Notes under the pieces: generated by a model
What the model was told of the DNA's origin: nothing
Databases searched by the model: none
The model's input: only the letters and a program-made list of their open reading frames with translations
Translations under genes and position numbers: made by a program
Part shown: positions 1 to 64,000 of the stretch, piece after piece
Position numbering within the stretch: position 1 is the first letter of the stretch
Layout of the letters: every line of letters begins with the position of its first letter
Source of the DNA: Turneriella parva DSM 21527
GTDB taxonomy: Bacteria > Spirochaetota > Leptospiria > Turneriellales > Turneriellaceae
DNA: 64,000 bases
NCBI RefSeq assembly: GCF_000266885.1
Contig: NC_018020.1
Span: forward strand, 2,604,001-2,668,000
Reading direction: 5' to 3'

Positions 1-49
1 AATACTTTTCGTATTGGCAGTCTTTCTGCTCAGGTCTACCGAGGTTCTT

Positions 50-697
50 ATGTCACTGACCAGCATTTTCAAATTTCTGACTCCGAAAGACCGCACGTTC
101 TTTCCCCTTTTCAAACAAGATACCGACAACCTGATCGTCATGGGTAAGGTTCTGTGCGATTTGGTTGCCAAAGACAACGCTGCCGAGCGCACGAAGCTCG
201 TCGAAGAGATCGACCGGCTAGAGAATGTCGGCGACGAAATCACGCACACCATTTTTGTCGAACTCAGCCGAACCTTTATTACTCCTTTCGACCGCGAAGA
301 TGTGCACGCGCTTGCCGCATCGATCGACGATATTGCCGACTACATTCAGGGGGCAGCTGCCCGCATGCGTCTCTACCATATCGGCACTTTTCCGTCTGCG
401 GTCACCAAGCTCGCAAATATCTTGCGTGACGGTATTCAAGAGCTCGCCGGTACCATCGACCTGCTGATGGATCTCAAGAACCATAAAAAAATCGGTGAGT
501 CGCTGGTGAAAGTGCACAGCCTTGAGAACGCGGCTGACGCTATATTTAATGAGGCGATTGAGTATTTATTTGTTCATGAAAAAGACGCGATCGAGCTCAT
601 CAAGATGAAAGAGCTGCTCGCGACGCTTGAAACCGCGACCGACCGCTGCGAAGATGTGGCGAACGTAATCGAAACAATTCTGATCAAATATTCATGA
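50..697 (+). CDS. DUF47 / PhoU-like phosphate transport accessory protein
   Basis: A 215-residue, probably all-helical cytoplasmic protein of the DUF47 (PhoU-like) family, whose members usually accompany low-affinity PiT phosphate permeases and are thought to modulate them. Paired acidic helix motifs typical of PhoU-like bundles are visible: ENVGDEIT near residue 66, SIDDIADYI near 92 and ENAADAIFN near 159. I take the ATG at 50, five bases after GAGG, and not the TTG at 14, which would add a twelve-residue stretch with no family counterpart. The stop overlaps the permease start (ATGA), so the two are very likely translationally coupled. A regulatory role is inferred from family and context. 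Confidence 0.9.
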   Translation: MSLTSIFKFLTPKDRTFFPLFKQDTDNLIVMGKVLCDLVAKDNAAERTKLVEEIDRLENVGDEITHTIFVELSRTFITPFDREDVHALAASIDDIADYIQGAAARMRLYHIGTFPSAVTKLANILRDGIQELAGTIDLLMDLKNHKKIGESLVKVHSLENAADAIFNEAIEYLFVHEKDAIELIKMKELLATLETATDRCEDVANVIETILIKYS

Positions 698-1686
698 CGC
701 TCGACCTCTTCGTTGCCGTTGTCATTCTTGCGCTGGTCTTTGATTTTATCAACGGCTTTCATGATGCTGCCAATTCGATTGCGACAATTGTATCGACACG
801 GGTTCTAACGCCGCTGCAGGCGGTCTTTTGGGCAGCCTTTTTCAACTTTCTCGCTTTCTACATTTTTCATTTGCACGTCGCCGATACCGTTTCAAAAACT
901 GTCGACACGAGCGCTATCACGCTTTATGTTATCATGGCTGGGCTTCTCGCCGCGATCACCTGGAATCTCATCACCTGGTATTTTGGCATACCTTCGAGTT
1001 CGTCGCACACTCTCATCGGTGGCTTTGCCGGTGGGGCCATGGCGCACGCCGGTTTTTCTGTGGTCAAGATGGCGAAGATCTGGCCGATTCTGCTCTTTAT
1101 TGTCGCGGCGCCCTTTATCGGAATGGTCGTTTCGTACTTTAATTCGATCGTCATGCTGCACATCTGCAAAAACTCGCACCCGCAGAAGGCCGAAAAATGG
1201 TTCAGGCGTCTGCAGCTGATTTCATCCGCGGCTTTCTCCCTGGGGCATGGCGGTAACGACGCACAGAAGGTTATGGGTATCATCGGCGCCGCGATGCTCG
1301 TGAACGGTAACATCAAGAGTCTTGCTGAATTGCCGCAATGGGTGGTTGTCGCATGCTATGTCGCTATCGGTTCGGGTACGCTCTTTGGCGGATGGAGAAT
1401 TGTGAAGACGATGGGCTCGAAAATCACAAAACTCACTGCTTTTGAAGGCGTTGCCTCAGAGGCTGCCGGAGCCGTAACGCTGTTCGCCACGGGGTCTTTG
1501 GGCATACCGGTTAGCACGACGCACACTATTACCGGCAGCATTATTGGCGTAGGGCTTGCCAAGCGCATCAGCGCCGTGCGCTGGGGAGTGACGGTGAAAC
1601 TTTTCTGGGCTTGGATCATCACGATACCCATAAGCGCTGTGTTCGCGCTCGGGTTTTATCACCTGATACACCTTTTTGTACCCTGA
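694..1686 (+). CDS. pit: PiT-family low-affinity phosphate permease
   Basis: A 330-residue inner-membrane protein of the PiT (inorganic phosphate transporter) family, which moves phosphate, often as a metal-phosphate complex, with protons or sodium. The two internally repeated PiT signatures are present: FDFINGFHDAANSIAT near residue 14 in the N-terminal half and GHGGNDAQKVMG near 185 in the C-terminal half, each followed by Ser/Thr-rich re-entrant segments (PSSSSHTLIGG, PVSTTHTITGS). Roughly ten hydrophobic segments fit the family. It overlaps the upstream DUF47 gene by ATGA, the standard DUF47-PiT pair. Ion coupling cannot be told from sequence. Confidence 0.93.
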   Translation: MTLDLFVAVVILALVFDFINGFHDAANSIATIVSTRVLTPLQAVFWAAFFNFLAFYIFHLHVADTVSKTVDTSAITLYVIMAGLLAAITWNLITWYFGIPSSSSHTLIGGFAGGAMAHAGFSVVKMAKIWPILLFIVAAPFIGMVVSYFNSIVMLHICKNSHPQKAEKWFRRLQLISSAAFSLGHGGNDAQKVMGIIGAAMLVNGNIKSLAELPQWVVVACYVAIGSGTLFGGWRIVKTMGSKITKLTAFEGVASEAAGAVTLFATGSLGIPVSTTHTITGSIIGVGLAKRISAVRWGVTVKLFWAWIITIPISAVFALGFYHLIHLFVP

Positions 1687-1698
1687 CGATCTCGTAAA

Positions 1699-2793
1699 AT
1701 GCTGAAATCACTCGAAAATATCTACGGTACACGCCGCAGCAGTTCAAAATACGATGGGTACGTCTGTACTTTCGATCTCGACAAAACCTACCTCGACACG
1801 CGTTTTGAGTCGTTGCGAAAATTGGTGCGTATTCCGTTCGAAAAAGCTGAAGAGAAGAAGAACATTCCCGGTGTGGCTGCCGTGGTGCGCGAGCTGAGGC
1901 GCGGGCCGGGTGGTTCGGCCCCCCCGGTGCCGATCTACTTTATTTCGGGTTCCCCTGAGGGCATGCACAAGGTGGTTTCAGAAAAGCTGAAGCTCGACGG
2001 TGTCGGATTTGACGGCATTCTGTTCAAAAACTGGCGTTCGGCCGTAAAAAAGTTTCAGTTCAAAAAAATCATCGATAAAATCGGTTTCAAGCTGGCAGCG
2101 CTCATCTACGCGCGCAGTGTATTTCCTTTGAAAGCTGAAGAGCTGCTTTTTGGCGACGATTCTGAATACGATGCGACGATCTACGCGCTCTATGCCGACA
2201 TCGTCTCGGGCGCGCTCGACGACTACGAGGTTCTGACGATTCTCAAAAAATGGAATGTTGCCCCCGACGAGCGCGACCTGATCGCCGAGAACCTGAAAAG
2301 GCTCAGAGAAAGCGGATACAAACCGCGCGACGCAATCAAGCGCATTTTTATTCACCTTGAGCAAAAGACCCCGGCTCACTACCACACGACACTTTCTGAT
2401 AAAGTCGTACCGACGCAGAATTACTTTCAAACAGGGGTGATTCTGTACAAAATGTCAGCGATCAACCGTGCCGGGCTGTTTCGCATTATTTCAGATATGA
2501 TCCGTAACTACCAGTTCGGTGTCACCGAGTTCACGACTTCAACAGAAGACCTTCTGCGGCGCGGTCTTATCGACAAGGGTGAAGCTCGTAAGCTGTTACG
2601 TATTGTGTACAAGGGAAATCCTCTGGCGTTGCCGAGGCGCATTATCTCAGATCTGCGCAGCGATTTTGTGAAGACTCTCGATACTTTCAGTCGTGTACCC
2701 GACACGATTCTGCCGCCGATGCGGCGCGAAACCGATCGTGATTTGAGCCTGGTCGAACGCTATTTGCGCTTCGCCCCCAAGCGCCACGTTTAA
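1699..2793 (+). CDS. HAD-superfamily hydrolase-like protein
   Basis: A 364-residue soluble protein with all four haloacid-dehalogenase motifs: DLDKT at residues 26-30 (nucleophile and acid/base aspartates), ISGSP near 82 (motif II), lysine-containing LFKNW near 108, and FGDDSEYD near 151 (motif IV metal ligands). It resembles the catalytic part of APP1/LNS2-type phosphatidate phosphatases, so phosphatase activity on a lipid or phospho-compound is plausible but unproven. The C-terminal 150 residues are charged and have no domain I recognise. It starts 12 bp after the permease stop, so it is probably in the same transcript. Its stop abuts the convergent helicase gene with no spacer. Confidence 0.75.
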   Translation: MLKSLENIYGTRRSSSKYDGYVCTFDLDKTYLDTRFESLRKLVRIPFEKAEEKKNIPGVAAVVRELRRGPGGSAPPVPIYFISGSPEGMHKVVSEKLKLDGVGFDGILFKNWRSAVKKFQFKKIIDKIGFKLAALIYARSVFPLKAEELLFGDDSEYDATIYALYADIVSGALDDYEVLTILKKWNVAPDERDLIAENLKRLRESGYKPRDAIKRIFIHLEQKTPAHYHTTLSDKVVPTQNYFQTGVILYKMSAINRAGLFRIISDMIRNYQFGVTEFTTSTEDLLRRGLIDKGEARKLLRIVYKGNPLALPRRIISDLRSDFVKTLDTFSRVPDTILPPMRRETDRDLSLVERYLRFAPKRHV

Positions 2794-4068
2794 CTAACGC
2801 CGGTTGCGGCCGAAGCCCTGGTAACGTTTGCGGCGCGGTTTGCCCGCGGCCTTAGGTTTCTCGCCCGCTGCGGGGGTCGCAGGTTTTGCCGCTGCGGTCT
2901 GTTGCGGCGGTCGGTTAATCTGAGCTGCGACCTGCGCAATCGTCGCGCCTTTGTAATCAAAATCTTTGAGCGTGCGCTTTTCAATGGGTTTGCCGAGGGC
3001 TTTTTCGATTTCGCGCACCTGGCGGTTGTCTTCGCTGGTCACGAAAGTATATGCGTCGCCGCTTTTTGTTGCCCGCGCCGTGCGGCCGATACGGTGAATA
3101 TACGTTTCACTGCTCGCGGGAATATCATAATTGATAATGTGTGAGATGTTGTTCACGTCGATGCCACGCGCGGCGATGTCGGTTGCGACCAGAATCTGGT
3201 ATTTGCCCGATTTAAAGCCTGCAAGTGCGCTGTCGCGCCGGTTCTGTGAGAGGTTACCCTGCAGCGAGGCAGTTGTGAAACCGGCTTTTGCGAGTTGATC
3301 GGCGAGGCGGGTTGCCTTGTGTTTCGTTTTCGTGAATACGAGAATCGGCTGATCACCGGCGTCTTTGAGCAGATGCAATAGCAACGGAGTTTTCAGCTCA
3401 TGGGTTACCGGGTAAAGTGCGTGGCTGATCGTCGCGACCGGGCCACGCGCCAGTTCAACCTTGACCGGCTCGCGCAATATCTGCGCGCTCAGCTTTCTGA
3501 TCTCTTCGGGCATAGTGGCCGAAAAAAGCATTGTCTGTCTTTTCTGCGGCAGTTTTGCGACGATCTGTTTGATCGCGGGTAAAAAACCCATGTCGAACAT
3601 TTGGTCGGCTTCGTCGAGAACGAGCGTTTCGACAGCATCCAGTGTCAGGGATTTTCTCTGCAAATGGTCGAGCAGTCGGCCAGGGCAGGCGACGACAATA
3701 TCGACACCCTTACGCAGTTCGCCGAGTTGTCGGTTCATGCTCGCGCCGCCGTAAATGGTCATCGATTGCAGGCGCGTGTCTTTGCCGAGGGTGACAATTA
3801 CCTGGTGTATCTGTTCGGCCAGCTCGCGGGTTGGGGCTACGACGAGGGCGCGAATTTTGCGCGCTGGCTGTGCGCTCAGCTTTTCGAGCATCGGCAATAC
3901 AAAGGCCGCCGTTTTACCGGTGCCGGTTTGTGCCAAACCGAGAATATCTTTGCCGGCGAGTGCGTGCGGTATCGCTTCTTTTTGTATAGGAGTTGGCGCT
4001 TTGAAGCCCGCACGCGTGACGTTGCGGGTGATCGCCTCAGAGAAACCGAATTTTTCAAAATCAGACAT
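2794..4068 (-). CDS. rhlE: RhlE-type DEAD-box ATP-dependent RNA helicase
   Basis: A 424-residue RNA helicase with every DEAD-box motif in order: Q motif (FKAPTPIQKEA), Walker A AQTGTGKT, PTRELAEQ, DEAD within VLDEADQMFDMGF, SATMP, TDIAARGIDV and HRIGRTARA. The C-terminus is a low-complexity Ala/Pro then Arg/Lys tail ending KRYQGFGRNRR, typical of RhlE-like helicases that use the tail to hold RNA. Its likely role is remodelling structured RNA or ribosome assembly. I start at the ATG at 4068 (MSDFEKFGF), the universal RhlE start; a 40-residue upstream extension is open but looks like non-coding sequence. Assignment to the RhlE subgroup is by resemblance. Confidence 0.92.
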   Translation of the reverse strand: MSDFEKFGFSEAITRNVTRAGFKAPTPIQKEAIPHALAGKDILGLAQTGTGKTAAFVLPMLEKLSAQPARKIRALVVAPTRELAEQIHQVIVTLGKDTRLQSMTIYGGASMNRQLGELRKGVDIVVACPGRLLDHLQRKSLTLDAVETLVLDEADQMFDMGFLPAIKQIVAKLPQKRQTMLFSATMPEEIRKLSAQILREPVKVELARGPVATISHALYPVTHELKTPLLLHLLKDAGDQPILVFTKTKHKATRLADQLAKAGFTTASLQGNLSQNRRDSALAGFKSGKYQILVATDIAARGIDVNNISHIINYDIPASSETYIHRIGRTARATKSGDAYTFVTSEDNRQVREIEKALGKPIEKRTLKDFDYKGATIAQVAAQINRPPQQTAAAKPATPAAGEKPKAAGKPRRKRYQGFGRNRR

Positions 4069-4197
4069 CCGCCAGAAACTGAGCCTGAGACAGGGTGTAA
4101 ACCATAGCAGTATATTGACAAAGAAGCTGCTGGCAGAATACCACGGCGCGCGCAACTTGCTGTTGACAGGCCCATGGCCTCGGCGCACTCAGCGCTC

Positions 4198-4614
4198 ATG
4201 AAGAAATCGCTCAACATGCTTTTTTGCTGCTTGGCTCTCACGGTCGGTGGTTTTGCGCAGAACTATTCAGAATGTCAGGCACCCAACGCGCACATGAACC
4301 CCAACTGCAATGGCAGCGCACCGGCGGCCGGCGCGTTTCAGGGTGGTAGCTATGCAGTGCAGGGCTCGACGCCAGAGGGGACAAGATATGAGGGTAGCGT
4401 TGTCATTTCAGGCGATGCCACCTCAGGTTTTCACGTTGTCTGGACAATTGGCAGCGAAACGTATGAAGGCACTGGAACTTTGAGTGGAACCGTGCTGACC
4501 GTCGACTGGGGCCAGGCAGAACCGGTGGTATACAAAATCGTCGGCGGCGGTGCGATTCTCAATGGTAAATGGGGTAAACGCGGCCGAGGCCGGGAAAAAC
4601 TTACCCGCCAGTAA
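4198..4614 (+). CDS. small exported protein of unknown function
   Basis: A 138-residue protein starting MKKSLNML with a clear Sec signal peptide: positive start, hydrophobic core CCLALTVGG, probable cleavage after GFAQ. The mature part is Gly/Ser/Thr-rich, carries four Cys or Asn-rich turns near its start, and then has a beta-rich repeat-like pattern (YEGSVVISGD, YEGTGTLSG, LNGKWGKRG) reminiscent of small eight-stranded lipocalin-like or fibronectin-binding annotated proteins. I do not recognise the family. The C-terminus is strongly basic. The start at 4198 is preferred over an in-frame ATG at 4174 because it begins the signal peptide. The gene is divergent from the helicase. Confidence 0.7.
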   Translation: MKKSLNMLFCCLALTVGGFAQNYSECQAPNAHMNPNCNGSAPAAGAFQGGSYAVQGSTPEGTRYEGSVVISGDATSGFHVVWTIGSETYEGTGTLSGTVLTVDWGQAEPVVYKIVGGGAILNGKWGKRGRGREKLTRQ

Positions 4615-4658
4615 GCGATTGAATTGACGCGCAAAGGGCACCCGGCGGTGTCGCGCAA

Positions 4659-5459
4659 ATGAAAAATCCAATAGCATACGCGGCTCTGGCCGCGTTTCTC
4701 AGCGCGTGTTCGCCGAAGAATGACCCGGCGGCGCACATGAAAACAGCAAGCCTCACTTACCAGCAAGACGGCAAAGACTTTGAAGGTTATCTGGCCTTGC
4801 CCAAAAAGACAGACAAGAAACTTGCGGGCGTGCTGCTCATTCACGACTGGACAGGTCTCGACGACTACGAACAGATGCGCGCCAGAATGCTCGCCGAAAA
4901 CGGCTATGTCGCCTTCGCGATGGATATGTATGGCAAAGGCGTGCGCGCAACGAACCACAAAGAAGCCGGCGAACTCAGCGGCATCTATGGCAAAGACCGA
5001 AAGCTGCTCAGGTCGCGCATCGAGACGGCATTGCAGGTTCTGAAAAGTCGGCCCGAAGTCGATAGTTCGCGCATTGCAATCATCGGCTATTGTTTTGGGG
5101 GCATGGCCGCGATCGAAGCCGCTCTCATGGCGGCCGATATCAGAGGCGTGGTTACCTTTCACGCCGCGCTGTCTTTTCCGACGCTGGTGGCTGACGCTGG
5201 CAACATCAAGGTGCCATTACTGATTCACCACGGCGGGGCAGATAAATTTGTACCCGAAAAAGACGTCAAGGCGCTGAGGGCCCAACTCGACAAGGTGAAG
5301 GCCGAATACCAGCTCGTGGTGCACCCAGGCGCAACGCATGGCTTCACGTTGAAGTCAAACGTTGGTCATGAAGAGCACTTCGGTATGAAATATGACGTTA
5401 AAGCTGATCTCGAATCGTGGGCGAGCATGCTCTCGTTCTTGCGCAAGACTCTAAAATAA
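4659..5459 (+). CDS. dienelactone hydrolase-family lipoprotein
   Basis: A 266-residue alpha/beta hydrolase of the dienelactone hydrolase family. The catalytic triad is visible as Cys in GYCFGGM (near residue 149), Asp in GGADKFVP and His in ATHGF. An N-terminal signal ending LSAC-S is a lipobox, so the mature enzyme is probably a periplasm- or envelope-anchored lipoprotein, whereas classical DLH is cytosolic. The substrate is unknown; it may hydrolyse lactones or esters. It lies 44 bp downstream of the small exported protein and is followed by two hairpins. Confidence 0.85.
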   Translation: MKNPIAYAALAAFLSACSPKNDPAAHMKTASLTYQQDGKDFEGYLALPKKTDKKLAGVLLIHDWTGLDDYEQMRARMLAENGYVAFAMDMYGKGVRATNHKEAGELSGIYGKDRKLLRSRIETALQVLKSRPEVDSSRIAIIGYCFGGMAAIEAALMAADIRGVVTFHAALSFPTLVADAGNIKVPLLIHHGGADKFVPEKDVKALRAQLDKVKAEYQLVVHPGATHGFTLKSNVGHEEHFGMKYDVKADLESWASMLSFLRKTLK

Positions 5460-5461
5460 AA

Positions 5462-5481
5462 AAAGCGGCCAAGGCCGCTTT
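5462..5481. terminator. bidirectional hairpin between convergent genes
   Basis: Perfect 9-bp inverted repeat AAAGCGGCC / GGCCGCTTT with a 2-nt loop, just after the stop of the hydrolase gene. The A run before and T-rich run after it fit an intrinsic terminator usable in either direction. Confidence 0.8.
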
Positions 5482-5496
5482 CAATCTCATTTTATT

Positions 5497-5529
5497 TTGC
5501 GGGCGTTGGGCACTGCCCACCGCCCGCAA
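5497..5529. terminator. second hairpin between convergent genes
   Basis: TTGCGGGCG / CGCCCGCAA outer stem of 9 bp enclosing an inner TGGGCA / TGCCCA stem. It lies just beyond the thiolase stop and probably ends the minus-strand transcript, since T-rich sequence follows in that direction. Confidence 0.7.
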
Positions 5530-5536
5530 TATAACC

Positions 5537-6898
5537 TTATGGTTTCTCGAGAATCAACGCGCCGCCAACGCCGCCGCCGGCGCAGATCGAGCCCATTGCG
5601 TATTTTGCGCCAGCTTCGATGTCGAGCAGCTGGTTGATCAGTACACGAATGCCTGTTGCTCCGAGCGGGTGACCCATCGCGAGTGTACCGCCGTTCGGGT
5701 TGACATCACCTTTTTCAAGGCGTGATACCAGATCGTGTTTGAACTCGTCGCGCGCCACAACCATTGAACCCAGGGCAGTTGCAGCGAACGCCTCATGGAT
5801 TTCAAACTTGTTGATTTCATCCCAGCTGAGGCCTGTGTTTTCCAGCGCCTGCTTCATTGCGTATGCAATGCCGAGGCCCATGATCGCAGGGTCTACACCG
5901 GCATAGCCCCAACCTTTGATTTTTGCGAGTATCGGCAGGCCCAGTTCTTTCGCTTTTGACTCAGTAGTCAGTACCACTGCGCCGGCTCCGTCGGATTGCG
6001 GGCACGCGTTGAACAGCGTCACCACAGGTTTCGCAGTCTCTTCGTATTTTTTACCAATCCACTTTTCGAAACGATCATAGAGACCTTTGAGGCCACCGGG
6101 CATTTTTTCGTAGATCACAGGTGATTTTGCGAAACGCTCAGGCTTCTCAATAAAGCCGGTTTTGCCCATGACAAACTCGTCTTTGCTCAGAACTTCTTCT
6201 GGTTTTTCGCCGTATTTTACGGGCAGCAGGTACTTGTCGTATGTGCCTGCGCTCAGCGCATCGAAAGCCTTTTTGTATGAGCCGTGCGCATACTTGTCGA
6301 GCTCTTCGCGCGTGAGGCCCAGTTTCTGCGCCACGATCTCTGCCGTCGCAAACATCATCGCGTCGCGTATGGGGTCGTTGAGGCCCTCTGCCACGCCGTC
6401 GATTAGTTTGATGTCGGGCATATTAGGCACTTCGGCCCAGTTCGCCTTGAGCTTATCGATGTTTGCCGTTTTAGAGTTCTGCTTCGCACCATCGAGGTAG
6501 ATGGGAAAGTTAGACATCGACTCTTCGCCGATAACCACGATCAGATCGTTCTCGCCGGTGATCAGGCGGCGAGCCGCTTCAAAGACTGCTTCGTAGCCTG
6601 AAACGCAGTTGTTTGCCACAGTGACTGCACTCGCATTCAGTGGCAGGTCGTTTTTAACCGAGATAACGCGCGCGGCGTTTGGCGCTTTTGACGACTGGCC
6701 AATTTCACCCGCAACGACACCGTCGATCTTGTTCTTGTCGAGTTTCGTGCGTTTCAGCAGCTCTTCGACTACCAAAGAACCCAGTTCAAAAGAGTGCATC
6801 GCCGAGAGCGCCGAGCCAGCCTGGCCAACGGGAGTTCTCACTGCACCGGCAACAACGATACGATCGCCATCGCGGTCAAATTTCATTTTTTTTGCCAT
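5537..6898 (-). CDS. acetyl-CoA C-acyltransferase (thiolase)
   Basis: A 453-residue thiolase-superfamily enzyme, longer than the usual ~390 residues because of insertions between the N- and C-terminal domains (roughly residues 130-250). The catalytic set is complete: nucleophilic Cys98 in NNCVSG, His in EIHEAFAA, the GHPLGATG segment and the second catalytic Cys in SICAGGGVG. It would cleave 3-ketoacyl-CoA in beta-oxidation or condense acetyl-CoA in the reverse direction. It sits 10 bp downstream of etfA, so electron transfer flavoprotein and thiolase are co-transcribed, which favours fatty acid oxidation, the main carbon route in Leptospirales. No acyl-CoA dehydrogenase lies beside it. Confidence 0.92.
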   Translation of the reverse strand: MAKKMKFDRDGDRIVVAGAVRTPVGQAGSALSAMHSFELGSLVVEELLKRTKLDKNKIDGVVAGEIGQSSKAPNAARVISVKNDLPLNASAVTVANNCVSGYEAVFEAARRLITGENDLIVVIGEESMSNFPIYLDGAKQNSKTANIDKLKANWAEVPNMPDIKLIDGVAEGLNDPIRDAMMFATAEIVAQKLGLTREELDKYAHGSYKKAFDALSAGTYDKYLLPVKYGEKPEEVLSKDEFVMGKTGFIEKPERFAKSPVIYEKMPGGLKGLYDRFEKWIGKKYEETAKPVVTLFNACPQSDGAGAVVLTTESKAKELGLPILAKIKGWGYAGVDPAIMGLGIAYAMKQALENTGLSWDEINKFEIHEAFAATALGSMVVARDEFKHDLVSRLEKGDVNPNGGTLAMGHPLGATGIRVLINQLLDIEAGAKYAMGSICAGGGVGGALILEKP

Positions 6899-6908
6899 AA
6901 TTTTCTCC

Positions 6909-7856
6909 TTACTTGCCGAGGGCTGCCTTCAGCTCTTCTTTCAACGGTGGTAATACGTTGAACAGGTCGTCTACAATTCCGTAGGTCGAAACCTTGAAGA
7001 TCGGTGCATCTGCGTCTTTATTGATCGCAACGATGTACTTTGACGAGCCCATGCCCGCCATGTGCTGAATCGCGCCCGAGATGCCGACCGCGACGTAGAG
7101 TTTTGGCGAAACTGTCTGCCCCGTCTGGCCGATCTGCAACGTGTGGTCGCACCAGCCGGCATCGACAACCGCGCGCGTTGCGCCGACGCCTGCGCCAAGA
7201 ATATCGGCGAGCTGTTCGATGAGAGGAAAGTTCTCAGGGCCTTTGATGCCGCGGCCACCCGAGACGACGATGTCGGCTTCGGTCAGTGACACTCGTGAGC
7301 CGCTTTTCGCTTCGAACTTGACCTGTTTCGCTTTTGCTGCGCCTGCATCGACGGTGATGTTTTCAACCGCGCCGGCTCCTGCGCTTTCAGCGATCGGGTG
7401 AGCGTTGGGGCGAATCGTCACGACCTGTGGCGATGCCTTGACCTTGAGCGACACGAACGCCTTGCCAGAGTAGACGGGCTTGCGTATTTTTACGCGGTCG
7501 CCGTCCATGCTGATGTCGACGGCGTCTGAGATCACACCTGTATTCAAGAGTGTCGCGATGCGGGCAGAGATATCGCGACCTATCCATGAGTGGGGTAGAA
7601 TGACCACTTCATAGCCCTTCGCCTTGACGAGGTCTGCGATTGCTTTTGCATACGCTTCGCCGTTGTACGTGGCGATTTCGCCTACATACACGGTGTCAGC
7701 GCCGTGTTTCGCAACTTCTGCTGCGCCTGCCGCTGCACCCGAGCCGATAAGAACCGTTGATACCGAGCCGAGCTTCTTGCCCACGCTCGTCGTTTCACGC
7801 GAAGCCTTTCTCAAGACTCCGCCTGCGATTTCGCCTACTGCGAGTATTTTTGCCAT
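6909..7856 (-). CDS. etfA: electron transfer flavoprotein alpha subunit
   Basis: A 315-residue EtfA. The N-terminal half is the divergent ETF fold and the C-terminal half holds the FAD-binding domain: GGRGIKGPENF near 205, GATRAVVDAGW, QIGQTGQTVSPKLYVAVGIS, and a closing NKDADAPIF. With EtfB it passes electrons from acyl-CoA dehydrogenases to ETF-quinone oxidoreductase in the membrane. AAGGAG lies just upstream of the ATG. It is 25 bp downstream of etfB and 10 bp upstream of the thiolase gene. Confidence 0.96.
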   Translation of the reverse strand: MAKILAVGEIAGGVLRKASRETTSVGKKLGSVSTVLIGSGAAAGAAEVAKHGADTVYVGEIATYNGEAYAKAIADLVKAKGYEVVILPHSWIGRDISARIATLLNTGVISDAVDISMDGDRVKIRKPVYSGKAFVSLKVKASPQVVTIRPNAHPIAESAGAGAVENITVDAGAAKAKQVKFEAKSGSRVSLTEADIVVSGGRGIKGPENFPLIEQLADILGAGVGATRAVVDAGWCDHTLQIGQTGQTVSPKLYVAVGISGAIQHMAGMGSSKYIVAINKDADAPIFKVSTYGIVDDLFNVLPPLKEELKAALGK

Positions 7857-7881
7857 GTTTTGCTCCTTTACCTGTAGCTTT

Positions 7882-8637
7882 TTAAATAGCCTTGATTTCT
7901 TCGCGCAGAGACTTCACGAGCTCTTTCGCTTTTGCTGCTGCATCTGCACCGTCGATTGTGCGGCCAGCCGGACGTGCCGGCGGCGGTTCAAAGCCGAGCA
8001 CTTCGATCTTTGTTTCGGCGCCAATGTTTGCGGGTTTTGAATCGATTGGTTTCTTCTTCGATGCCATGATGCCCTTGAGTGAAGGGTAACGGGGTTCGTT
8101 AAGACCCGCGTTCGCGGTGATTACAACGGGCAGAGAAGCTTCGTAAACCGCTTCGCCGCCGTCGGCTTCGCATTCGATAATGGCCTTGTCGCCCGATACT
8201 TCAACTTTTTTCGCGAACGAAACGCAGCCCCAGCCTTTGAGGGTTGCGAGAATCAGGGGCACCTGACCATTGTCAGAGTCTGAACCCTGACGACCGGCGA
8301 GCACGACTTTGTAATCGGCGCCTTCGATCGCCGAAGCTATGGCTTTTGCGATGCCGAAACTGTCGAGCATCTGGTAACCATCGACTTTCACATGAATTGC
8401 GTTGTCTGCGCCCATGGCAAATGCAGAGCGCAGCGCGTTTTGTACAGAATCATCGCCCACGGCGAGAGCTGTAACGGTACCACCTGATTTCTCTTTCATG
8501 CGGATTGCTTCTTCGAGAGCAATTTCGTCGTAGGGTGAAATCGTCCATTTAATGCCAGCCTCAGATATTTTGCCTGCGGCGACGTTGATTTTTGCCTCTG
8601 TATCGGGCACTTGCTTGATCAAAACCAGTGTATTCAT
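7882..8637 (-). CDS. etfB: electron transfer flavoprotein beta subunit
   Basis: A 251-residue EtfB. Family signatures include VLIKQVPDTEAKI at the start, NPYDE-like SPYDEIALEEAIR, and the AMP-binding stretch LAGRQGSDSDNGQVP near residue 113. It forms the heterodimer with EtfA. A strong AAGGAG site precedes the ATG. It is the first gene of the etfB-etfA-thiolase operon, and a 19-bp perfect hairpin shared with the end of the regulator gene lies 26 bp upstream, so its 5' leader begins with an unusual secondary structure. Confidence 0.96.
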   Translation of the reverse strand: MNTLVLIKQVPDTEAKINVAAGKISEAGIKWTISPYDEIALEEAIRMKEKSGGTVTALAVGDDSVQNALRSAFAMGADNAIHVKVDGYQMLDSFGIAKAIASAIEGADYKVVLAGRQGSDSDNGQVPLILATLKGWGCVSFAKKVEVSGDKAIIECEADGGEAVYEASLPVVITANAGLNEPRYPSLKGIMASKKKPIDSKPANIGAETKIEVLGFEPPPARPAGRTIDGADAAAKAKELVKSLREEIKAI

Positions 8638-8662
8638 CCGTTACTCCTTTTACCTTTTTTTA

Positions 8663-8703
8663 CCAATGATCCATGCCTCCCTTTGGGAGGCATGGATCAT
8701 TGG
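8663..8703. repeat. 19-bp perfect inverted repeat, TTT loop
   Basis: Arms 8663-8681 and 8685-8703 are exact reverse complements around a 3-nt loop. The element includes the last codon and stop of the ArsR-fold gene and lies in the leader of etfB. On the minus strand it is followed by an A-rich, not U-rich, stretch, so a normal intrinsic terminator is not supported. Confidence 0.9.
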
Positions 8704-9047
8704 CTTGTTTCTATGCTGTCCAGAACTCTGTCGAGGCTCTTGATCGATCGTCTGATGTTGCGCAGGTTGAGAGAGTAATGCATCTCTTTACCCAGCTTCT
8801 CAGAACGAACAACTTTGGCCCCTTTCAGCACATGCAGATGGTGCGAAACCGTTGGCCTGCCCACGTTAAAATACGCGGCCAGATCGCTCACGCACAGACT
8901 GCCGTGTTTGCCCAGCAGAACGATGATTCCCTGTCGGGTTTCGTCGGACAATGCCCGCAAGACCTCTGTCTTGAACAGGTATATGTTCTCGGCAGAAACG
9001 GTCTTGCGCCTGCGTACAAAGCCGTTGAGCGCCTTCTCGTTCTGCAT
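8697..9047 (-). CDS. ArsR-family winged-helix transcriptional regulator
   Basis: A 116-residue regulator (from the ATG at 9047). The ArsR wHTH is clear: LRALSDETRQGIIVLL, then SDLAAYFNVGRPTVSHHLHVL (recognition helix) and a basic wing KLGKEMHYSLN. The CVC metal site of arsenic or cadmium sensors is absent, since the equivalent stretch is LCVSD with one Cys, so metal sensing is doubtful. An ATG at 9092 is also open, but it sits inside a perfect 13-bp inverted repeat that looks like an operator, so I prefer the inner start. It is upstream of and co-directional with etfB, suggesting control of that operon and of itself. Confidence 0.85.
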   Translation of the reverse strand: MQNEKALNGFVRRRKTVSAENIYLFKTEVLRALSDETRQGIIVLLGKHGSLCVSDLAAYFNVGRPTVSHHLHVLKGAKVVRSEKLGKEMHYSLNLRNIRRSIKSLDRVLDSIETSQ

Positions 9048-9072
9048 TGCATTCTGCCTGGACCAGCCTCTC

Positions 9073-9104
9073 GGCAACGCGTCGAAATTCATCGACGCGT
9101 TGCC
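9073..9104. promoter_or_regulatory. candidate operator of the ArsR-fold regulator
   Basis: Perfect inverted repeat with 13-bp arms (9073-9085 and 9092-9104) and a 6-nt spacer, immediately upstream of the regulator's preferred start. Dimeric ArsR-type repressors bind 12-15 bp inverted repeats at their own promoters, so autoregulation is inferred. It could instead belong to the general class of long hairpins in this window. Confidence 0.5.
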
Positions 9105-9164
9105 ACGTCTGATGACTCGAACAAGGCGAAAAGGAAAAAGAAGTCGGCCGTAATATATTTGACC

Positions 9165-10130
9165 TTACATTCCAAAACGAAGTGCGATAGGGCTGCGAAA
9201 GTAGACCTCGGCCGGGGTTCGGTAATTCAGCCGCTTGCGTGGTCGGTTATTTAGTAATTTAAGCGCTGCGTCAACCTGTTCCTGGTCGATGCGCCGAAAA
9301 TCTGTGCCTTTGGGAAAAGACTCGCGCAGCAGGCCGTTCGTGTTTTCGTTCGTACCTCTCTGCCATGGCGAGCCGGGGTCACAAAAGTAGATGCCGCAGT
9401 TCAGCACTTGCTGCAGGTCGCGGTAGCCACTCATCTCGGTGCCCCGATCGTAAATGATACCCCGCAGCCGTTCGTTATCGATGTCGGCGAATAGGTCGCG
9501 CGCTGCAGCGTTAAACTGTGTCACCAATTTGCGCTCCAGTTTCGCCGCGAGCAAGTAACGCGAATGCCTTTCGACGAAAGTTGCAATCTGCCCGGTGCCC
9601 ATTTTACCCTCGACCAAATCGCCCTCCCAGTAGCCGGGTTTGCGTCGCGTCAAAGCTTCGGCTGGCAGGTCGTGAATGCGAAAAAACCCTTTGTTTTCAG
9701 CCTCAATCCTCACTTTGCGCTTGTATGGTTTGCCTTTGCGGCGCAGGCACAGGCGATAAAAATTCGATGTGCCGGATTTCTTGCGCACATGATTGTAAAT
9801 CGTCTGCATGCAGACACCGTCGAAACGTTCTAGGCGCATGCGGCCTGCGATCTGTTCTGGTGACAGCGTCGACTTGAGCGATGCTCCGATCTCTGACCAA
9901 AGCTCTGGTGTAACCTTCGCGGCGTTGGTATTAGTCTGGCGCTTTCGCGCCTCGTCTCTGGCGCACCGCGCGCTGTAATGTCGTGGCATTGAATTACGCC
10001 GAATCTCTCGAAAAATAGTGCTCGGGTGTCGCTTAAGATTTCTGGCGATTTGGCTGGCCTTGAGGCCCTCAGCAAGGCTTTCTTCTATACGCAGTCTTTC
10101 ATCATTTGATAGTTGAACGTAGGGTCGCAT
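9165..10130 (-). CDS. IS30-family transposase
   Basis: A 321-residue DDE transposase starting MRPYVQLSNDERLRI (ATG at 10130). It has an N-terminal helix-turn-helix (SQIARNLKRHPSTIFREIRRN, the IS30-type motif), then the catalytic domain: first Asp in YWEGDLVEG, second Asp in IIYDRGTEMSGY, and Glu in RGTNENTNGLLRE, which is the IS30 signature, ending RPRKRLNYRTPAEVY. The frame is intact, so the enzyme may be active. The stop lies just outside the terminal repeat, so the final codons run through it. An ATG at 10163 is open but adds residues with no family match. Confidence 0.95.
   Translation of the reverse strand: MRPYVQLSNDERLRIEESLAEGLKASQIARNLKRHPSTIFREIRRNSMPRHYSARCARDEARKRQTNTNAAKVTPELWSEIGASLKSTLSPEQIAGRMRLERFDGVCMQTIYNHVRKKSGTSNFYRLCLRRKGKPYKRKVRIEAENKGFFRIHDLPAEALTRRKPGYWEGDLVEGKMGTGQIATFVERHSRYLLAAKLERKLVTQFNAAARDLFADIDNERLRGIIYDRGTEMSGYRDLQQVLNCGIYFCDPGSPWQRGTNENTNGLLRESFPKGTDFRRIDQEQVDAALKLLNNRPRKRLNYRTPAEVYFRSPIALRFGM
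9169..9192 (+). repeat. left terminal inverted repeat of the IS30 element
   Basis: 24-bp repeat matching the right end in reverse complement at 23 of 24 positions. The last transposase codon lies within or beside it. Confidence 0.85.
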
Positions 10131-10198
10131 CCGGGGGCTCCGTGGTCGTTTTTCGCAAATCAACCTCGAAACCCGGGAGCGGCCTTACATTACTTTAT

Positions 10199-10222
10199 CC
10201 CTTTCGCACTTCGTTTTGGAAT
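10199..10222 (-). repeat. right terminal inverted repeat of the IS30 element
   Basis: Reverse complement of the left end with one mismatch; defines the right boundary 37 bp before the lipoprotein ATG. Confidence 0.85.
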
Positions 10223-10259
10223 CTGCCGACGAATCGCGCGAGGTAGCAGAGCAGGGTTG

Positions 10260-11906
10260 ATGACCAAGCTTAAGTTCTCAATCCTCCTTATATTGATGGC
10301 TGGCATCGCCGCAATACCGGCCTGCAAAAAAAAGGCAGCCGGCGCACGCGAGGCACAGCAGGCCTCTTCGGCGAATGAACCGCTTTCGACTGCTTTTGTG
10401 GTGAAGACGCCGATCGCGATTCAGGCCTCACCCGAGGCGCGGGCGAAGGCGGTCGTGGCGCTGCCGGTGGGTGCGGCGGTAGACATTTTCGGTACGCGTG
10501 TGGCTGATCTGAAGACGCCTGACACGGCGTTTTGGTATAAAGTGAGGTTTACCGCACCGGGGGCCGCAGCGCCGGTCGAAGGCTTCGTCAGCGAACGCGA
10601 AGAGGTGCTACGCGAAAATTTTCTCGTCTTTAATAAAAAAACCGAAGAGCGCACAACCGTTGAAGATGCGCAGGGAAACTCTGTCGATAAAGTCGGCGTG
10701 CCCGGCGTTATGGCGACGACATCCGTTAACTTACGCAAGTCGCCGGCAATGAATGGCGCGGTGATTCGCCAGCTTAAGAACGGCGAGGTGCTGAAGGTGC
10801 TGGCGATTTCTGCGTCGACGGTCGAAATCGACAAGAAGCGGGCCGAATGGTATTTCGTGAGCGATGCGCAGGGGCAAACCGGCTATTGTTTCGGTGGTTA
10901 TATGCTCGCAGGGCTCTACGACGAACTCGCGCAACTGCAAGACGTGGGCTTTCGCTTTATTCACGGCTGGGCAACCGTCACTGCCAAGTATGCTAAAGCG
11001 CTGCGCGCACCAGTGGGCGCAGACACGTTTAATCTGAATTCATTGCCGATGGCCGATTCAGATAAGCCAAAAAGCGAAATTTTAAAAGGTGCTATTCTTG
11101 AGATTGACGGTGAAACGACGAAGTCGACAGATCGCTACAGAGTTCTCGCGCGTTTTGAAGCTGAGCCAGAATATTTTATACAAAAATATTATTACATCGC
11201 CAAATCTGACGTAAAGTTTACCGGCGACTATTTTACGATTTCGGGTAAACAGCCTCACAAGATCGAAAAGACTCTGGCGAAAGATCTGAACACTTATCTG
11301 CGCGGCGATGTCAATTTGCAATGCACAAGAGTCTTGCCTTTCGAGGGCGGCAGCGACAGCGAAAAGCGCAGTTTTCTTGCAATTCAAACAGCTCTGGGTC
11401 ACGCCTACAGCGTGTCAGAAGATAATGGCAAGATCAGCTGTCTCGGCGTCAACGAGCGTATTTCGCTGCTCGTTGAGACCAAAGAAGGCAAGAATATCTT
11501 TCTCGGTAAACTTGGGCGGGGTGAGGTCTCTTTTGTCGATCTCGACAATAATGGCGCGCCTGAAGTTGTCAGCGAGACATACCAAATGCGAGCGGGAAGT
11601 TTCTTACAGGTTTACGCAATTGCCGAAGGCAGGTTAAGCCCCATCTTCTCTTATTCCAATGAACCTGACACCTGCCTTTCGGCGCGACTCGAGGGCAGAT
11701 ATCTTATCGTTGAAGGTGGTGCGGCCGAAGACAGCGACGAACAACTAACCGAGCGGTGTGGCAAGAACCTCGCAGAGATGCTGAAAGAAAATAAAGCAGT
11801 GGCGCTCAATACCAAACACCGAAGTTTTCCCGCATACCTCAGGTACGACGGTGCAAAATTTCAGCCGATCGAAAAACCAGACGATCTGCCCGGCAACCCG
11901 GGCTAA
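10260..11906 (+). CDS. SH3-domain lipoprotein
   Basis: A 548-residue exported protein. The start MTKLKFSILLILMAG and the IPAC-K cleavage site mark a lipoprotein signal. Bacterial SH3-like modules follow: one near residues 40-110 (ending PVEGFVSERE), one near 150-220 (TSVNLRKSPAMNGAVIRQL, ending GYCFGGYM) and a weaker third near 240-320. The C-terminal third ends in a VCBS/FG-GAP-like calcium-loop motif, VDLDNNGAPEV, near 430. SH3b modules often bind peptidoglycan or peptides, so an envelope role is likely. I use ATG 10260 because it begins the signal peptide; upstream in-frame sequence belongs to the insertion element. Confidence 0.8.
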   Translation: MTKLKFSILLILMAGIAAIPACKKKAAGAREAQQASSANEPLSTAFVVKTPIAIQASPEARAKAVVALPVGAAVDIFGTRVADLKTPDTAFWYKVRFTAPGAAAPVEGFVSEREEVLRENFLVFNKKTEERTTVEDAQGNSVDKVGVPGVMATTSVNLRKSPAMNGAVIRQLKNGEVLKVLAISASTVEIDKKRAEWYFVSDAQGQTGYCFGGYMLAGLYDELAQLQDVGFRFIHGWATVTAKYAKALRAPVGADTFNLNSLPMADSDKPKSEILKGAILEIDGETTKSTDRYRVLARFEAEPEYFIQKYYYIAKSDVKFTGDYFTISGKQPHKIEKTLAKDLNTYLRGDVNLQCTRVLPFEGGSDSEKRSFLAIQTALGHAYSVSEDNGKISCLGVNERISLLVETKEGKNIFLGKLGRGEVSFVDLDNNGAPEVVSETYQMRAGSFLQVYAIAEGRLSPIFSYSNEPDTCLSARLEGRYLIVEGGAAEDSDEQLTERCGKNLAEMLKENKAVALNTKHRSFPAYLRYDGAKFQPIEKPDDLPGNPG

Positions 11907-13072
11907 CCCTTTGCATCTGCGCCCCGCGCCGGGGCGAGCCGATGCGTTTCGCGTTTGATCAGCGGGCGCGTCATATGTGGAGGCAAGCGCGTCGTGATGG
12001 TGCTCATGTGGTTGAGGTAGTCGATGTAAAGTTCGGTGACGACTCTGTCTGCTGACGCCGGCCATGTGACCGTAAATTCGCGCATCGAGATATAATCTGC
12101 CTGCGGCGGTGGCAACGTCTCTTCGCGCACCCTGCGCTTTAAAGGTAAAGTGGTGCTGTTTGCGGCTCCCGCGATTGGTTCAAAATAATGGCGGAGCTCG
12201 ATCTCTTCTGCGAGCTTACTTGCCGGGTCGATGATTCTCACCCTGAGAGTTCTGAACAAATCACCGGTTGGCAGGCTGTGCCCGACGCCTGACGCAAAAA
12301 GTTTTAGCGCAATTCGGCCGGGCGACACCCGCGCAACCTCGACGCGTAAATCTTTCTTTAGCCGGTCAATAGCATGCCCGCCGGGAAATGTATGCGAGTC
12401 TGGCGTGTAAGGAAAGAGATGGCAGCCGCTGCAGGTGACATTGCCATAGAAGGCCGAACTGCGGTATTCGCTCACGGTGCTCTGCATAGGCTGGTCAGTA
12501 TAATGCAGCGCATGCCCTTCGCGCATCGCTGTCGCCGCTGTGGGAAAATTAAACTCGTGGCAACCTTCGCAAAACCTCTCGTCACCCAGCCGGTTGTCGA
12601 CCGAATAAGAATGAGCAGGCCCGGCATGGGTGACGCGCGACCCACCAGCGGAGGTTTGCGGTAACTTTTTCACGAGAATTTTGCCCTCGCGCACGTGGCA
12701 GACCAGGCATGAGACACCTTCTTCTTCACGGTACGGTTTACTATCGCTGCCCGAAAGGCGCAGCGGTGCATGGCAGTTGACACACCACGGTGACGGTTCG
12801 CGCTCATGGCTTTCGCGGTATAGCTCGTTCGTCAGCGCGACCCGGTGGCGCGACGCCTGCCAGTTACGGTAGGCAGTTTCGTGGCAGGGGGCACAATCGG
12901 TCGAACTTTGCATCGCCGCGCCGGTTTTGGGGTGCGCGGCAAAGTCAGCCGGGCGCATCACCAGCGGAAAAACACCTTTTGTGAAAAGGGGAGTGGGCTC
13001 GCTCTTTTGGCAAAAGAGCAGCTGCGACAACGCAAGAAGCGCGAGAGCGACCTTAAAGCTGCCTGCGTACAC
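11903..13072 (-). CDS. multiheme c-type cytochrome, lipoprotein-like
   Basis: A 389-residue exported protein with five CxxCH heme-binding motifs: CAPCH, CVNCH, CLVCH, CEGCH and CSGCH, in the pattern of cytochrome c554-like or decaheme-related electron carriers. The N-terminus has a signal sequence ending in LLFC, which may be a lipobox. The last 150 residues have no heme motif and look beta-rich, perhaps an anchoring domain. The likely role is periplasmic electron transfer; the partner is unknown. The gene is 2 bp downstream of lpxI and overlaps the convergent lipoprotein gene by 4 bp at its stop. Confidence 0.85.
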   Translation of the reverse strand: MYAGSFKVALALLALSQLLFCQKSEPTPLFTKGVFPLVMRPADFAAHPKTGAAMQSSTDCAPCHETAYRNWQASRHRVALTNELYRESHEREPSPWCVNCHAPLRLSGSDSKPYREEEGVSCLVCHVREGKILVKKLPQTSAGGSRVTHAGPAHSYSVDNRLGDERFCEGCHEFNFPTAATAMREGHALHYTDQPMQSTVSEYRSSAFYGNVTCSGCHLFPYTPDSHTFPGGHAIDRLKKDLRVEVARVSPGRIALKLFASGVGHSLPTGDLFRTLRVRIIDPASKLAEEIELRHYFEPIAGAANSTTLPLKRRVREETLPPPQADYISMREFTVTWPASADRVVTELYIDYLNHMSTITTRLPPHMTRPLIKRETHRLAPARGADAKG

Positions 13073-13074
13073 TT

Positions 13075-13995
13075 TCAGCGGGCGATCACAATCAAGCCAA
13101 GCGCATCGGCTCGCGCAATAAATTCTTGCGGGTTGACGACGAGTGTGTGTGCGGCTTCAATCACGAGCGCCTGCAAACCCGCCGCGTGCATTGTCTCAAG
13201 AGTGCGTGTGCCGACCGCCGGCAGATCAAAACGCGGGTCTTGCGAAGTCTTCGCAGTTTTGCAGACGACGCCAGAGCGCACGGAGGCGCCAGGTTCGCCA
13301 TGCGCACGATGCGCATCTTGGGGTGAACCAGAGCGCACGGAGGCGCCAGGTTCGCCATGCGCACGATGCGCCTCTGTCGGCGAACCCTTGTTTATTATTT
13401 CTCCCGCGCGCCTGATCGCCGCATCGGTGCCTTCAATTGCCTCGACCGCGAGCACCATCTTCTGAAATACAACGGCTGTCTGACCGATATCGAGGCTGCC
13501 GATTTTTCTGCTGAGTTCATAGCCAAATTCGATGTCTTCGAGCAGCGATGCGGATTCAGGCTTTTTCTGCGTCAGCACACCTGCGGGCAGAAAACAGCCG
13601 TCGAGCAATGATTTCTGCGGCAGAATGTGAATCTGCATCGACGCGAGCGCCCGCGCAAATTCATGAAACAGCGTATCGTCGCGCCGGTCGGCGGCGGCTG
13701 CATAAATTCTGTCTGCTTCTGCATCGCGCACCACATCTTGAAGCAGGCGTTGCTTTTCGATTTTGCCAAGCAGAATCGCTTCGGTAATCTTGTCTTTTTT
13801 TAGGTAGGCGAATGTCTGGCCCAAAGTGCCGAGAGAAACTTCGCGCTTTTTCAACGAAATATCTGCAGCAAGCTCTGCATTCAGTTCTGCCTCGGTGATG
13901 TGGTAAAGAGTAAAGGGGATATCCGCTTTTGCTGCATTCTTCGCCGCAATAAGCGGCAACTCGCCAGCACCGGCAAAAATGGCGAGGTGTTTCAT
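13075..13995 (-). CDS. lpxI: UDP-2,3-diacylglucosamine pyrophosphatase LpxI with inserted repeat
   Basis: A 306-residue LpxI (DUF1009 family), which cleaves UDP-2,3-diacylglucosamine to lipid X and UMP in lipid A synthesis and replaces LpxH. Family landmarks are FAGAGELPL at the start, SLDIGQTAVVFQKMVLAVEAIEGTDAAIRR containing the catalytic Asp, and TSQDPRFDLPAVGTRTLE near the end. Between RRAGEI and VVCKTAK, where LpxI normally has only a short glycine-rich turn, there are about 36 extra residues made of a 19-residue unit repeated twice (AHRAHGEPGASVRSG core). The insert is in frame, so the enzyme may still work with an enlarged surface loop. It precedes the cytochrome and follows deoC. Confidence 0.9.
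   Translation of the reverse strand: MKHLAIFAGAGELPLIAAKNAAKADIPFTLYHITEAELNAELAADISLKKREVSLGTLGQTFAYLKKDKITEAILLGKIEKQRLLQDVVRDAEADRIYAAAADRRDDTLFHEFARALASMQIHILPQKSLLDGCFLPAGVLTQKKPESASLLEDIEFGYELSRKIGSLDIGQTAVVFQKMVLAVEAIEGTDAAIRRAGEIINKGSPTEAHRAHGEPGASVRSGSPQDAHRAHGEPGASVRSGVVCKTAKTSQDPRFDLPAVGTRTLETMHAAGLQALVIEAAHTLVVNPQEFIARADALGLIVIAR
13271..13384. repeat. two tandem 57-bp units inside lpxI
   Basis: Units 13271-13327 and 13328-13384. The first 44 bases of each are identical and the last 13 differ. Each has an outer stem GGTTCGCC pairing with GGYGAACC and an inner stem around TGCGCACGATGCGC. The 57-bp length keeps the lpxI frame and adds 19 residues per unit. Confidence 0.9.
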
Positions 13996-14058
13996 CCCGT
14001 CACCCTGTGATCCGTCATCGGGTCTCTGCCACAGAGCTTACCGAAGGGCACCAACCGA

Positions 14059-14997
14059 TCAACTTAAAGAGAAATAATCCAAAGACTGGTAGCCGCCTTT
14101 TGTCTGTTTTGCGTATTGCATCAGCAGATCGTTGAGCAGTGTCGAGGCACCAAAGCGAAACCAATCGGGGTCGAGCCAGGCGTCGCCCAGGGTTTCTTTG
14201 ACCATAACGAGGTAGTGCAATGCTTCTTTCGAGGTGCGAATGCCGCCGGCAGGCTTCATGCCGATTTTGATGCCGGTGTCGTCATAGTAGTCGCGAATGC
14301 ATTCGAGCATGACGAGGGTAACGGGCATCGTCGCGTTGACTGCCGCTTTGCCCGTCGAAGTCTTGATAAAATCGGCGCCCGCACGCATGGCGATGAAGCT
14401 CGCGCGGCGCACGTTATCGAGAGTTTCGAGTTCACCGGTTTCCAGAATCACTTTCAGGTGAGCTTTGCCACAGGCTTCTTTGACCGCAGCGATCTCATCG
14501 AATACATAGTTGTATTCGCCTGCCAGAAACTGGCCGCGCGAAATAACCATATCGACTTCGTCGGCGCCAAGCTCTACCGAACGCCTGACGTCTTCGATCT
14601 TGATATCGAGCGGAATCTGCGCCGCGGGAAAAGCCGTCGACACGCAGGCGATATGGATGCCAGAACCTTTAAGTGCCTTTTTGGCAACGGGTATCATGTT
14701 CGGGTAAACGCAGACTGCCGCAACTTTGGGCACACCGGGAAGCTCTGAAGGGCGCATTGCCTTCTGGCATAGTTGAATGACCTTGCCCGGGCTGTCTTTG
14801 CCCTCTAGCGTTGTCAGGTCGATCATGCGGATTGCGAGGCGAATACCTGCCAGTTTCGCTTCGTTCTTGAGACTGCGCGTTTTGAATCTGGCCACTCGCT
14901 CTTCAACACCGACCTGATCTACAGGGGTATACATGGGGTCGAGAGTGGGGCTGGCATAGAGGCGGGTGGGCGCAACGGCTTTCATATCTGCGCTCAT
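14059..14997 (-). CDS. deoC: deoxyribose-phosphate aldolase
   Basis: A 312-residue DERA (class I aldolase) of the longer form, about 310-320 residues. It splits 2-deoxyribose-5-phosphate to glyceraldehyde-3-phosphate and acetaldehyde in deoxynucleoside salvage. The Schiff-base lysine is in FIKTSTGKAAVNAT near residue 208; other landmarks are DLTTLEGKDSP, EVDMVISRGQFLAG, VILETGEL and KPAGGIRT. I start at ATG 14997 (MSADMKAV), since a start at 15024 would need TTG. It lies 45 bp downstream of the permease pair and 63 bp upstream of lpxI, probably in the same transcript. Confidence 0.92.
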   Translation of the reverse strand: MSADMKAVAPTRLYASPTLDPMYTPVDQVGVEERVARFKTRSLKNEAKLAGIRLAIRMIDLTTLEGKDSPGKVIQLCQKAMRPSELPGVPKVAAVCVYPNMIPVAKKALKGSGIHIACVSTAFPAAQIPLDIKIEDVRRSVELGADEVDMVISRGQFLAGEYNYVFDEIAAVKEACGKAHLKVILETGELETLDNVRRASFIAMRAGADFIKTSTGKAAVNATMPVTLVMLECIRDYYDDTGIKIGMKPAGGIRTSKEALHYLVMVKETLGDAWLDPDWFRFGASTLLNDLLMQYAKQTKGGYQSLDYFSLS

Positions 14998-15042
14998 GGA
15001 GTTTTTAGACGCGGGCGGCGTCAAGAAAAATGGCAGAGCTGC

Positions 15043-15810
15043 TTAATTTTCCGTTTTGACGAGCTTCACCGCTTCGTTTAAAGCAAAGAGCAGCAGCAGC
15101 AGCGCCAGAACGGGGGCAAGACTGAGGTATGGGTAAAGTAAAATATAATCTTTGTACACGGCGATTTGCATGCCCAGCGAAAGCCTGCTTGCGCCGGTCT
15201 GCACTCCTAAAAATTCGAGGCTCGCGAGTGAGAGCACAATGGAGGGCATCGTCAGCACAAATAGGTAGCCACTCTCCCGCGCGAGCTGTGGCAGCACATG
15301 CCACGAAAAAACATGCTGCCTGCGCGCGCCCATCACCTGCGCCATTGTAATATAGTCGTTGCGCGAAACATTCTGCAGGCGTTGCAGTATAAACTTCTGC
15401 AGAGCGGCATATTCAGAGAGCACTAACGCCGTGATTACCGAAAAGAAACTTTGGGGCAAAAAGTAGCCGATTGAAAGGGCCACGAATATACCCGGTATCG
15501 CAAGCCATGCATCGATGATATACGCGTAGGCTCGGGCGATTTTCTGTGGCAACAGGTAGCTCAGAGCAGCGAGCGCGAGGCTCAGAAATAGGGAAACCAC
15601 GAGCGCAGATGCGGCGATACCGAGCGTCTGGCCCGCGCCCGCAACGACCAGGGTTGCCACACTTTGCCCAAGTGGAGTCGTACCGAATAGCGCACCTTCA
15701 CCGGGCGGTAGAAAAGTATGATCGAGTTGAATTTCGGCGTCGGGCAAGACGATTTGGGCGGCGACGACAAAGAAGAGCAACAGCAGCGAAAAAATACGAA
15801 TATATTTCAT
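15043..15810 (-). CDS. ABC transporter permease, DppC/OppC-like
   Basis: A 255-residue inner-membrane permease with about six hydrophobic segments. The cytoplasmic coupling loop has the EAA-type motif MGARRQHVFSWHVLPQL, and SIVLSLASLEFLGVQ is characteristic of DppC/OppC permeases. It starts one base after the end of the DppB-like gene, so the two form a heterodimeric channel for a peptide, nickel or similar substrate. No ATPase or substrate-binding protein gene is next to them, so those parts must come from elsewhere. Confidence 0.82.
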   Translation of the reverse strand: MKYIRIFSLLLLFFVVAAQIVLPDAEIQLDHTFLPPGEGALFGTTPLGQSVATLVVAGAGQTLGIAASALVVSLFLSLALAALSYLLPQKIARAYAYIIDAWLAIPGIFVALSIGYFLPQSFFSVITALVLSEYAALQKFILQRLQNVSRNDYITMAQVMGARRQHVFSWHVLPQLARESGYLFVLTMPSIVLSLASLEFLGVQTGASRLSLGMQIAVYKDYILLYPYLSLAPVLALLLLLFALNEAVKLVKTEN

Positions 15811-15811
15811 C

Positions 15812-16711
15812 TCATGCCTTGAGTGCCTCTTCGCGCGCGGCGAGACCCGCCTGTATCAGCGAAGTCGTATAGACAATCGCCGCGATGACGACCAGGTTGG
15901 CAAAGATCAGCCGAATATCGTATTGCAGCAGCGCGAAGAGCAGCAGAGTGCCGAGGCCATGAATCGAGAACAGCGATTCAACAATTACGGCGCCTGAAAA
16001 CAGAGACGCAGTCTCTATCAGCCAGAATATTACAAAGGGCATTGCACAGTTGGCGAGTTTGTGCATGAAAATGCGCCCGCTGCCGAGCGAGTACGCGCGT
16101 GCGCGCAGAATAAACACCTGCTTCTCAAGCGCGCGCATGTAGTTGGTCAGCAATAAAAAAAGCCGCGCGCCAAATTTCAGCGCAATGCCGAGCGCCGGCA
16201 GAATAAATGATTTGACCGTGCTGTCACCGCCCGAGGGCAAAAGGTGCAGCGCAAATGAAAACAGCCAGATCAAAAAAATGCCAATCAGAAATATGGGTGT
16301 CGTGTTAATCGCCGTTGCGAGGCGTTCTAGAGCAGGCGAAAAGGCTGGTGCGAATTCTGCCACCACCAGCAAACCGAGACCAATCACAACCGAAAACGCG
16401 AGGCTTAGCACGGTCAACAGCGTCGTATTGGCAAAGGCGTGCTGAATCTGCGGCACGATCGGCGTGCCCCTGAGAGACTTCCACTTGAAAATGTTGGGCA
16501 GGTCGGCTGCAAACTCTGCGAGTTTCGTTAAGAACGATTTCTGCGTAATCAGCGCGAGGCCCTGCGCGGTGCCTCGTTGCCCCATGAGCGCTTCTTCTGC
16601 GGTGCCCTTGCGTAAATGCTGCAGAAACACCGTCAGCAGGGTGACCAGAACGAGTATGGTGAGAAATCCCCCCAGCGGGCGGGCAAGCGAACGCAACAGA
16701 CGCAGCGGCAT
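15812..16711 (-). CDS. ABC transporter permease, DppB/OppB-like
   Basis: A 299-residue permease with about six membrane segments and the DppB signature near its end: RARAYSLGSGRIFMHKL (EAA loop), then IETASLFSGAVIVESLFSIHGLG. The N-terminal extracytoplasmic segment is long, as in the family. It pairs with the DppC-like gene one base downstream. It follows the PilZ gene by 10 bp and so probably belongs to the flagellar-to-deoC transcript. The substrate is unknown. Confidence 0.85.
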   Translation of the reverse strand: MPLRLLRSLARPLGGFLTILVLVTLLTVFLQHLRKGTAEEALMGQRGTAQGLALITQKSFLTKLAEFAADLPNIFKWKSLRGTPIVPQIQHAFANTTLLTVLSLAFSVVIGLGLLVVAEFAPAFSPALERLATAINTTPIFLIGIFLIWLFSFALHLLPSGGDSTVKSFILPALGIALKFGARLFLLLTNYMRALEKQVFILRARAYSLGSGRIFMHKLANCAMPFVIFWLIETASLFSGAVIVESLFSIHGLGTLLLFALLQYDIRLIFANLVVIAAIVYTTSLIQAGLAAREEALKA

Positions 16712-16721
16712 GCTGTGCTGC

Positions 16722-17087
16722 TCAGAAATCGTGGTCGGCCATCAGAATTGCGTAAATCTGCGCGGGCAGTTGCACGCCGGGTGCGAAACGAATGCCGAGC
16801 GCGACAAACCGCCGCGACCGCATATCGCGCGGCTGAATCCAGGCGATTTCGCCGCGAAACCGAAAATTGAATTTTGTGCGGTCGTGAATAATTTCACCGC
16901 CGACGCTTTCGCCGACAACGAGTTCGCGGCCAATGTCGGCACTCTCGACGAGCACCATGACGCCGCCCTCTGAAATATCGCTCATGATTGCGTCTTTGAC
17001 CTGCGTACCGTCGATGGTTACGCGGTATTCGATGTACGCGCCGGCGGTAACCCGGTGCTGGCTGCGGCGGTCGTTCGCATTCGGCAT
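16722..17087 (-). CDS. PilZ-domain protein, possible c-di-GMP receptor
   Basis: A 121-residue single-domain protein. The PilZ c-di-GMP site is readable: RRSQHR near residue 7 (RxxxR) and DISEGGV near 38 (D/NxSxxG), followed by the beta-barrel with a late ALGIRF strand. Both binding motifs are intact, so c-di-GMP binding is plausible. It lies in the flagellar transcript between a TPR gene and a permease gene, which suggests second-messenger control of motility, though that link is inferred. It starts 10 bp after the TPR gene. Confidence 0.88.
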   Translation of the reverse strand: MPNANDRRSQHRVTAGAYIEYRVTIDGTQVKDAIMSDISEGGVMVLVESADIGRELVVGESVGGEIIHDRTKFNFRFRGEIAWIQPRDMRSRRFVALGIRFAPGVQLPAQIYAILMADHDF

Positions 17088-17097
17088 GGTATAGATT

Positions 17098-17907
17098 CTA
17101 GTTCAGCGAGTCATCGTCGAGAAGTTCTTTACCATCGTTCTTCTCCTTTGCTTTTTCGTGGCCGGCACCCTTGTCGTCGCCGGTCGTGGGTTCGGCAGGC
17201 CCCGTCGCACCACCGAGCATCAGGGCCTCTTCAAGCGAAATCGGACTGTTCTTGTCGGGCAAAACGAAATTCGGGTCGCGCAGAAATTTCAAAACGGTCG
17301 CAACCTTCTCGCGCTGCGGGTCGGTTGTCGCTTCGTCGACGAAGCGCTGCCAGTATTCGATGGTCTTGAGTTTGTTGCGTTCGAGGCTCAGATAGACGAA
17401 ACCGACATGAAACAATGCCTCTTTCATCGAATCGTCTTGCTCATAAGCCTTGAGGTAAGAACGCACAGCCTCTTTGGGCTTGTTTAATTTTTCATATGCC
17501 TGACCCAGACGAAACAGGTCAGGCGCCTTGTTTTCGTTGAGTTCTGATGCGCGCATCAGATGGCTCAGCGCCTTTTCGTGAAAGCCCTGAAGGTAATAGA
17601 CATCGCCCAAAAGCGAATTCGCGCGGCCATTCTCGGGTTCTTCTTCGACAATCTTGCGCAATAGCGCGGCGGCAGTTTCGTATTTTTTCGAAAAGTACAG
17701 TTTTTCAGCGCGTTTCAGGTTTGCGCTTCGGGGGGGATTTCTAACCGGTTGCGGTTTAGTTGCACTCGTGGCGGCCGGCTCAGCTGGTTTGACCGCTTCT
17801 GCCGCCGCCGGTTTTGCGGGTGCACCCTGCCCATAAAGACACAAAGTAGCTGTGACGCAGATTGCGAGCCTTGCCAGAGAATTTACGATACGCAGCGAGT
17901 TCTTCAT
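17098..17907 (-). CDS. exported TPR-repeat protein
   Basis: A 269-residue protein with a signal peptide (MKNSLRIVNSLARLAICV, cleavage near LYGQG-A), a Pro/Ala linker, then about three tetratricopeptide repeats (residues 60-185: RAEKLYFSKKYETAAALL, ANSLLGDVYYLQGFHEKAL, FRLGQAYEKLNKPKEAV). The C-terminus is acidic and low complexity (KNDGKELLDDD). TPRs mediate protein contacts, so a periplasmic scaffold role with the flagellar or envelope machinery is possible. I prefer ATG 17907 over 17952 since it begins the signal. It starts 61 bp after the flgJ-like gene. Confidence 0.8.
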   Translation of the reverse strand: MKNSLRIVNSLARLAICVTATLCLYGQGAPAKPAAAEAVKPAEPAATSATKPQPVRNPPRSANLKRAEKLYFSKKYETAAALLRKIVEEEPENGRANSLLGDVYYLQGFHEKALSHLMRASELNENKAPDLFRLGQAYEKLNKPKEAVRSYLKAYEQDDSMKEALFHVGFVYLSLERNKLKTIEYWQRFVDEATTDPQREKVATVLKFLRDPNFVLPDKNSPISLEEALMLGGATGPAEPTTGDDKGAGHEKAKEKNDGKELLDDDSLN

Positions 17908-17968
17908 GGGTGAATGTGCTCTCTGCGTTTCGGTGACCATCTTGGTTACCAAATCTCTTTAACTTAAT

Positions 17969-18403
17969 CTATTTCTGCGCCCGCTGCATTTCAGTATAGA
18001 TCTGCTCGGCAAGACCCAGAGACGATGTCTGTGTCATCGTGTTCACGCGTTCGGTGAGCAGCATATCCTGAAAAATATCTTCGGCAGAACCGCCGTGAAG
18101 AATATCGTTCTTACCCATATTCTTGCGCATTTCACGAAACATCTTCTCGAGAAAAAAGTTCTCAAACTGGCGCGCCGCTTCGAGCATTTTTTTCCGTTCA
18201 GGTGAACCGCCGACATGCTCGAGAATTTTCTCGCGGCGCGGGGTGCGGCTGAAGGTTTCTGACGAGATTTTTCCGTCGAGGTTCTTGGGCACGAGGTCGT
18301 TTAAGAGCTGTTGAAACGATACTTTTGATTCTTTATCAGCCTTGCCGGGGCGAGGGGCTTCTTTGCGGCTGAGCAGAAGAGGGTCGATTGCGTTTAGGTT
18401 CAT
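17969..18403 (-). CDS. flgJ: FlgJ-like flagellar rod-binding protein
   Basis: A 144-residue protein matching the N-terminal rod-binding domain of FlgJ: AARQFENFFLEKMFREMRK near residue 75, then GSAEDIFQDMLLTERVNTMTQ and GLAEQIYTEMQR. The muramidase domain of enterobacterial FlgJ is absent, as is usual in spirochaetes, so it probably acts as a rod cap or assembly factor only. It starts at ATG 18403 (MNLNAIDPLL). Its position after flgI fits the flgG-A-H-I-J order. The 132 bp before it hold repeat-type hairpins. Confidence 0.85.
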   Translation of the reverse strand: MNLNAIDPLLLSRKEAPRPGKADKESKVSFQQLLNDLVPKNLDGKISSETFSRTPRREKILEHVGGSPERKKMLEAARQFENFFLEKMFREMRKNMGKNDILHGGSAEDIFQDMLLTERVNTMTQTSSLGLAEQIYTEMQRAQK

Positions 18404-18416
18404 CTGATAGTCATCC

Positions 18417-18499
18417 TTCGACAGGCTCTGAAGACAGAGACTCGCAGAGCCTCGTCGCAGGGTTGACAATTGTCATGGTGAGCCCGTCGAACCATGACA
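18417..18499. repeat. REP-like hairpin cluster between flgI and flgJ
   Basis: Three elements in 83 bp: a stem built on AGGCTCT / AGAGCCT (about 18422-18453), a perfect 12-bp palindrome TGACAATTGTCA, and a hairpin 18471-18499 with 9-bp arms TGTCATGGT / ACCATGACA. Both outer elements carry the core GAGC-N3-4-YCGAA or its complement, also found at 14034-14045 and inside flgA. It lies in non-coding sequence upstream of flgJ. Confidence 0.6.
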
Positions 18500-18535
18500 C
18501 GCCGAAAATATTCAGATTGTATAAGTCAGCGCCTC

Positions 18536-19630
18536 TCATAAAACTGTTAACTCCCCGTGTAGCGCGCCGGCCGCGTGTATTGCTTTGATCACGTCGATGA
18601 TCTCAGCAGAGGTCAGGCCCAGTTTGTTCAGGTTATCCACCAGTTCTTTGACGGTTGCGCCCTCTTTTAGTTCGGCATTCGCAGGCGATTTTTCTTCGCC
18701 GTAGGTATAGGCCTGTTTATTCGAGACTTCAACCTGCATGCCGTTATGTGTCACCATGACGCTCGAGATCGCCACGTTGCCCCCGGCGACTATCGTGCCG
18801 GTGCGCGTATCGAGCACCACGCGAGTGCGCTCGGGCACGTCGACCTTCACCTGCAGAATCTTACTCAGATAGTCGACATGGTCGCTCGCATAGGGAATAT
18901 TTAAGGTAATTGTACCGTCGTTCGCCAGCGCTGCGGTGTTGGCAAACTTCTTGTTAATCGCCGCAACGACATTGCGCGCCGTCATGAAGTCAAAGTTGTG
19001 CAGCGACAGCTTCGATGATTTGGTCTTTTTGGTATCGTCAACCAGTACCGTTGGCTGCGAAACCGCTTTTTCGATGATTGCCCCCGAAGGAATGTGAGCC
19101 GAATTGTGCCGCTCTTGCGTCAGACGGTCGTTAGGCGGTATGCGCTTGTTATAAACTGAAAAATTATAGAGTTGCAGGTTGTTATTCTCGGTAGGGCGGG
19201 GCAGCGGCGCCGAGATCGGGCCCTGTGCCACGGCATAAACCTGGCCATCTGCGCCCGTGAGCGCAGTCTGCAGCAGCATGCCACCATTGAGCGCGCGCGC
19301 GTCGCCGACTGATGACACCCAGACATCGACCGGGTCGCCGGGTCTGGCATGCACGGGAATATTCGCCGTCACCATAACCGCCGCGATGTTCTTCGCCTGC
19401 AGCGTTTTATCACCGAGGTCGATGCCGCGGTTGTAGAGGTTTTTACGCAGCGTTTCCATCGCGAGCTGCGAGCGCGAATCGCCGCTGCCATTGAGGCCGA
19501 TGACGACACCATAACCCGAGACCTGGTTCTCGCGGTGCCACGAAATGCGCGCGATGTCGCGGACTGTCAGGTTTAGCGCCGCCAGGCTAAAGGCAGACGA
19601 ACCAATGAGAATTGCGAATGCAATTCTCAT
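18536..19630 (-). CDS. flgI: flagellar P-ring protein FlgI
   Basis: A 364-residue FlgI, the periplasmic P-ring protein around the rod in the peptidoglycan layer. It matches the family in length and motifs: VRDIARISWHRENQVSGYGVVIGLNGSGDS near the N-terminus, GDPVDVWVSSVGDARALNGGMLL in the middle and the conserved ending ELKEGATVKELVDNLNKLGL. The signal peptide is MRIAFAILIGSSAFSLAAL. The start overlaps the flgH stop (ATGA), and a 17-bp perfect hairpin covers that junction, with GGGAGG just before it. Coupled translation is therefore likely. Confidence 0.96.
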   Translation of the reverse strand: MRIAFAILIGSSAFSLAALNLTVRDIARISWHRENQVSGYGVVIGLNGSGDSRSQLAMETLRKNLYNRGIDLGDKTLQAKNIAAVMVTANIPVHARPGDPVDVWVSSVGDARALNGGMLLQTALTGADGQVYAVAQGPISAPLPRPTENNNLQLYNFSVYNKRIPPNDRLTQERHNSAHIPSGAIIEKAVSQPTVLVDDTKKTKSSKLSLHNFDFMTARNVVAAINKKFANTAALANDGTITLNIPYASDHVDYLSKILQVKVDVPERTRVVLDTRTGTIVAGGNVAISSVMVTHNGMQVEVSNKQAYTYGEEKSPANAELKEGATVKELVDNLNKLGLTSAEIIDVIKAIHAAGALHGELTVL

Positions 19631-19636
19631 TGGTTC
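19599..19636. repeat. 17-bp perfect inverted repeat over flgH stop / flgI start
   Basis: Arms 19599-19615 and 19620-19636, loop GAAT. On the message the flgI AUG lies in the 5' arm, and the stem encodes the first ten residues of the FlgI signal peptide. The Shine-Dalgarno sequence lies just outside the stem. Confidence 0.92.
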
Positions 19637-20313
19637 ATGCCTCCCAGTATTTGCTTCATGTGCTCAATCAGCAGCTCTTTTCGCAGCTGGTCGCTGAACT
19701 CAGTCATTGTCGGTTTCGAGTTCGGGTCGGTGCCGGCGGGTGGCTTCAGGTTCAGCTTCTGGTCTTTCGGAAAAGGCGGTTCAGACTGCACATTCAGCGT
19801 CAGGTTGCCAATAAAACGCGATTCGATTGTACCCTGGCGAATACGGCGCGCGTCGACGATGCCGCTCAGCTGCACGCGCACCGGTTTGCCGTCGATGTTG
19901 AGCGACTTGGTTGCCTGCAAAGGAAAATTACCGTCGGCCTGGCGTGCGCCCAGAATGCCGGTAATCTGAAAGCGGTAGGTGTCGCGGTTTTTAGAATTAT
20001 TCAGCGAACTCTTGCTGTTCGATTTGCTCTGCTGCGAATTAGTCAGAAACGGAATATTCTTCGTGTCAGGCACGAGCTTCGTTTCAAACTTTTGCGAGCT
20101 ATTCCACTGGCCGTCGCTCACCAGCGTGAAACTTTCGTTCACTTCAATCGCAACGATCTCGCCCTCGCGTGGCGGTGCGACGTAGGGGTTTTGATCACGC
20201 CACAGGCTCTCCTGTGGCGTGATCGGCGCTGACGCGCCGACAATTAACAACAAAACAAGTTTTGCGGCTTCGCCGCAAAACTTGTTTTGTTGCGAGTTTT
20301 GGCGGCGATTCAT
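19627..20313 (-). CDS. flgH: flagellar L-ring protein FlgH
   Basis: A 228-residue FlgH, the outer-ring lipoprotein or periplasmic ring part of the basal body. The family landmark SLWRDQNPYVAPPREGEIV is at residues 36-54, followed by typical beta-rich segments and RRIRQGTIESRFIGNLTL. The N-terminus is odd: residues 8-41 are encoded by three successive perfect hairpins, and no lipobox Cys is where E. coli FlgH has one, though a Cys is at residue 13. The signal core AAKLVLLLIVGASA is still functional-looking. It overlaps flgA (ATGA) and flgI (ATGA), giving full coupling. Confidence 0.93.
   Translation of the reverse strand: MNRRQNSQQNKFCGEAAKLVLLLIVGASAPITPQESLWRDQNPYVAPPREGEIVAIEVNESFTLVSDGQWNSSQKFETKLVPDTKNIPFLTNSQQSKSNSKSSLNNSKNRDTYRFQITGILGARQADGNFPLQATKSLNIDGKPVRVQLSGIVDARRIRQGTIESRFIGNLTLNVQSEPPFPKDQKLNLKPPAGTDPNSKPTMTEFSDQLRKELLIEHMKQILGGMNQ
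20193..20224. repeat. 14-bp perfect inverted repeat inside flgH
   Basis: Arms 20193-20206 and 20211-20224, loop CTCT. It encodes residues 30-41. One arm encodes the conserved LWRD of FlgH and the other is its inverted copy. Confidence 0.92.
20223..20240. repeat. 7-bp inverted repeat inside flgH
   Basis: TCGGCGC / GCGCCGA around TGAC, between the two longer hairpins. It encodes V25-I31 of the FlgH signal region. Confidence 0.75.
20248..20292. repeat. 21-bp perfect inverted repeat inside flgH
   Basis: Arms 20248-20268 and 20272-20292, loop TTC. This is the longest perfect hairpin in the window. It encodes FlgH residues 8-22, including the start of the hydrophobic signal core. Confidence 0.93.
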
Positions 20314-20927
20314 TGTACCAGCTCCGCTGCTTCGCCGTTCACCAGGCGTGCGCGCAGGTTCTTGCGTGTGCCCGATATGCGAACGTCGATCGTTTCACCG
20401 GGAAAAGCATCCATAAGTATTACCGCGTCGCGCGCGATCTGTATGTGCGCGCTTTTCAAGAAAAGTTTCACCGTGCTGCCGCGGCGAATGCGCTGTGAAG
20501 GCTTCGGGGCGTCTGTAACCGGTGCATGCGCCAGCACTTCGCCGATGGGTATCGCGCCGCGGGTGATCGTAATCTGGCTGCCCGAAATTTTTTCGGGTAT
20601 CACACCTGCAGCCCACGCATGCAGTTCGATTTCTTTCGCGTTCAATATCGTGCGCTCGCCTTTAAGTTCAATGCGGCAGTAACGATTGAGTTTTTCAACC
20701 TCACGCGCAGCCATGCCCTGCAGTTGTACGAGGTCACCCAGGCAGACCGAAGCGTTGGGGCTAGTGAATACGGATTTCAGAGTTAATGTTGTTTTGCTCT
20801 CGGCGTGGGCGAAAGAAAGCGTCATGAATAAAAATATACCCTTAGAGACGCGACTACCTGCGGTGAGCGCAGCCGAACCGATCGCGTCTCTAAGGAATCT
20901 AGAGCGGTTATTTATCCATGTCGCCAA
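20310..20927 (-). CDS. flgA: flagellar P-ring assembly chaperone FlgA
   Basis: A 205-residue FlgA, the periplasmic chaperone for P-ring assembly. The SAF domain is visible in the second half: GAIPIGEVLAHAPVTDAPKPSQRIRRGSTVKLFL, ending with a family-like DAFPGETIDVRISGTRKNLRARLVNG. The hydrophobic segment GIFLFMTLSFAHA ends at a good signal cleavage site, with about 30 residues before it, part of which is encoded by a nested palindrome (20840-20895). An ATG at 20825 would leave too short a signal, so I keep 20927. It starts 17 bp after flgG and overlaps flgH by ATGA. Confidence 0.85.
   Translation of the reverse strand: MATWINNRSRFLRDAIGSAALTAGSRVSKGIFLFMTLSFAHAESKTTLTLKSVFTSPNASVCLGDLVQLQGMAAREVEKLNRYCRIELKGERTILNAKEIELHAWAAGVIPEKISGSQITITRGAIPIGEVLAHAPVTDAPKPSQRIRRGSTVKLFLKSAHIQIARDAVILMDAFPGETIDVRISGTRKNLRARLVNGEAAELVQ
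20840..20895. repeat. nested inverted repeat inside flgA signal region
   Basis: Outer arms 20840-20853 and 20882-20895 are 14 bp and perfect. Inside is CTGCG / CGCAG around GTGAG, within the core GGTGAGCGCAGCCGAACC that also occurs, slightly changed, at 18477-18493. It encodes residues 11-30 of FlgA. Confidence 0.88.
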
Positions 20928-20944
20928 TCAATCCGCCTTCGCTA

Positions 20945-21745
20945 TTAACCACGTTTTAGTTGTATCGCCGTCGACAGCATGCTGTCAGAGGTCTGAATCG
21001 ATTTTGAGTTGGCTTCGTACGCGCGCTGCGCCACGATCATGTTGACCATCTCTTCGGCCAGGTTGACGTTCGACATTTCGAGAAAGCCCTGCAAGATACC
21101 GCCGAAACCGCCGAGGCCGGGTGTGCCCGGAATCTCAGGCCCGCTCGCGGGCGATTCTTTGAAAAGGTTCTTGCCGATTGCCTTGAGACCTGCCGGGTTG
21201 ACGAAACGGTAGAGTTCGATCTGGCCAATCTGGCGGGGAATCTGGTCGTCGCCTATCTGAATACGCACTTCGCCCTGTTCGTTGATCGTGAGCGTTTCGA
21301 TGAGGCCGTCGGGTGGTATCACGAGCGGCGGCTCGAGCGTGTAGCCGTCTGATTGCAAAACCTGCCGGCGCGAGTCAATTTTGAAATCCCCATTGCGCTG
21401 GTAGCCGAATGTGCCGTCGGGCATCAGTATCTTGAAAAAACCGACGTCAGATGAGATCGCCATGTCAAGTTTGTGCCCGGTTGACTGCAGCGAGCCCATT
21501 TGAAAGAGTTTTTGTGTCGCAGCAGGGCGCACGCCCACGCCGACGTTCACGCCAACCGGAATTTCCGATACGGCCGTAGAGGGTGTACCTGCCAGAACCT
21601 GGTGCTGATAAAGAAGATCTTCAAAGTCGACGCGATTCTTCTTATAACCTGTCGTGTTCACATTCGAGAGGTTGTGCGAAATCGTGTCCATGTGAAACTG
21701 CTGCGCAATCATGCCCGTAGCAGAAGTCCAGAGAGAGCGTACCAT
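20945..21745 (-). CDS. flgG: flagellar distal rod protein FlgG
   Basis: A 266-residue FlgG, the distal rod subunit exported through the flagellar type III system. It has no Sec signal. It opens with the rod-family motif SLWTSATGMIAQQFHMDTISHNLSNVNTTGYKK and ends with LAEEMVNMIVAQRAYEANSKSIQTSDSML, both diagnostic. Length matches E. coli FlgG (about 260). I use ATG 21745; 31 upstream residues are open but unrelated. It is the first gene of the flagellar run, with 209 bp to the divergent lipoprotein gene, where a promoter should lie. Confidence 0.96.
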   Translation of the reverse strand: MVRSLWTSATGMIAQQFHMDTISHNLSNVNTTGYKKNRVDFEDLLYQHQVLAGTPSTAVSEIPVGVNVGVGVRPAATQKLFQMGSLQSTGHKLDMAISSDVGFFKILMPDGTFGYQRNGDFKIDSRRQVLQSDGYTLEPPLVIPPDGLIETLTINEQGEVRIQIGDDQIPRQIGQIELYRFVNPAGLKAIGKNLFKESPASGPEIPGTPGLGGFGGILQGFLEMSNVNLAEEMVNMIVAQRAYEANSKSIQTSDSMLSTAIQLKRG

Positions 21746-21954
21746 ACCCGTTTTTCGGCGTTTTTTACCAAAAGGGGGAGTGAAAATTGATTTTTCGCGG
21801 CGGTCCGTCGTAATAGCGTTAGGCCAATCGTAGTTCACCTATATGGCTTGTCTCACGCAGTTCATGGGTTTGCATTTACCCATTGCCTGCTACTTTTTAT
21901 CGGGCAACCGGGGGCTGTTGCCAAGCAGCCGTTGACCACAGGATAGCCTGCAAC

Positions 21955-23934
21955 ATGAAGCTTCTACGCCTTTTCGGTTTACTTGTACTCTTTTGGGCTC
22001 TGGCTTGCAAGGGGTTTGACTGGCCCGAGCCGCTCGACCCAAACGCAGGTTCTAAGGCCGGGGCCGTGTTCGCGATCACGGGCACGAACCCTGTGGATGG
22101 TGCGGGGCTCATCGCCAACAACACCCAGATCGTGGTCAATTTTAGCGAGACTGTCAACACGGGTCTGCTCTCGTATAACTCGACGGCCGGCAGCTGCGGC
22201 AGCAATAATTTACAGGTCAGTGCCGATGAATTTGTATCGTGCATAGCCCTCACGACCCCCGTGTGGGGTAGTGGACAGATGTCGCTTACCATGACGCCCA
22301 CATCGGCGCTCGCCAACGGTACAACTTACAAAGTTCGCGTGCTTACGTCTCTGGTTGCGGTGAGTGGCAAAACCTTGAGTTCAATTTTCACGACGACAAC
22401 CGGCTTCACGACTGCACCGGCGGGCACGCTCGTACCGTCGATGGTCTCGCCGAGCGAGGGGGCGACTGGTGTTTCAATCAACACGGCGCTTATTATTAAC
22501 TTCACGCATTCGGTCAGCACCGGGACTCTTACCTACAATATGGCAGCAGGTCCGTGTACGGGCAGTCTTCAAATGAGTGCCGACGGTTTTGTGAACTGCA
22601 TTGCTTTTCCGTCCCATGTATTCATGGTCGCCGATACGCAACTGACGATAACACCGACGGTGGCGCTGAATTACAACACGCTCTACCGTGTGCGCATCAC
22701 GACGGCGCTTACGGGTGCGGGCGCCGAAATGCTCGCAGGCAATTTTACGTCGACCGGCTTTACGACCGACGCTCCCCCGGCGCTGACAGTCTCGCTTGCC
22801 AGCCCGGCCGATGGCTCGACCAGCGTTTCACCGGCGACGACATTGAATCTGGCGTTCAACCACGCCGTGGCCGTTGGTACGGTTACCTTTAACAATGTTG
22901 CGGGCCCCTGCACCGGCAGTGTGCAAATTTCACCCGACGGATTCAGTACGTGCGTGGGTTTGAATGCCCCATCATGGGGTGGCGGCAATACAATACTGAC
23001 GCTGACACCCAGTTCGGCACTTAACCCCGGGGCACTCTATCGAGTCCAGGTGACAACTGCCGTAACCGGGGCAGTTGGTAACGTGTTGGCTTCTGATTTT
23101 GTAACTCCCTCAGGCATCGGCATTCTCATCAGCGCGCCAGCATCGCTCAACGTCTTTTCATCGAACTCGCAGAACATGTTGGTATGGCCCACAGTATCGG
23201 GAGCTACCAGCTACAACGTCTACTTCAGCACATCTGCCGGGGTCACTATTGGCACAGGGACTTTGATTGCAGGTGTGACTGCACCCTACACGCACACTGG
23301 TCTGGCCAATGGTACGGCATATTACTATATTGTCGCCGGCGCCAATGGGGGCAACATAGGCACCGCGTCTTCTCAGACCTCGGCAACACCGGTTGTCTCA
23401 AAAACCATCTTCGTCACGAGCACCAATTATACCGGTGCTCTCGGTGGCCTGACCGGTGCAGACGCCACGTGCATGACACGCGCCGCAGCGGCGTCGCTGC
23501 CGGGTAACTTCAGAGCATACCTTTCAACGAGCGCAGACGACGCAATCTGCAGACTACTGGGGCTTTCAGGTAAATTGGGGGCAAATTGCGGATTACCAAT
23601 AGCCCCCAATCTCTCCGCTATTGGGCCTTATGTGAACCGCAATTCGGTGCAGGTTGCGGCGAGCCTGCAGAGCTTTGTCTCCAATACTCTCACTGCAGCC
23701 GTGGGTTTTGAAGAAAGCGGAGCAAGCGCCGGGTCTGTCACCCCCTTTACCGGTACTGCCAACGGCGTGCAGTCGGGCGCCAATTGCTCTGACTGGACAG
23801 ACAATGCCGTTATCAGCATAGGCGTAGTCGGCAGTGCGACATCAATGGGCGCGAGCTGGAGCTCAAATGGTAACGGCGCCTGCGCCCTGCTGGGGCTTCT
23901 GCCGATTTCGCCCATTTATTGCGTCGCGTATTGA
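21955..23934 (+). CDS. Ig-like / fibronectin III / DUF1554 lipoprotein
   Basis: A 659-residue surface or periplasmic lipoprotein. The signal MKLLRLFGLLVLFWALAC gives a lipobox ending in Cys. Three Big_5-like Ig modules follow (each with NPVDG or SPADG-type opening, IVVNFSETV-like strand and TTALT-type end, about residues 40-130, 140-230, 240-335), then a fibronectin III-like module (about 345-430), and a C-terminal Cys-rich domain from KTIFVTSTNYTGALGGLTGADATC on, like DUF1554 of Leptospira. Such modular proteins often act in adhesion or cell-cell contact; that role is inferred. The start at 21955 begins the signal. Confidence 0.85.
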   Translation: MKLLRLFGLLVLFWALACKGFDWPEPLDPNAGSKAGAVFAITGTNPVDGAGLIANNTQIVVNFSETVNTGLLSYNSTAGSCGSNNLQVSADEFVSCIALTTPVWGSGQMSLTMTPTSALANGTTYKVRVLTSLVAVSGKTLSSIFTTTTGFTTAPAGTLVPSMVSPSEGATGVSINTALIINFTHSVSTGTLTYNMAAGPCTGSLQMSADGFVNCIAFPSHVFMVADTQLTITPTVALNYNTLYRVRITTALTGAGAEMLAGNFTSTGFTTDAPPALTVSLASPADGSTSVSPATTLNLAFNHAVAVGTVTFNNVAGPCTGSVQISPDGFSTCVGLNAPSWGGGNTILTLTPSSALNPGALYRVQVTTAVTGAVGNVLASDFVTPSGIGILISAPASLNVFSSNSQNMLVWPTVSGATSYNVYFSTSAGVTIGTGTLIAGVTAPYTHTGLANGTAYYYIVAGANGGNIGTASSQTSATPVVSKTIFVTSTNYTGALGGLTGADATCMTRAAAASLPGNFRAYLSTSADDAICRLLGLSGKLGANCGLPIAPNLSAIGPYVNRNSVQVAASLQSFVSNTLTAAVGFEESGASAGSVTPFTGTANGVQSGANCSDWTDNAVISIGVVGSATSMGASWSSNGNGACALLGLLPISPIYCVAY

Positions 23935-23973
23935 AATTGGCGCTCGCAGACAGTTTTGCGGCCGCGGTAACGG

Positions 23974-25446
23974 TCAGCTGCTCTTCACGCTATAATCACC
24001 CAAATCAAAATTGCGCACACTCAGCACGTAGTCGGTCGCAAACCCCGGGTAGAGCGTCGTGTTGCGGCCGTCTTTCGTGTAATACCAGCTGTTGCCGCCG
24101 TCGCCCCACGTGGTCTTTTTCATCTTTTCGAGCAGCTGCCTGTTGAACTCTTCTTGTCTGTCTTCGCGCACGGTGAGGCTGCCGATGTGGTTTCTCAGGC
24201 ATTGTTGAATTGCCTGAACAATATAGCGCTGCTGCGCTTCGACGTAGACCAGCACCGATGTGTGTCCGGGGCCGGTATTGGGGCCCATGAGCGTAAACAG
24301 ATTCGGAAATCCCGCAATTGTCACGCCTTTGTAAGCCTTCGCGCCATTTGCCCAGTACGTGTTGAGGTCGCGACCCTTGAGGCCCGTGAGCGGAAATGGA
24401 AAACCTTCTGAGGGCGACTTATAGCCCGTTGCCCAGATAATGACATCGACCGGGTATTCTTTGCCGTTCGCCACGATTCCGTTTTCTGTAAGCGCGTCGA
24501 CGCCGTGGTCGACCAGCTCAACGTTTGGCTGAGCAAGAGCAGGGTACCAGTCATTCGAAATCAGCATGCGCGTGCGCCCCAGACGATATTTCGGTGTCAC
24601 CTTGCGCAGCAGTTCTGGGTCTTTGATCGCCCTCGCCATATGGCGTTTCGAAATACGTTCAAGCAGGTCGGTCATCGGGGTATCCCACACGATCGCAGTC
24701 GCGAGCAGTTCAGTGAGTCCATAAATCACCGCGCGGCGAATCTTCTGCGTAATCGGTAGGGTGCGGTAAATTGTCTTCTCGAGTTCGCTGTATTCATAGT
24801 CTGCCTTTGGCACGACCCATGAAGGTGTGCGCTGAAATACCGTGAGCTGTTGGGCGAGAGGCTGCACTGCGGGCACAACCTGAATTGCACTCGCACCGCT
24901 GCCCACAACGGCAACGCGTTTGCCTTTAAGGTCTGTGCTTGAGTTCCATAGCGCGGTGTGCGCCATGACACCTTTGAATTTTTTCAAACCCGGCACTTCG
25001 GGTATGCGCGACTCAGCAAAAGGCCCCATCGCGCCGACAACGAAGCGAGCACGCAACATATCCCCCTTTTGCGTCTTTGCCTGCCACAGCCCGCTCGCCT
25101 CGTCAAAGTGCGCTTCGACAACCTTCGTATTAAAGAGAATTTTCTTGCGCAGTTCGTATTTGTCGGCAACATGCAGAATGTACTGCTGAATCTCTTGCGC
25201 ATTCGAGAACATGCGCGTCCAGTCGGGATTCTGCTCGAACGAATAAGAATAAAGATGGTTCGGCACGTCGACCGCCGCACCGGGATACCTGCTGTCGCGC
25301 CAGGTGCCGCCGACTTCGCTCGCCGCCTCGAGAATGGCGAAATCGTGAATGCCTGCCTGCTGAAGCCTGATCGCCATGCCGAGACCGCTGAAACCGGCGC
25401 CAATAATCGCTACCTGGTAGTCAGCTTTCACCTGTTCGTTGCTCAT
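23974..25446 (-). CDS. flavin-dependent Baeyer-Villiger-type monooxygenase
   Basis: A 490-residue NAD(P)H- and FAD-dependent monooxygenase. Rossmann motif GAGFSGLGMA is near residue 15, the Baeyer-Villiger fingerprint FKGVMAHTALWNSS near 157 (FxGxxxHxxxW) is intact, and a second nucleotide site GSGASA is near 182. Other landmarks are GGTWRDSRYPGAAVDVPNHLY and IIWATGYK. It would insert oxygen beside a ketone or oxidise a soft nucleophile; the substrate is unknown. The ATG at 25446 follows GGAGG. It stands alone on the minus strand between the DUF1554 lipoprotein and tuf, with no obvious pathway partner. Confidence 0.9.
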   Translation of the reverse strand: MSNEQVKADYQVAIIGAGFSGLGMAIRLQQAGIHDFAILEAASEVGGTWRDSRYPGAAVDVPNHLYSYSFEQNPDWTRMFSNAQEIQQYILHVADKYELRKKILFNTKVVEAHFDEASGLWQAKTQKGDMLRARFVVGAMGPFAESRIPEVPGLKKFKGVMAHTALWNSSTDLKGKRVAVVGSGASAIQVVPAVQPLAQQLTVFQRTPSWVVPKADYEYSELEKTIYRTLPITQKIRRAVIYGLTELLATAIVWDTPMTDLLERISKRHMARAIKDPELLRKVTPKYRLGRTRMLISNDWYPALAQPNVELVDHGVDALTENGIVANGKEYPVDVIIWATGYKSPSEGFPFPLTGLKGRDLNTYWANGAKAYKGVTIAGFPNLFTLMGPNTGPGHTSVLVYVEAQQRYIVQAIQQCLRNHIGSLTVREDRQEEFNRQLLEKMKKTTWGDGGNSWYYTKDGRNTTLYPGFATDYVLSVRNFDLGDYSVKSS

Positions 25447-26091
25447 TTTTCCTCCGTTGTGGGTCTTAAAAAACACCCGCAAGTAAATATAAAAAGATCA
25501 ATTTATCGTGTAAAGCCCAAAAGTGAACAGCTGCTCACTTTGTCGAAAGCGTCGCGTCTTCGAGCGAATGCTTCATTAGCCAGGGTCAGTGATTGTGAAG
25601 TCCTGCCAGATGCCAATACGGCGCTTGATAAACGCGATAGTTGCTCTTGCGCGCGACCTCGTGCCGGCCAACTGCTACGGTTTTCCCCCGGGCACCTCGG
25701 TGCCCTCTGTGGTTTTCAGAATGAGGATTGCTCGCTTCGATGCGCCATTTAAGTGAGAGGGTAGTCTCTACGCCGTCGTCATGCGACATAACATGAAAAA
25801 AAGGGTAAATAGCCGAATCTCGCGCAAACGACCGCTCGCCATAGAAATCCTATTTTTATTGTCACCATGACACAATTTCAAAAAATGACTGCCTGTACTT
25901 GGTGGCTATGCTCTGGTCGCCTACAGCAATACCGTTTGGTATCCTGTAGACATCCATGACGTGCCTGGATAACAAAACCAGTGCGAACTTTTATGATTTG
26001 AGGCTTTGTCGCCCAAACGGTCTGAGCGAGCCGGTAACGGCTCAATCGGGTGCTGTGTGCGGCAGAGCCCTATATGTTAAGGAGAACGTAA
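25447..26091. other. 645-bp intergenic region upstream of tuf
   Basis: No convincing gene on either strand. It holds a candidate dispersed repeat (25640-25740), then about 350 bp of leader for tuf ending in AAGGAG seven bases before its ATG. A TATGAT hexamer near 25993 could be a -10 element, but its -35 match is poor. I see no riboswitch-like fold or tRNA. Confidence 0.6.
25640..25740 (-). repeat. possible dispersed-repeat remnant
   Basis: Read on the minus strand, one frame gives ENHRGHRGARGKTV. HRGHRG-type translations (from GGTGCCCTCTGTGGTTTT-like DNA) recur as junk repeats in many bacterial genomes. Only one copy is visible here, so this is resemblance only. Boundaries are approximate. 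Confidence 0.35.
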
Positions 26092-27297
<1,206 letters not shown>

Positions 27298-27305
27298 GAC
27301 TGACA

Positions 27306-27614
27306 ATGGCCGCTCAGAAGATACGCGTTAAACTCAAGTCGTTCGACCAGCGGCTGCTCGACCAGTCGACTAGCGACATTGTCGGTACCGTGCAAAGAAC
27401 CCGCGCGAAAATCGCGGGTCCGGTGCCTCTGCCGACCAAGATCGAGAAGTTCACTGTGTTGCGCTCAACGTTCGTCTACAAAGACGCACGCGACCAGTAC
27501 GAAATGCGCACGCATTCACGGCTGATCGACATACTCGAGCCCACTGAAGATACTATCGATGCCCTCATGAAGCTTCAGCTTCCTGCGGGCGTGATGGTTT
27601 ACATAAAATCTTAA
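27306..27614 (+). CDS. rpsJ: 30S ribosomal protein S10
   Basis: A 102-residue S10 (NusE), a head protein of the small subunit that also works with NusB in antitermination. The family core [16 protein letters not shown] and [39 protein letters not shown] is intact. It starts 8 bp after tuf and opens the S10 operon. Confidence 0.98.
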
Positions 27615-27649
27615 TTCAGTTTAAGAAAGGTTAGAAAAGGGATTTAACA

Positions 27650-28276
27650 ATGCAAAAGGGTCTGCTCGCAAAAAAAATAGGAATGTTAAGTGTCTGGAGT
27701 GATGCCGGTGAACAAGTCGCCGTCACCGCAGTTCAGGCAGGCCCATGCCCTGTTCTGCAGGTCAAAACAAAAGAGAAAGACGGTTATTCCGCTGTCCAGA
27801 TCGGTTTTGATAAGGTCGCTGAAAAGCTGGTTGTGAGGTCAGCCAAAGGCCACCAAAAGGCAGCCAAAGAAAAGACAGGTGCTTACGTTCGTGAAGCGAT
27901 CGAATTGCGCGACTACGCAACGGATAAAACTGCAGGCGACGCGATCACCTGCGATGTTTTTCAACCAGGCGAAAAGATATTCGTTTCTGGCTTCAGCAAA
28001 GGCAAAGGTTTTGCCGGTGTTGTTAAGCGCTACGGCTTCGGCGGTGGTCGCATGACGCACGGTTCAAAATTTCACCGCGCCCCTGGTTCGATCGGTAACC
28101 GCAAGATTCCCGGCGAAGTTCAGAAAGGCAAGCGTATGCCAGGCCATAAAGGCGCGAAGAACGTGACCGTGAAGAATGTTGAAATCTTTCGCATTCTTCC
28201 TGATGAAAATGTTGTACTGCTGAAAGGTGCAATACCTGGCGTGAAAGGTTCAACGATCTTTCTCTACCAGAACTAA
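27650..28276 (+). CDS. rplC: 50S ribosomal protein L3
   Basis: A 208-residue L3, an early 23S assembly protein with an extension reaching toward the peptidyl transferase centre. Motifs: GLLAKKIGMLSVW near the start and GGRMTHGSKFHRAPGSIGN with GKRMPGHKGAKNVTVKN in the central loop. Length is normal. It follows rpsJ by 35 bp, the widest gap in this part of the operon, and carries an AAGG-rich leader. Confidence 0.97.
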   Translation: MQKGLLAKKIGMLSVWSDAGEQVAVTAVQAGPCPVLQVKTKEKDGYSAVQIGFDKVAEKLVVRSAKGHQKAAKEKTGAYVREAIELRDYATDKTAGDAITCDVFQPGEKIFVSGFSKGKGFAGVVKRYGFGGGRMTHGSKFHRAPGSIGNRKIPGEVQKGKRMPGHKGAKNVTVKNVEIFRILPDENVVLLKGAIPGVKGSTIFLYQN

Positions 28277-28287
28277 GGATTCAACAA

Positions 28288-28983
28288 ATGGCATCACTTA
28301 AGGTATACTCTAACACAGGCTCCGCTGCTGGCGAAGCAGCAATTTCAGACAAGATTGCTTCTCTCAAGGTGAACAAACACCTCATCTGGGAGGTCGTTAA
28401 AGCCGAACAGGCGAATGCACGTCAGGGCACACACAAGACCAAAACAAAAGCTGAAGTTTCTGGTGGCGGCAAAAAGCCATGGAAGCAGAAGGGTACTGGC
28501 AATGCACGCCAGGGCTCAACACGTTCGCCTCAATGGCGCCACGGCGGTATTGTATTCGGGCCCCTGCCGCGCGACTACTCAGACGGCATATCACGCCAGA
28601 AGAAGCAGATCGGCATGGCGCACATTCTCGCCGCCAAGGTACAGGCAAACCAGGTTGTGGTATATGACGGATTAAAGCTCGACAAAGCTTCAACAAAGAC
28701 GGCGTTCCAGACTGTAAGCAAAATTACCGAAGGTGCGAAGCTGCAGACTGTCGGTCGCGAGAAGAAGAAACTGCGCGCAAACAGCAATAAAGCGCGCCAT
28801 TCTGTCGCGGTTATCATGGCCAGCGGTGAAGTGAAAGATGCGAAATCATTGCGCAACATACCCTGGGTGAAGCCATTGAGCTCATCGCGCATTGCAGCGA
28901 ACGCGCTGTATTACAATCAGGGTCTGATTATCAGTAAAGCGGCTCTCGAAGAACTCGATAAGAAGTTCTCGGCCCTGCTCTAG
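28288..28983 (+). CDS. rplD: 50S ribosomal protein L4
   Basis: A 231-residue L4, which lines the exit tunnel constriction and in Enterobacteria autoregulates S10 operons. Motifs: GTHKTKTKAEVSGGGKKPWKQKGTGNARQGSTRSPQWRHGG, the tunnel loop, and a normal Rossmann-like C-terminal half. It is slightly longer than the E. coli form (201) at the C-terminus. It is 11 bp from rplC. No L4-type leader hairpin is obvious before rpsJ, so that control is not supported here. Confidence 0.97.
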   Translation: MASLKVYSNTGSAAGEAAISDKIASLKVNKHLIWEVVKAEQANARQGTHKTKTKAEVSGGGKKPWKQKGTGNARQGSTRSPQWRHGGIVFGPLPRDYSDGISRQKKQIGMAHILAAKVQANQVVVYDGLKLDKASTKTAFQTVSKITEGAKLQTVGREKKKLRANSNKARHSVAVIMASGEVKDAKSLRNIPWVKPLSSSRIAANALYYNQGLIISKAALEELDKKFSALL

Positions 28984-28990
28984 AGGAAAC

Positions 28991-29275
28991 ATGAACCTGT
29001 ACGACGTAATAAAGAAGCCACTGGTCTCTGAAAAAGCCGAAGCGCTGCGCGCGCAAAACTGCTATGTGTTTGAAATTGACCTGAACGCGAACAAAACGCT
29101 GGTTAAGCAGGCAATCCGCAAAATCTTCGGCGTCACACCGATCAAGGTGAACACGCTGGTGAGCCGCGCAGATGGCAAAGCAAACCGATATAATGTCGGC
29201 TATTCAGGTCGCCGTAAAAAGGCGTACGTATACCTCGGCAAAAACGACAAGATCGCGCTGTTCGAGGGAGTGTAA
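28991..29275 (+). CDS. rplW: 50S ribosomal protein L23
   Basis: A 94-residue L23, located at the tunnel exit and the docking site for trigger factor and SRP. Family motifs: IKKPLVSEKAEALRAQNCYVFEIDLNANKTLVKQAIRKIFGV and a basic loop GYSGRRKKAYVYLGKNDKI. It starts 7 bp after rplD. Confidence 0.97.
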   Translation: MNLYDVIKKPLVSEKAEALRAQNCYVFEIDLNANKTLVKQAIRKIFGVTPIKVNTLVSRADGKANRYNVGYSGRRKKAYVYLGKNDKIALFEGV

Positions 29276-29283
29276 GGTAAACC

Positions 29284-30126
29284 ATGCCAATTAAAAGATT
29301 TAATCCCAATACGCCAACGCTGCGTTACAAAACGGTTCTGAAGTCGTCTGAAGTGACGGCGACCGAGCCCCACAAGCCACTGCTTGCATACCTCAAAGAA
29401 ACTGCGGGCCGCAACAATCGTGGCGTCATCACTGTGCGCAGGCGGGGTGGCGGACACAAGCGCCGTTATCGCATCGTTGATTTTCGCCGCAACAAGCTGA
29501 ATGTCCCCGCGGTCGTTGAGACTATTGAATACGATCCGAACCGTTCGGCAAATATCGCTCTGGTCTGCTACGCAGACGGTGAGCGCGCATACATCATCGC
29601 GCCCCAGGGTCTTAAAGTTGGCCAAAAGATTATTTCGGGCGACAAAGTCGATATCGAAATTGGCAACGCGGCGCCAATCGGCACCTTGCCAATCGGTGCG
29701 AATATTCACAACATTGAACTGACGCTCGGTCGCGGTGGCCAGCTTGCCCGTTCAGCAGGTTCATTTGCGATCATCACTGGTCGCGATGGTGACTATGTAA
29801 TTATTAAACTGCCATCAGGCGAAGCGCGCAAAGTGCACGCACGCTGCCGTGCGACGATTGGTATTGTCGGCAACCTCGAGCACGAACTCGTTACTCTTGG
29901 CAAAGCCGGCCGCTCGCGTTGGTTAGGCAAAAGACCGCGTGTGCGCGGTGTTGCGATGAACCCTGTTGACCACCCACTCGGTGGTGGTGAAGGTAAAACA
30001 TCGGGTGGTCGTCATCCGGTTACGCCATGGGGCAAGCCAACTCGCGGTAAGAAAACCCGCAATAAGCGCAAGGCGTCTGAGCGCTTCATAGTATCACGAA
30101 AAGTACGCACACGAGGTGGTGAATAA
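29284..30126 (+). CDS. rplB: 50S ribosomal protein L2
   Basis: A 280-residue L2, a core 23S protein needed for subunit joining and peptidyl transfer. Motifs: [22 protein letters not shown] and the C-terminal [33 protein letters not shown], including the conserved His. Length is normal. Its stop shares a base with the rpsS start (TAATG), so translation is coupled. Confidence 0.98.
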
Positions 30127-30413
30127 TGTCTCGCTCTCTGAAAAAAGGTCCGTTCATAGACCAACACCTTTTCAAAAAAGTCGAAAAGGCAAAGGCAACC
30201 AGCGACAAGAAACCGATTAAGACCTGGTCTCGCCGCTCAACAATTTTTCCCGAAATGATTGGCATGACGTTTTTGGTTCACAACGGCAGTAAGTTTATTC
30301 CTGTTTATGTGAATGAAAACATTGTCGGCCACAAGCTCGGTGAATTTGCGCCTACGCGCACTTACAAAGGCCATACGAGCCTTGACAAAAAGAAATCCGC
30401 ACCGGGCGGCTAA
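30126..30413 (+). CDS. rpsS: 30S ribosomal protein S19
   Basis: A 95-residue S19, in the head of the small subunit near the A-site tRNA. Motifs: [44 protein letters not shown] and [15 protein letters not shown]. Its start overlaps rplB by one base. Confidence 0.98.
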
Positions 30414-30425
30414 TCAGGTAAAATT

Positions 30426-30764
30426 ATGGAATCAAAAGCCTCAGTAGATCAGGTAAGAATGTCGGCGCGCAAGATGCGCCTGGTTGCGAACGAGATTCGT
30501 GGTTACGAATATCCCGAAGCGGTCGATGTGCTTAAGCATATTCCGCGTAAGAGCTCGCGCATTATTCTCAAGGCGTTGCTCAGCGCGGCTGCCAATGCAC
30601 GTGTGATCAACCCTTCGGTTGATGAACGTGCTCTGTTTATCAAGAAGATTTTTGTCGATGGCGGGCCGCTGATGAAGCGTTTTATGCCTCGGGCGCGTGG
30701 TCGTGCAGACCGCATTCAAAAGAAAACTTCTAAATTGACGATTGTACTCTCTGACGAAGGATAA
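30426..30764 (+). CDS. rplV: 50S ribosomal protein L22
   Basis: A 112-residue L22, with a beta hairpin extending into the exit tunnel that is a site of macrolide resistance. Motifs: [48 protein letters not shown] and [22 protein letters not shown]. It starts 12 bp after rpsS. Confidence 0.97.
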
Positions 30765-30765
30765 C

Positions 30766-31443
30766 ATGGGACAAAAAACGAATCCGGTCGGCCTGCGCCT
30801 CAAAATCACCCGTACATGGGACAGCGTTTGGTATCACAAAAAAGAAATGTACGCGAGTACATTGCATGAAGACCTGAAGATACGCAAACACATCAAAGAC
30901 CGCTTTAACAAGAGCGGCATTGTGAAAGTTGGCATTGAGCGGTTTCCTGAAAAAGTGCACGTAAAACTGCACAGCACGAAGCCGGGTCTCGTGATCGGCC
31001 AGCAGGGCAAGAAGATCGAGGCGCTGAAGGCAACTCTGCGCACGATGGTGACGAAGCCCCTCGAGGTCAAAATTATCGAAGTCGCAAAACCCGATGGTTC
31101 AGCACAGGCATTGGCTGAATCTGTGGCGTTGCAGCTTGAAGACCGTATGGCGTTTCGCCGCGCGATGAAGATGGCCCTGCGCTCAGCGATTCGCGCCGGT
31201 GCGCTCGGCGTGCGCGTGATGGTTTCAGGTCGCCTCAACGGCGCCGACATGGCCCGCCGCGAGCAATACCTCGAAGGGCGCGTGCCGCTGCACACACTGC
31301 GCGCGATCATCGACTATGGTACTGCCGAGGCCGATACGACATTCGGTAAGATCGGCGTAAAAGTCTGGATCTATAACGGCGATTATCTCGAAGCAAAAGA
31401 AACCGACGAAGACAAATACACAGTCAAACGTCGTGAGGCATAG
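30766..31443 (+). CDS. rpsC: 30S ribosomal protein S3
   Basis: A 225-residue S3 with helicase-like roles at the mRNA entry. It has the KH domain ([20 protein letters not shown]) and C-terminal motifs [39 protein letters not shown] use ATG 30766 ([12 protein letters not shown]), the universal S3 start, only one base after the rplV stop; an in-frame ATG at 30742 would overlap rplV for no reason. Confidence 0.97.
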
Positions 31444-31450
31444 GTAGAAC

Positions 31451-31861
31451 ATGCTGGCACCAAAAAGACTAAAATGGCGTAAGCCTCACACCCTGAATCT
31501 TCGCGGGTTCTCTAAGGGGGGCAATTCTGTTGCCTTTGGCGACCTCGGACTCAAAGCCGTTTCTGGCGAGCGCATTACCGCGCGCCAGATCGAAGCCGCC
31601 CGTGTGGCCATGATGCGCCATGTGCGCCGCGGTGCAAAAGTCTGGATTCGTATTTTTCCCGACCGTCCGGTGACCAAGAAAGCTGCTGAAACCCGTCAGG
31701 GCAAGGGCAAGGGCAGCGTTGAGTATTACGTGGCAATCGTCAAGCCAGGCAAAGTTATGTTTGAAATGGGCGGTGCAGACGAAAAAGTGATGTCTGAGGC
31801 GCTGCAACGAGCGGCTTCGAAACTGCCCATAAAGACCAAAATCGTCAAGCGGGCCAAATAG
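31451..31861 (+). CDS. rplP: 50S ribosomal protein L16
   Basis: A 136-residue L16, which helps place the A-site tRNA acceptor end. Motifs: [61 protein letters not shown] and [24 protein letters not shown]. It is 7 bp after rpsC. Confidence 0.97.
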
Positions 31862-31910
31862 ACCATGTTATTTGACGGTATGTTTCAAAATCAAAAAATG
31901 GACGTCTCTC

Positions 31911-32141
31911 ATGGCTAAAGCAGACAAGAAAAAAAGCGGTAAAAAGATCAGCTTTGCGGAGCTGAGCGATGCGGAGCTCACGCGATATCACCTCGATTTT
32001 CGCAAAGAACTTCAAGAAATCCGCTTCAGCATGGTGACGTCATCTTACCCCAACAATGCGCGTGTCGGCACTTTGAAGAAAGATATCGCCCGCATTCTGA
32101 CCGTGCAGAACCAGAGAAAAGGACAGGCAGCTAAAGCATGA
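31911..32141 (+). CDS. rpmC: 50S ribosomal protein L29
   Basis: A 76-residue L29 near the tunnel exit. The family core ELSDAELTRYHLDFRKELQEIRFSM and the following NNARVGTLKKDIARILTVQNQR are clear, with a Lys-rich N-terminal extension MAKADKKKSGKK. I start at ATG 31911, not at an in-frame ATG at 31872, because sequence before it is not like L29. The stop overlaps rpsQ (ATGA). Confidence 0.93.
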   Translation: MAKADKKKSGKKISFAELSDAELTRYHLDFRKELQEIRFSMVTSSYPNNARVGTLKKDIARILTVQNQRKGQAAKA

Positions 32142-32419
32142 GCGAAGTAAAAAAAGCAAAAAAAACGGTTCAAGGCCTGGTCGTTTCGGCTAAGACTGAA
32201 AAAACTATCGTCGTTGAAGTCGCTTTTCGTAAGCAAGATGCGCACTTCAAGAAGACAATCCGCCAAAGCAAGAAAGTCATGGCGCATGATGAAAAGAAAG
32301 AGGCACGCGAAGGCGACACCGTAGTGATCGAAGAGTCGCGCCCGCATTCGAAGCGCAAGCGCTACGCACTGCAGAAGATTGTGATGCGCAAGGCAGAAGA
32401 ACTGCCACAAGTCGGCTGA
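32138..32419 (+). CDS. rpsQ: 30S ribosomal protein S17
   Basis: A 93-residue S17, an early 16S-binding OB-fold protein. Motifs: GLVVSAKTEKTIVVEV and GDTVVIEESRPHSKRKRYALQKIV. Its ATG overlaps the rpmC stop by ATGA. Confidence 0.96.
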   Translation: MSEVKKAKKTVQGLVVSAKTEKTIVVEVAFRKQDAHFKKTIRQSKKVMAHDEKKEAREGDTVVIEESRPHSKRKRYALQKIVMRKAEELPQVG

Positions 32420-32446
32420 TCGCCAAGGAAATAACAAGAGGCCCTT

Positions 32447-32839
32447 ATGTTACAAATGCTCTCATGGTTGAAAGTTGCAGATAATACCGGTGCACGTCAG
32501 GTGCAGGTCATCAAGGTTCTGGGTGGCTCTAAAAAGCGCTACGCCGGTGTGGGTGACATTATCGTTGTTGCGGTCAAGGCCGCGACACCTGCGTATGGTA
32601 TCAAAGACTCGGCAGGTAAAAAAGACCATAAGAAGCAAGTGCAGCGGGCTGTAATCGTGCGCACTAAAAAAGAACTGCGCCGTCCCGATGGCTCGTATAT
32701 TCGTTTCGATGAAAACGCGTGCGCGCTCATCGACAACCAGAACAACCCCAAGGGAACGCGTATCTTTGGGCCGGTTGCGCGCGAACTGCGCGACCGCCAG
32801 TTCATGAAGATCATTTCTCTGGCCCCCGAAGTATTGTGA
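32447..32839 (+). CDS. rplN: 50S ribosomal protein L14 with loop insertion
   Basis: A 130-residue L14, seven residues longer than the very constant 122-123 of the family. Family motifs [34 protein letters not shown] and [43 protein letters not shown] are intact. The extra length is an insertion between AATPAYG and AVIVRT (about residues 49-66, [16 protein letters not shown]), where other species have a short turn. It starts 27 bp after rpsQ. Confidence 0.97.
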
Positions 32840-32845
32840 GGATTA

Positions 32846-33190
32846 ATGAAATCTGCAGCTGAAAAAGTGAAGACCCGCCTGAAAGTCAAAGACGAAGTGA
32901 TCGTGATCGCGGGCAAGAACAAGAAGTCGCGCGGCGAGGTTCTGCGCATCGACCGCGAAAAGAAGCAGGTCGTTGTGAAAGGCGTGAATCTTCGCAAGCG
33001 CTTCGCTCGACCCACGCAAGAGAATCCTAAGGGCGGTATCGTCGAGATCGAAATGCCAATTGCCCTGTCGAACGTGCAATATTACGACTCAAAAGAAAAG
33101 AAGCCTTCGCGAATCGCGTACGGCCCTGACAAATCAGGAGCTAAAACGCGTCTGTCAACTGCTTCGGGTCGCAAGAGGACATTGGATTAA
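32846..33190 (+). CDS. rplX: 50S ribosomal protein L24
   Basis: A 114-residue L24, an assembly initiator of the large subunit with a KOW motif (VKDEVIVIAGKNKKSRGEVLRIDREKKQVVVKGVNLRKR). The C-terminal tail KSGAKTRLSTASGRKRTLD is basic. It is 6 bp after rplN, with GAGG before the ATG. Confidence 0.95.
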   Translation: MKSAAEKVKTRLKVKDEVIVIAGKNKKSRGEVLRIDREKKQVVVKGVNLRKRFARPTQENPKGGIVEIEMPIALSNVQYYDSKEKKPSRIAYGPDKSGAKTRLSTASGRKRTLD

Positions 33191-33192
33191 TC

Positions 33193-33762
33193 ATGGCAGC
33201 AACCACAGTAAAAAAAGAAAGCCCGCGGCTTCGCAAGCTTTACAGCGAAAAAATCCGTGGCGAGCTCAAACAAGAACTGGGCGTGAGTTCGATCATGCAG
33301 GTTCCTGTACTGAAGAAAATTGTGCTTAATGTCGGTGCCGGGTTCGCAGTTGCGAACCCCAAATCGCTCGATAAGGTTGTTGCAGAGATTGCAGCCATTA
33401 CAGGCCAGGCGCCGGTAAAGACGCGCGCCAAAGAAGCGATCTCTAACTTCAAACTGCGCGAAGGACTCGCGATTGGCGTTTCGGTTACGCTGCGCGGCGA
33501 CCGCATGTACGAATTTCTCGACCGCCTGACCAACGTGGCGCTACCACGTGTGAGGGACTTTAACGGTCTTAGCCCCAAGTCATTTGATGCCCGTGGCAAT
33601 TACAGCCTTGGCATCAAAGAGCAGATTATTTTTCCCGAGATCTCGTTTGATGACGTTGAACAGATTCACGGGATGGATGTGACTTTGGTGATCCAGTCAG
33701 AAGGCCCCGAGCATTCAGCAAAGTTGCTCGAGAAGTTTGGCTTTCCGCTGAAGAAGAAATAA
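33193..33762 (+). CDS. rplE: 50S ribosomal protein L5
   Basis: A 189-residue L5, which binds 5S rRNA and contacts the P-site tRNA. Motifs: [71 protein letters not shown] and [31 protein letters not shown] 9-bp hairpin GGGTTCGCA / TGCGAACCC (33340-33359) lies in its own coding sequence. It starts 2 bp after rplX. Confidence 0.97.
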
Positions 33763-33775
33763 ACAGGAACCGGTT

Positions 33776-33961
33776 ATGGCAAAGAAATCAATGCTTATAA
33801 AGTCGCAGCGTAAACCCAAGTTTACGGCGCGCAAATATAATCGCTGCCCACTCTGCGGCCGATCGCATGGCTACATGCGCCGGTTCGAGATGTGCCGAAT
33901 CTGTTTTAGAGAAAATGCAATGCGCGGCCTGATACCAGGCGTCAGCAAATCATCGTGGTGA
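33776..33961 (+). CDS. rpsN: 30S ribosomal protein S14, zinc-binding type
   Basis: A 61-residue S14 of the short zinc-containing type (type Z): [21 protein letters not shown] gives the two CxxC pairs that hold the metal. It sits in the small subunit head. The ending [11 protein letters not shown] is typical. It starts 13 bp after rplE. Confidence 0.97.
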
Positions 33962-33968
33962 GAAGAAT

Positions 33969-34361
33969 ATGACAAGTGATCTAATAGCAGATATGTTAAC
34001 AAGGTTGCGCAACGCAGCCCGTGCAGGACACGAAAGCACCGAGGTGAGAATCAATAACACCTGTGAGAAGATTCTCAATATTCTGAAAACCGAAGGATTC
34101 ATCGAGGGCTTTGTCGTCTACAAAAGCGAGTCGACGCGTATGGCGAAAGTCGAGATGCGTTACCACCTGAGTCAGCCCGCTTTTTCTGCGATTGAGCGCG
34201 TGTCTAAACCAGGTCGCCGCATTTACCTGCCATGGAAAGAGATTCGCCCGACGCGAAACAACATGGGTTTGAGCATTTTTTCGACACCTAAAGGTGTGCT
34301 CTCTGAAAAAGAGGCAAAGTTTCAGCACGTTGGTGGAGAATTTCTCTGCCGCGTATATTGA
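33969..34361 (+). CDS. rpsH: 30S ribosomal protein S8
   Basis: A 130-residue S8, a central-domain assembly protein and spc-operon regulator in E. coli. Motifs: MTSDLIADMLTRLRNAARAGH, EGFIEGF and the C-terminal GLSIFSTPKGVLSEKEAKFQHVGGEFLCRVY. It is 7 bp after rpsN. No S8-binding leader was identified. Confidence 0.96.
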   Translation: MTSDLIADMLTRLRNAARAGHESTEVRINNTCEKILNILKTEGFIEGFVVYKSESTRMAKVEMRYHLSQPAFSAIERVSKPGRRIYLPWKEIRPTRNNMGLSIFSTPKGVLSEKEAKFQHVGGEFLCRVY

Positions 34362-34367
34362 GGTTAT

Positions 34368-34910
34368 ATGTCACGAATCGGAAACAAACCAATAGAACTG
34401 CCCGCCGGTGTGTCGCTGACAGCCGCCGACGGTTCTGTGACTGTGAAGGGCCCTAAGGGTTCGCTCGTGACGCCGTTTTTTCCGGGTTTGAAACTCGAAG
34501 TCTCGGGTACGACGGCCAAAGTAAGCCGTGAAAATGATGAAAAAGACCTGCGCGCCAAGCACGGCCTTGTGCGTTCATTGCTGCAAAACTGTGTCACTGG
34601 TACAAGCGCAGGTTATACGCAATTGTTGATTCTTCAGGGCGTCGGATATCGGGCACAAAAGAAGGGCAAAGACGTGGTGTTCAGCCTTGGCTTTTCGCAC
34701 GATGTTATTTTCAAAGAACCAGCTGACGTTTCAGTCGAGGTTGTCGAGAATACAAAAGTAAAGATCAGTGGTGTTGATAAGCAACGCGTCGGCCAAGTGG
34801 CCGCGCAAATACGCGCATACAAACAACCTGAACCATACAAAGGCAAAGGCATCCGCTACGAGAACGAGCATGTTCGCCGCAAGGCTGGCAAAGCCGGTAG
34901 CAAGAAATAA
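34368..34910 (+). CDS. rplF: 50S ribosomal protein L6
   Basis: A 180-residue L6, near the GTPase centre. Motifs: MSRIGNKPIELPAGVSL, VTVKGPKGSLVTPF and the C-terminal SGVDKQRVGQVAAQIRAYKQPEPYKGKGIRYENEHVRRKAGKAG. It is 6 bp after rpsH, with GAGGT before the ATG. Confidence 0.97.
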   Translation: MSRIGNKPIELPAGVSLTAADGSVTVKGPKGSLVTPFFPGLKLEVSGTTAKVSRENDEKDLRAKHGLVRSLLQNCVTGTSAGYTQLLILQGVGYRAQKKGKDVVFSLGFSHDVIFKEPADVSVEVVENTKVKISGVDKQRVGQVAAQIRAYKQPEPYKGKGIRYENEHVRRKAGKAGSKK

Positions 34911-34921
34911 CAGAGGATAAT

Positions 34922-35308
34922 ATGGCATCGGTAGCAAGATTAAACCGCCAAAAAGCTAAGCGCATAGCACGTGTGCGGGCGAACCTGCGAAAGGGAAATC
35001 GCGCGGGCAAGCCGCGAATTTACTTTCACGTCTCAGGCCGGCATCTTTATGCGCAGGTTGTGGATGACAACGCAGGTAAGACCCTGTTGTCATGCTCTAC
35101 GGTCGACAAGGCGCTTCAGACAACTGCAGTGAAATCGTTCACGAATAAAGAGTTTTCGGCAAAACTGGCGCATACTCTGGTAGGCAAAATGCAGGCAGCC
35201 AACCTTAAACTCGATGCGGGTTATATATTTGACCGCGGTGCAAAGCTGTATCACGGTCGCGTGAAGAGCTTTGCAGACGCATTAAGGGAAAAGGGCGTCA
35301 GCATCTGA
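34922..35308 (+). CDS. rplR: 50S ribosomal protein L18
   Basis: A 128-residue L18, a 5S rRNA-binding protein. Motifs: [57 protein letters not shown] and the ending [28 protein letters not shown]. It is 11 bp after rplF. Confidence 0.96.
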
Positions 35309-35317
35309 CGGTAAAAT

Positions 35318-35983
35318 ATGGAAGATAACAAACAATCAGGACGTAAACCCGGTGGCCGCAAGAAGAATGGCCCCAAAGAAGGCGTAAAAAAGAACCTTCT
35401 CGATATCGACGGCCAGACAATTGAACTGACAGAGCGTGTTGTCAACATGGCTCGTGTCGCTAAAGTTGTTAAAGGTGGCCGGCGCTTTTCATTCAATGCG
35501 CTGACAGTGGTCGGTGATGGCCAGACATATGTGGGCCTTGGTTTCGGCAAAGCGAAAGAGGTGCCAGAGGCAATTCGTAAATCGATCGAAGATGCGAAGA
35601 AGCGCGTCACGAAAATTCGTAAGAAAGGCAATACGATTCCCCATGAAGTTATCGGCCGTTTCAAGTCTGCGCGGGTGATGCTGAAGCCCGGCGCTCCCGG
35701 TACAGGTATTATCGCAGGTGACTCGGTGCGCGCCGTGATCGAACTCGCGGGCATTCAGGATATTCTGACCAAGGCGCTTGGCTCATCGAACCCATTGAAT
35801 ATCGTGAAGGCGACACTCAACGGACTGCAGCAGTTGCGCTCGATTGACGACGTTAAAGCACGTCGCGGGATTCCACTGCCGGTTCTTTTTGGCAATTATT
35901 CGAAGGTTCGGCGCGATGAGAAGCGCAAGGCTCTGGCGGCGGCTGCCACGGCGACCGCACCTGCGCCCACGGTTGCTCCCTGA
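35318..35983 (+). CDS. rpsE: 30S ribosomal protein S5
   Basis: A 221-residue S5, which helps accuracy and mRNA unwinding. The core [51 protein letters not shown] and [44 protein letters not shown] are normal. It is longer than usual (166-170): the N-terminus adds about 35 Gly/Lys-rich residues and the C-terminus adds an Ala/Pro tail ([15 protein letters not shown]). Confidence 0.96.
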
Positions 35984-35994
35984 GGTAAATGGCA

Positions 35995-36177
35995 ATGAAA
36001 AAAGTCAGAATAACACAAACGAGCAGCGCGATTCGCAAATCAGACAAGCAGAAGGCCACACTGACTGCGCTCGGTCTGCGCCGCATCGGCATGGCGCGCG
36101 AGCACGTGCTGACTCCGCAAGTGAAAGGCATGCTGAAAAAAGTCGACTTTCTCGTGAAAGTTGAGGAGCTCTCATGA
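35995..36177 (+). CDS. rpmD: 50S ribosomal protein L30
   Basis: A 60-residue L30. Family motifs: [31 protein letters not shown] and a C-terminal [16 protein letters not shown] lies eight bases before the ATG at 35995 but only two before the in-frame ATG at 35989, so I prefer 35995; the difference is two residues. The stop overlaps rplO (ATGA). Confidence 0.93.
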
Positions 36178-36674
36178 ACGAACTAAAACCGAACGCAGGC
36201 GCGAACAAGCGCCGTAAAATTGTCGGTCGTGGTACGAGTAGCGGCCACGGCAAGACATCGGGTCGTGGTGGTAAAGGCCAGACTGCGCGTAATGGCGGCA
36301 ATATTCCTGCGCGCTTTGAAGGTGGCCAGTGGCCACTCTATCGCCGCATTCCGAAGCGTGGCTTTCAGAATGCATTCCGCAAAGAGCTGACGCCGGTAAA
36401 CCTCGTGAACCTGTCGCGCACCATTGCGAACGGGAAACTTGCCGAAGCCGATATAAACCTCGAAACTCTCAAGAAGGCTGGCCTGGTGCCCAAGACAACG
36501 GTGGCCTGGAAGCTGCTCGCAAAGTCAGATGGCAAACAGCTTAGCCTCGCGGGCAAGAGCATCAAGGTGAACGCAGTCAGCGAAGCGGCCAAGAAAATGG
36601 CTGAAGGCGCCGGCGCAAAAATCGAAGTGATTGTAGAAAAGTCAAAAGTTCTCGTGAAACCTGCGAAAAAATAA
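36174..36674 (+). CDS. rplO: 50S ribosomal protein L15
   Basis: A 166-residue L15. The Gly/Arg-rich N-terminal extension is typical ([31 protein letters not shown]), followed by [22 protein letters not shown] and a C-terminal [15 protein letters not shown]. It overlaps the rpmD stop and is 3 bp upstream of secY. Confidence 0.96.
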
Positions 36675-36677
36675 CCC

Positions 36678-38054
36678 ATGATACGCGCCATCGTAACCAT
36701 TTTTACCGTTCCCGATCTGCGTAAGAAAATTCTGTTTACGCTTGGCATGCTGCTGCTTTTCCGCATCGGCGCGCACATCACTGTACCTGGTCTTGACTTT
36801 CGTGTGCTGCAAGATTACTTTAGCAAAGCGGCAGGCGGCCAGAGCGGCAATCTGACTGACTATATCGACCTCTTTGCGGGTGGTGCCTTCAAGCGCCTTT
36901 CGGTTTTTGCCCTCGGTATTATGCCGTATATTTCGGCCTCGATCATCATGCAGATCATGATGGTAGCGGTGCCTTCATTGCAGCGTTTGGCAAAAGAAGG
37001 CGATTTCGGCCGCCGCAAGATCAACCAATACACCCGTTACGGTACCGTTCTGCTCTGCGCTCTGCAGGCATATGGCATCACGGTTTATATTACTTCGCTT
37101 CATTTTGAAGCACTACAGGGCAATAAAGGCATGCTGATACCCGGCGGCCCAGGCGCTGGTTTCACAGCGATGACGATTCTCACCATTACCGCGGGCACGA
37201 TTCTGCTGATGTGGATGGGTGAGCTCATGACTGAGCGCGGCATCGGCAACGGTACTTCACTCATCATCTTTGCCGGCATCATTGCCGGTGCACCTGCCGC
37301 GCTCGGCCAGTTTCTCGGCGACATTCGCAACGGCCAGGGAGAACCTATTCTCGCGTTTATTCTGCTCGTGCTCTTCATCGCGATGATTTCGATGTCGATT
37401 CTGCTAAGCGAAGGGCAGCGCAAGATTCCCCTGCAATACGGAAAGCGCATCGTCGGTCGCCGCATGGTACAAGGCGCCAGCCAGACTCTGCCAATTAAAG
37501 TCAACGCGGCGAACGTAATGCCGATCATTTTTGCTTCGTCACTGATGATCTTCCCTTCACAAATCGCGAGCTATTTTGGTTCGCGTTACCAGGGCTTTGC
37601 GGAAACCATACAGAAATACCTCGCGCCCGGTACGATGACGTACTTCATTATCTATATCCTGCTTATTCTCTTCTTTGCCTACTTCTATACGACGATTCAG
37701 TACAATCCGAAAGAGATTGCCGAAGCGCTGAAGAAGAATGGCGGATATATACCTGGCGTGCGTCCCGGCGCGCACACCGAAGAGACGCTCGAGCGCATTC
37801 TGAACCGCATCACGCTCTCAGGTGCAATCTTTCTTGCCTTTGTAGCGATAGCGCCAGACATCTTCATCAAAATCTGGAGCCTCGAAAAATATTCACAGCT
37901 GATTCACCTCTTCGGTGGTACATCGCTGCTCATCACTGTAGGTGTTGCTCTCGATACGCTGAAGCAAATCGAAAGCCAGCTCGTGATGCGCCATTATGAC
38001 GGCTTTATGGATCGCGGCAAGAAGTCGGCAGGCCGTCCGCGGGTGGTTCGTTGA
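36678..38054 (+). CDS. secY: preprotein translocase subunit SecY
   Basis: A 458-residue SecY, the ten-helix channel of the Sec translocon in the inner membrane. Landmarks: LFRIGAHITVPGLD in helix 1, the plug and FAGGAFKRLSVFALGIMPYISASIIMQIM, RGIGNGTSLIIFAGI, SEGQRKIPLQYGKRIVGRR (cytoplasmic loop that contacts SecA and ribosomes), NPKEIAEALKKNGGYIPGVRPG and the C-terminal VIRHYDGF-like MRHYDGFMDRGKK. Its stop shares a base with adk (TGATG). Confidence 0.98.
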   Translation: MIRAIVTIFTVPDLRKKILFTLGMLLLFRIGAHITVPGLDFRVLQDYFSKAAGGQSGNLTDYIDLFAGGAFKRLSVFALGIMPYISASIIMQIMMVAVPSLQRLAKEGDFGRRKINQYTRYGTVLLCALQAYGITVYITSLHFEALQGNKGMLIPGGPGAGFTAMTILTITAGTILLMWMGELMTERGIGNGTSLIIFAGIIAGAPAALGQFLGDIRNGQGEPILAFILLVLFIAMISMSILLSEGQRKIPLQYGKRIVGRRMVQGASQTLPIKVNAANVMPIIFASSLMIFPSQIASYFGSRYQGFAETIQKYLAPGTMTYFIIYILLILFFAYFYTTIQYNPKEIAEALKKNGGYIPGVRPGAHTEETLERILNRITLSGAIFLAFVAIAPDIFIKIWSLEKYSQLIHLFGGTSLLITVGVALDTLKQIESQLVMRHYDGFMDRGKKSAGRPRVVR

Positions 38055-38638
38055 TGGGGAACGCCCCAAACAGATTGCAACTGATTTTTCTTGGTCCTCC
38101 GGGAGCCGGTAAAGGCACGCAGGCAAAGATATTTCTGGATCGCAGTGGAATCGTTCAGATTTCTACGGGCGACATTCTGCGTGCGGCTGTGTCGAAGGGC
38201 ACTGACCTCGGCAAAGAAGCCAAGTCATACATGGATAAAGGCGAGCTGGTACCCGATTCAGTCGTCATCGGCATTATTGAGCAGCGCATTCAAGAACCCG
38301 ATTGCGCGAAGGGTTTCGTACTCGATGGATTTCCGCGTACACTCGAGCAGGCTCGCGCGCTCGATTCGATTCTGGCGAAGCTTAAGATTGAGCTGAGCCA
38401 CGTAATCAATTTTGCCGTGCCCGACGAAGAACTTGTGAAGCGTCTGCTCGGCAGAGCAGAGCAAGAGGGCCGCTCAGACGATAATCCTGAGTCGATCAAA
38501 AACCGGCTGCAGGTATTCAAAGAGAAGACGCAGCCGCTGATTCAATACTATACAGACAAGAAGATTCTGCGCGACATTAATGGCCTGGGTACGACCGCAG
38601 AGATCGCTGCGGCAGTTCAAAACGTGGTCGGAGTGTGA
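38054..38638 (+). CDS. adk: adenylate kinase, short-LID type
   Basis: A 194-residue adenylate kinase that balances ATP, ADP and AMP. Motifs: FLGPPGAGKGTQAK (P loop near residue 12), STGDILRAAV, LDGFPRT and the LID region GRAEQEGRSDDNPESIKNRL, which is the short form without a zinc module. I start at ATG 38054, which overlaps the secY stop, not TTG at 38051. The order secY-adk-map is the usual spc-operon end. Confidence 0.96.
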   Translation: MGNAPNRLQLIFLGPPGAGKGTQAKIFLDRSGIVQISTGDILRAAVSKGTDLGKEAKSYMDKGELVPDSVVIGIIEQRIQEPDCAKGFVLDGFPRTLEQARALDSILAKLKIELSHVINFAVPDEELVKRLLGRAEQEGRSDDNPESIKNRLQVFKEKTQPLIQYYTDKKILRDINGLGTTAEIAAAVQNVVGV

Positions 38639-38639
38639 T

Positions 38640-39452
38640 GTGGCAGTACGCATCTACACATCAAAAGAAGTGTCGCAAATTATGGAATCGGGCATGATCG
38701 CTTTTGAAACGCACATGCGCCTGAAAGACCATATTAAGCCCGGTGTGTCAACCGCCGACCTCGACGAAGTGGCGCGTGAATATATTTATTCAAAAAGCGC
38801 GAAGCCGGCGTTTCTCGGGTTATACGGTTTTCCGGCATGCATTTGCACCTGTCTCAACGACAGTGTAGTGCACGGTATTCCCGACAAGAAGACCGTCATT
38901 CGTGAAGGTGATGTGGTCAGCATCGATCTCGGCGTCAGCTATAACGGCTACTTTTCAGACACGGCCTGGACATGGCCCGTCGGCGAAGTGACAGAAGAGG
39001 CGCGCCAGCTGATCACTGTCACGCAGCAGTGTATGTTCAAGGGTATCGCCGAGGCAAAAGTCGATAACCGAATCGGCGCAATCGGCGAAGCCGTGCAGAA
39101 GCATGCCGAGTCGAACGGATTCGGTGTGGTGCGCCAACTCGTGGGGCACGGTATTGGCCGGGCAATTCATGAAGAGCCGCAGGTGCCTAACTATGGCCGC
39201 AAGAAAGACGGCATTAAAATTCGCGCCGGAATGGTGTTGGCGATTGAGCCGATGATCAACGCCGGCACGTACGATGTATATACAGATTCAGATAAGTGGA
39301 CTGTGCGAACCAAAGACGGTAAATTGAGCGCTCATTTCGAGCACACTGTTGCGGTCACGAGTACAGGTCCGGTCATTTGCACGATGCCCAAAGGTGCAAA
39401 TGTCAACGTTTTTGAGATGATGGGGTTAGAGACAGTTGGAGCAAGTGCATGA
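38640..39452 (+). CDS. map: methionine aminopeptidase, type I
   Basis: A 270-residue metalloaminopeptidase that removes the initiator Met. Metal ligands: Asp in [19 protein letters not shown] (two), His in [18 protein letters not shown], Glu in [10 protein letters not shown] and Glu in FEHTVAV; all five are present. It uses a GTG start at 38640, one base after adk stops, with GGAG six bases upstream; the open frame extends further back but into adk. Its stop overlaps rpmJ (ATGA). Confidence 0.96.
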
Positions 39453-39565
39453 AAGTCAGAGCATCAGTAAGAAAAATTTGCCCGCAATGCAAAGTCATTC
39501 GCAGAGCGGGTATCATACGCGTCATTTGTAAATCAAATCCGCGTCATAAACAGAGGCAGAGGTAA
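39449..39565 (+). CDS. rpmJ: 50S ribosomal protein L36
   Basis: A 38-residue L36 of the zinc-binding kind: [19 protein letters not shown], with Cys11, Cys14, Cys27 and His32/33 forming the zinc site, ending HKQRQR. It overlaps map by ATGA and ends 2 bp before rpsM. infA, usually between map and rpmJ, is absent here. Confidence 0.96.
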
Positions 39566-39567
39566 AA

Positions 39568-39951
39568 ATGGCACGTATCGAAGGTATTGACTTACCGAAC
39601 CAGAAGCGCGTAGTTATCGGCTTAACGTACATCTACGGCATCGGCGACAAAGTTGCGCACGACATCGTGACGAAAGCGGGTATTCCGCTGGCGAAGCGCG
39701 TGCACGAACTTTCAGAAGACGAAGTCGGCAAGATCAAGAAGATCATCGATGCGGAGTACACTGTTGAAGGTGCACTGCGCTCGAAGGTTCAGCTCGATAT
39801 GAAGCGCCTGGTCGACACAGGTTCTTACCGCGGTTCTCGCCATCGCAAAGGTCTGCCCGCGCGCGGCCAGCGAACCAAGACAAATGCCCGTACCCGCAAG
39901 GGACGCCGCCTCACTGTGGCTGGCAAGAAATCTGCACCAAGCAAAGGTTAA
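39568..39951 (+). CDS. rpsM: 30S ribosomal protein S13
   Basis: A 127-residue S13, at the subunit bridge in the head. Motifs: [33 protein letters not shown] and [31 protein letters not shown]. It starts 2 bp after rpmJ and opens the alpha operon. Confidence 0.97.
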
Positions 39952-39966
39952 TGTAAAAGGAAACAA

Positions 39967-40380
39967 ATGAGCGAAGAAGTCAAAGAAGCAGCTGGCGAAG
40001 AAGGCAAAGGCAAAAAAGTCAAAGATAAGGGTCGTGTTCCCCGTGGACGCGTCTATATCAACGCCACGTTCAATAATACGATCATTACGATCACCGATAT
40101 GAATGGCAATTCAATCGCCTGGGCATCAGGTGGTTCGCTCGAATTTAAGGGCTCACGCAAGGCAACGCCTTACGCGGCGCAGCTCGCCGCACGCTCTGCG
40201 CTCGACAAGGCGCGTGAGCGTGGTCTGCATGAGGTGGAGATCTACGTAAAGGGGCCAGGTGTAGGCCGTGAGCAGGCAATTCGTACATTGGCTGCATCGG
40301 GCCTTCGGGTCAGCCTCATAAAAGACACGACCCCGGTGCCCCATAACGGCTGCCGGCCGCGTAAGAAGAGAAGGGTTTAA
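39967..40380 (+). CDS. rpsK: 30S ribosomal protein S11
   Basis: A 137-residue S11 on the platform of the small subunit. The core [48 protein letters not shown] and [43 protein letters not shown] is complete. It has a charged N-terminal extension of about 25 residues ([19 protein letters not shown]). It is 15 bp after rpsM. Confidence 0.97.
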
Positions 40381-40394
40381 GGTAACGAGGAAAA

Positions 40395-41024
40395 ATGGCA
40401 AGAGCAATTGGACCAGCATGTAGGTTGTGCAGACGCGAGGGACTGAAACTGTTTCTCAAAGGTCAGAAGTGCATGACCGACAAATGTATTTTTAATAAGA
40501 GAAAGAACCCACCCGGACCACCACCGAAGCGTAAGCCGAAAATGTCTGGCTATGCGACTCAGCTGCGGGAAAAGCAGAAAGTGAAGCGTGTCTACGGTGT
40601 TCTTGAACGACCGTTTCGCAACTATTTTGAATCGGCATCGCGCATGCGCGGCATTACCGGTGAGAATCTGTTGATTCTGCTCGAGCGCCGCCTCGACAAC
40701 TCGCTCTACCGCATTGGTATGGCGTCGTCGCGCGCGCAGGCTCGAAATTTTATAACGCACGGCCATATTCAGGTCAACGGCCGCCGCGTTGATATTCCGA
40801 GCTTTAAAGTTTCTATCGGCGATACCATCGGTCTCGGCGAAAAGCTGAAGTCGAACAAGGTATTGGCTGAAAACCTAGAGATGTCTAAAAATGCCGGCCT
40901 CGTCGCCGACTGGATGGAACTCTCAGAAGACGGCAAGTCAGCTAAAGTGGTGAAGCTACCTTCACGCGAGAATGTTGATATTCCGATCAAAGAAAACGTA
41001 ATTGTGGAATTGTACTCCAAATAA
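40395..41024 (+). CDS. rpsD: 30S ribosomal protein S4, zinc-binding type
   Basis: A 209-residue S4, a primary 16S-binding protein important for accuracy. The N-terminal Cys cluster ([18 protein letters not shown] then MTDKC) is the zinc-binding type. The S4 domain is near residues 95-160 ([36 protein letters not shown]). It is 14 bp after rpsK. Confidence 0.97.
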
Positions 41025-41042
41025 TTGAGGGGAGAACACGAG

Positions 41043-42020
41043 ATGGCAAAAGCAGCACCAAAAAATTTACTGAAAGGCCTCAAGCGCCCAAAATCGGCTG
41101 AGTTTCAGCACGTCGAGACGCGCCCTGACTATGGCAAATTCGTCGCCGAGCCTTTTGAGAAAGGTTTTGGTGTCACGATCGCGAACAGTCTGCGGCGTGT
41201 GCTGATGTCTTACATCGAAGGCGCGGCAATCGTTGCCGTGAAAATCGAAGGCGTCAGCCATGAATTTTCGACGATGCCCGGCATCAAAGAAGATGTGACC
41301 CGCCTGATTCTGAACCTCAAACGAGTTCGCCTAAAGATGGAAGGCCAGGGCCCGCTCACTCTCGAAGTCGAGAAGAAGGGCGCAGGTGTTTTGATGGCAG
41401 GCGACTTTGCAGTGTCGAACAGTGTCGAGATTATGAATCCCGACCTGGTGCTCGCGCACATGAACGAAGATGCAAACCTCAAGATGACGTTGCAGATCGA
41501 CAAGGGCCGCGGTTATCTGCCGGCAGAAATCACCAAAAAGATGATCGATGAAGTCGGTGTTATCCCCATCGATGCACTTTTCTCGCCAATCACAAAGGTT
41601 AACTTTGACATTACAGAAACGCGCGTCGACCAGCGCACAGATTATGACAAGGTAACCTTTGAGATCTGGACCGATATGACAATTTCGCCAGAAGACGCAA
41701 TGGCCTATGCGGCGAAGATTCTAAAAGAGCACCTCACAGTTTTCATCAACTTCGCAGAAGAGATGTACGAAGAAGAAGAGTTTGATGAAACCGATGAGCG
41801 CCTGAAGAAGGCAATGCAGGTTGCGCTCGAAGACATGGAGATGTCTGTTCGCAGCATTGCAGTACTGCGCAGCCTCGATATGCGCAATGTCAAAGATATC
41901 GTAACACGTTACGAAGACGATTTGCGCAAGAGCAAGCATTACTCAGATAAGGTGCTGCTGCAGCTCAAGAGCAAACTCGCCAACATGAACCTCGCATTCG
42001 GTATGCGTGACGGCCGCTAA
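41043..42020 (+). CDS. rpoA: DNA-directed RNA polymerase subunit alpha
   Basis: A 325-residue RNA polymerase alpha subunit. Motifs: FEKGFGVTIANSLRRVLMSYIEGAAIVAVKIEGVSHEFSTMPGIKEDV, NFDITETRVDQRTDYDKVTFEIWTD, and a C-terminal domain (MEMSVRSIAVLRSLDMRNVKDIVTRYEDDLRKSKHYSDKVL) which is a recognisable if divergent alphaCTD. I use ATG 41043, six codons inside a longer open frame, because GGGGAG lies just upstream. Confidence 0.97.
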   Translation: MAKAAPKNLLKGLKRPKSAEFQHVETRPDYGKFVAEPFEKGFGVTIANSLRRVLMSYIEGAAIVAVKIEGVSHEFSTMPGIKEDVTRLILNLKRVRLKMEGQGPLTLEVEKKGAGVLMAGDFAVSNSVEIMNPDLVLAHMNEDANLKMTLQIDKGRGYLPAEITKKMIDEVGVIPIDALFSPITKVNFDITETRVDQRTDYDKVTFEIWTDMTISPEDAMAYAAKILKEHLTVFINFAEEMYEEEEFDETDERLKKAMQVALEDMEMSVRSIAVLRSLDMRNVKDIVTRYEDDLRKSKHYSDKVLLQLKSKLANMNLAFGMRDGR

Positions 42021-42041
42021 GGCCAAAAAGACGGAGATAAC

Positions 42042-42548
42042 ATGATTAAGGGCAACAAAGTAAAGCACCTCAACAAGAAAGTTGGACATCGCCAGGCGAT
42101 GCTCGGCAACCTTGTGCAGTCGCTGTTTTACCATGAAAATATCACGACTACGGTAGCGAAAGCGAAAGTGGCGCGGCAAATTGCTGAGAAACTTATCACG
42201 CGCGCGCGTGAAAACCAGAAGGCAACTCTGTCACCTGCCGAGAAAGTACACAACCTGCGTGAAGCTGGTAAAATTATCACTGACAAAGAGATTCTGCATA
42301 AACTCTTTGATGATATTGCACCCCGGTTTGCAACGAGGCCCGGTGGTTACACGCGCATTCTGCGTGTAGGCCAGCGTATTTCAGACGCATCAGAAATGGC
42401 AGTTCTGCAGCTCGTCGAGCGCAAAGAGCTGGCACAGCTGAAAGACGACCGGTCAAAGGTTCGTGCGGCGAGAAAGGCAAAGTCGACCAAGAAGCCCGCT
42501 GAAAAGAAAGCGGCCGAGCCAAAAGAAAAGAAAGCAAAAAAGAAGTAA
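42042..42548 (+). CDS. rplQ: 50S ribosomal protein L17
   Basis: A 168-residue L17 with the core KHLNKKVGHRQAMLGNLVQSLFYHENITTTVAKAK and RFATRPGGYTRILRVGQRISDASEMAVLQLVE. The usual length is 115-130, so about 40 Lys/Ala/Glu-rich residues are added at the C-terminus (KKPAEKKAAEPKEKKAKKK). It is the last gene of the ribosomal run and is followed at once by a terminator. Confidence 0.96.
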   Translation: MIKGNKVKHLNKKVGHRQAMLGNLVQSLFYHENITTTVAKAKVARQIAEKLITRARENQKATLSPAEKVHNLREAGKIITDKEILHKLFDDIAPRFATRPGGYTRILRVGQRISDASEMAVLQLVERKELAQLKDDRSKVRAARKAKSTKKPAEKKAAEPKEKKAKKK

Positions 42549-42571
42549 TCCGGAGTTTCCAGTGAACCGGT

Positions 42572-42599
42572 AAAACGCGCCCCCGTGGCGCGTTTTTTT
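42572..42599 (+). terminator. intrinsic terminator of the ribosomal cluster
   Basis: Stem AAAACGCGCC / GGCGCGTTTT with loop CCCGT, running into TTTTTTT. It lies 24 bp after the rplQ stop, in the correct orientation, and has a real U tract, unlike most long hairpins in this window. Confidence 0.92.
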
Positions 42600-42678
42600 A
42601 TGCCCGCGGGCAAACAGCATTCTGGTTGAAGCGGCATATCGAAAAACAGCACTCTCCCAAAGGTTAACCGTAACAAGC

Positions 42679-45372
42679 ATGGCAGTAAAAACTATCAACG
42701 ATATCAGAAAATCATTTCTCGAATATTTTGAATCACGCAGTCACCTGCGCCAACCAAGTGCCTCGCTTTTGCCGGCTCAAGACCCAACGCTGCTTTTTAC
42801 AACTGCGGGCATGGTCCCTTTTAAAGAGTATTTTTCCGGGGCGAGTGCTCCCCCCGCGCCCCGGCTCGCGTCAGTGCAGAAGTGCCTGAGAACCACAGAT
42901 CTCGAATCGGTGGGCAAAACAAAGAGACACCTTTCCTTTTTCGAGATGCTGGGCAATTTCAGTTTCGGCAACTACTTCAAAAAAGAGGCCATCGAATTTG
43001 CCTGGGAATATTCGACGCAGTTCTTGCCTTTCGAAAAAGAAAGAATCTGGATTAGTATTTTCGAAAACGATGATGAGGCATTTGAGATCTGGAACAAGCA
43101 TATCGGCGTGCCCGCTGAGCGCATCGTGAGGCTCGGGCGCGCAGACAACTTTTGGGGGCCTGCCGGCGAAAGCGGCGCATGCGGCCCGTGCAGCGAACTC
43201 TATCTCGACAGAGGCGAAGAATTCGGTACAGACGAGCAGAACCGCGCACCCGGCGGCTCGGGTGATCGCTTCATGGAGTTCTGGAATCTTGTTTTTAACC
43301 AGTTTGATTTTCAGAAGGGCGATTATCTGCCGCTAAAACAGACGGGCATCGACACCGGGGCGGGTCTTGAGCGCCTCGCGACGCTCGTGCAGGGTGTTGA
43401 TTCTGTCTTCGATACCGACGAGCTGATGCGCCTGAGGCAAAAGGCAGGCGAAGTTTTTGCCGCCGAATATACGGGCGCTAACGTGATACCGCTCAGGGTC
43501 TTGACCGATCACATACGCACATTGACCTTCGCGATGTCAGATGGTATATTCCCCTCGAATGAGTCGCGCGGTTATGTTTTACGCCGCGTGCTGAGGCGCG
43601 CGATGCTGTTCGGGCGCAAATTGGGGCAGCGCGAACCGCTTCTCTACAAACTTTGCGACACAGTGCGCGACATTTACGGCGGCTTCTACACCGAGCTGCA
43701 GCAAAATACTGCTTTCATCGCAGATTACATTAAGCAAGAAGAAACGCGATTCTTGTCGACGCTTGATTCGGGGGCCGAGCGGCTCGAGCAATTGCTCGCC
43801 CAGAGCAAATCGGTAGGCAAAAAGCAGCTCGAAGGCCGTGACGTATTTCAACTCTACGATACATTCGGATTTCCCCTGGAAATGACGGTTGAACTCGCTG
43901 AACTTGAAGGTCTCGCCGTCGACACCGAAGGGTTTTCGGCTGAGATGGAGAAACAGCGTGAACGAGGCAGGGCGGCATGGAAAGGCGCTCTTGAACTGCC
44001 CATTGCGCGTGAAATCAAGACCGAATTCACCGGTTATACGAATCTTGAGGCAAACGCCGAAATCGTGACCATCTTAAACGGTGATCGGGCGGTGAATGCA
44101 GTCGCTGAAAGTGACAATAAGTCTGCGCCGGTCTTTGTCGTGACGAGATCGACCCCCTTTTACGCGGAGGGTGGTGGCCAGCTCGGCGACAATGGATTCA
44201 TCAAATCATCCTCAGGTGCTGCGCGTATCGTCGATTGCCGTAAACAGCACGACGCATATGTTCACTTGCTGGCTGACATCGAAGGCACTATCAGCGTGGG
44301 AGAAAGCGTGCAGCTCAGTGTCGAGCGCGCGCGCCGTGAGGCGCTGCAGCGCCACCATAGCGCGACGCACTTATTGAATGCTGAACTCAGAAAGGCACTC
44401 GGTAACCATGTGAAACAGAGTGGCTCGCTGGTACACCCTGATTACCTGCGTTTTGATTTTGCGCACCCGAAGGCTCTCTCGGCCGAAGAACTGGTGCGCG
44501 TCGAAACTGCGGTAAACGACGCAATTGCGGCCAACGCAGAGGTTGCAACGGCAGTTTTGCCGAAATCAGAGGCTGAAAAACGCGGTGCGGTCATGACGTT
44601 TGGTGAAAAGTACGGGGATGTTGTGCGTGTTGTTGAGATGGGCGGCTTTTCGAGTGAATTCTGCGGCGGTACGCACGTCGCACGCACCGGCGATATCGCC
44701 GGTTTTTTGATACAGAAAGAGTCAAGCCCAGGCGCCGGCAACCGCCGCATCGAAGCCGTCGCGGGCGAGGCTGCGGTGAAAACGCTGCGGCAAAAAATTG
44801 CTGAAATTGAAGAGCTGCTGACTGCCGCAGGCCCTGCAGACGCGGGTAAATTCTCTTCACGGTTGCAGGCGCTCGACACAGCGAAGGTAACAGCAGGTTC
44901 GATATCCTCACTATGGCGATCTGCGCTTGCCCTGGCGGCCGACGTGCAGCAACACCTGAGCGAGTTGCGTAAGCAGCGCAAAAAGCAAGAGGTGGCAAGT
45001 TCGGGAGCCGAATCGGGAGCCATAGCCGAAGCTGTTGTTGCATCCCTACAGACAGCGCCGGGTGGTCTGCGTTTTGCCCTGTATGATGCAGCGGGCCAAA
45101 CGGTGGGTGACTTGAAGGCGCTGGCTGACAAAGTGCGTGAACGCGATGCAGATGCCCTGTATCTGCTTTTCTCATCAGCAGGCGATGAATCGGTCTTTGT
45201 GATCGCGGCTTCGCAGGCCTATGCCGCGGCTAGGCAGCTGCAGCTGAATGCCCTACTCAAGGCGGCACCCGCAAAATTAGGCCTTAGCGGTGGCGGTAAA
45301 CCAGAAATGATTCAGGGCAAAATGCGCTCAACCGCGGCGCAGGTTACAGAGTATTTTACCGGGAAGGCATAA
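42679..45372 (+). CDS. alaS: alanine-tRNA ligase
   Basis: An 897-residue class II synthetase that charges tRNA-Ala. Catalytic landmarks are near the start (RKSFLEYFESRSH, SLLPAQDPTLLFTTAGMVPFKEYF, HLSFFEMLGNFSFGNYFK). The editing domain carries the zinc ligands in HHSATHLLNAELRKALG and CGGTHVARTGDI, and the C-Ala/DHHA1-like end carries the GGGKPEMIQG motif. Length is normal (about 875). It is followed by acpS after one base, so alaS-acpS-ruvB is an operon. Confidence 0.97.
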   Translation: MAVKTINDIRKSFLEYFESRSHLRQPSASLLPAQDPTLLFTTAGMVPFKEYFSGASAPPAPRLASVQKCLRTTDLESVGKTKRHLSFFEMLGNFSFGNYFKKEAIEFAWEYSTQFLPFEKERIWISIFENDDEAFEIWNKHIGVPAERIVRLGRADNFWGPAGESGACGPCSELYLDRGEEFGTDEQNRAPGGSGDRFMEFWNLVFNQFDFQKGDYLPLKQTGIDTGAGLERLATLVQGVDSVFDTDELMRLRQKAGEVFAAEYTGANVIPLRVLTDHIRTLTFAMSDGIFPSNESRGYVLRRVLRRAMLFGRKLGQREPLLYKLCDTVRDIYGGFYTELQQNTAFIADYIKQEETRFLSTLDSGAERLEQLLAQSKSVGKKQLEGRDVFQLYDTFGFPLEMTVELAELEGLAVDTEGFSAEMEKQRERGRAAWKGALELPIAREIKTEFTGYTNLEANAEIVTILNGDRAVNAVAESDNKSAPVFVVTRSTPFYAEGGGQLGDNGFIKSSSGAARIVDCRKQHDAYVHLLADIEGTISVGESVQLSVERARREALQRHHSATHLLNAELRKALGNHVKQSGSLVHPDYLRFDFAHPKALSAEELVRVETAVNDAIAANAEVATAVLPKSEAEKRGAVMTFGEKYGDVVRVVEMGGFSSEFCGGTHVARTGDIAGFLIQKESSPGAGNRRIEAVAGEAAVKTLRQKIAEIEELLTAAGPADAGKFSSRLQALDTAKVTAGSISSLWRSALALAADVQQHLSELRKQRKKQEVASSGAESGAIAEAVVASLQTAPGGLRFALYDAAGQTVGDLKALADKVRERDADALYLLFSSAGDESVFVIAASQAYAAARQLQLNALLKAAPAKLGLSGGGKPEMIQGKMRSTAAQVTEYFTGKA

Positions 45373-45373
45373 C

Positions 45374-45751
45374 ATGGTCGTCGGTGTGGGCATCGATATT
45401 TGCGAGAATGACCGCATTTCAGAAATGCTCGGCAAATATAAAGAACGCTTTCTGAACCGTGTTTTTACACCCGAAGAAGTTTCTTATTGCCTCAAGAAGA
45501 AAGATCCGATACCTCACCTGGCGGCGCGCTTTGCGGTGAAAGAGGCTTTTATCAAAGCTCTCGGTATGCGCCGAGACCTGACAATTTCGTACCGCGACGT
45601 AGGCCTCAAGGGCAGCGAGGGCAAAAAAGACATTCATGTGACGGGTAAACTCGCCGAGATGCTCGAGACAAAGACTGTGAGCAGCGTGCATTTCAGCATC
45701 TCGCATGCGCGCGATTATTCAAACGCCTGCGTCATTCTTGAACGGGGATAA
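45374..45751 (+). CDS. acpS: holo-[acyl-carrier-protein] synthase
   Basis: A 125-residue AcpS that transfers 4-phosphopantetheine from CoA to acyl carrier protein. The metal site GVGIDICENDRI (Asp8) and FAVKEAFIKALG (Glu) are intact, and the C-terminal HFSISHARDYSNACVI strand is typical. It overlaps ruvB by one base (TAATG). Confidence 0.95.
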   Translation: MVVGVGIDICENDRISEMLGKYKERFLNRVFTPEEVSYCLKKKDPIPHLAARFAVKEAFIKALGMRRDLTISYRDVGLKGSEGKKDIHVTGKLAEMLETKTVSSVHFSISHARDYSNACVILERG

Positions 45752-46773
45752 TGGCGCCGCCGATTGAACCGCACCTCAATCTCGAAAAAGACGACCGCGA
45801 ACTGCAGGTTCGCCCGGCACGGCTCACCGACTTTGTCGGCCAGCGCGACATCGCAGAAAATCTATCTGCCTACCTTAAGGCCGCGCTGGTGCGCCGCGAA
45901 CCGCTTGACCATGTTCTGCTTTCGGGGCCGCCGGGGCTCGGCAAGACCACGCTTGCGCGCATCATCGCCAATGAGGCTGGGGCGCGCTTTTCGCAGATAA
46001 CGGCGCCCAATATCAAGCGGCCCGGTGATCTTGCGAAAATTCTGAGCGCGCTAGGCGAGAACGATGTGCTCTTCATCGACGAGATTCACAGATTGCCCGC
46101 GCCTGCCGAAGAACTCCTTTATGGCGCAATGGAAGACCGCACGATCGACATCGCTGTCGGCGACGGTACGCTCGCCAATTCGGTGCAGATTACCCTGCCT
46201 CCGTTTACGCTCGTGGGGGCGACGACAAGACCCGGTGACCTGACGGCGCCGCTGCGCGATCGTTTTGGTATTCGCTTTCATCTTGAATTCTATCAAGATG
46301 AGGATATCATAACTATTCTCTCGCGCGCGGCCGACATCTGGAAAATCAGCATGACGGCAGAGTCGCGCGCTTCGGTGAGCCGCAGGGCGCGCAGTACGCC
46401 CCGTATCGCATTGCACCTTCTGCGCCGCGTCTGGGATTACGCGCTTGCCGAGAGCGGTGACCTGAGTCACGAAATCGATCGCGGCGCAGCTGAATTCGCG
46501 TTTGGCAAAATGCAGATCGATGCAGAAGGTATGACGCGCCTCGACAGGCAGCTTATGCTGAGCATAGCGAACCACTACCAGGGTGGGCCCGTCGGTCTCA
46601 AACCCCTGTCAGCGATTCTGGCCGAAGATCTTACCACGCTAGAAGATTACGTTGAACCGTATCTCGTGCGCCGGGGATTTATACGCCGCACACCGCGCGG
46701 CAGAATGCTTACCCCTGAGGCTTATAAACACCTCGGCCTCAGTGGCGGGCCGCAGGGCCTGTTCGAACCCTGA
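45751..46773 (+). CDS. ruvB: Holliday junction branch migration ATPase RuvB
   Basis: A 340-residue AAA+ motor that drives branch migration with RuvA. Walker A GPPGLGKTTLA near residue 54, Walker B LFIDEIHRLP, sensor VGATTRPGDLTAPLRDRFG, and the winged helix with LVRRGFIRRTPRGRMLTP at the end are all present. Length is normal. It is the third gene of alaS-acpS-ruvB. ruvA and ruvC are not in the window. Confidence 0.97.
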   Translation: MAPPIEPHLNLEKDDRELQVRPARLTDFVGQRDIAENLSAYLKAALVRREPLDHVLLSGPPGLGKTTLARIIANEAGARFSQITAPNIKRPGDLAKILSALGENDVLFIDEIHRLPAPAEELLYGAMEDRTIDIAVGDGTLANSVQITLPPFTLVGATTRPGDLTAPLRDRFGIRFHLEFYQDEDIITILSRAADIWKISMTAESRASVSRRARSTPRIALHLLRRVWDYALAESGDLSHEIDRGAAEFAFGKMQIDAEGMTRLDRQLMLSIANHYQGGPVGLKPLSAILAEDLTTLEDYVEPYLVRRGFIRRTPRGRMLTPEAYKHLGLSGGPQGLFEP

Positions 46774-46819
46774 TTGCCATCGCGGCGCGATTGCAGGTTC
46801 TGCCCTCAGGCAGGTTCGT

Positions 46820-47218
46820 GTGAAATTAGCGCTGAACATAATACTCTGTGCGGTTTTAATTTCGCGCTCGGCGCACGCAGCTGAGCTTAACCCGGGTTAT
46901 ACCGGCGATACGACCGGCATTCAGCAAAGCGATGAATCTAAGTTTCGCCGCGGCGAGGTGATCTTTTTTATTTCGTATCCTTTTACTTTCCTGGGCTCGC
47001 TCGCTGTTTACAGCATAGCGGGGTCTGGCATGAGCAGCCTTGACTCGGGCATTGGCCAGTTTTCGCCCTCTGGTGCGGGCTTTTTCGGGCTTGTGGCTGC
47101 GACCGCTGCCTTCTTCAGTTTTGGCATTGCGATGAACGACTACCAGGCGATTCAGGCAGACACGCGAACGCAAAACGGCGCGGTTACCGAATATCTCTCG
47201 TTCACCACCCGATTTTGA
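46820..47218 (+). CDS. small exported protein of unknown function
   Basis: A 132-residue protein with a signal peptide (MKLALNIILCAVLISRSAHA, cleaved before AELNPG). It has one or two further hydrophobic stretches (FFISYPFTFLGSLAVYSIAGSG near residue 50 and FFGLVAATAAFFSFGIAMN near 87), so it may sit in a membrane. I do not recognise the family. It uses GTG at 46820 with AGG a short way upstream; the open frame extends further back into ruvB but without a signal. Start confidence is moderate. Confidence 0.6.
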   Translation: MKLALNIILCAVLISRSAHAAELNPGYTGDTTGIQQSDESKFRRGEVIFFISYPFTFLGSLAVYSIAGSGMSSLDSGIGQFSPSGAGFFGLVAATAAFFSFGIAMNDYQAIQADTRTQNGAVTEYLSFTTRF

Positions 47219-47250
47219 GGGTCTCGGGCGCTGGGTGGCGCTAAGCGTGC

Positions 47251-48930
47251 TTATTCGGGTTCAGCACGCCGCGCGAGGCTGAAGAAAAAGAGCGAGCTCA
47301 GCGCGCCCATGATGACGAGCGCTGAAATGCCGCCAAAGACCGGTAGATTCCATTGCACGGGTATCAGGTCATCGCGTACGAGCAGTACAGCTGCGGCGCA
47401 CAGGCAGATGATGCCCATTGTGCTGAAATGGTTGCTGCGCTCGCGCGTTTCACGTTCGGGAGGCCGGGTAATTTCTACCTGAAATTTTCCCGAAGAGATC
47501 ATGCCGATGGTCTTCAGCAACTGATCGGGAATTTTCTCCGCATATTCGAGGTAGTCGGGCAGCGCGCGCAGAATCGACTTTCCATAACGCGCAAGCGACA
47601 TCTGTTCTGCAAAGATTTTTTCCATCATCGGGCGTGAGACTTTAGCGAGATCCATTTTCGGATCAAGTATCGCACCGACGGCTTCGATTGTAATGATACA
47701 TTTCGACGATAGCACAAGATCGCCGTGAAAGTACAGGCGGTGTTTCGCACCGATATTCATCGTGTCGAAAATGAGTCGGCCCAGCGAATATTCTTTGAAG
47801 CCTGCACCTGACCAGCGTTTGATCTGTTCAGCGAGTTCAAGCCTGAAACCGGCAACATCGGCGCGGCGCCCGGGTTCTGTCAGCTTGACGAGATAGCTTG
47901 TGGCGTGGTCAAATTCGCGAATCACCATGAAGTAATAGTAGAGAAACATATTGTTACGCGTCTCAGGCGTGAACGACCCGATCATGCCCAGGTCAATCAG
48001 GCAGATTTTGTTGCGGTCGACGATGAACATGTTTCCGGGGTGCGGGTCGCCATGAAAGAAGCCGTCGATGTAAAGCATCTTCAGTACAGCCTGCGCTCCG
48101 CGCGCTGCAAGTTTAGGGCCGTTGATGCCCAGGCGCTTGAGTTTTTCACGATCGTCTGGCTTGATGCCGTCGACGAACTCCATCGTGAGAACACGGCGCG
48201 AGGTATAGTCCCAGTAGATTTTGGGGAACATGATGTCGTCCCACTCGGCAAAATTCTCGCGAAACATGTCGGCGTGTTTACCCTCTTGCGCGAAATCGAG
48301 CTCGCGCATTGTATACTTGGCAAACTCTTCGACGAAGTGCACGGGGCGGTAGTCGCGTATCTTCGGTATGCGCTCCATAATGAATGCGAGCCGGCGCATG
48401 ACGTTGATGTCGTCGCTGATGAGGCGGGTGATGCCCGGTCGCTGCACCTTGACGACGACCTTTTGTCCTGAGCGCAGCTTGGCGATGTGCGCCTGCGCGA
48501 GTGAGGCCGATGCAACCGGCACTTCGCTGAACTCAGCAAAAATATGCCGAATCGGCATGTTAAACTCTGCCTCTATAACTCCTTTTGCTTCTGAATAGGG
48601 TATGGGCGGCACCTGACTCTGCAACTTTCTCAGTTCAACAGTGATGCGCTCGGGCAGCATGTCGTCGCGCAGCGAAAGTATCTGCCCGAGCTTCACATAA
48701 GTCGGGCCAAGGCGTTCAAGAGTACGTCTGAACTGCACCGGAAAGCGCGCGAAATTCTTGGGCCTTCTGAAAATACGGCGAACAAACCCGGCGACAAAGC
48801 GGCGTGAAAATGACCGGGGCCTCAGCCCGCGTGGCCGGTAAAGATATGAAATAAAGACATCGATTAAGAGGTCGATGACGATGGAATTCACCGCAAGCAT
48901 TCGGCGGATTTCATAGTAGGCGCGACGCAT
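47251..48930 (-). CDS. ABC1/UbiB-family atypical kinase-like protein
   Basis: A 559-residue protein of the ABC1/AarF/UbiB family. It has the KxGQ nucleotide-loop variant KLGQILSLRDDMLP near residue 95, the invariant lysine in VVVKVQRPG, and the family ATP-binding motif HGDPHPGNMFIVD with LIDLGMIG. Two hydrophobic segments at the very C-terminus suggest membrane anchoring. UbiB-type proteins support ubiquinone or other lipid synthesis by ATPase activity; the exact role is unknown. I start at ATG 48930 (MRRAYYEIRR); the open frame runs farther but overlaps the divergent gene region. Confidence 0.88.
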   Translation of the reverse strand: MRRAYYEIRRMLAVNSIVIDLLIDVFISYLYRPRGLRPRSFSRRFVAGFVRRIFRRPKNFARFPVQFRRTLERLGPTYVKLGQILSLRDDMLPERITVELRKLQSQVPPIPYSEAKGVIEAEFNMPIRHIFAEFSEVPVASASLAQAHIAKLRSGQKVVVKVQRPGITRLISDDINVMRRLAFIMERIPKIRDYRPVHFVEEFAKYTMRELDFAQEGKHADMFRENFAEWDDIMFPKIYWDYTSRRVLTMEFVDGIKPDDREKLKRLGINGPKLAARGAQAVLKMLYIDGFFHGDPHPGNMFIVDRNKICLIDLGMIGSFTPETRNNMFLYYYFMVIREFDHATSYLVKLTEPGRRADVAGFRLELAEQIKRWSGAGFKEYSLGRLIFDTMNIGAKHRLYFHGDLVLSSKCIITIEAVGAILDPKMDLAKVSRPMMEKIFAEQMSLARYGKSILRALPDYLEYAEKIPDQLLKTIGMISSGKFQVEITRPPERETRERSNHFSTMGIICLCAAAVLLVRDDLIPVQWNLPVFGGISALVIMGALSSLFFFSLARRAEPE

Positions 48931-49038
48931 ACGTTCTGAGAAATGCAGCGGCGACGGGGCCGTCAAGATATAAACAGATATTTGCCCCTGAGCGATTGCT
49001 TTTAGTTGCCAACCTGTAAGCGATGGTCGACATACCCC

Positions 49039-49545
49039 ATGCGCAGATGGCTCATCAGGCATGAGCAGAAAGAACTTCCCTTTGTGGTTTCTTCGGGAAC
49101 AATCTCAGGCGGATATACCGCTGCCGGCGAGCCTCTGGGCGAATACGAAATGGCTGCGCAGACTGTCCCGCATGCCCCGCAGGTCGTGAGCCTGAACGGC
49201 AGGCAGCACCGGCTGTCTGTCTTGCGAAAGGGCAACCAGCTGCTTGTCAACGTCGACGGTTTTTTTTACCGGTTTTATGCGACGCAACTGCGAAACGAGT
49301 CGGCAGCCGGTTCGACCGCGCTCGAAATACGCAGCGAGATTCCCGGAAAGATTATCAAAGTTCTGGTGAAACCCGGTGATCAGGTTACGCCGGGGCAGGG
49401 CGTCATCGTGCAAGAGGCGATGAAAATGGAGATCACGCTCGCCGCGGCGAGCAGCCGCAAGGTCTCAGAGGTTCTCGTCGAAGCCGGCGCGCAGGTTGCG
49501 GCTGATGAAGTTCTGATTCGTCTCTCAGGGGATAATGAAGCCTAG
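49039..49545 (+). CDS. biotin carboxyl carrier domain protein
   Basis: A 168-residue protein whose C-terminal 75 residues are a biotinyl-lipoyl domain: PGKIIKVLVKPGDQVTPGQGVIVQEAMKMEITLAA, with biotinylation Lys in EAMKME. The first 90 residues are a small beta-rich module with no clear match. It could be the carrier of an acyl-CoA carboxylase; no carboxylase or transferase gene adjoins it. It starts at ATG 49039 in preference to TTG 49006. It overlaps the Nudix gene by 11 bp, so the two are coupled. Confidence 0.8.
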   Translation: MRRWLIRHEQKELPFVVSSGTISGGYTAAGEPLGEYEMAAQTVPHAPQVVSLNGRQHRLSVLRKGNQLLVNVDGFFYRFYATQLRNESAAGSTALEIRSEIPGKIIKVLVKPGDQVTPGQGVIVQEAMKMEITLAAASSRKVSEVLVEAGAQVAADEVLIRLSGDNEA

Positions 49546-50023
49546 TCGCGTACAGGTACCGAATGCGCACCACGCGCAACAAAAGCCCGCGATTCGCCAC
49601 CGTATCGCGGGCATCTTCGCGCGTGGTGGTAAGATTCTGCTGGTGAAGCACCGAAAGGCAGGGCGTGAATATTATCTATTGCCGGGCGGCGGGCAAGAGA
49701 TCGGAGAATCAGCCATTGAAGCACTGGCGCGCGAATGGAAAGAAGAGCTGAGTCTTGAAGTTAAAGTGGGCCGATTTCTCTTTTGTGGTGAGTCAGTGCC
49801 GTCAGAGCCGAGGCGCACTCAGGTCTTTCAGATGGTCTTTCATATCGATGCGATCGAAGGCGATATTCAGGTTCACCACGAAGGGGCCCTCGCGGGATAC
49901 GATTGGGTGCCTATCAATGCACTCTCAGACATTGCGTTCTTTCCTGATTGCCTGCCGCAGGTGAAGGCCTTTTGCCGCGGTGAAGATTTTTCGGTGTACC
50001 AGCGGTATCGTTGGCTCACCTGA
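49535..50023 (+). CDS. Nudix hydrolase
   Basis: A 162-residue Nudix protein. The Nudix box is complete: GGGQEIGESAIEALAREWKEEL near residues 51-72 (G-x5-E-x7-REWKEEL), which binds Mg and cleaves a nucleoside-diphosphate link. The substrate is unknown. The first 20 residues are a basic leader. It overlaps the biotin carrier gene and is 15 bp upstream of the two-TM protein gene. Confidence 0.88.
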   Translation: MKPSRVQVPNAHHAQQKPAIRHRIAGIFARGGKILLVKHRKAGREYYLLPGGGQEIGESAIEALAREWKEELSLEVKVGRFLFCGESVPSEPRRTQVFQMVFHIDAIEGDIQVHHEGALAGYDWVPINALSDIAFFPDCLPQVKAFCRGEDFSVYQRYRWLT

Positions 50024-50038
50024 AACGAATAAAATCGC

Positions 50039-52120
50039 ATGAGTCTCTTAGGTCGGTATCTCGTATCGCTTGCGCTGATCGCGGTTGCGGGCATTGCCTG
50101 GTTCGGTGAGCGTTTCGTCGTTCGCCAGCGTGTGGCAGCGCTTGCCGAGCTGCGACTCGACAGATTTCAGGCCGACCTGAACGCTGTTGACGCAGCGGTT
50201 GCGCGCAGTAACGCCAACGGTGACTATTTCAGGTTTCTTGGCGCAAGGCCTGGCAAAGACAACGATGCCGTGCTCTTAAACCCCCGCAATGATCTCGTTG
50301 AATCGGCAGTGCTGCTCGACAGAAATTTTATGACGGTGGCACGCTCGGGTCGCGACCTCACCGCAGACGAAAGGGGGATTTCAAAACGTTATCAGCAAAA
50401 AAATCTGATTACAGACACCGCCCTGATTCGCAAATTTATACTCACTGATTTTGACGGCAAGGGGCTTGCTCACCTGGTCTTGGTCGTGAGGCCCGATTTG
50501 AAAAATTCTCATGCGTCTCTTTTTGCCCTGCCTTATGATCTGAGCACAACGGCCGCCTTTTCGCGTGATAATTTCAATAAAGACGAAAAGAAACTGGTTT
50601 CGGTATTGCTGGCCGCGCAGAGCGATCGACTGCGTGAATTTACAATCCGCGGCCAACGCCTGGCCTCTGTGCGCAGGGCATTAATGCCTGAGAATCTGAT
50701 TCTTTACGAAGTAAATCCGCTGCCGCCTGTTTATGCCTATTTCAGCACTTACCTGCTGATTCTCGTTATTCTGGGCTCGCTGCTCTTTCTCTGGCGCGGT
50801 TTTGCCGCACAGCGTTATACCCGGCGGGAACTTTCAGAGCGTACTCTGCATGGCTTCAAATCTGCCCTCGGCGCAAGGGAGCAGCAGATTGGGGTGCTCG
50901 CGCGGCTTACTGAATCAGATAATTCGATCAAAGAAAAGCTCGTGGCGTCAGTTGACAAAGAGGCTGAAATCGAAGAGCGGCTGAGCCAGGCGCGCGCCGA
51001 AAAGCCCGCCGCCGCAGAACCCACACCGCTGGTGATCGACATTATGCCCGAGCGCAGGCAGTTTCGCTTCATGAACCCGGCACGCGTTGTCGCGGCGGCG
51101 CCACAGGCAGACCGGCTGAATGAGGGGGAGCGAAAGCTGCGTGAAAAGGCTTTTAGCACCGAACTCAGGGGCCTCATGGATGAGCTCGCAAAGCCTGCCA
51201 CGCCCGCACCTGTCGGTGGTGGCGAAGGCGACCTCATCCGCGAAATCGAAGCTTTTGAAACCGCGCACCAGTACCCGCCGATCGACCAGTACCTCTACTA
51301 TCTGAATGAACTCTATTTCGACGACGTTACTCCGGCTGAACTGGCAGAAGCCCTGCGTGTCGCGGGCGACGCTGTGCAGTCCCAGAGTTTTGCGCTTCTG
51401 CTCTACGATGCGGCCGGCGCGTATTTCAAAACTGCATTTGTGCATGCGGCGCCTGAGTCGCTGAGACAAACGTTCTTCTTGCTGGTGCGCGACACTGTAA
51501 TACCCAATGATTTTGCCGACTACGGTTATGTGACAGCAACGGCTCAGTTGAAAAAGAACCCTTACTTTCGAAAGCGTCTGCCCCCTGAATTTGGCGAAGC
51601 CCTCAAAGGCGTACACGTCTTTAGCATCAGCGAAAGTTACCTGCGGGCTCGCATCGTCTTTTTCGATACCGCGCGGGGCGGCGAAATCGCCGACGCCGGA
51701 GTTTTGAGCTCAATACGCGCCTATCTGAGGCAGCTGGCCCCAGCCGTGCACATGTACATTGCCGATCAGGCATCGATGGCCGCGACGGGTGACGCACGTA
51801 ACCTTGCCGTGTGGTCGGTCAAAGAGCTTCGCGAGAGTATACGCCGGCTCGAAGACGGGGCAACCTGGATTTCACAGTACGTTTTCGAATCTGGCCTGAA
51901 GCTCGACGAGCAGCTGTCGCTGATGAGCGATATCGGCCGCACGCTCGAGTCAGGCGAAAAAGTGGTTATGCTCAGCCCGACACGTATTGCCGTCGTTCAC
52001 CGCCAGGGCGCCGCAAAGCTTATTGAAGAGCGCGTCGGCCGCGTCGGTAAAAAGTTTATCGTCAAAGAAAGCGAGTTTGGCAAAACCTCGCGCAATCTTT
52101 ATACGTTTGCCGAATTCTAG
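50039..52120 (+). CDS. two-TM membrane protein of unknown function
   Basis: A 693-residue protein. An N-terminal anchor (YLVSLALIAVAGIAWFG) and a second hydrophobic segment near residue 240 (YFSTYLLILVILGSLLFLW) frame a periplasmic sensor-like domain of about 200 residues. A cytoplasmic part follows with an Ala/Glu-rich, probably coiled-coil region (residues 270-400) and a 280-residue globular end. This resembles a chemosensory or sensor layout, but no kinase, HAMP, GGDEF or methyl-accepting motif is visible. I do not recognise the family. A hairpin follows its stop. Confidence 0.65.
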   Translation: MSLLGRYLVSLALIAVAGIAWFGERFVVRQRVAALAELRLDRFQADLNAVDAAVARSNANGDYFRFLGARPGKDNDAVLLNPRNDLVESAVLLDRNFMTVARSGRDLTADERGISKRYQQKNLITDTALIRKFILTDFDGKGLAHLVLVVRPDLKNSHASLFALPYDLSTTAAFSRDNFNKDEKKLVSVLLAAQSDRLREFTIRGQRLASVRRALMPENLILYEVNPLPPVYAYFSTYLLILVILGSLLFLWRGFAAQRYTRRELSERTLHGFKSALGAREQQIGVLARLTESDNSIKEKLVASVDKEAEIEERLSQARAEKPAAAEPTPLVIDIMPERRQFRFMNPARVVAAAPQADRLNEGERKLREKAFSTELRGLMDELAKPATPAPVGGGEGDLIREIEAFETAHQYPPIDQYLYYLNELYFDDVTPAELAEALRVAGDAVQSQSFALLLYDAAGAYFKTAFVHAAPESLRQTFFLLVRDTVIPNDFADYGYVTATAQLKKNPYFRKRLPPEFGEALKGVHVFSISESYLRARIVFFDTARGGEIADAGVLSSIRAYLRQLAPAVHMYIADQASMAATGDARNLAVWSVKELRESIRRLEDGATWISQYVFESGLKLDEQLSLMSDIGRTLESGEKVVMLSPTRIAVVHRQGAAKLIEERVGRVGKKFIVKESEFGKTSRNLYTFAEF

Positions 52121-52143
52121 CGGGTTACTGAATAAGAAACCTG

Positions 52144-52174
52144 CTAACAGGTTCCTTTTTCAGGAACCTGTTAG
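52144..52174. terminator. 13-bp perfect hairpin between convergent genes
   Basis: Arms 52144-52156 and 52162-52174 with loop TTTTC. A competing shorter stem AACCTG / CAGGTT (52138-52153) shares part of the left arm. It lies between the convergent two-TM protein and TonB-receptor genes. Neither side carries a clear U tract, so terminator activity is possible but not typical. Confidence 0.55.
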
Positions 52175-52188
52175 ACAGCGCCCGAAGG

Positions 52189-54651
52189 TCAGAAGCGCCA
52201 TTCCAGACCAAAGTACGGTATAATCGTAATCGCCCCGTCGGCGACTGCCACTTTCGGGTTTGATTCAGAATACGGAAGGTTATAGTTCCAGCGCTGTTGG
52301 TTGGGCGCCTGCTGGTTGTAGATGTTGATGACTTCGATATACCAGCTGAAATAACCCCATTTGTACGCAGTCTTGCGCGTGTAGCGAATGTCGAGCCTGT
52401 GCGACGCGGGAAAGCGCTGGCCATAGAGATCGGTCGAATACTGCGGAGAATAGCGTGTCGTTTCTGGTGTTTGACAATCGTATGCAGGGACTGTACACGC
52501 GCCACCTACAATCTGCGTGTAGGGAAAACCGGCAAACAGCTGAAATTGCGCACCAATTGTATTCGCGCCGAACTTAAAGCCCGCGACGAGCTTGAATGAA
52601 TGCGGTTGCTCGTTCTCGAACCGACCCCACGTGCCGAACCGCCGCCTTTCACTCTGAGTGTAGGTGTAGCTTGCCCAACCGTAAAACTCCGTTTCTTTAT
52701 CTTCTTTGTCACGCCGCAGAAAAAGTTCTGCACCGCGGGTGCGCAGCGCTCCACCATTGGAAAAGCTGCGGCCGGTGCTTACATCTTCTGACTGCAGCAG
52801 CCTGTCAAAGTCGTTCATGAAGCCTTCAACTTTGATAATGTGGCGTCCGAGCTTTTGTTCAACACCGACTGTGCGGTGAAACGAGCGTTCGGGTTGCAGA
52901 TAGTCAGCGACAACGACCTGGGGCTGGTAGTTGAAGACCCGGTTGAAGTAAAACGTATTCACCTGCGCAAATGACTGGTATTGTCCCCCGGCGACCGAGA
53001 TCGTGGTCTCTGAGGGAAATTCATAGCTCAGAAGACCCCGCGGGTCAAACGTGGCAGTATTGGTGCGGGCGAGAAAGTCACTGCGAGCGCCGGGCACGAA
53101 CCTCACCGGGCCGAACTGAAACTTGTTCTCTGCGTAAGCCGAGATCACATGGTTCTGGTCATTGAAATTCACCGGTACTGTCTGAAACTGTGAACTGTTG
53201 CCCAGGTCGGGTTGGCCGGTTGTCGCTGTTGCTCCCGTTTGCTGCTGCGTCTGGCCATTCGACTTAAAATAGAACAGGTTATATTCCGCAGCGAGACGCA
53301 GCGTCGCATAATCTGCCCAGTCGAACTTAACTTTGTCTTTTATGCCAAAAATATTCGGGTAGATTTTGACATCGGTTGCGCCGATCGTGCTCGTCGAACC
53401 GAGGTCGGCGTAAAAATAGCTGTAAGTATAACTGTTATAGGCAATGAGCTTGTTCTGCAATTTGCTCGAAGGCAGATATTCATAATATACACCCTGGCTA
53501 TGCGATGACACGTCATTGCTGATGTTGAAATTCGACAGAATCGGGTCTTGCCCCTCTTCGCGGCGTTTGGCCTTTTCTTCTGCCGTGAGGTTGCGCGTAA
53601 ACTTCAGCGTGTCGTAGCTGCCGAAGACGAGGGCAGTGAGTGCGTGCTTGCCTGAGTCGTCGAGAAACACTTTGCCTTTCAGCTGGTAGTCGTAATATTC
53701 GGGCAGACGGTCGATGGTGTTGCCGGTAATCAGCTTGTAGATGGGCGGTACCAGAAGTGTGAGATATCCTATTCGGCCTGAAGTTATCCAGTAGCCGGTT
53801 GGGCCTGACTTTTGCGGTTTGAACGGCATGACGCCCAATGGGTTCGGTGCAGCTTCGTCTTGCTGCGCAGCCGAAGAGATGCGCACTTCACCCCCATAGT
53901 TTTTGCCCCATTTGTTTCTCAAAAGAAAGTTTGAGGATATAAGAGACACATCGACAACGCCGCCGAATTCTTTGACCTCATCGACAGTTTGTATGTCGAT
54001 GATCGCACCGACCGCACCACCAAACTGTGAAGGAAAGGCAGATGAATAGAGGTCAACTTCGCGCATCAGGTCATTGGATATAATCGATTGTAATCCCCCA
54101 AAGTGCTGCGGATTTGGCACCGGAATATCGTCGATAAAGTAGCGGTTGCCTTTATCGTCGGCGCCGCGAATGACGAGCGGGCCGAAAAAACCGCCGGGTC
54201 GTACGACGCCGGGCAGAGTGGCCAGAGCATTGATTGCATCGCCGAACGTCGCCGGCGTTTCTTTGAGCTGCTCGACCGAGAGTGTGTTGCGGCTGAGGCT
54301 CTGTATATCGCGTTCACCGCGCAGTTTCACCGTCTGTGTGCGCGTGATAGGCAGCGACAGTCTGAAATCGCGCTTCAGGTTCTTCTCAAATTTGATCTTC
54401 TCAACGAGATTCTTGAGCCCAGGCGAGCTGATTTGCACCGTGTATTCGCCGGCTGCCGGCACTGCCGCCGCGTACGTACCATCGGGGTTGATGCGCGATT
54501 TGAACTTGGCTTCGGGTATCACCACCGTGCCGAATTCGAGTGGTTCGCCCGTGCTTTCATTAAAGACCCGGCCGCTGATCGTGACGGGGTTTGCAGAAAG
54601 ACTGCCGATTGCGAAGAACGCCAGTAACAGGCCCAAAGTGCTCTTAACCAT
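52189..54651 (-). CDS. TonB-dependent outer-membrane receptor
   Basis: An 820-residue TonB-dependent receptor. Signal peptide MVKSTLGLLLAFFAIGSLSA, a carboxypeptidase-regulatory-like domain (residues 20-110, ISGRVFNESTGEPLEFGTVVI), then a plug (GDAINALATLPGVVRPGGFFGPLVIRGADDKGNRYFIDDIPV) and a long beta-barrel ending GLEWRF, a typical terminal-Phe barrel. This CarbD-plug layout recalls SusC/OmpR-like receptors but no SusD-like partner is adjacent. The substrate is unknown. The start codon (54649-54651) lies within a short palindrome TTAACC-ATTT-GGTTAA and I see no Shine-Dalgarno, so initiation may be unusual. Upstream, a hairpin at 54699 isolates it. Confidence 0.85.
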   Translation of the reverse strand: MVKSTLGLLLAFFAIGSLSANPVTISGRVFNESTGEPLEFGTVVIPEAKFKSRINPDGTYAAAVPAAGEYTVQISSPGLKNLVEKIKFEKNLKRDFRLSLPITRTQTVKLRGERDIQSLSRNTLSVEQLKETPATFGDAINALATLPGVVRPGGFFGPLVIRGADDKGNRYFIDDIPVPNPQHFGGLQSIISNDLMREVDLYSSAFPSQFGGAVGAIIDIQTVDEVKEFGGVVDVSLISSNFLLRNKWGKNYGGEVRISSAAQQDEAAPNPLGVMPFKPQKSGPTGYWITSGRIGYLTLLVPPIYKLITGNTIDRLPEYYDYQLKGKVFLDDSGKHALTALVFGSYDTLKFTRNLTAEEKAKRREEGQDPILSNFNISNDVSSHSQGVYYEYLPSSKLQNKLIAYNSYTYSYFYADLGSTSTIGATDVKIYPNIFGIKDKVKFDWADYATLRLAAEYNLFYFKSNGQTQQQTGATATTGQPDLGNSSQFQTVPVNFNDQNHVISAYAENKFQFGPVRFVPGARSDFLARTNTATFDPRGLLSYEFPSETTISVAGGQYQSFAQVNTFYFNRVFNYQPQVVVADYLQPERSFHRTVGVEQKLGRHIIKVEGFMNDFDRLLQSEDVSTGRSFSNGGALRTRGAELFLRRDKEDKETEFYGWASYTYTQSERRRFGTWGRFENEQPHSFKLVAGFKFGANTIGAQFQLFAGFPYTQIVGGACTVPAYDCQTPETTRYSPQYSTDLYGQRFPASHRLDIRYTRKTAYKWGYFSWYIEVINIYNQQAPNQQRWNYNLPYSESNPKVAVADGAITIIPYFGLEWRF

Positions 54652-54698
54652 TTGGTTAAAGTATAACAAAAAGACATGCGGTAAACCAAAAAATGTCA

Positions 54699-54717
54699 AA
54701 GGTTGCGAGGCAACCTT
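54699..54717. terminator. hairpin downstream of the cNMP-domain gene
   Basis: AAGGTTGC / GCAACCTT around GAG, with T-rich sequence on both sides. In the minus direction it ends the 54786-57275 gene and precedes the TonB receptor start. Confidence 0.6.
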
Positions 54718-54785
54718 GTACAGTTTTTTCGGTCACCAGGCACAATATACATTGGCCGGTATGATCGTGCCTGCGACGCCGGGCG

Positions 54786-57275
54786 TCAGTATTCCATGTT
54801 GTAAAACTTGCGTGTTTCGATCAGCTCTTTCGGCAGCGTCTTGTTCTCGCGCTCGTATTTCGTGTAGCGCGGCGTCAGATCATTCGCTTTTTTCTTACGA
54901 ATATTGATCGATTTCTGCACGACATCGGTATAGCTCGGCAGTTTAAGCAGCCGTTCGCGAATCTCTTTCGAAAAAGGCACATGTTTGGTAAAAATTTTGC
55001 GCGAAACCCGGTTCATGCGCTGCGAACCTTCTGATTCAAAGCGCATATAAACCGTGTAGTCATTCACGAAGCGGGCCCTGTCGTCACGAAATCGTTTCAT
55101 GTCTTCGGCAAGCTTTTCTTTTATCTCTTCTGAAAGTTCTTTGCTCTTGTAAAAGAACTGCACGTAGTCGGTGTAGTCGGCCGTCAGCGAAGAAACGGAA
55201 ATATTGTTCCAGTCGGGGCCCATCGTGGTCTTGCACATTTCCCAACGGTACGTGCCGATGGCTCTGAGCAGCATCATGTGCAGGTCGGCAGTTGCCATGA
55301 TCGGCCCGATCAGGCGGCCCCGCGACATGCGGTCGTTGCCCTCGCGGTCTTGCCAAAACTGAATGACTGTACCAATCGAAGGCACGAGCACAATATTCGG
55401 GGTGATCTGTACCTGAATGAACTCACGCTGAATATTCATCGCCTCATTCGTGTAAAGAACTTCGCGGTGAAAGGCACCAAAATCTGTCTGGATAATCTTT
55501 TTCACTTCTTCGACCACGGTATCTTTGGTTATGATGACTTTCGCGAGCGACTGCGTAATCTGGTGCCGGGTGAGAATATTCAGGTGGCTCGAAATGTTGC
55601 CCGAGCAGAGGCGGCAGTTCATCTGCAGCATCTCTTTGATTTCAAATTTCACCCTGGCTTCAGGTGAATTCACCTCGGGTGGCAGGTCAGCTTCTTTGCG
55701 CCATTTTTTATCCCGGTTCGCCGGGTCTTGCCTCAGCGTTTCAAAAAAGGTAAGCCCCATCTCGCTGATACTCGTTGAAACTTTGCGGTCATAGATGGCC
55801 GCCAGCCATTCGGTAATCGTATAGATCGGCAGCCAGGCGTCACCTTTGCCATAGCTCGCCGTCGCGAGCGTGGTTATGTGTTCGGCGTCGAGTTGTGTTT
55901 CATCCATGAAGCCGTAATCGAAAAAGAGCCTCATGTATTTCGGCAGATCGCCGCGTTTTTTCAGGTACTTGAGAATTGCGCGCTCGAAAACATCCCAATA
56001 CTGAAGGTTCACACGCCGGCGCAACTTACGCACGTCGTCGTCAGACGCATCGAGAGGATTTTTAAACTTCTTGAGGGTGTCCCAGTCCTTTTTAAACTGC
56101 GCCACTTTGTCTGCGGGGGTCTCGCTCCATTGCAGAATCTTGTCGAGTGAACCCTGAAATTCGCTGAGGTCTGCGCCTGAACCTGCTGCCGCCACTGAGC
56201 CGGCGGCTACAGGTGCCGGTTTCGCGGCCGCTGGCTCACTTGCAGCTTTTTGTATTTTCTGCAGTGCTGCCTGTGAATATGGTGGGTAAGCAATTTCGGC
56301 GAAGCTCAGCAGCTTGTCGCGCATCGCGGCGAAACCCTCATTGAAGAATGCGCATGCCGCGAGTATGTCTTCGCGTGCGGCGCTGTTTGTGTTCGACTCC
56401 ATCAATTCGCCCTGCAACGAAAATTTGGCAAGCCATGAATAGTCACCCACAAGCATACGCTGCAAAAATTGCTGCATCGCCGCAAGGCTGCGTTCAACTT
56501 CGCGCGATGTGGCAGTGATGAGTTCGGTCAGCGACTCGGCAGCAGTGTGCAAGAGCTGCGCGTCGCGGGTGGCGATGACGCTAAGAGCATCGGGTGGCAG
56601 GTTCAATAGTCGGCGTATCAGTTGCGTCGGCAATGAGTCAAAACGTTTTTCGTCCACGTCTTCAATCTGGTTTTTGGCCGAGCGCAAAAAATTGATATTG
56701 AGCGGCTTGATGATTTTGCCGCCGCGTTCAGAAAAATCTGCAAGCTGCCGCTTTGCGACCGGGAGCAGCGGGTCTGTAAAGGCCCCGTCTGCCTTGGCTT
56801 CAGTTTGAAATTTTTCGGGTAAAAGCGCGCTCAGCGAAATGGAAAAGCCGAGCTCATAGGCCTCAAGTTGGTTTCGAACATGTTCAGCCTGATCCAGTTT
56901 GGTTTCGAGATCGGTGAGATCTTTGTAGACTGATTTCAGCGCCAAAACCCCGATATTGGGCTTTGCCGCGATGAGCTTGAGCAGGTATTCTTTGTTACTC
57001 GGGTAAACGCTGATTTCGCAGGTTGCCGACGTCACAATCTGCAGGTTGCTGCGTGCCTGCGAAAAAAGCGACGCGCCACCGAGAACCGCCGGCGCATTGA
57101 CCGTGTAAAGGGGCCGCAGAATGGTCTGGCCAACCGGCCCGGTTTCAACGCTATTGACCGTTGCCTGACCCTTCTGCAATATAACGAGCGATTTGACAAC
57201 CTGACCCTTGGCCGCAATGGTTTGTCCCGCGGGAATCTGTTGATTAGCGCCGCTGCGCTCAGCGATAGTCTGCAT
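54786..57275 (-). CDS. large protein with degenerate cyclic-nucleotide-binding domain
   Basis: An 829-residue protein. Residues 15-115 fit a CRP-like beta-roll cNMP domain (AGQTIAAKGQVVKSLVILQKGQATV then VNAPAVLGGASLFSQARSNLQIVTSATCEISVYP), but the phosphate-binding cassette is only partly kept (GGASL..RSN rather than GE.AL..R.A), so nucleotide binding is uncertain. The remaining 700 residues are helix-rich with an Ala/Pro linker near 355 and a CRLCSGNISSH pair near 560 that might bind metal. No family function is known to me. The ATG at 57275 has GGAG six bases upstream; a longer GTG start at 57287 would lie on that site. Confidence 0.6.
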   Translation of the reverse strand: MQTIAERSGANQQIPAGQTIAAKGQVVKSLVILQKGQATVNSVETGPVGQTILRPLYTVNAPAVLGGASLFSQARSNLQIVTSATCEISVYPSNKEYLLKLIAAKPNIGVLALKSVYKDLTDLETKLDQAEHVRNQLEAYELGFSISLSALLPEKFQTEAKADGAFTDPLLPVAKRQLADFSERGGKIIKPLNINFLRSAKNQIEDVDEKRFDSLPTQLIRRLLNLPPDALSVIATRDAQLLHTAAESLTELITATSREVERSLAAMQQFLQRMLVGDYSWLAKFSLQGELMESNTNSAAREDILAACAFFNEGFAAMRDKLLSFAEIAYPPYSQAALQKIQKAASEPAAAKPAPVAAGSVAAAGSGADLSEFQGSLDKILQWSETPADKVAQFKKDWDTLKKFKNPLDASDDDVRKLRRRVNLQYWDVFERAILKYLKKRGDLPKYMRLFFDYGFMDETQLDAEHITTLATASYGKGDAWLPIYTITEWLAAIYDRKVSTSISEMGLTFFETLRQDPANRDKKWRKEADLPPEVNSPEARVKFEIKEMLQMNCRLCSGNISSHLNILTRHQITQSLAKVIITKDTVVEEVKKIIQTDFGAFHREVLYTNEAMNIQREFIQVQITPNIVLVPSIGTVIQFWQDREGNDRMSRGRLIGPIMATADLHMMLLRAIGTYRWEMCKTTMGPDWNNISVSSLTADYTDYVQFFYKSKELSEEIKEKLAEDMKRFRDDRARFVNDYTVYMRFESEGSQRMNRVSRKIFTKHVPFSKEIRERLLKLPSYTDVVQKSINIRKKKANDLTPRYTKYERENKTLPKELIETRKFYNMEY

Positions 57276-57364
57276 CGGAATCTCCACAAGTGTGAAATAC
57301 CCCGCACCATGTCAAGTATTCGCTGCCCGGGCATGAAGCGGCTGCTCCCAGTGGCAGATTCAGA

Positions 57365-58186
57365 TTATTTGCCGGCATTCAGAAAATCGTAGAGTTCGCA
57401 GAATTCTGCCGCAGTCAGGTCGTCGGCGCGCTGCGCCATCAGAGGTTGAAGGCGCTCGGGTATTGCGGCCAACCGCGCGGGCCAGCCGGTGGCCGCAGCA
57501 TCTTCGGCGAAAAACGGATTCTTGGCCAAAGCCGAACGCAGCGGCTTACGTTTACCCCAGAAAGCGGCTTTGAGCAGAGTACGCAAATGGGGGCGGGCTA
57601 TATTGGCCCTGCGCTCAAATCGAATAATCGCAGCATCGACGTTAGGCACGGGGAAAAAACTGTTGCGACCGATCTTGCCTGCGATGCTGATTTCACCCTG
57701 GCACGCGAGCGCGATGGCGAGTGAAGAGCCGCCGCGGGCAGCGAGCCTTTCTGCAACTTCGTATTGTATGCCAAAGAGGGCCTGGTGAATCTGCTGCGCG
57801 TCGCAGATAATCTTCAGCAACAAATCGGCAGTTACATAAAAGGGCAGGTTGCCTATGGCTGCATTACACGCCGCAAACGGTTCGGCGTCGATCTGCTGTT
57901 CGAGAAAGTCACCCTCGATTACCTGCACTTTCGTGTTGGTTGCGTAAACTTCACGCAGTCGCCGTGCCAGAGTTCGGTCTTTTTCGACCAGCACCATCTC
58001 ATGCCCGCGCTGCAGAAAAACCTCTGTCCACGCGCCGAGGCCGGGACCAATTTCGAGCACCCGCGCTGCAGGGTCTATAAAAGCCGCGACATTCTCAACC
58101 GCATGCACATCAACCTGAAAGTTCTGCCCGAGCTTCTTGAGCGGTGCAATACCCAGCTCTTTGATGATCTTCGACGGATGAATCAT
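57365..58186 (-). CDS. rsmA: 16S rRNA dimethyladenosine transferase RsmA (KsgA)
   Basis: A 273-residue RsmA, which dimethylates two adenines at the 3' end of 16S rRNA. Motifs: LKKLGQNFQVD at the start, EIGPGLGAWTE (SAM site), EKDRTLARRL, and the target-site NLPFYVTADLLLKI (NxPF/Y). It directly follows fliA: a 19-bp perfect hairpin lies between them and the ATG comes six bases after the hairpin with no Shine-Dalgarno. Start MIHPSKIIK is the best candidate. Initiation may depend on the hairpin. Confidence 0.94.
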   Translation of the reverse strand: MIHPSKIIKELGIAPLKKLGQNFQVDVHAVENVAAFIDPAARVLEIGPGLGAWTEVFLQRGHEMVLVEKDRTLARRLREVYATNTKVQVIEGDFLEQQIDAEPFAACNAAIGNLPFYVTADLLLKIICDAQQIHQALFGIQYEVAERLAARGGSSLAIALACQGEISIAGKIGRNSFFPVPNVDAAIIRFERRANIARPHLRTLLKAAFWGKRKPLRSALAKNPFFAEDAAATGWPARLAAIPERLQPLMAQRADDLTAAEFCELYDFLNAGK

Positions 58187-58191
58187 TTTTT

Positions 58192-58232
58192 TGTATTCAG
58201 ATTCGGATGCTCCGCATCCGAATCTGAATACA
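58192..58232. repeat. 19-bp perfect inverted repeat between fliA and rsmA
   Basis: Arms 58192-58210 and 58214-58232 around TCC. On the minus strand it begins immediately after the fliA stop and ends six bases before the rsmA start, with an A run instead of a U run after it, so it is not a typical terminator. Confidence 0.92.
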
Positions 58233-59024
58233 TCACATCAGGCTCTTCATCTGCGACAGACGGCCGCGCAGGCGCATAATCGCCTTCGTGTGCAGCTGTG
58301 AAACCCGCGATTCGGTGACTTCGAGCACTTCGCCTATTTCTTTGAGAGTGAGGTCTTCGTAATAGTAGAGAACAATAACTTTTTTCTCGCGGTCGGGCAG
58401 CTTCTTGATGCACTCGACGATCATGTTTTTGATTTCTTCGCGTTCGACGATGGTATCAGGGTTCAGGGCTTCAGGTGATTCGAGCGTGTCGACGAAAACC
58501 ATCTCTTCGTTCTCGTCGTTGCCGTGCCAGACGTCGTTCAGTGAAATCAGCGAAGTGCCCGAAATCTTCGACATCAGCTCGTGAAACTCGTCGATGTCGA
58601 TGTCGAGTTCATGCGCAATTTCTTCGTCTTCTGCGGTGCGGCCCATACGGTTCTCGAGCTCGAGAATAATCTTCTCAACCTGCTTTGCCTTCTGTCGAAT
58701 CGAACGGGGTATCCAGTCGACATTTCTCAGCTCGTCAAAAATGCCGCCGCGAACCCGGGTCATCGCATAGGTTTTGAACTTTACTTCTTTTGAGGGGTCA
58801 TATTTTTCAATGGCGTCGAGCAGGCCGAACGTGCCATAGCTGACCAGATCGTCAAATTCGACGTTGTGCGGCATGCCCACTGCCACCTTGCCCGCTACAT
58901 ATTTCACGAGCGGAGCGTACTTTTTTATGAAATACTCGCGCAGCTTGGGCTCGCGGCCCTTCTTGTACTCTTCCCAAAGAGTCTGCTCATCGGTTTCGTC
59001 GTACTTCTTGGGATCAATGGGCAT
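58233..59024 (-). CDS. fliA: flagellar sigma factor FliA (sigma-28)
   Basis: A 263-residue FliA/WhiG-type sigma factor for late flagellar genes. Region 2: [60 protein letters not shown]; region 3: [15 protein letters not shown]; region 4: [40 protein letters not shown], with the recognition helix. The match to the FliA subgroup is strong. The neighbours are rsmA and the FAD oxidoreductase, not flagellar genes, as is common in spirochaetes. Confidence 0.95.
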
Positions 59025-59100
59025 TATGTCACCCTCAATTCGGTTGGGACGCCTACGTCAAGTGTTTTCATTTGAATCAAAGCATATCTGTGCGCATCAC

Positions 59101-59277
59101 TCCGCAGCTGAGGTGCCTTCCATGGCAGCTGCGGACTTAGGCGCGTCCATGCGCATTAGTCCGCACCACCGACGCCATCCTTGGCGGGTGCGGACTTGGG
59201 CGCGTCCATGCGCATTAGTCCGCACCACCGACGCCATCCTTGGCGGGTGCGGACTTAGGCGCATCCATGCGCATTAA
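59101..59277. repeat. three tandem 59-bp structured units
   Basis: Units 59101-59159, 59160-59218 and 59219-59277. The last two are nearly identical; the first differs in its middle. Each has a stem TCCGCA...TGCGGA. In units 2-3 the stem continues as CC/GG, and in unit 1 as GCTG/CAGC, so pairing is kept while bases change. The third unit encodes the last 18 residues of the FAD oxidoreductase, and the second repeats that coding sequence with its own stop. Confidence 0.88.
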
Positions 59278-60867
59278 ATCCAACAGTTTAAAGCCGCCGG
59301 GCATTTGGGTCAGCGCGGCCACGGCCCCCATCATAGCGCCGGCGACACCGGGCGACGACACGTCGGCGCCTGTCAGATACAAATTCTCAAACGGGCTCAC
59401 CGGGTTACACCACGGAGCCTCGGTCGATACAAAACGTTCGGGCACGCAGGCGACACCATAAATGCTGCCGCGTGGGTGAGAAGCAAAGTGTTCTGTCGTG
59501 ATCGGGGTTGAAAGCTCTCTGAATTCTATCATGTCGGCAAAGCCGGGGTAGTGGCTGTCGACAAATGCAACGAGCGAATCTGATATCTGCTCTTTCAGTT
59601 TCTTATATTCTTCGTCGCGCTTTTTCCACGGTTGCTCTCGCCAGCGCTCAAAAAACGAGTAGTCTGTGAAGGCAATAATCTCAGCAGTGTGCGATTTGGC
59701 TTCTGCATTCTTAAGCGACGGAAACGATAAGTAAGCGCCGGCAGCCTCGCCTTGCTGAATCCAACTTGCTGACGAATTGAAATTCGCGTCGTGATCGTAA
59801 GAGCGGTAGATCCAGTGGTTTTCGCCGCCGAATCCGAGATGGCGCGGGTCACCCTTAAGCCCGAGATAGAGCGTGACGTTGCTCACAACGGGGTGGGTCT
59901 GGTAAAATTTCTGCAGCTTTTCCCTGAAGGGTATCTCTTCGTGAGAGAGCAGGCGGATATAGGTGTTGTACGCGCCTGCATCGGAGATTATTTTCTTCGC
60001 ATAAAATGTCTTGATGGGCTCGCCGGCTTCGCGCAGCGCCTGCACCCTGACCCCAACTGCCTTGCCGTTCTCGATAATAATTTCCTGCACGGCGTGCGAA
60101 GTCAGCGTCTTACCCCCTGCCGATTCGACGATGGGTTCAACGCAGTCGAAAATTGCATGCGACCCGCCGAGAGGGTAATATCCACCACCAAAGTAATGCT
60201 GCACCACGGCAGCGTGAATCATGAAAGAGCTCTGGGCCGGCGGCAGGCCATAGTTGCCCCATTGCGAAACGACAATTGCCTTCAGTTTCTCATCGCTGAA
60301 ACGATGGTCAAGGTATGCCTTAGTCGAGAGGCGCGGGTTGTAACCTTCTTTCTCAGCGAACTGTTGCTCGTAGTTTTCGGTGAACGCCGCCCGGCCGCGA
60401 ATCGAAATGTGGCGGCCAAACCAGGCATTCACCTTGCGAATATCTTCGAAGTATTGGCGAATATTCGCCGCCTCGGCGGGAAATAGTTCTGCCAAATCGG
60501 CTTCGTAACGTTTGATGTCGTCGTAAACCCTGAACGTCTGGTCGGGATACACAAACTTTTCAAAAAGCGGCGGCATTTTCTGCCATTTGAGCAGGCCACC
60601 CGACATGAGATCGAAAAGCTTGCGCAGCATCGACCCCTCTTCGAGGTCGCCGATGTAGTGGATGCCGACATCCCACATAAATTTATTCTTGCGCTTGAAG
60701 GTGTGCGTGAACCCGCCGGCAGTGAAGTGCTTCTCAAGAATCAGTACCCGTTCACCGCGGTAACGCGCGAGCAGTGATGCCGCGAGCAACGTGCCGATTC
60801 CAGAGCCGATGAAGATGGAATCGTAGTGGTCTTGCGCTGGCTCGCTGGCTCTCTGGGGTTCGGCCAA
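59215..60867 (-). CDS. FAD-dependent oxidoreductase, phytoene desaturase / retinol saturase-like
   Basis: A 550-residue flavoprotein. The Rossmann motif GSGIGTLLAASLLARYRGERVLILEKH near residue 20, the conserved GGFTHTF, and the C-terminal YLTGADVSSPGVAGAMMGAVA FAD motif are like carotenoid desaturases and all-trans-retinol 13,14-reductases. The substrate is unknown. It is 7 bp downstream of the beta-barrel gene, in the envelope operon. The final 18 residues come from a 59-bp repeat unit that is also tandemly copied beyond the stop. Confidence 0.86.
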   Translation of the reverse strand: MAEPQRASEPAQDHYDSIFIGSGIGTLLAASLLARYRGERVLILEKHFTAGGFTHTFKRKNKFMWDVGIHYIGDLEEGSMLRKLFDLMSGGLLKWQKMPPLFEKFVYPDQTFRVYDDIKRYEADLAELFPAEAANIRQYFEDIRKVNAWFGRHISIRGRAAFTENYEQQFAEKEGYNPRLSTKAYLDHRFSDEKLKAIVVSQWGNYGLPPAQSSFMIHAAVVQHYFGGGYYPLGGSHAIFDCVEPIVESAGGKTLTSHAVQEIIIENGKAVGVRVQALREAGEPIKTFYAKKIISDAGAYNTYIRLLSHEEIPFREKLQKFYQTHPVVSNVTLYLGLKGDPRHLGFGGENHWIYRSYDHDANFNSSASWIQQGEAAGAYLSFPSLKNAEAKSHTAEIIAFTDYSFFERWREQPWKKRDEEYKKLKEQISDSLVAFVDSHYPGFADMIEFRELSTPITTEHFASHPRGSIYGVACVPERFVSTEAPWCNPVSPFENLYLTGADVSSPGVAGAMMGAVAALTQMPGGFKLLDLMRMDAPKSAPAKDGVGGAD

Positions 60868-60874
60868 TGGAACC

Positions 60875-62371
60875 TCAGAAGAGAAAGTTTAAGCTCACGA
60901 TGTGCGAGTGAATGTTTTTCGCATCAACTTCTTTGTAGGCGCTGCCGGGCGTAAAGTAACCGTAAGCGTAAAAAAGCTTCAGGTCGGTGCGAAAGTCATA
61001 AACGACTTGTACGTCAACCGCGCGCCCGATATCTCGCGAGGCGAGGGTTGCATCGTTATCCGAGATGCCGTAATTTACATTCCCTTTCTGATAGATGGAA
61101 TACTTGATAGATGTCATGAGGTTGCGCCCCCAATAGAAATGGTAGAGTGGTTTAAATTGAATACCCACCCTGGCAATATGCAGGTTGTTTAACCGTGGTT
61201 GAAGAGCAAGGCCGGCAGAATAGACGCCAAACGCGTAGAAATTATTGTCGACACTGCTACTCCCCGACTGAGCGGCACTTCCGGGTTCGGGCTTAGAAGA
61301 ATCTCGACCGCTTGCATAGCCGTATTGGAGCGAAAATACGGGCTTAATTATCTGGAGTATTACCGCCGAAAAGTTTAGATCAGCGGTAAAGGCCCAGGCA
61401 TCCACTGGCACCTGAACATTGTTAGCATTGTATGTGTTTCCCTTCTGCACGATACCCTCGGCCAAGTAACGAATACGAGGTGTACCAATGTATCCCTGTA
61501 AGCCCGCTCCCATGTAATACGGGTCAAAGGAATAGATCTTGCCGGCTATATCCTTTGCTGTTGCGGCATCTCTATTCATGTCCCGTGAATATAGACCTAA
61601 TAGATACACGTTCGAACCATACACCTGCGCCGATTGAATTTCTGCACCAACGAAGTATCGTCGGCCCATTGCAGGCACGACGGCGTCGATTGGCCGACCT
61701 GGAACAATATCAAAAGTTGCAGCTGATTTTATTGGTGCATCTGCGTTTGTGCGGCAACCGGCTATCGATATTGTACAACCCGCATATTCGCCGGAATAAG
61801 CCGCTAGTAACTTAACCTGCAGAAATCTAAAATTACCCGTATATTCGGCTCCGTCCGCAAAATTCGCAAACAAAAGACCTCGGCCCATACGGTAGAATGC
61901 TCGGCCAACAGTGACTTTGTGCTTGTCAAAATCCAATTCCGCATTAAGCATTTCAACGCTATAGCCGCCATTACTGACTACTTGACCATTTTTCCCTCTG
62001 TCCTCATTCGGAATACTTGGGTTATTTCTATACTCAAAACGTCCCCTGAGATTAAATGTATGTTGCTCTTCAAACGTATATCTCAAATAGGGTCGGTAGT
62101 TGCCGATGAATAGACCGTTGCGCTGATCCTTTATAAAATTTGTTTTGTTTTGGTCGACCCAGTCCTCTTTCTTGTTAATGTAGGCATTCGAGGCACTTAT
62201 GCCATACTGGAATGTATGCCGATTCTTAAATCCCTCTAACTTTTCGAGCGGCTTCAGTTCCGCGAGGGGCACAAATTTTTCTTCTTCTGGCTCATCATTG
62301 GCAAACACCAAATTTTGAGTCGTAAATGCGAAAAGTGCAGCGGTCACGGCCGCCTTCAGAATTTGTTTCAT
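60875..62371 (-). CDS. outer-membrane beta-barrel protein
   Basis: A 498-residue exported protein. The signal is MKQILKAAVTAALFAFTTQNLVFA. The mature part has regular alternating-residue strands with aromatic girdles (YLRYTFEEQHTFNLRGRFEYR, ARVGIQFKPLYHFYWGR) and ends SLNFLF, with a terminal Phe typical of Omp85-assembled barrels. It resembles alginate-export-like barrels. Two Cys in TISIAGC may form a loop disulphide. Part of the gene (61,900-62,370) is visibly more AT-rich than the neighbours. It is 28 bp after the FecR gene. Confidence 0.75.
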   Translation of the reverse strand: MKQILKAAVTAALFAFTTQNLVFANDEPEEEKFVPLAELKPLEKLEGFKNRHTFQYGISASNAYINKKEDWVDQNKTNFIKDQRNGLFIGNYRPYLRYTFEEQHTFNLRGRFEYRNNPSIPNEDRGKNGQVVSNGGYSVEMLNAELDFDKHKVTVGRAFYRMGRGLLFANFADGAEYTGNFRFLQVKLLAAYSGEYAGCTISIAGCRTNADAPIKSAATFDIVPGRPIDAVVPAMGRRYFVGAEIQSAQVYGSNVYLLGLYSRDMNRDAATAKDIAGKIYSFDPYYMGAGLQGYIGTPRIRYLAEGIVQKGNTYNANNVQVPVDAWAFTADLNFSAVILQIIKPVFSLQYGYASGRDSSKPEPGSAAQSGSSSVDNNFYAFGVYSAGLALQPRLNNLHIARVGIQFKPLYHFYWGRNLMTSIKYSIYQKGNVNYGISDNDATLASRDIGRAVDVQVVYDFRTDLKLFYAYGYFTPGSAYKEVDAKNIHSHIVSLNFLF

Positions 62372-62399
62372 AGATATTTTCAGTAAAATCGCAGGAAAG

Positions 62400-63158
62400 T
62401 CAAAGCTTTTCAAATGTTACAGAATCGATTGCGTTAAGGAAATCCAGAAATTCTAGGAAATCCATGAAATCTGTAAAATCAGACGGATTACTCGAGAACA
62501 AATTATCGCCTGCGAAAAAAGCCATTTCAGCCTCTGCGCCGCTTGACGACTCTTGTGACGTCATGGTCACCGTATTTTCCCGCGATTCAAGTTGATCCGC
62601 TCGAAGCATTTTGTTACCAGTAATCTGTGATCCGCCACCTTCAGGGACTCGAATCTGTTGCCCAGCAACGTTCCTAACATCCATGCTGTGCTCATTCATG
62701 CGAATATTCGTTGAAGTGCCATTCGAGACATCTGCATTCGAGCCGCGCACACCCGCAACGACTGTCGGCGTTCGCACACGAAAGTGATTGCGCACATTCG
62801 CGTCGTTGACCTTGGCGATGTCGGCGTTCATTCTGCCGACCCGAAGGCTCATGTTTGTCTGCGTGCCGTAAGAGCCCGTAGTATACTGGTCGAGGCTCGC
62901 CAGCGTACCCGGTTTCAGCACCACTTTCGTACCGTTAGGGAAAATCAGCGAAGCCTTGCCGGTGGGGCCGGTTTGCAGCTCTGTGTTGTCGTTCAGCGGT
63001 GATCCAATTTTTGCGTTCTGCCATTTGCCGCCTTTCTCACGGTACTGTACCGCGCCGGTGATCGACTCGAATTTTGCGACGACTTTCGCTGCGAGCGAAT
63101 CGGTCGCGATGAGGCCTGCGAAGGCAAATAAACCTGCGAGTGCTCGTGTATTCTTCAT
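62400..63158 (-). CDS. exported FecR-domain protein
   Basis: A 252-residue protein with a signal peptide (MKNTRALAGLFAFAGLIATDSLAAK) followed by a FecR-like domain (residues 30-160: FESITGAVQYREKGGKWQNAKIGSPLNDNTELQTGPTGKASLIFPNGTKVVLKPGTLASLD). Spirochaete and other bacterial FecR-domain proteins of this type are envelope proteins, not anti-sigma regulators, and no FecI-like sigma factor is present. The tail is a [DE]F-x repeat (DFTDFMDFLEFLDFL). AGGAG precedes the ATG at 63158. It overlaps the upstream gene by ATGA. Confidence 0.82.
   Translation of the reverse strand: MKNTRALAGLFAFAGLIATDSLAAKVVAKFESITGAVQYREKGGKWQNAKIGSPLNDNTELQTGPTGKASLIFPNGTKVVLKPGTLASLDQYTTGSYGTQTNMSLRVGRMNADIAKVNDANVRNHFRVRTPTVVAGVRGSNADVSNGTSTNIRMNEHSMDVRNVAGQQIRVPEGGGSQITGNKMLRADQLESRENTVTMTSQESSSGAEAEMAFFAGDNLFSSNPSDFTDFMDFLEFLDFLNAIDSVTFEKL
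62436..62480. repeat. 9-bp tandem repeat in the FecR-protein tail
   Basis: About five degenerate copies of a 9-bp unit (GAAATCCAT-like on the plus strand), encoding [DE]-F-x five times. In-frame contraction or expansion would change tail length by three residues. Confidence 0.75.
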
Positions 63159-63805
63159 TTTTGATCTCCTTTTTCCCATTCGCTGCGTTTGGTCGCGTAA
63201 TCTTCTGCGTCTGTCATGATTGCGAATAATTGCTCGCCTGAAAGCCTGTGGCTGGGCGCCGATCGTTGCGGAATGATTCCCGCTTCTTGCGCATCGCGCA
63301 GGGCGTAGCGTTCCCACCCGGTGAGCCAGTTGAGCCAGCCCCTTTCTGCGTTATATTTTTTCACCAGGGCGTGCGCGAGCAACCCAAGCGTCAGCTCGTC
63401 AGTTGCTTCGTAACCAGAGGTGATATAATCGAGTTCACGCGCCCGCTGCAGGCGCTTGTCGGGACTTTTGAATTTGCCAAACTCACCTTCGTACATCAGC
63501 AGCAGGTCTGCCAGATCTTGTACAATGACTACCTTGCGGTTTTGTACCTGACGGTAGGCTTCCATTTCGTCGCCCGTGTTTATAGGTTCTGCTTTTTTTG
63601 CAGTGACCTCAGGCTCGTCTTTTTCGCCCTTTTCGTCGGCTTCTTCGTCATCGGCTTCTGCCTTTGCGGGTTGCGGTTTCGTTTCGGTTTTTTCAACTTT
63701 GGCCGCGGTGGCTGCAGGCTTCTTGGCGCGTTTTCTCGGCTTCGCAGCGACCAGCGCCGAACCAAAAGCCACAGCCAGCAGAATTGCCAGAAATCTCAGG
63801 AACAT
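63155..63805 (-). CDS. exported protein with charged region, unknown
   Basis: A 216-residue protein: signal peptide MFLRFLAILLAVAFGSALVAAKP, then a Lys/Ala/Glu-rich low-complexity stretch (residues 22-75), and a folded C-terminal half (about 80-216) rich in helices, with DLADLLLMYEGEFGKFK, TLGLLAHALVKKYN and SAPSHRLSGEQLFAIMTDAEDYA. No family is recognised. It is the first gene of the four-gene envelope operon and its stop overlaps the FecR-protein start. Confidence 0.7.
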   Translation of the reverse strand: MFLRFLAILLAVAFGSALVAAKPRKRAKKPAATAAKVEKTETKPQPAKAEADDEEADEKGEKDEPEVTAKKAEPINTGDEMEAYRQVQNRKVVIVQDLADLLLMYEGEFGKFKSPDKRLQRARELDYITSGYEATDELTLGLLAHALVKKYNAERGWLNWLTGWERYALRDAQEAGIIPQRSAPSHRLSGEQLFAIMTDAEDYATKRSEWEKGDQK

Positions 63806-63876
63806 GTCTCATTACAGACACACTTTTGCGCCTGTCAAGGACTTTGAGCTGATTGACGGCATGTCTTAAAAGTATA

Positions 63877-63907
63877 AACCGTTGCGGGGCTTGGCCCCGC
63901 AACGGTT
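63877..63907. repeat. 14-bp perfect inverted repeat before tRNA-Ala
   Basis: Arms 63877-63890 and 63894-63907, loop TTG; after one mismatch, GTAT / ATAC pair on the outside (63872-63875 and 63909-63912). It lies 12 bases upstream of the tRNA, between it and the divergent gene. Confidence 0.88.
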
Positions 63908-63919
63908 CATACATATTTC

Positions 63920-63992
63920 GGGGGTTTAGCTCAGTTGGGAGAGCGTCACAATGGCATTGTGAAGGTCAGGGGTTCAACTCCCCTAACCTCCA
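63920..63992 (+). tRNA. tRNA-Ala (anticodon GGC)
   Basis: A complete cloverleaf: acceptor GGGGGTT with AACCTCC (one G-U pair), D stem GCTC/GAGC, anticodon stem TCACA/TGTGA with loop ATGGCAT giving anticodon GGC, and T stem AGGGG/CCCCT with TTCAACT. A discriminator A follows; the CCA end is not encoded. It reads GCC and GCU codons. Confidence 0.96.
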
Positions 63993-64000
63993 AAAACAGA

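Follow-up and report, generated by a model that had tools for sequence, protein, structure and literature searches.

Perfect hairpins at the start of flgH in Turneriella parva: probable products of template switching at short inverted repeats

In yeast genes, homogenisation of the arms of an inverted repeat together with inversion of its spacer is the footprint of a template switch, including in one TTC/GAA case (Abraham and Hazkani-Covo 2021, PMC8604942). The hairpins that we describe here, from the bacterium Turneriella parva, resemble those events in their homogenised arms, in their short spacer inversions (2–5 nt in yeast, TTC/GAA among them) and in their location within protein-coding genes; they differ in having arms of 14–21 bp, a long rewritten or added stretch, a bacterial host and a position in signal-peptide codons. 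In rRNA, template switching inverts loops and creates hairpins, and the features shared with T. parva are stem extension, compensatory changes made in one event and inversion of a loop above an unchanged stem (PMC8794818); rRNA is under structural selection, whereas the T. parva cases lie in protein-coding and intergenic DNA. Quasipalindrome mutation in Escherichia coli (PMC7202029 and earlier genetics) likewise makes imperfect inverted repeats perfect during replication, but at reporter hot spots, while in T. parva long perfect hairpins persist throughout the genome. Perfect inverted repeats within protein-coding sequence also occur in Nematomorpha mitochondria, where they reach 284 bp (PMC6649704), as against 14–21 bp at bacterial N-termini here. 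REP and GTAG-tagged palindromes (PMC3733652) and Rickettsia palindromic elements are short palindromes of bacterial genomes too, but they form sequence families, whereas the T. parva arms are unique and appear to derive from local sequence.

Template switching at inverted repeats has precedents in reporter genes, in rRNA and in yeast strains. T. parva is a natural bacterial genome in which it seems to happen often enough to rewrite coding sequence, in which its direction can be read (from a conserved arm to an unconstrained one) and in which loop inversions are seen between sister species. It offers a testable system for how sequence is gained in signal peptides and in other segments under loose constraint, and for the repair functions that keep palindromes rare elsewhere.

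We analysed a 64,000-nt stretch of the T. parva genome, called the window below. Genes were called with a simple script, and signal peptides were judged by eye. The features at and near the start of flgH are as follows, with arms named in flgH sense.

20298–20308, minus strand: incomplete third copy of the GCCGCAAAACT arm, shortly after the flgH start; pairs with 20270–20280 at 10 of 11 positions
20272–20292, minus strand: hairpin 1, 5′ arm; codons 8–14, within an N-terminal extension absent from the outgroups; taken as the derived inverted copy
20269–20271, minus strand: hairpin 1, loop; GAA in flgH sense and TTC, its exact inversion, in the sister species (L034)
20248–20268, minus strand: hairpin 1, 3′ arm; codes AAKLVLL (codons 16–22), at the position of the outgroup signal-peptide core
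20223–20240, minus strand: hairpin 2; 7 bp, loop 4 nt, arms 20223–20229 and 20234–20240; chance level
20211–20224, minus strand: hairpin 3, 5′ arm; ITPQ region, the putative overwritten arm
20193–20206, minus strand: hairpin 3, 3′ arm; codes conserved LWRD (codons 37–40), the putative source arm
19627–20313, minus strand: flgH, flagellar L-ring protein, 228 aa (open reading frame; Pfam FlgH, PF02107)
19599–19636, minus strand: 17-bp perfect hairpin, loop 4 nt, spanning the flgH stop codon, the flgI start codon and the flgI signal peptide; of the same kind as the flgH hairpins
18536–19630, minus strand: flgI, flagellar P-ring protein (Pfam FlgI, PF02119, E = 2.9e-91)

The sequence-only reading had described three consecutive perfect hairpins over FlgH codons 8–41, with AAKLVLL coded by one arm of the first and LWRD by one arm of the last. 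All three were recovered exactly (21 bp with a 3-nt loop, 7 bp with a 4-nt loop and 14 bp with a 4-nt loop), and the codons of both arms agree. Only the 21- and 14-bp stems exceed chance; the 7-bp stem is ordinary, as the window contains 14 stems of exactly 7 bp with 3–4 nt loops. Counting perfect hairpins of at least 13 bp with loops of up to 10 nt, the window holds 8, compared to about 0.05 expected from an order-3 Markov model of its 64 kb. Besides those in flgH and at the flgI start, five more such hairpins are present. The Pfam FlgH match is confined to residues 34–182, so that the domain starts at the conserved arm of hairpin 3. The rest of the array, from hairpin 1 through hairpin 2 to the 5′ arm of hairpin 3, falls within the signal peptide or close to it. 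Neither hairpin 1 nor hairpin 3 combines the GC-rich stem, T run and location outside coding sequence of an intrinsic terminator: both are inside the flgH frame, and the sense sequence that follows them is TTAATTG and AAAACC, respectively.

We compared these arms with flgH in relatives, whose assemblies are fragmentary. The sister species (genome G003, loci L034 and L005) is an independent metagenome assembly with 97% FlgH protein identity, and it keeps hairpins 1 and 3. Within hairpin 1, 41 of the 42 arm bases are kept, the single mismatch (K to Q) falling in the 3′ arm, and the loop between them is exactly inverted. A 9-bp perfect stem joins the third GCCGCAAAACT copy to the 5′ arm of hairpin 1 at L005 and L034. 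The outgroups (L035–L038, 70–80% protein identity) are without hairpin 1, and their proteins are shorter by the corresponding in-frame stretch of about 14 N-terminal residues; the alignment of this hairpin to them is uncertain, because signal peptides diverge fast. At hairpin 3 the outgroups pair at just 3–6 of 14 positions. Their bases match the LWRD arm at 10–12 of 14 positions and the partner 5′ arm at 7–9 of 14, and close relatives carry LWRD or IWRD at the conserved arm. Before the Q, where the outgroups have INA or VNA, T. parva has ITP. With the LWRD arm present in the outgroups and its partner different there, the paired state is the derived one, reached by overwriting of the arm under less constraint. 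The sequence-only reading had suggested that the copied arms come from real coding sequence, and the source arm of hairpin 3 is the conserved LWRD sequence.

The flgI-start hairpin is identical in L034 and pairs at 7 of 17 positions in L035. Its flgH-end/flgI-start arm is somewhat closer to L035 (12 of 17) than the other arm is (10 of 17). From these alignments, it seems that an inverted copy of the arm under stronger constraint replaced the less constrained one, both here and at hairpin 3. As a separate observation, the same palindrome would sequester the flgI start codon in the mRNA.

We consider it probable (roughly 0.8) that the hairpins arose when replication switched template at short inverted repeats, through quasi-palindrome correction, hairpin extension and spacer inversion. 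This reading draws on the perfect stems, their absence from the outgroups, the inverted loop and joint change of both arms at other loci. We infer that the mechanism acts in replication and that the changes are near neutral; the best reading is that template switching is tolerated where protein constraint is weak. A stalled nascent strand would fold back on itself or jump to the sister strand, copy a nearby stretch in inverted orientation and return. At hairpin 3, the ITPQ arm would have been copied from the conserved SLWRD arm, and the derived arm is indeed an inverted copy of the adjacent ancestral one. At hairpin 1, the copy was probably taken from the hydrophobic core and added as the in-frame extension of about 14 residues. 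Both hairpins would be older than the split from the sister species, and one of the two lineages would since have undergone another switch that flipped the 3-nt loop of hairpin 1, a spacer inversion with its arms kept.

The sequence-only reading had offered either such events or a functional mRNA structure that slows translation during export; the first half is supported by the unpaired outgroups, the derived partner arm, the added segment and the inverted loop, and the second is unlikely. A selected mRNA structure at the flgH start, slowing ribosomes or timing export or assembly and kept by purifying selection, is an unlikely alternative, although the 171-nt sense strand folds strongly (−90.9 kcal/mol; z = −9.6 compared to shuffles) and the sister species keeps the stems with a single arm substitution. 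Of about 30 flgH loci, just T. parva and L034/L005 have the stem; none of the remaining 5′ regions examined shows a stem of at least 9 bp with a loop of up to 8 nt. Furthermore, the hairpin 1 loop is inverted rather than conserved, and similar hairpins occur genome-wide at unrelated genes, mostly between them. Conservation of the arms was rejected as proof of selection because identity to L034 is a mosaic: at 18744–19640, stretches of 98–100% lie beside stretches of 80–85%, and hairpin-free neighbouring sequence is equally conserved in patches. The mosaic suggests homologous recombination between lineages. With neighbouring flgI patches 98–100% identical, the low divergence of the flgH arms may come partly from such recombination.

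The position of the start codon also bears on hairpin 1. A codon-bias gene finder chose a TTG at 20253, downstream of the ATG, which would make hairpin 1 a noncoding leader or a terminator-like structure. We regard this as improbable. The ATG overlaps the flgA stop codon with GGAG about 8 nt upstream, the same overlap occurs in L034, and flgH in L036–L038 has its ATG at the flgA end. Moreover, the L034 frame stays open across the inverted loop, and a start at the TTG would leave a signal peptide without basic residues. From this context, we place the start of flgH at the ATG, as its probable position.

Rickettsia palindromic elements insert into coding sequence. A mobile palindromic element of that sort would account for hairpin 1 as an in-frame N-terminal extension, and T. 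parva does carry repeated loopless palindromes; even so, it is a very improbable source, since hairpin 3 has one native, conserved coding arm and the hairpins with 3–4 nt loops are mostly unrelated in sequence. A search of the whole genome with the 141-nt region returned self matches only, which speaks against an RPE, REP or MITE present in many copies. Foldback chimeras are known in amplified DNA, but an assembly or amplification artefact from inverted chimeric reads has a negligible probability and is refuted by L034, an independent assembly that has the same palindromes with differences of its own; the T. parva genome is also a high-coverage finished assembly (PMC3746428).

Further analysis shows that the palindrome process is genome-wide and not particular to flgH. 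We scanned 864 kb, about a fifth of the T. parva genome (4,409,302 bases, two contigs), and found 69 perfect hairpins with stems of at least 13 bp, or about 80 per Mb. Extrapolated to the whole genome, this would give roughly 350 loci. Relatives with large samples had 6 in 320 kb (G006, 19 per Mb), 9 in 400 kb (G029, 22 per Mb) and 1 in 140 kb (G026, 7 per Mb), and the E. coli comparison gave 1 in 100 kb. Smaller samples, with 2–9 hairpins each, gave 57 (G003), 30 (G001), 34 (G002) and 128 (G005) per Mb. High density is not shared across the whole genus (G006 at 19 and G001 at 30 per Mb), so that a mechanism common to the genus is at most a possibility.

Loops of 3 or 4 nt predominate in T. 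parva, and most hairpins with such loops are mutually unrelated in sequence, most arms being unique; a few palindromes, mainly loopless ones, form families. The hairpins are mostly intergenic, and many of them sit just where a gene ends, a place where a terminator would be expected. Intragenic cases lie in the signal-peptide regions of flgH, flgI, a LolA-like gene and an ankyrin gene. These amount to five unique short-loop hairpins (two in flgH, one in each of the others) and suggest enrichment in signal peptides, in a small sample with others at C-termini. Template switching would act across the T. parva genome, and its surviving products are seen chiefly in intergenic DNA, near the ends of genes and in signal peptides.

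A comparison of the two species shows how the hairpins change. We aligned the G003 orthologues of the T. parva hairpins and counted the pairs in 15 well-aligned cases: 207 are unchanged, 24 are compensatory and 38 have a one-sided change that loses the Watson-Crick pair. Independent change at the 13.7% divergence of the flanks would produce 1.7 compensatory pairs. This concerted change of both arms is a result for the 15 hairpins taken together; within flgH itself there is no compensatory pair, which weighs against the template-switch reading. In particular, the LolA-like signal-peptide hairpin has six compensatory pairs between the species, with both arms altered and still pairing. Three of the 12 aligned 3-nt loops are inverted, cleanly in flgH and with one adjacent substitution each at L110:15774 and at the following hairpin of the window.

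8663–8703, no strand assigned: 19-bp hairpin where a gene ends; the sister species differs by one compensatory pair and by a loop of AAA instead of TTT

The chance of three inverted loops among 12 is about 2e-10 under a simple model, in which, as for all P-values here, sites are assumed independent. Selection on terminators can also yield compensatory change in intergenic hairpins, but it does not predict inverted loops or the coding cases.

SbcCD cleaves DNA hairpins. In the whole T. parva genome, we found no match to SbcD and only a weak, partial match to SbcC, while the large subunit of ExoVII is present. Full SbcCD occurs in G029, and several further genomes of the class have an SbcD match that passes the cut-off. 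Loss of SbcCD as the sole cause of the hairpin density was rejected because G006 and G026 are also without good SbcCD matches and yet have low densities; the loss is at most permissive. A broader proposal is that palindrome formation during replication is hyperactive in the T. parva lineage, possibly in connection with the lack of SbcCD plus another factor, and that it continually rewrites signal peptides and gene boundaries, so that inverted template switching is a main source of new N-terminal coding sequence in this bacterium. We offer this tentatively, and judge it somewhat more likely to be wrong than right.

Other palindromes and repeats were observed. Loopless palindromes with GTTTAAAC or AAAATTTT centres occur at L040, L044, L047, L113 and L118, some of them in repeat families, and one such palindrome lies within a reading frame that, by eye, resembles dihydrodipicolinate reductase. 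At the 5′ end of flgA (20840–20895), a palindromic element has 14-bp perfect ends (CCTTAGAGACGCGA) and a 28-nt centre, with indels compared to the sister species. In the relative G004, a 33-bp tandem repeat of 7.5 copies (L036:3680–3924) lies between the flgH stop codon and the conserved part of flgI, and is another route by which the flgH/flgI junction has expanded.
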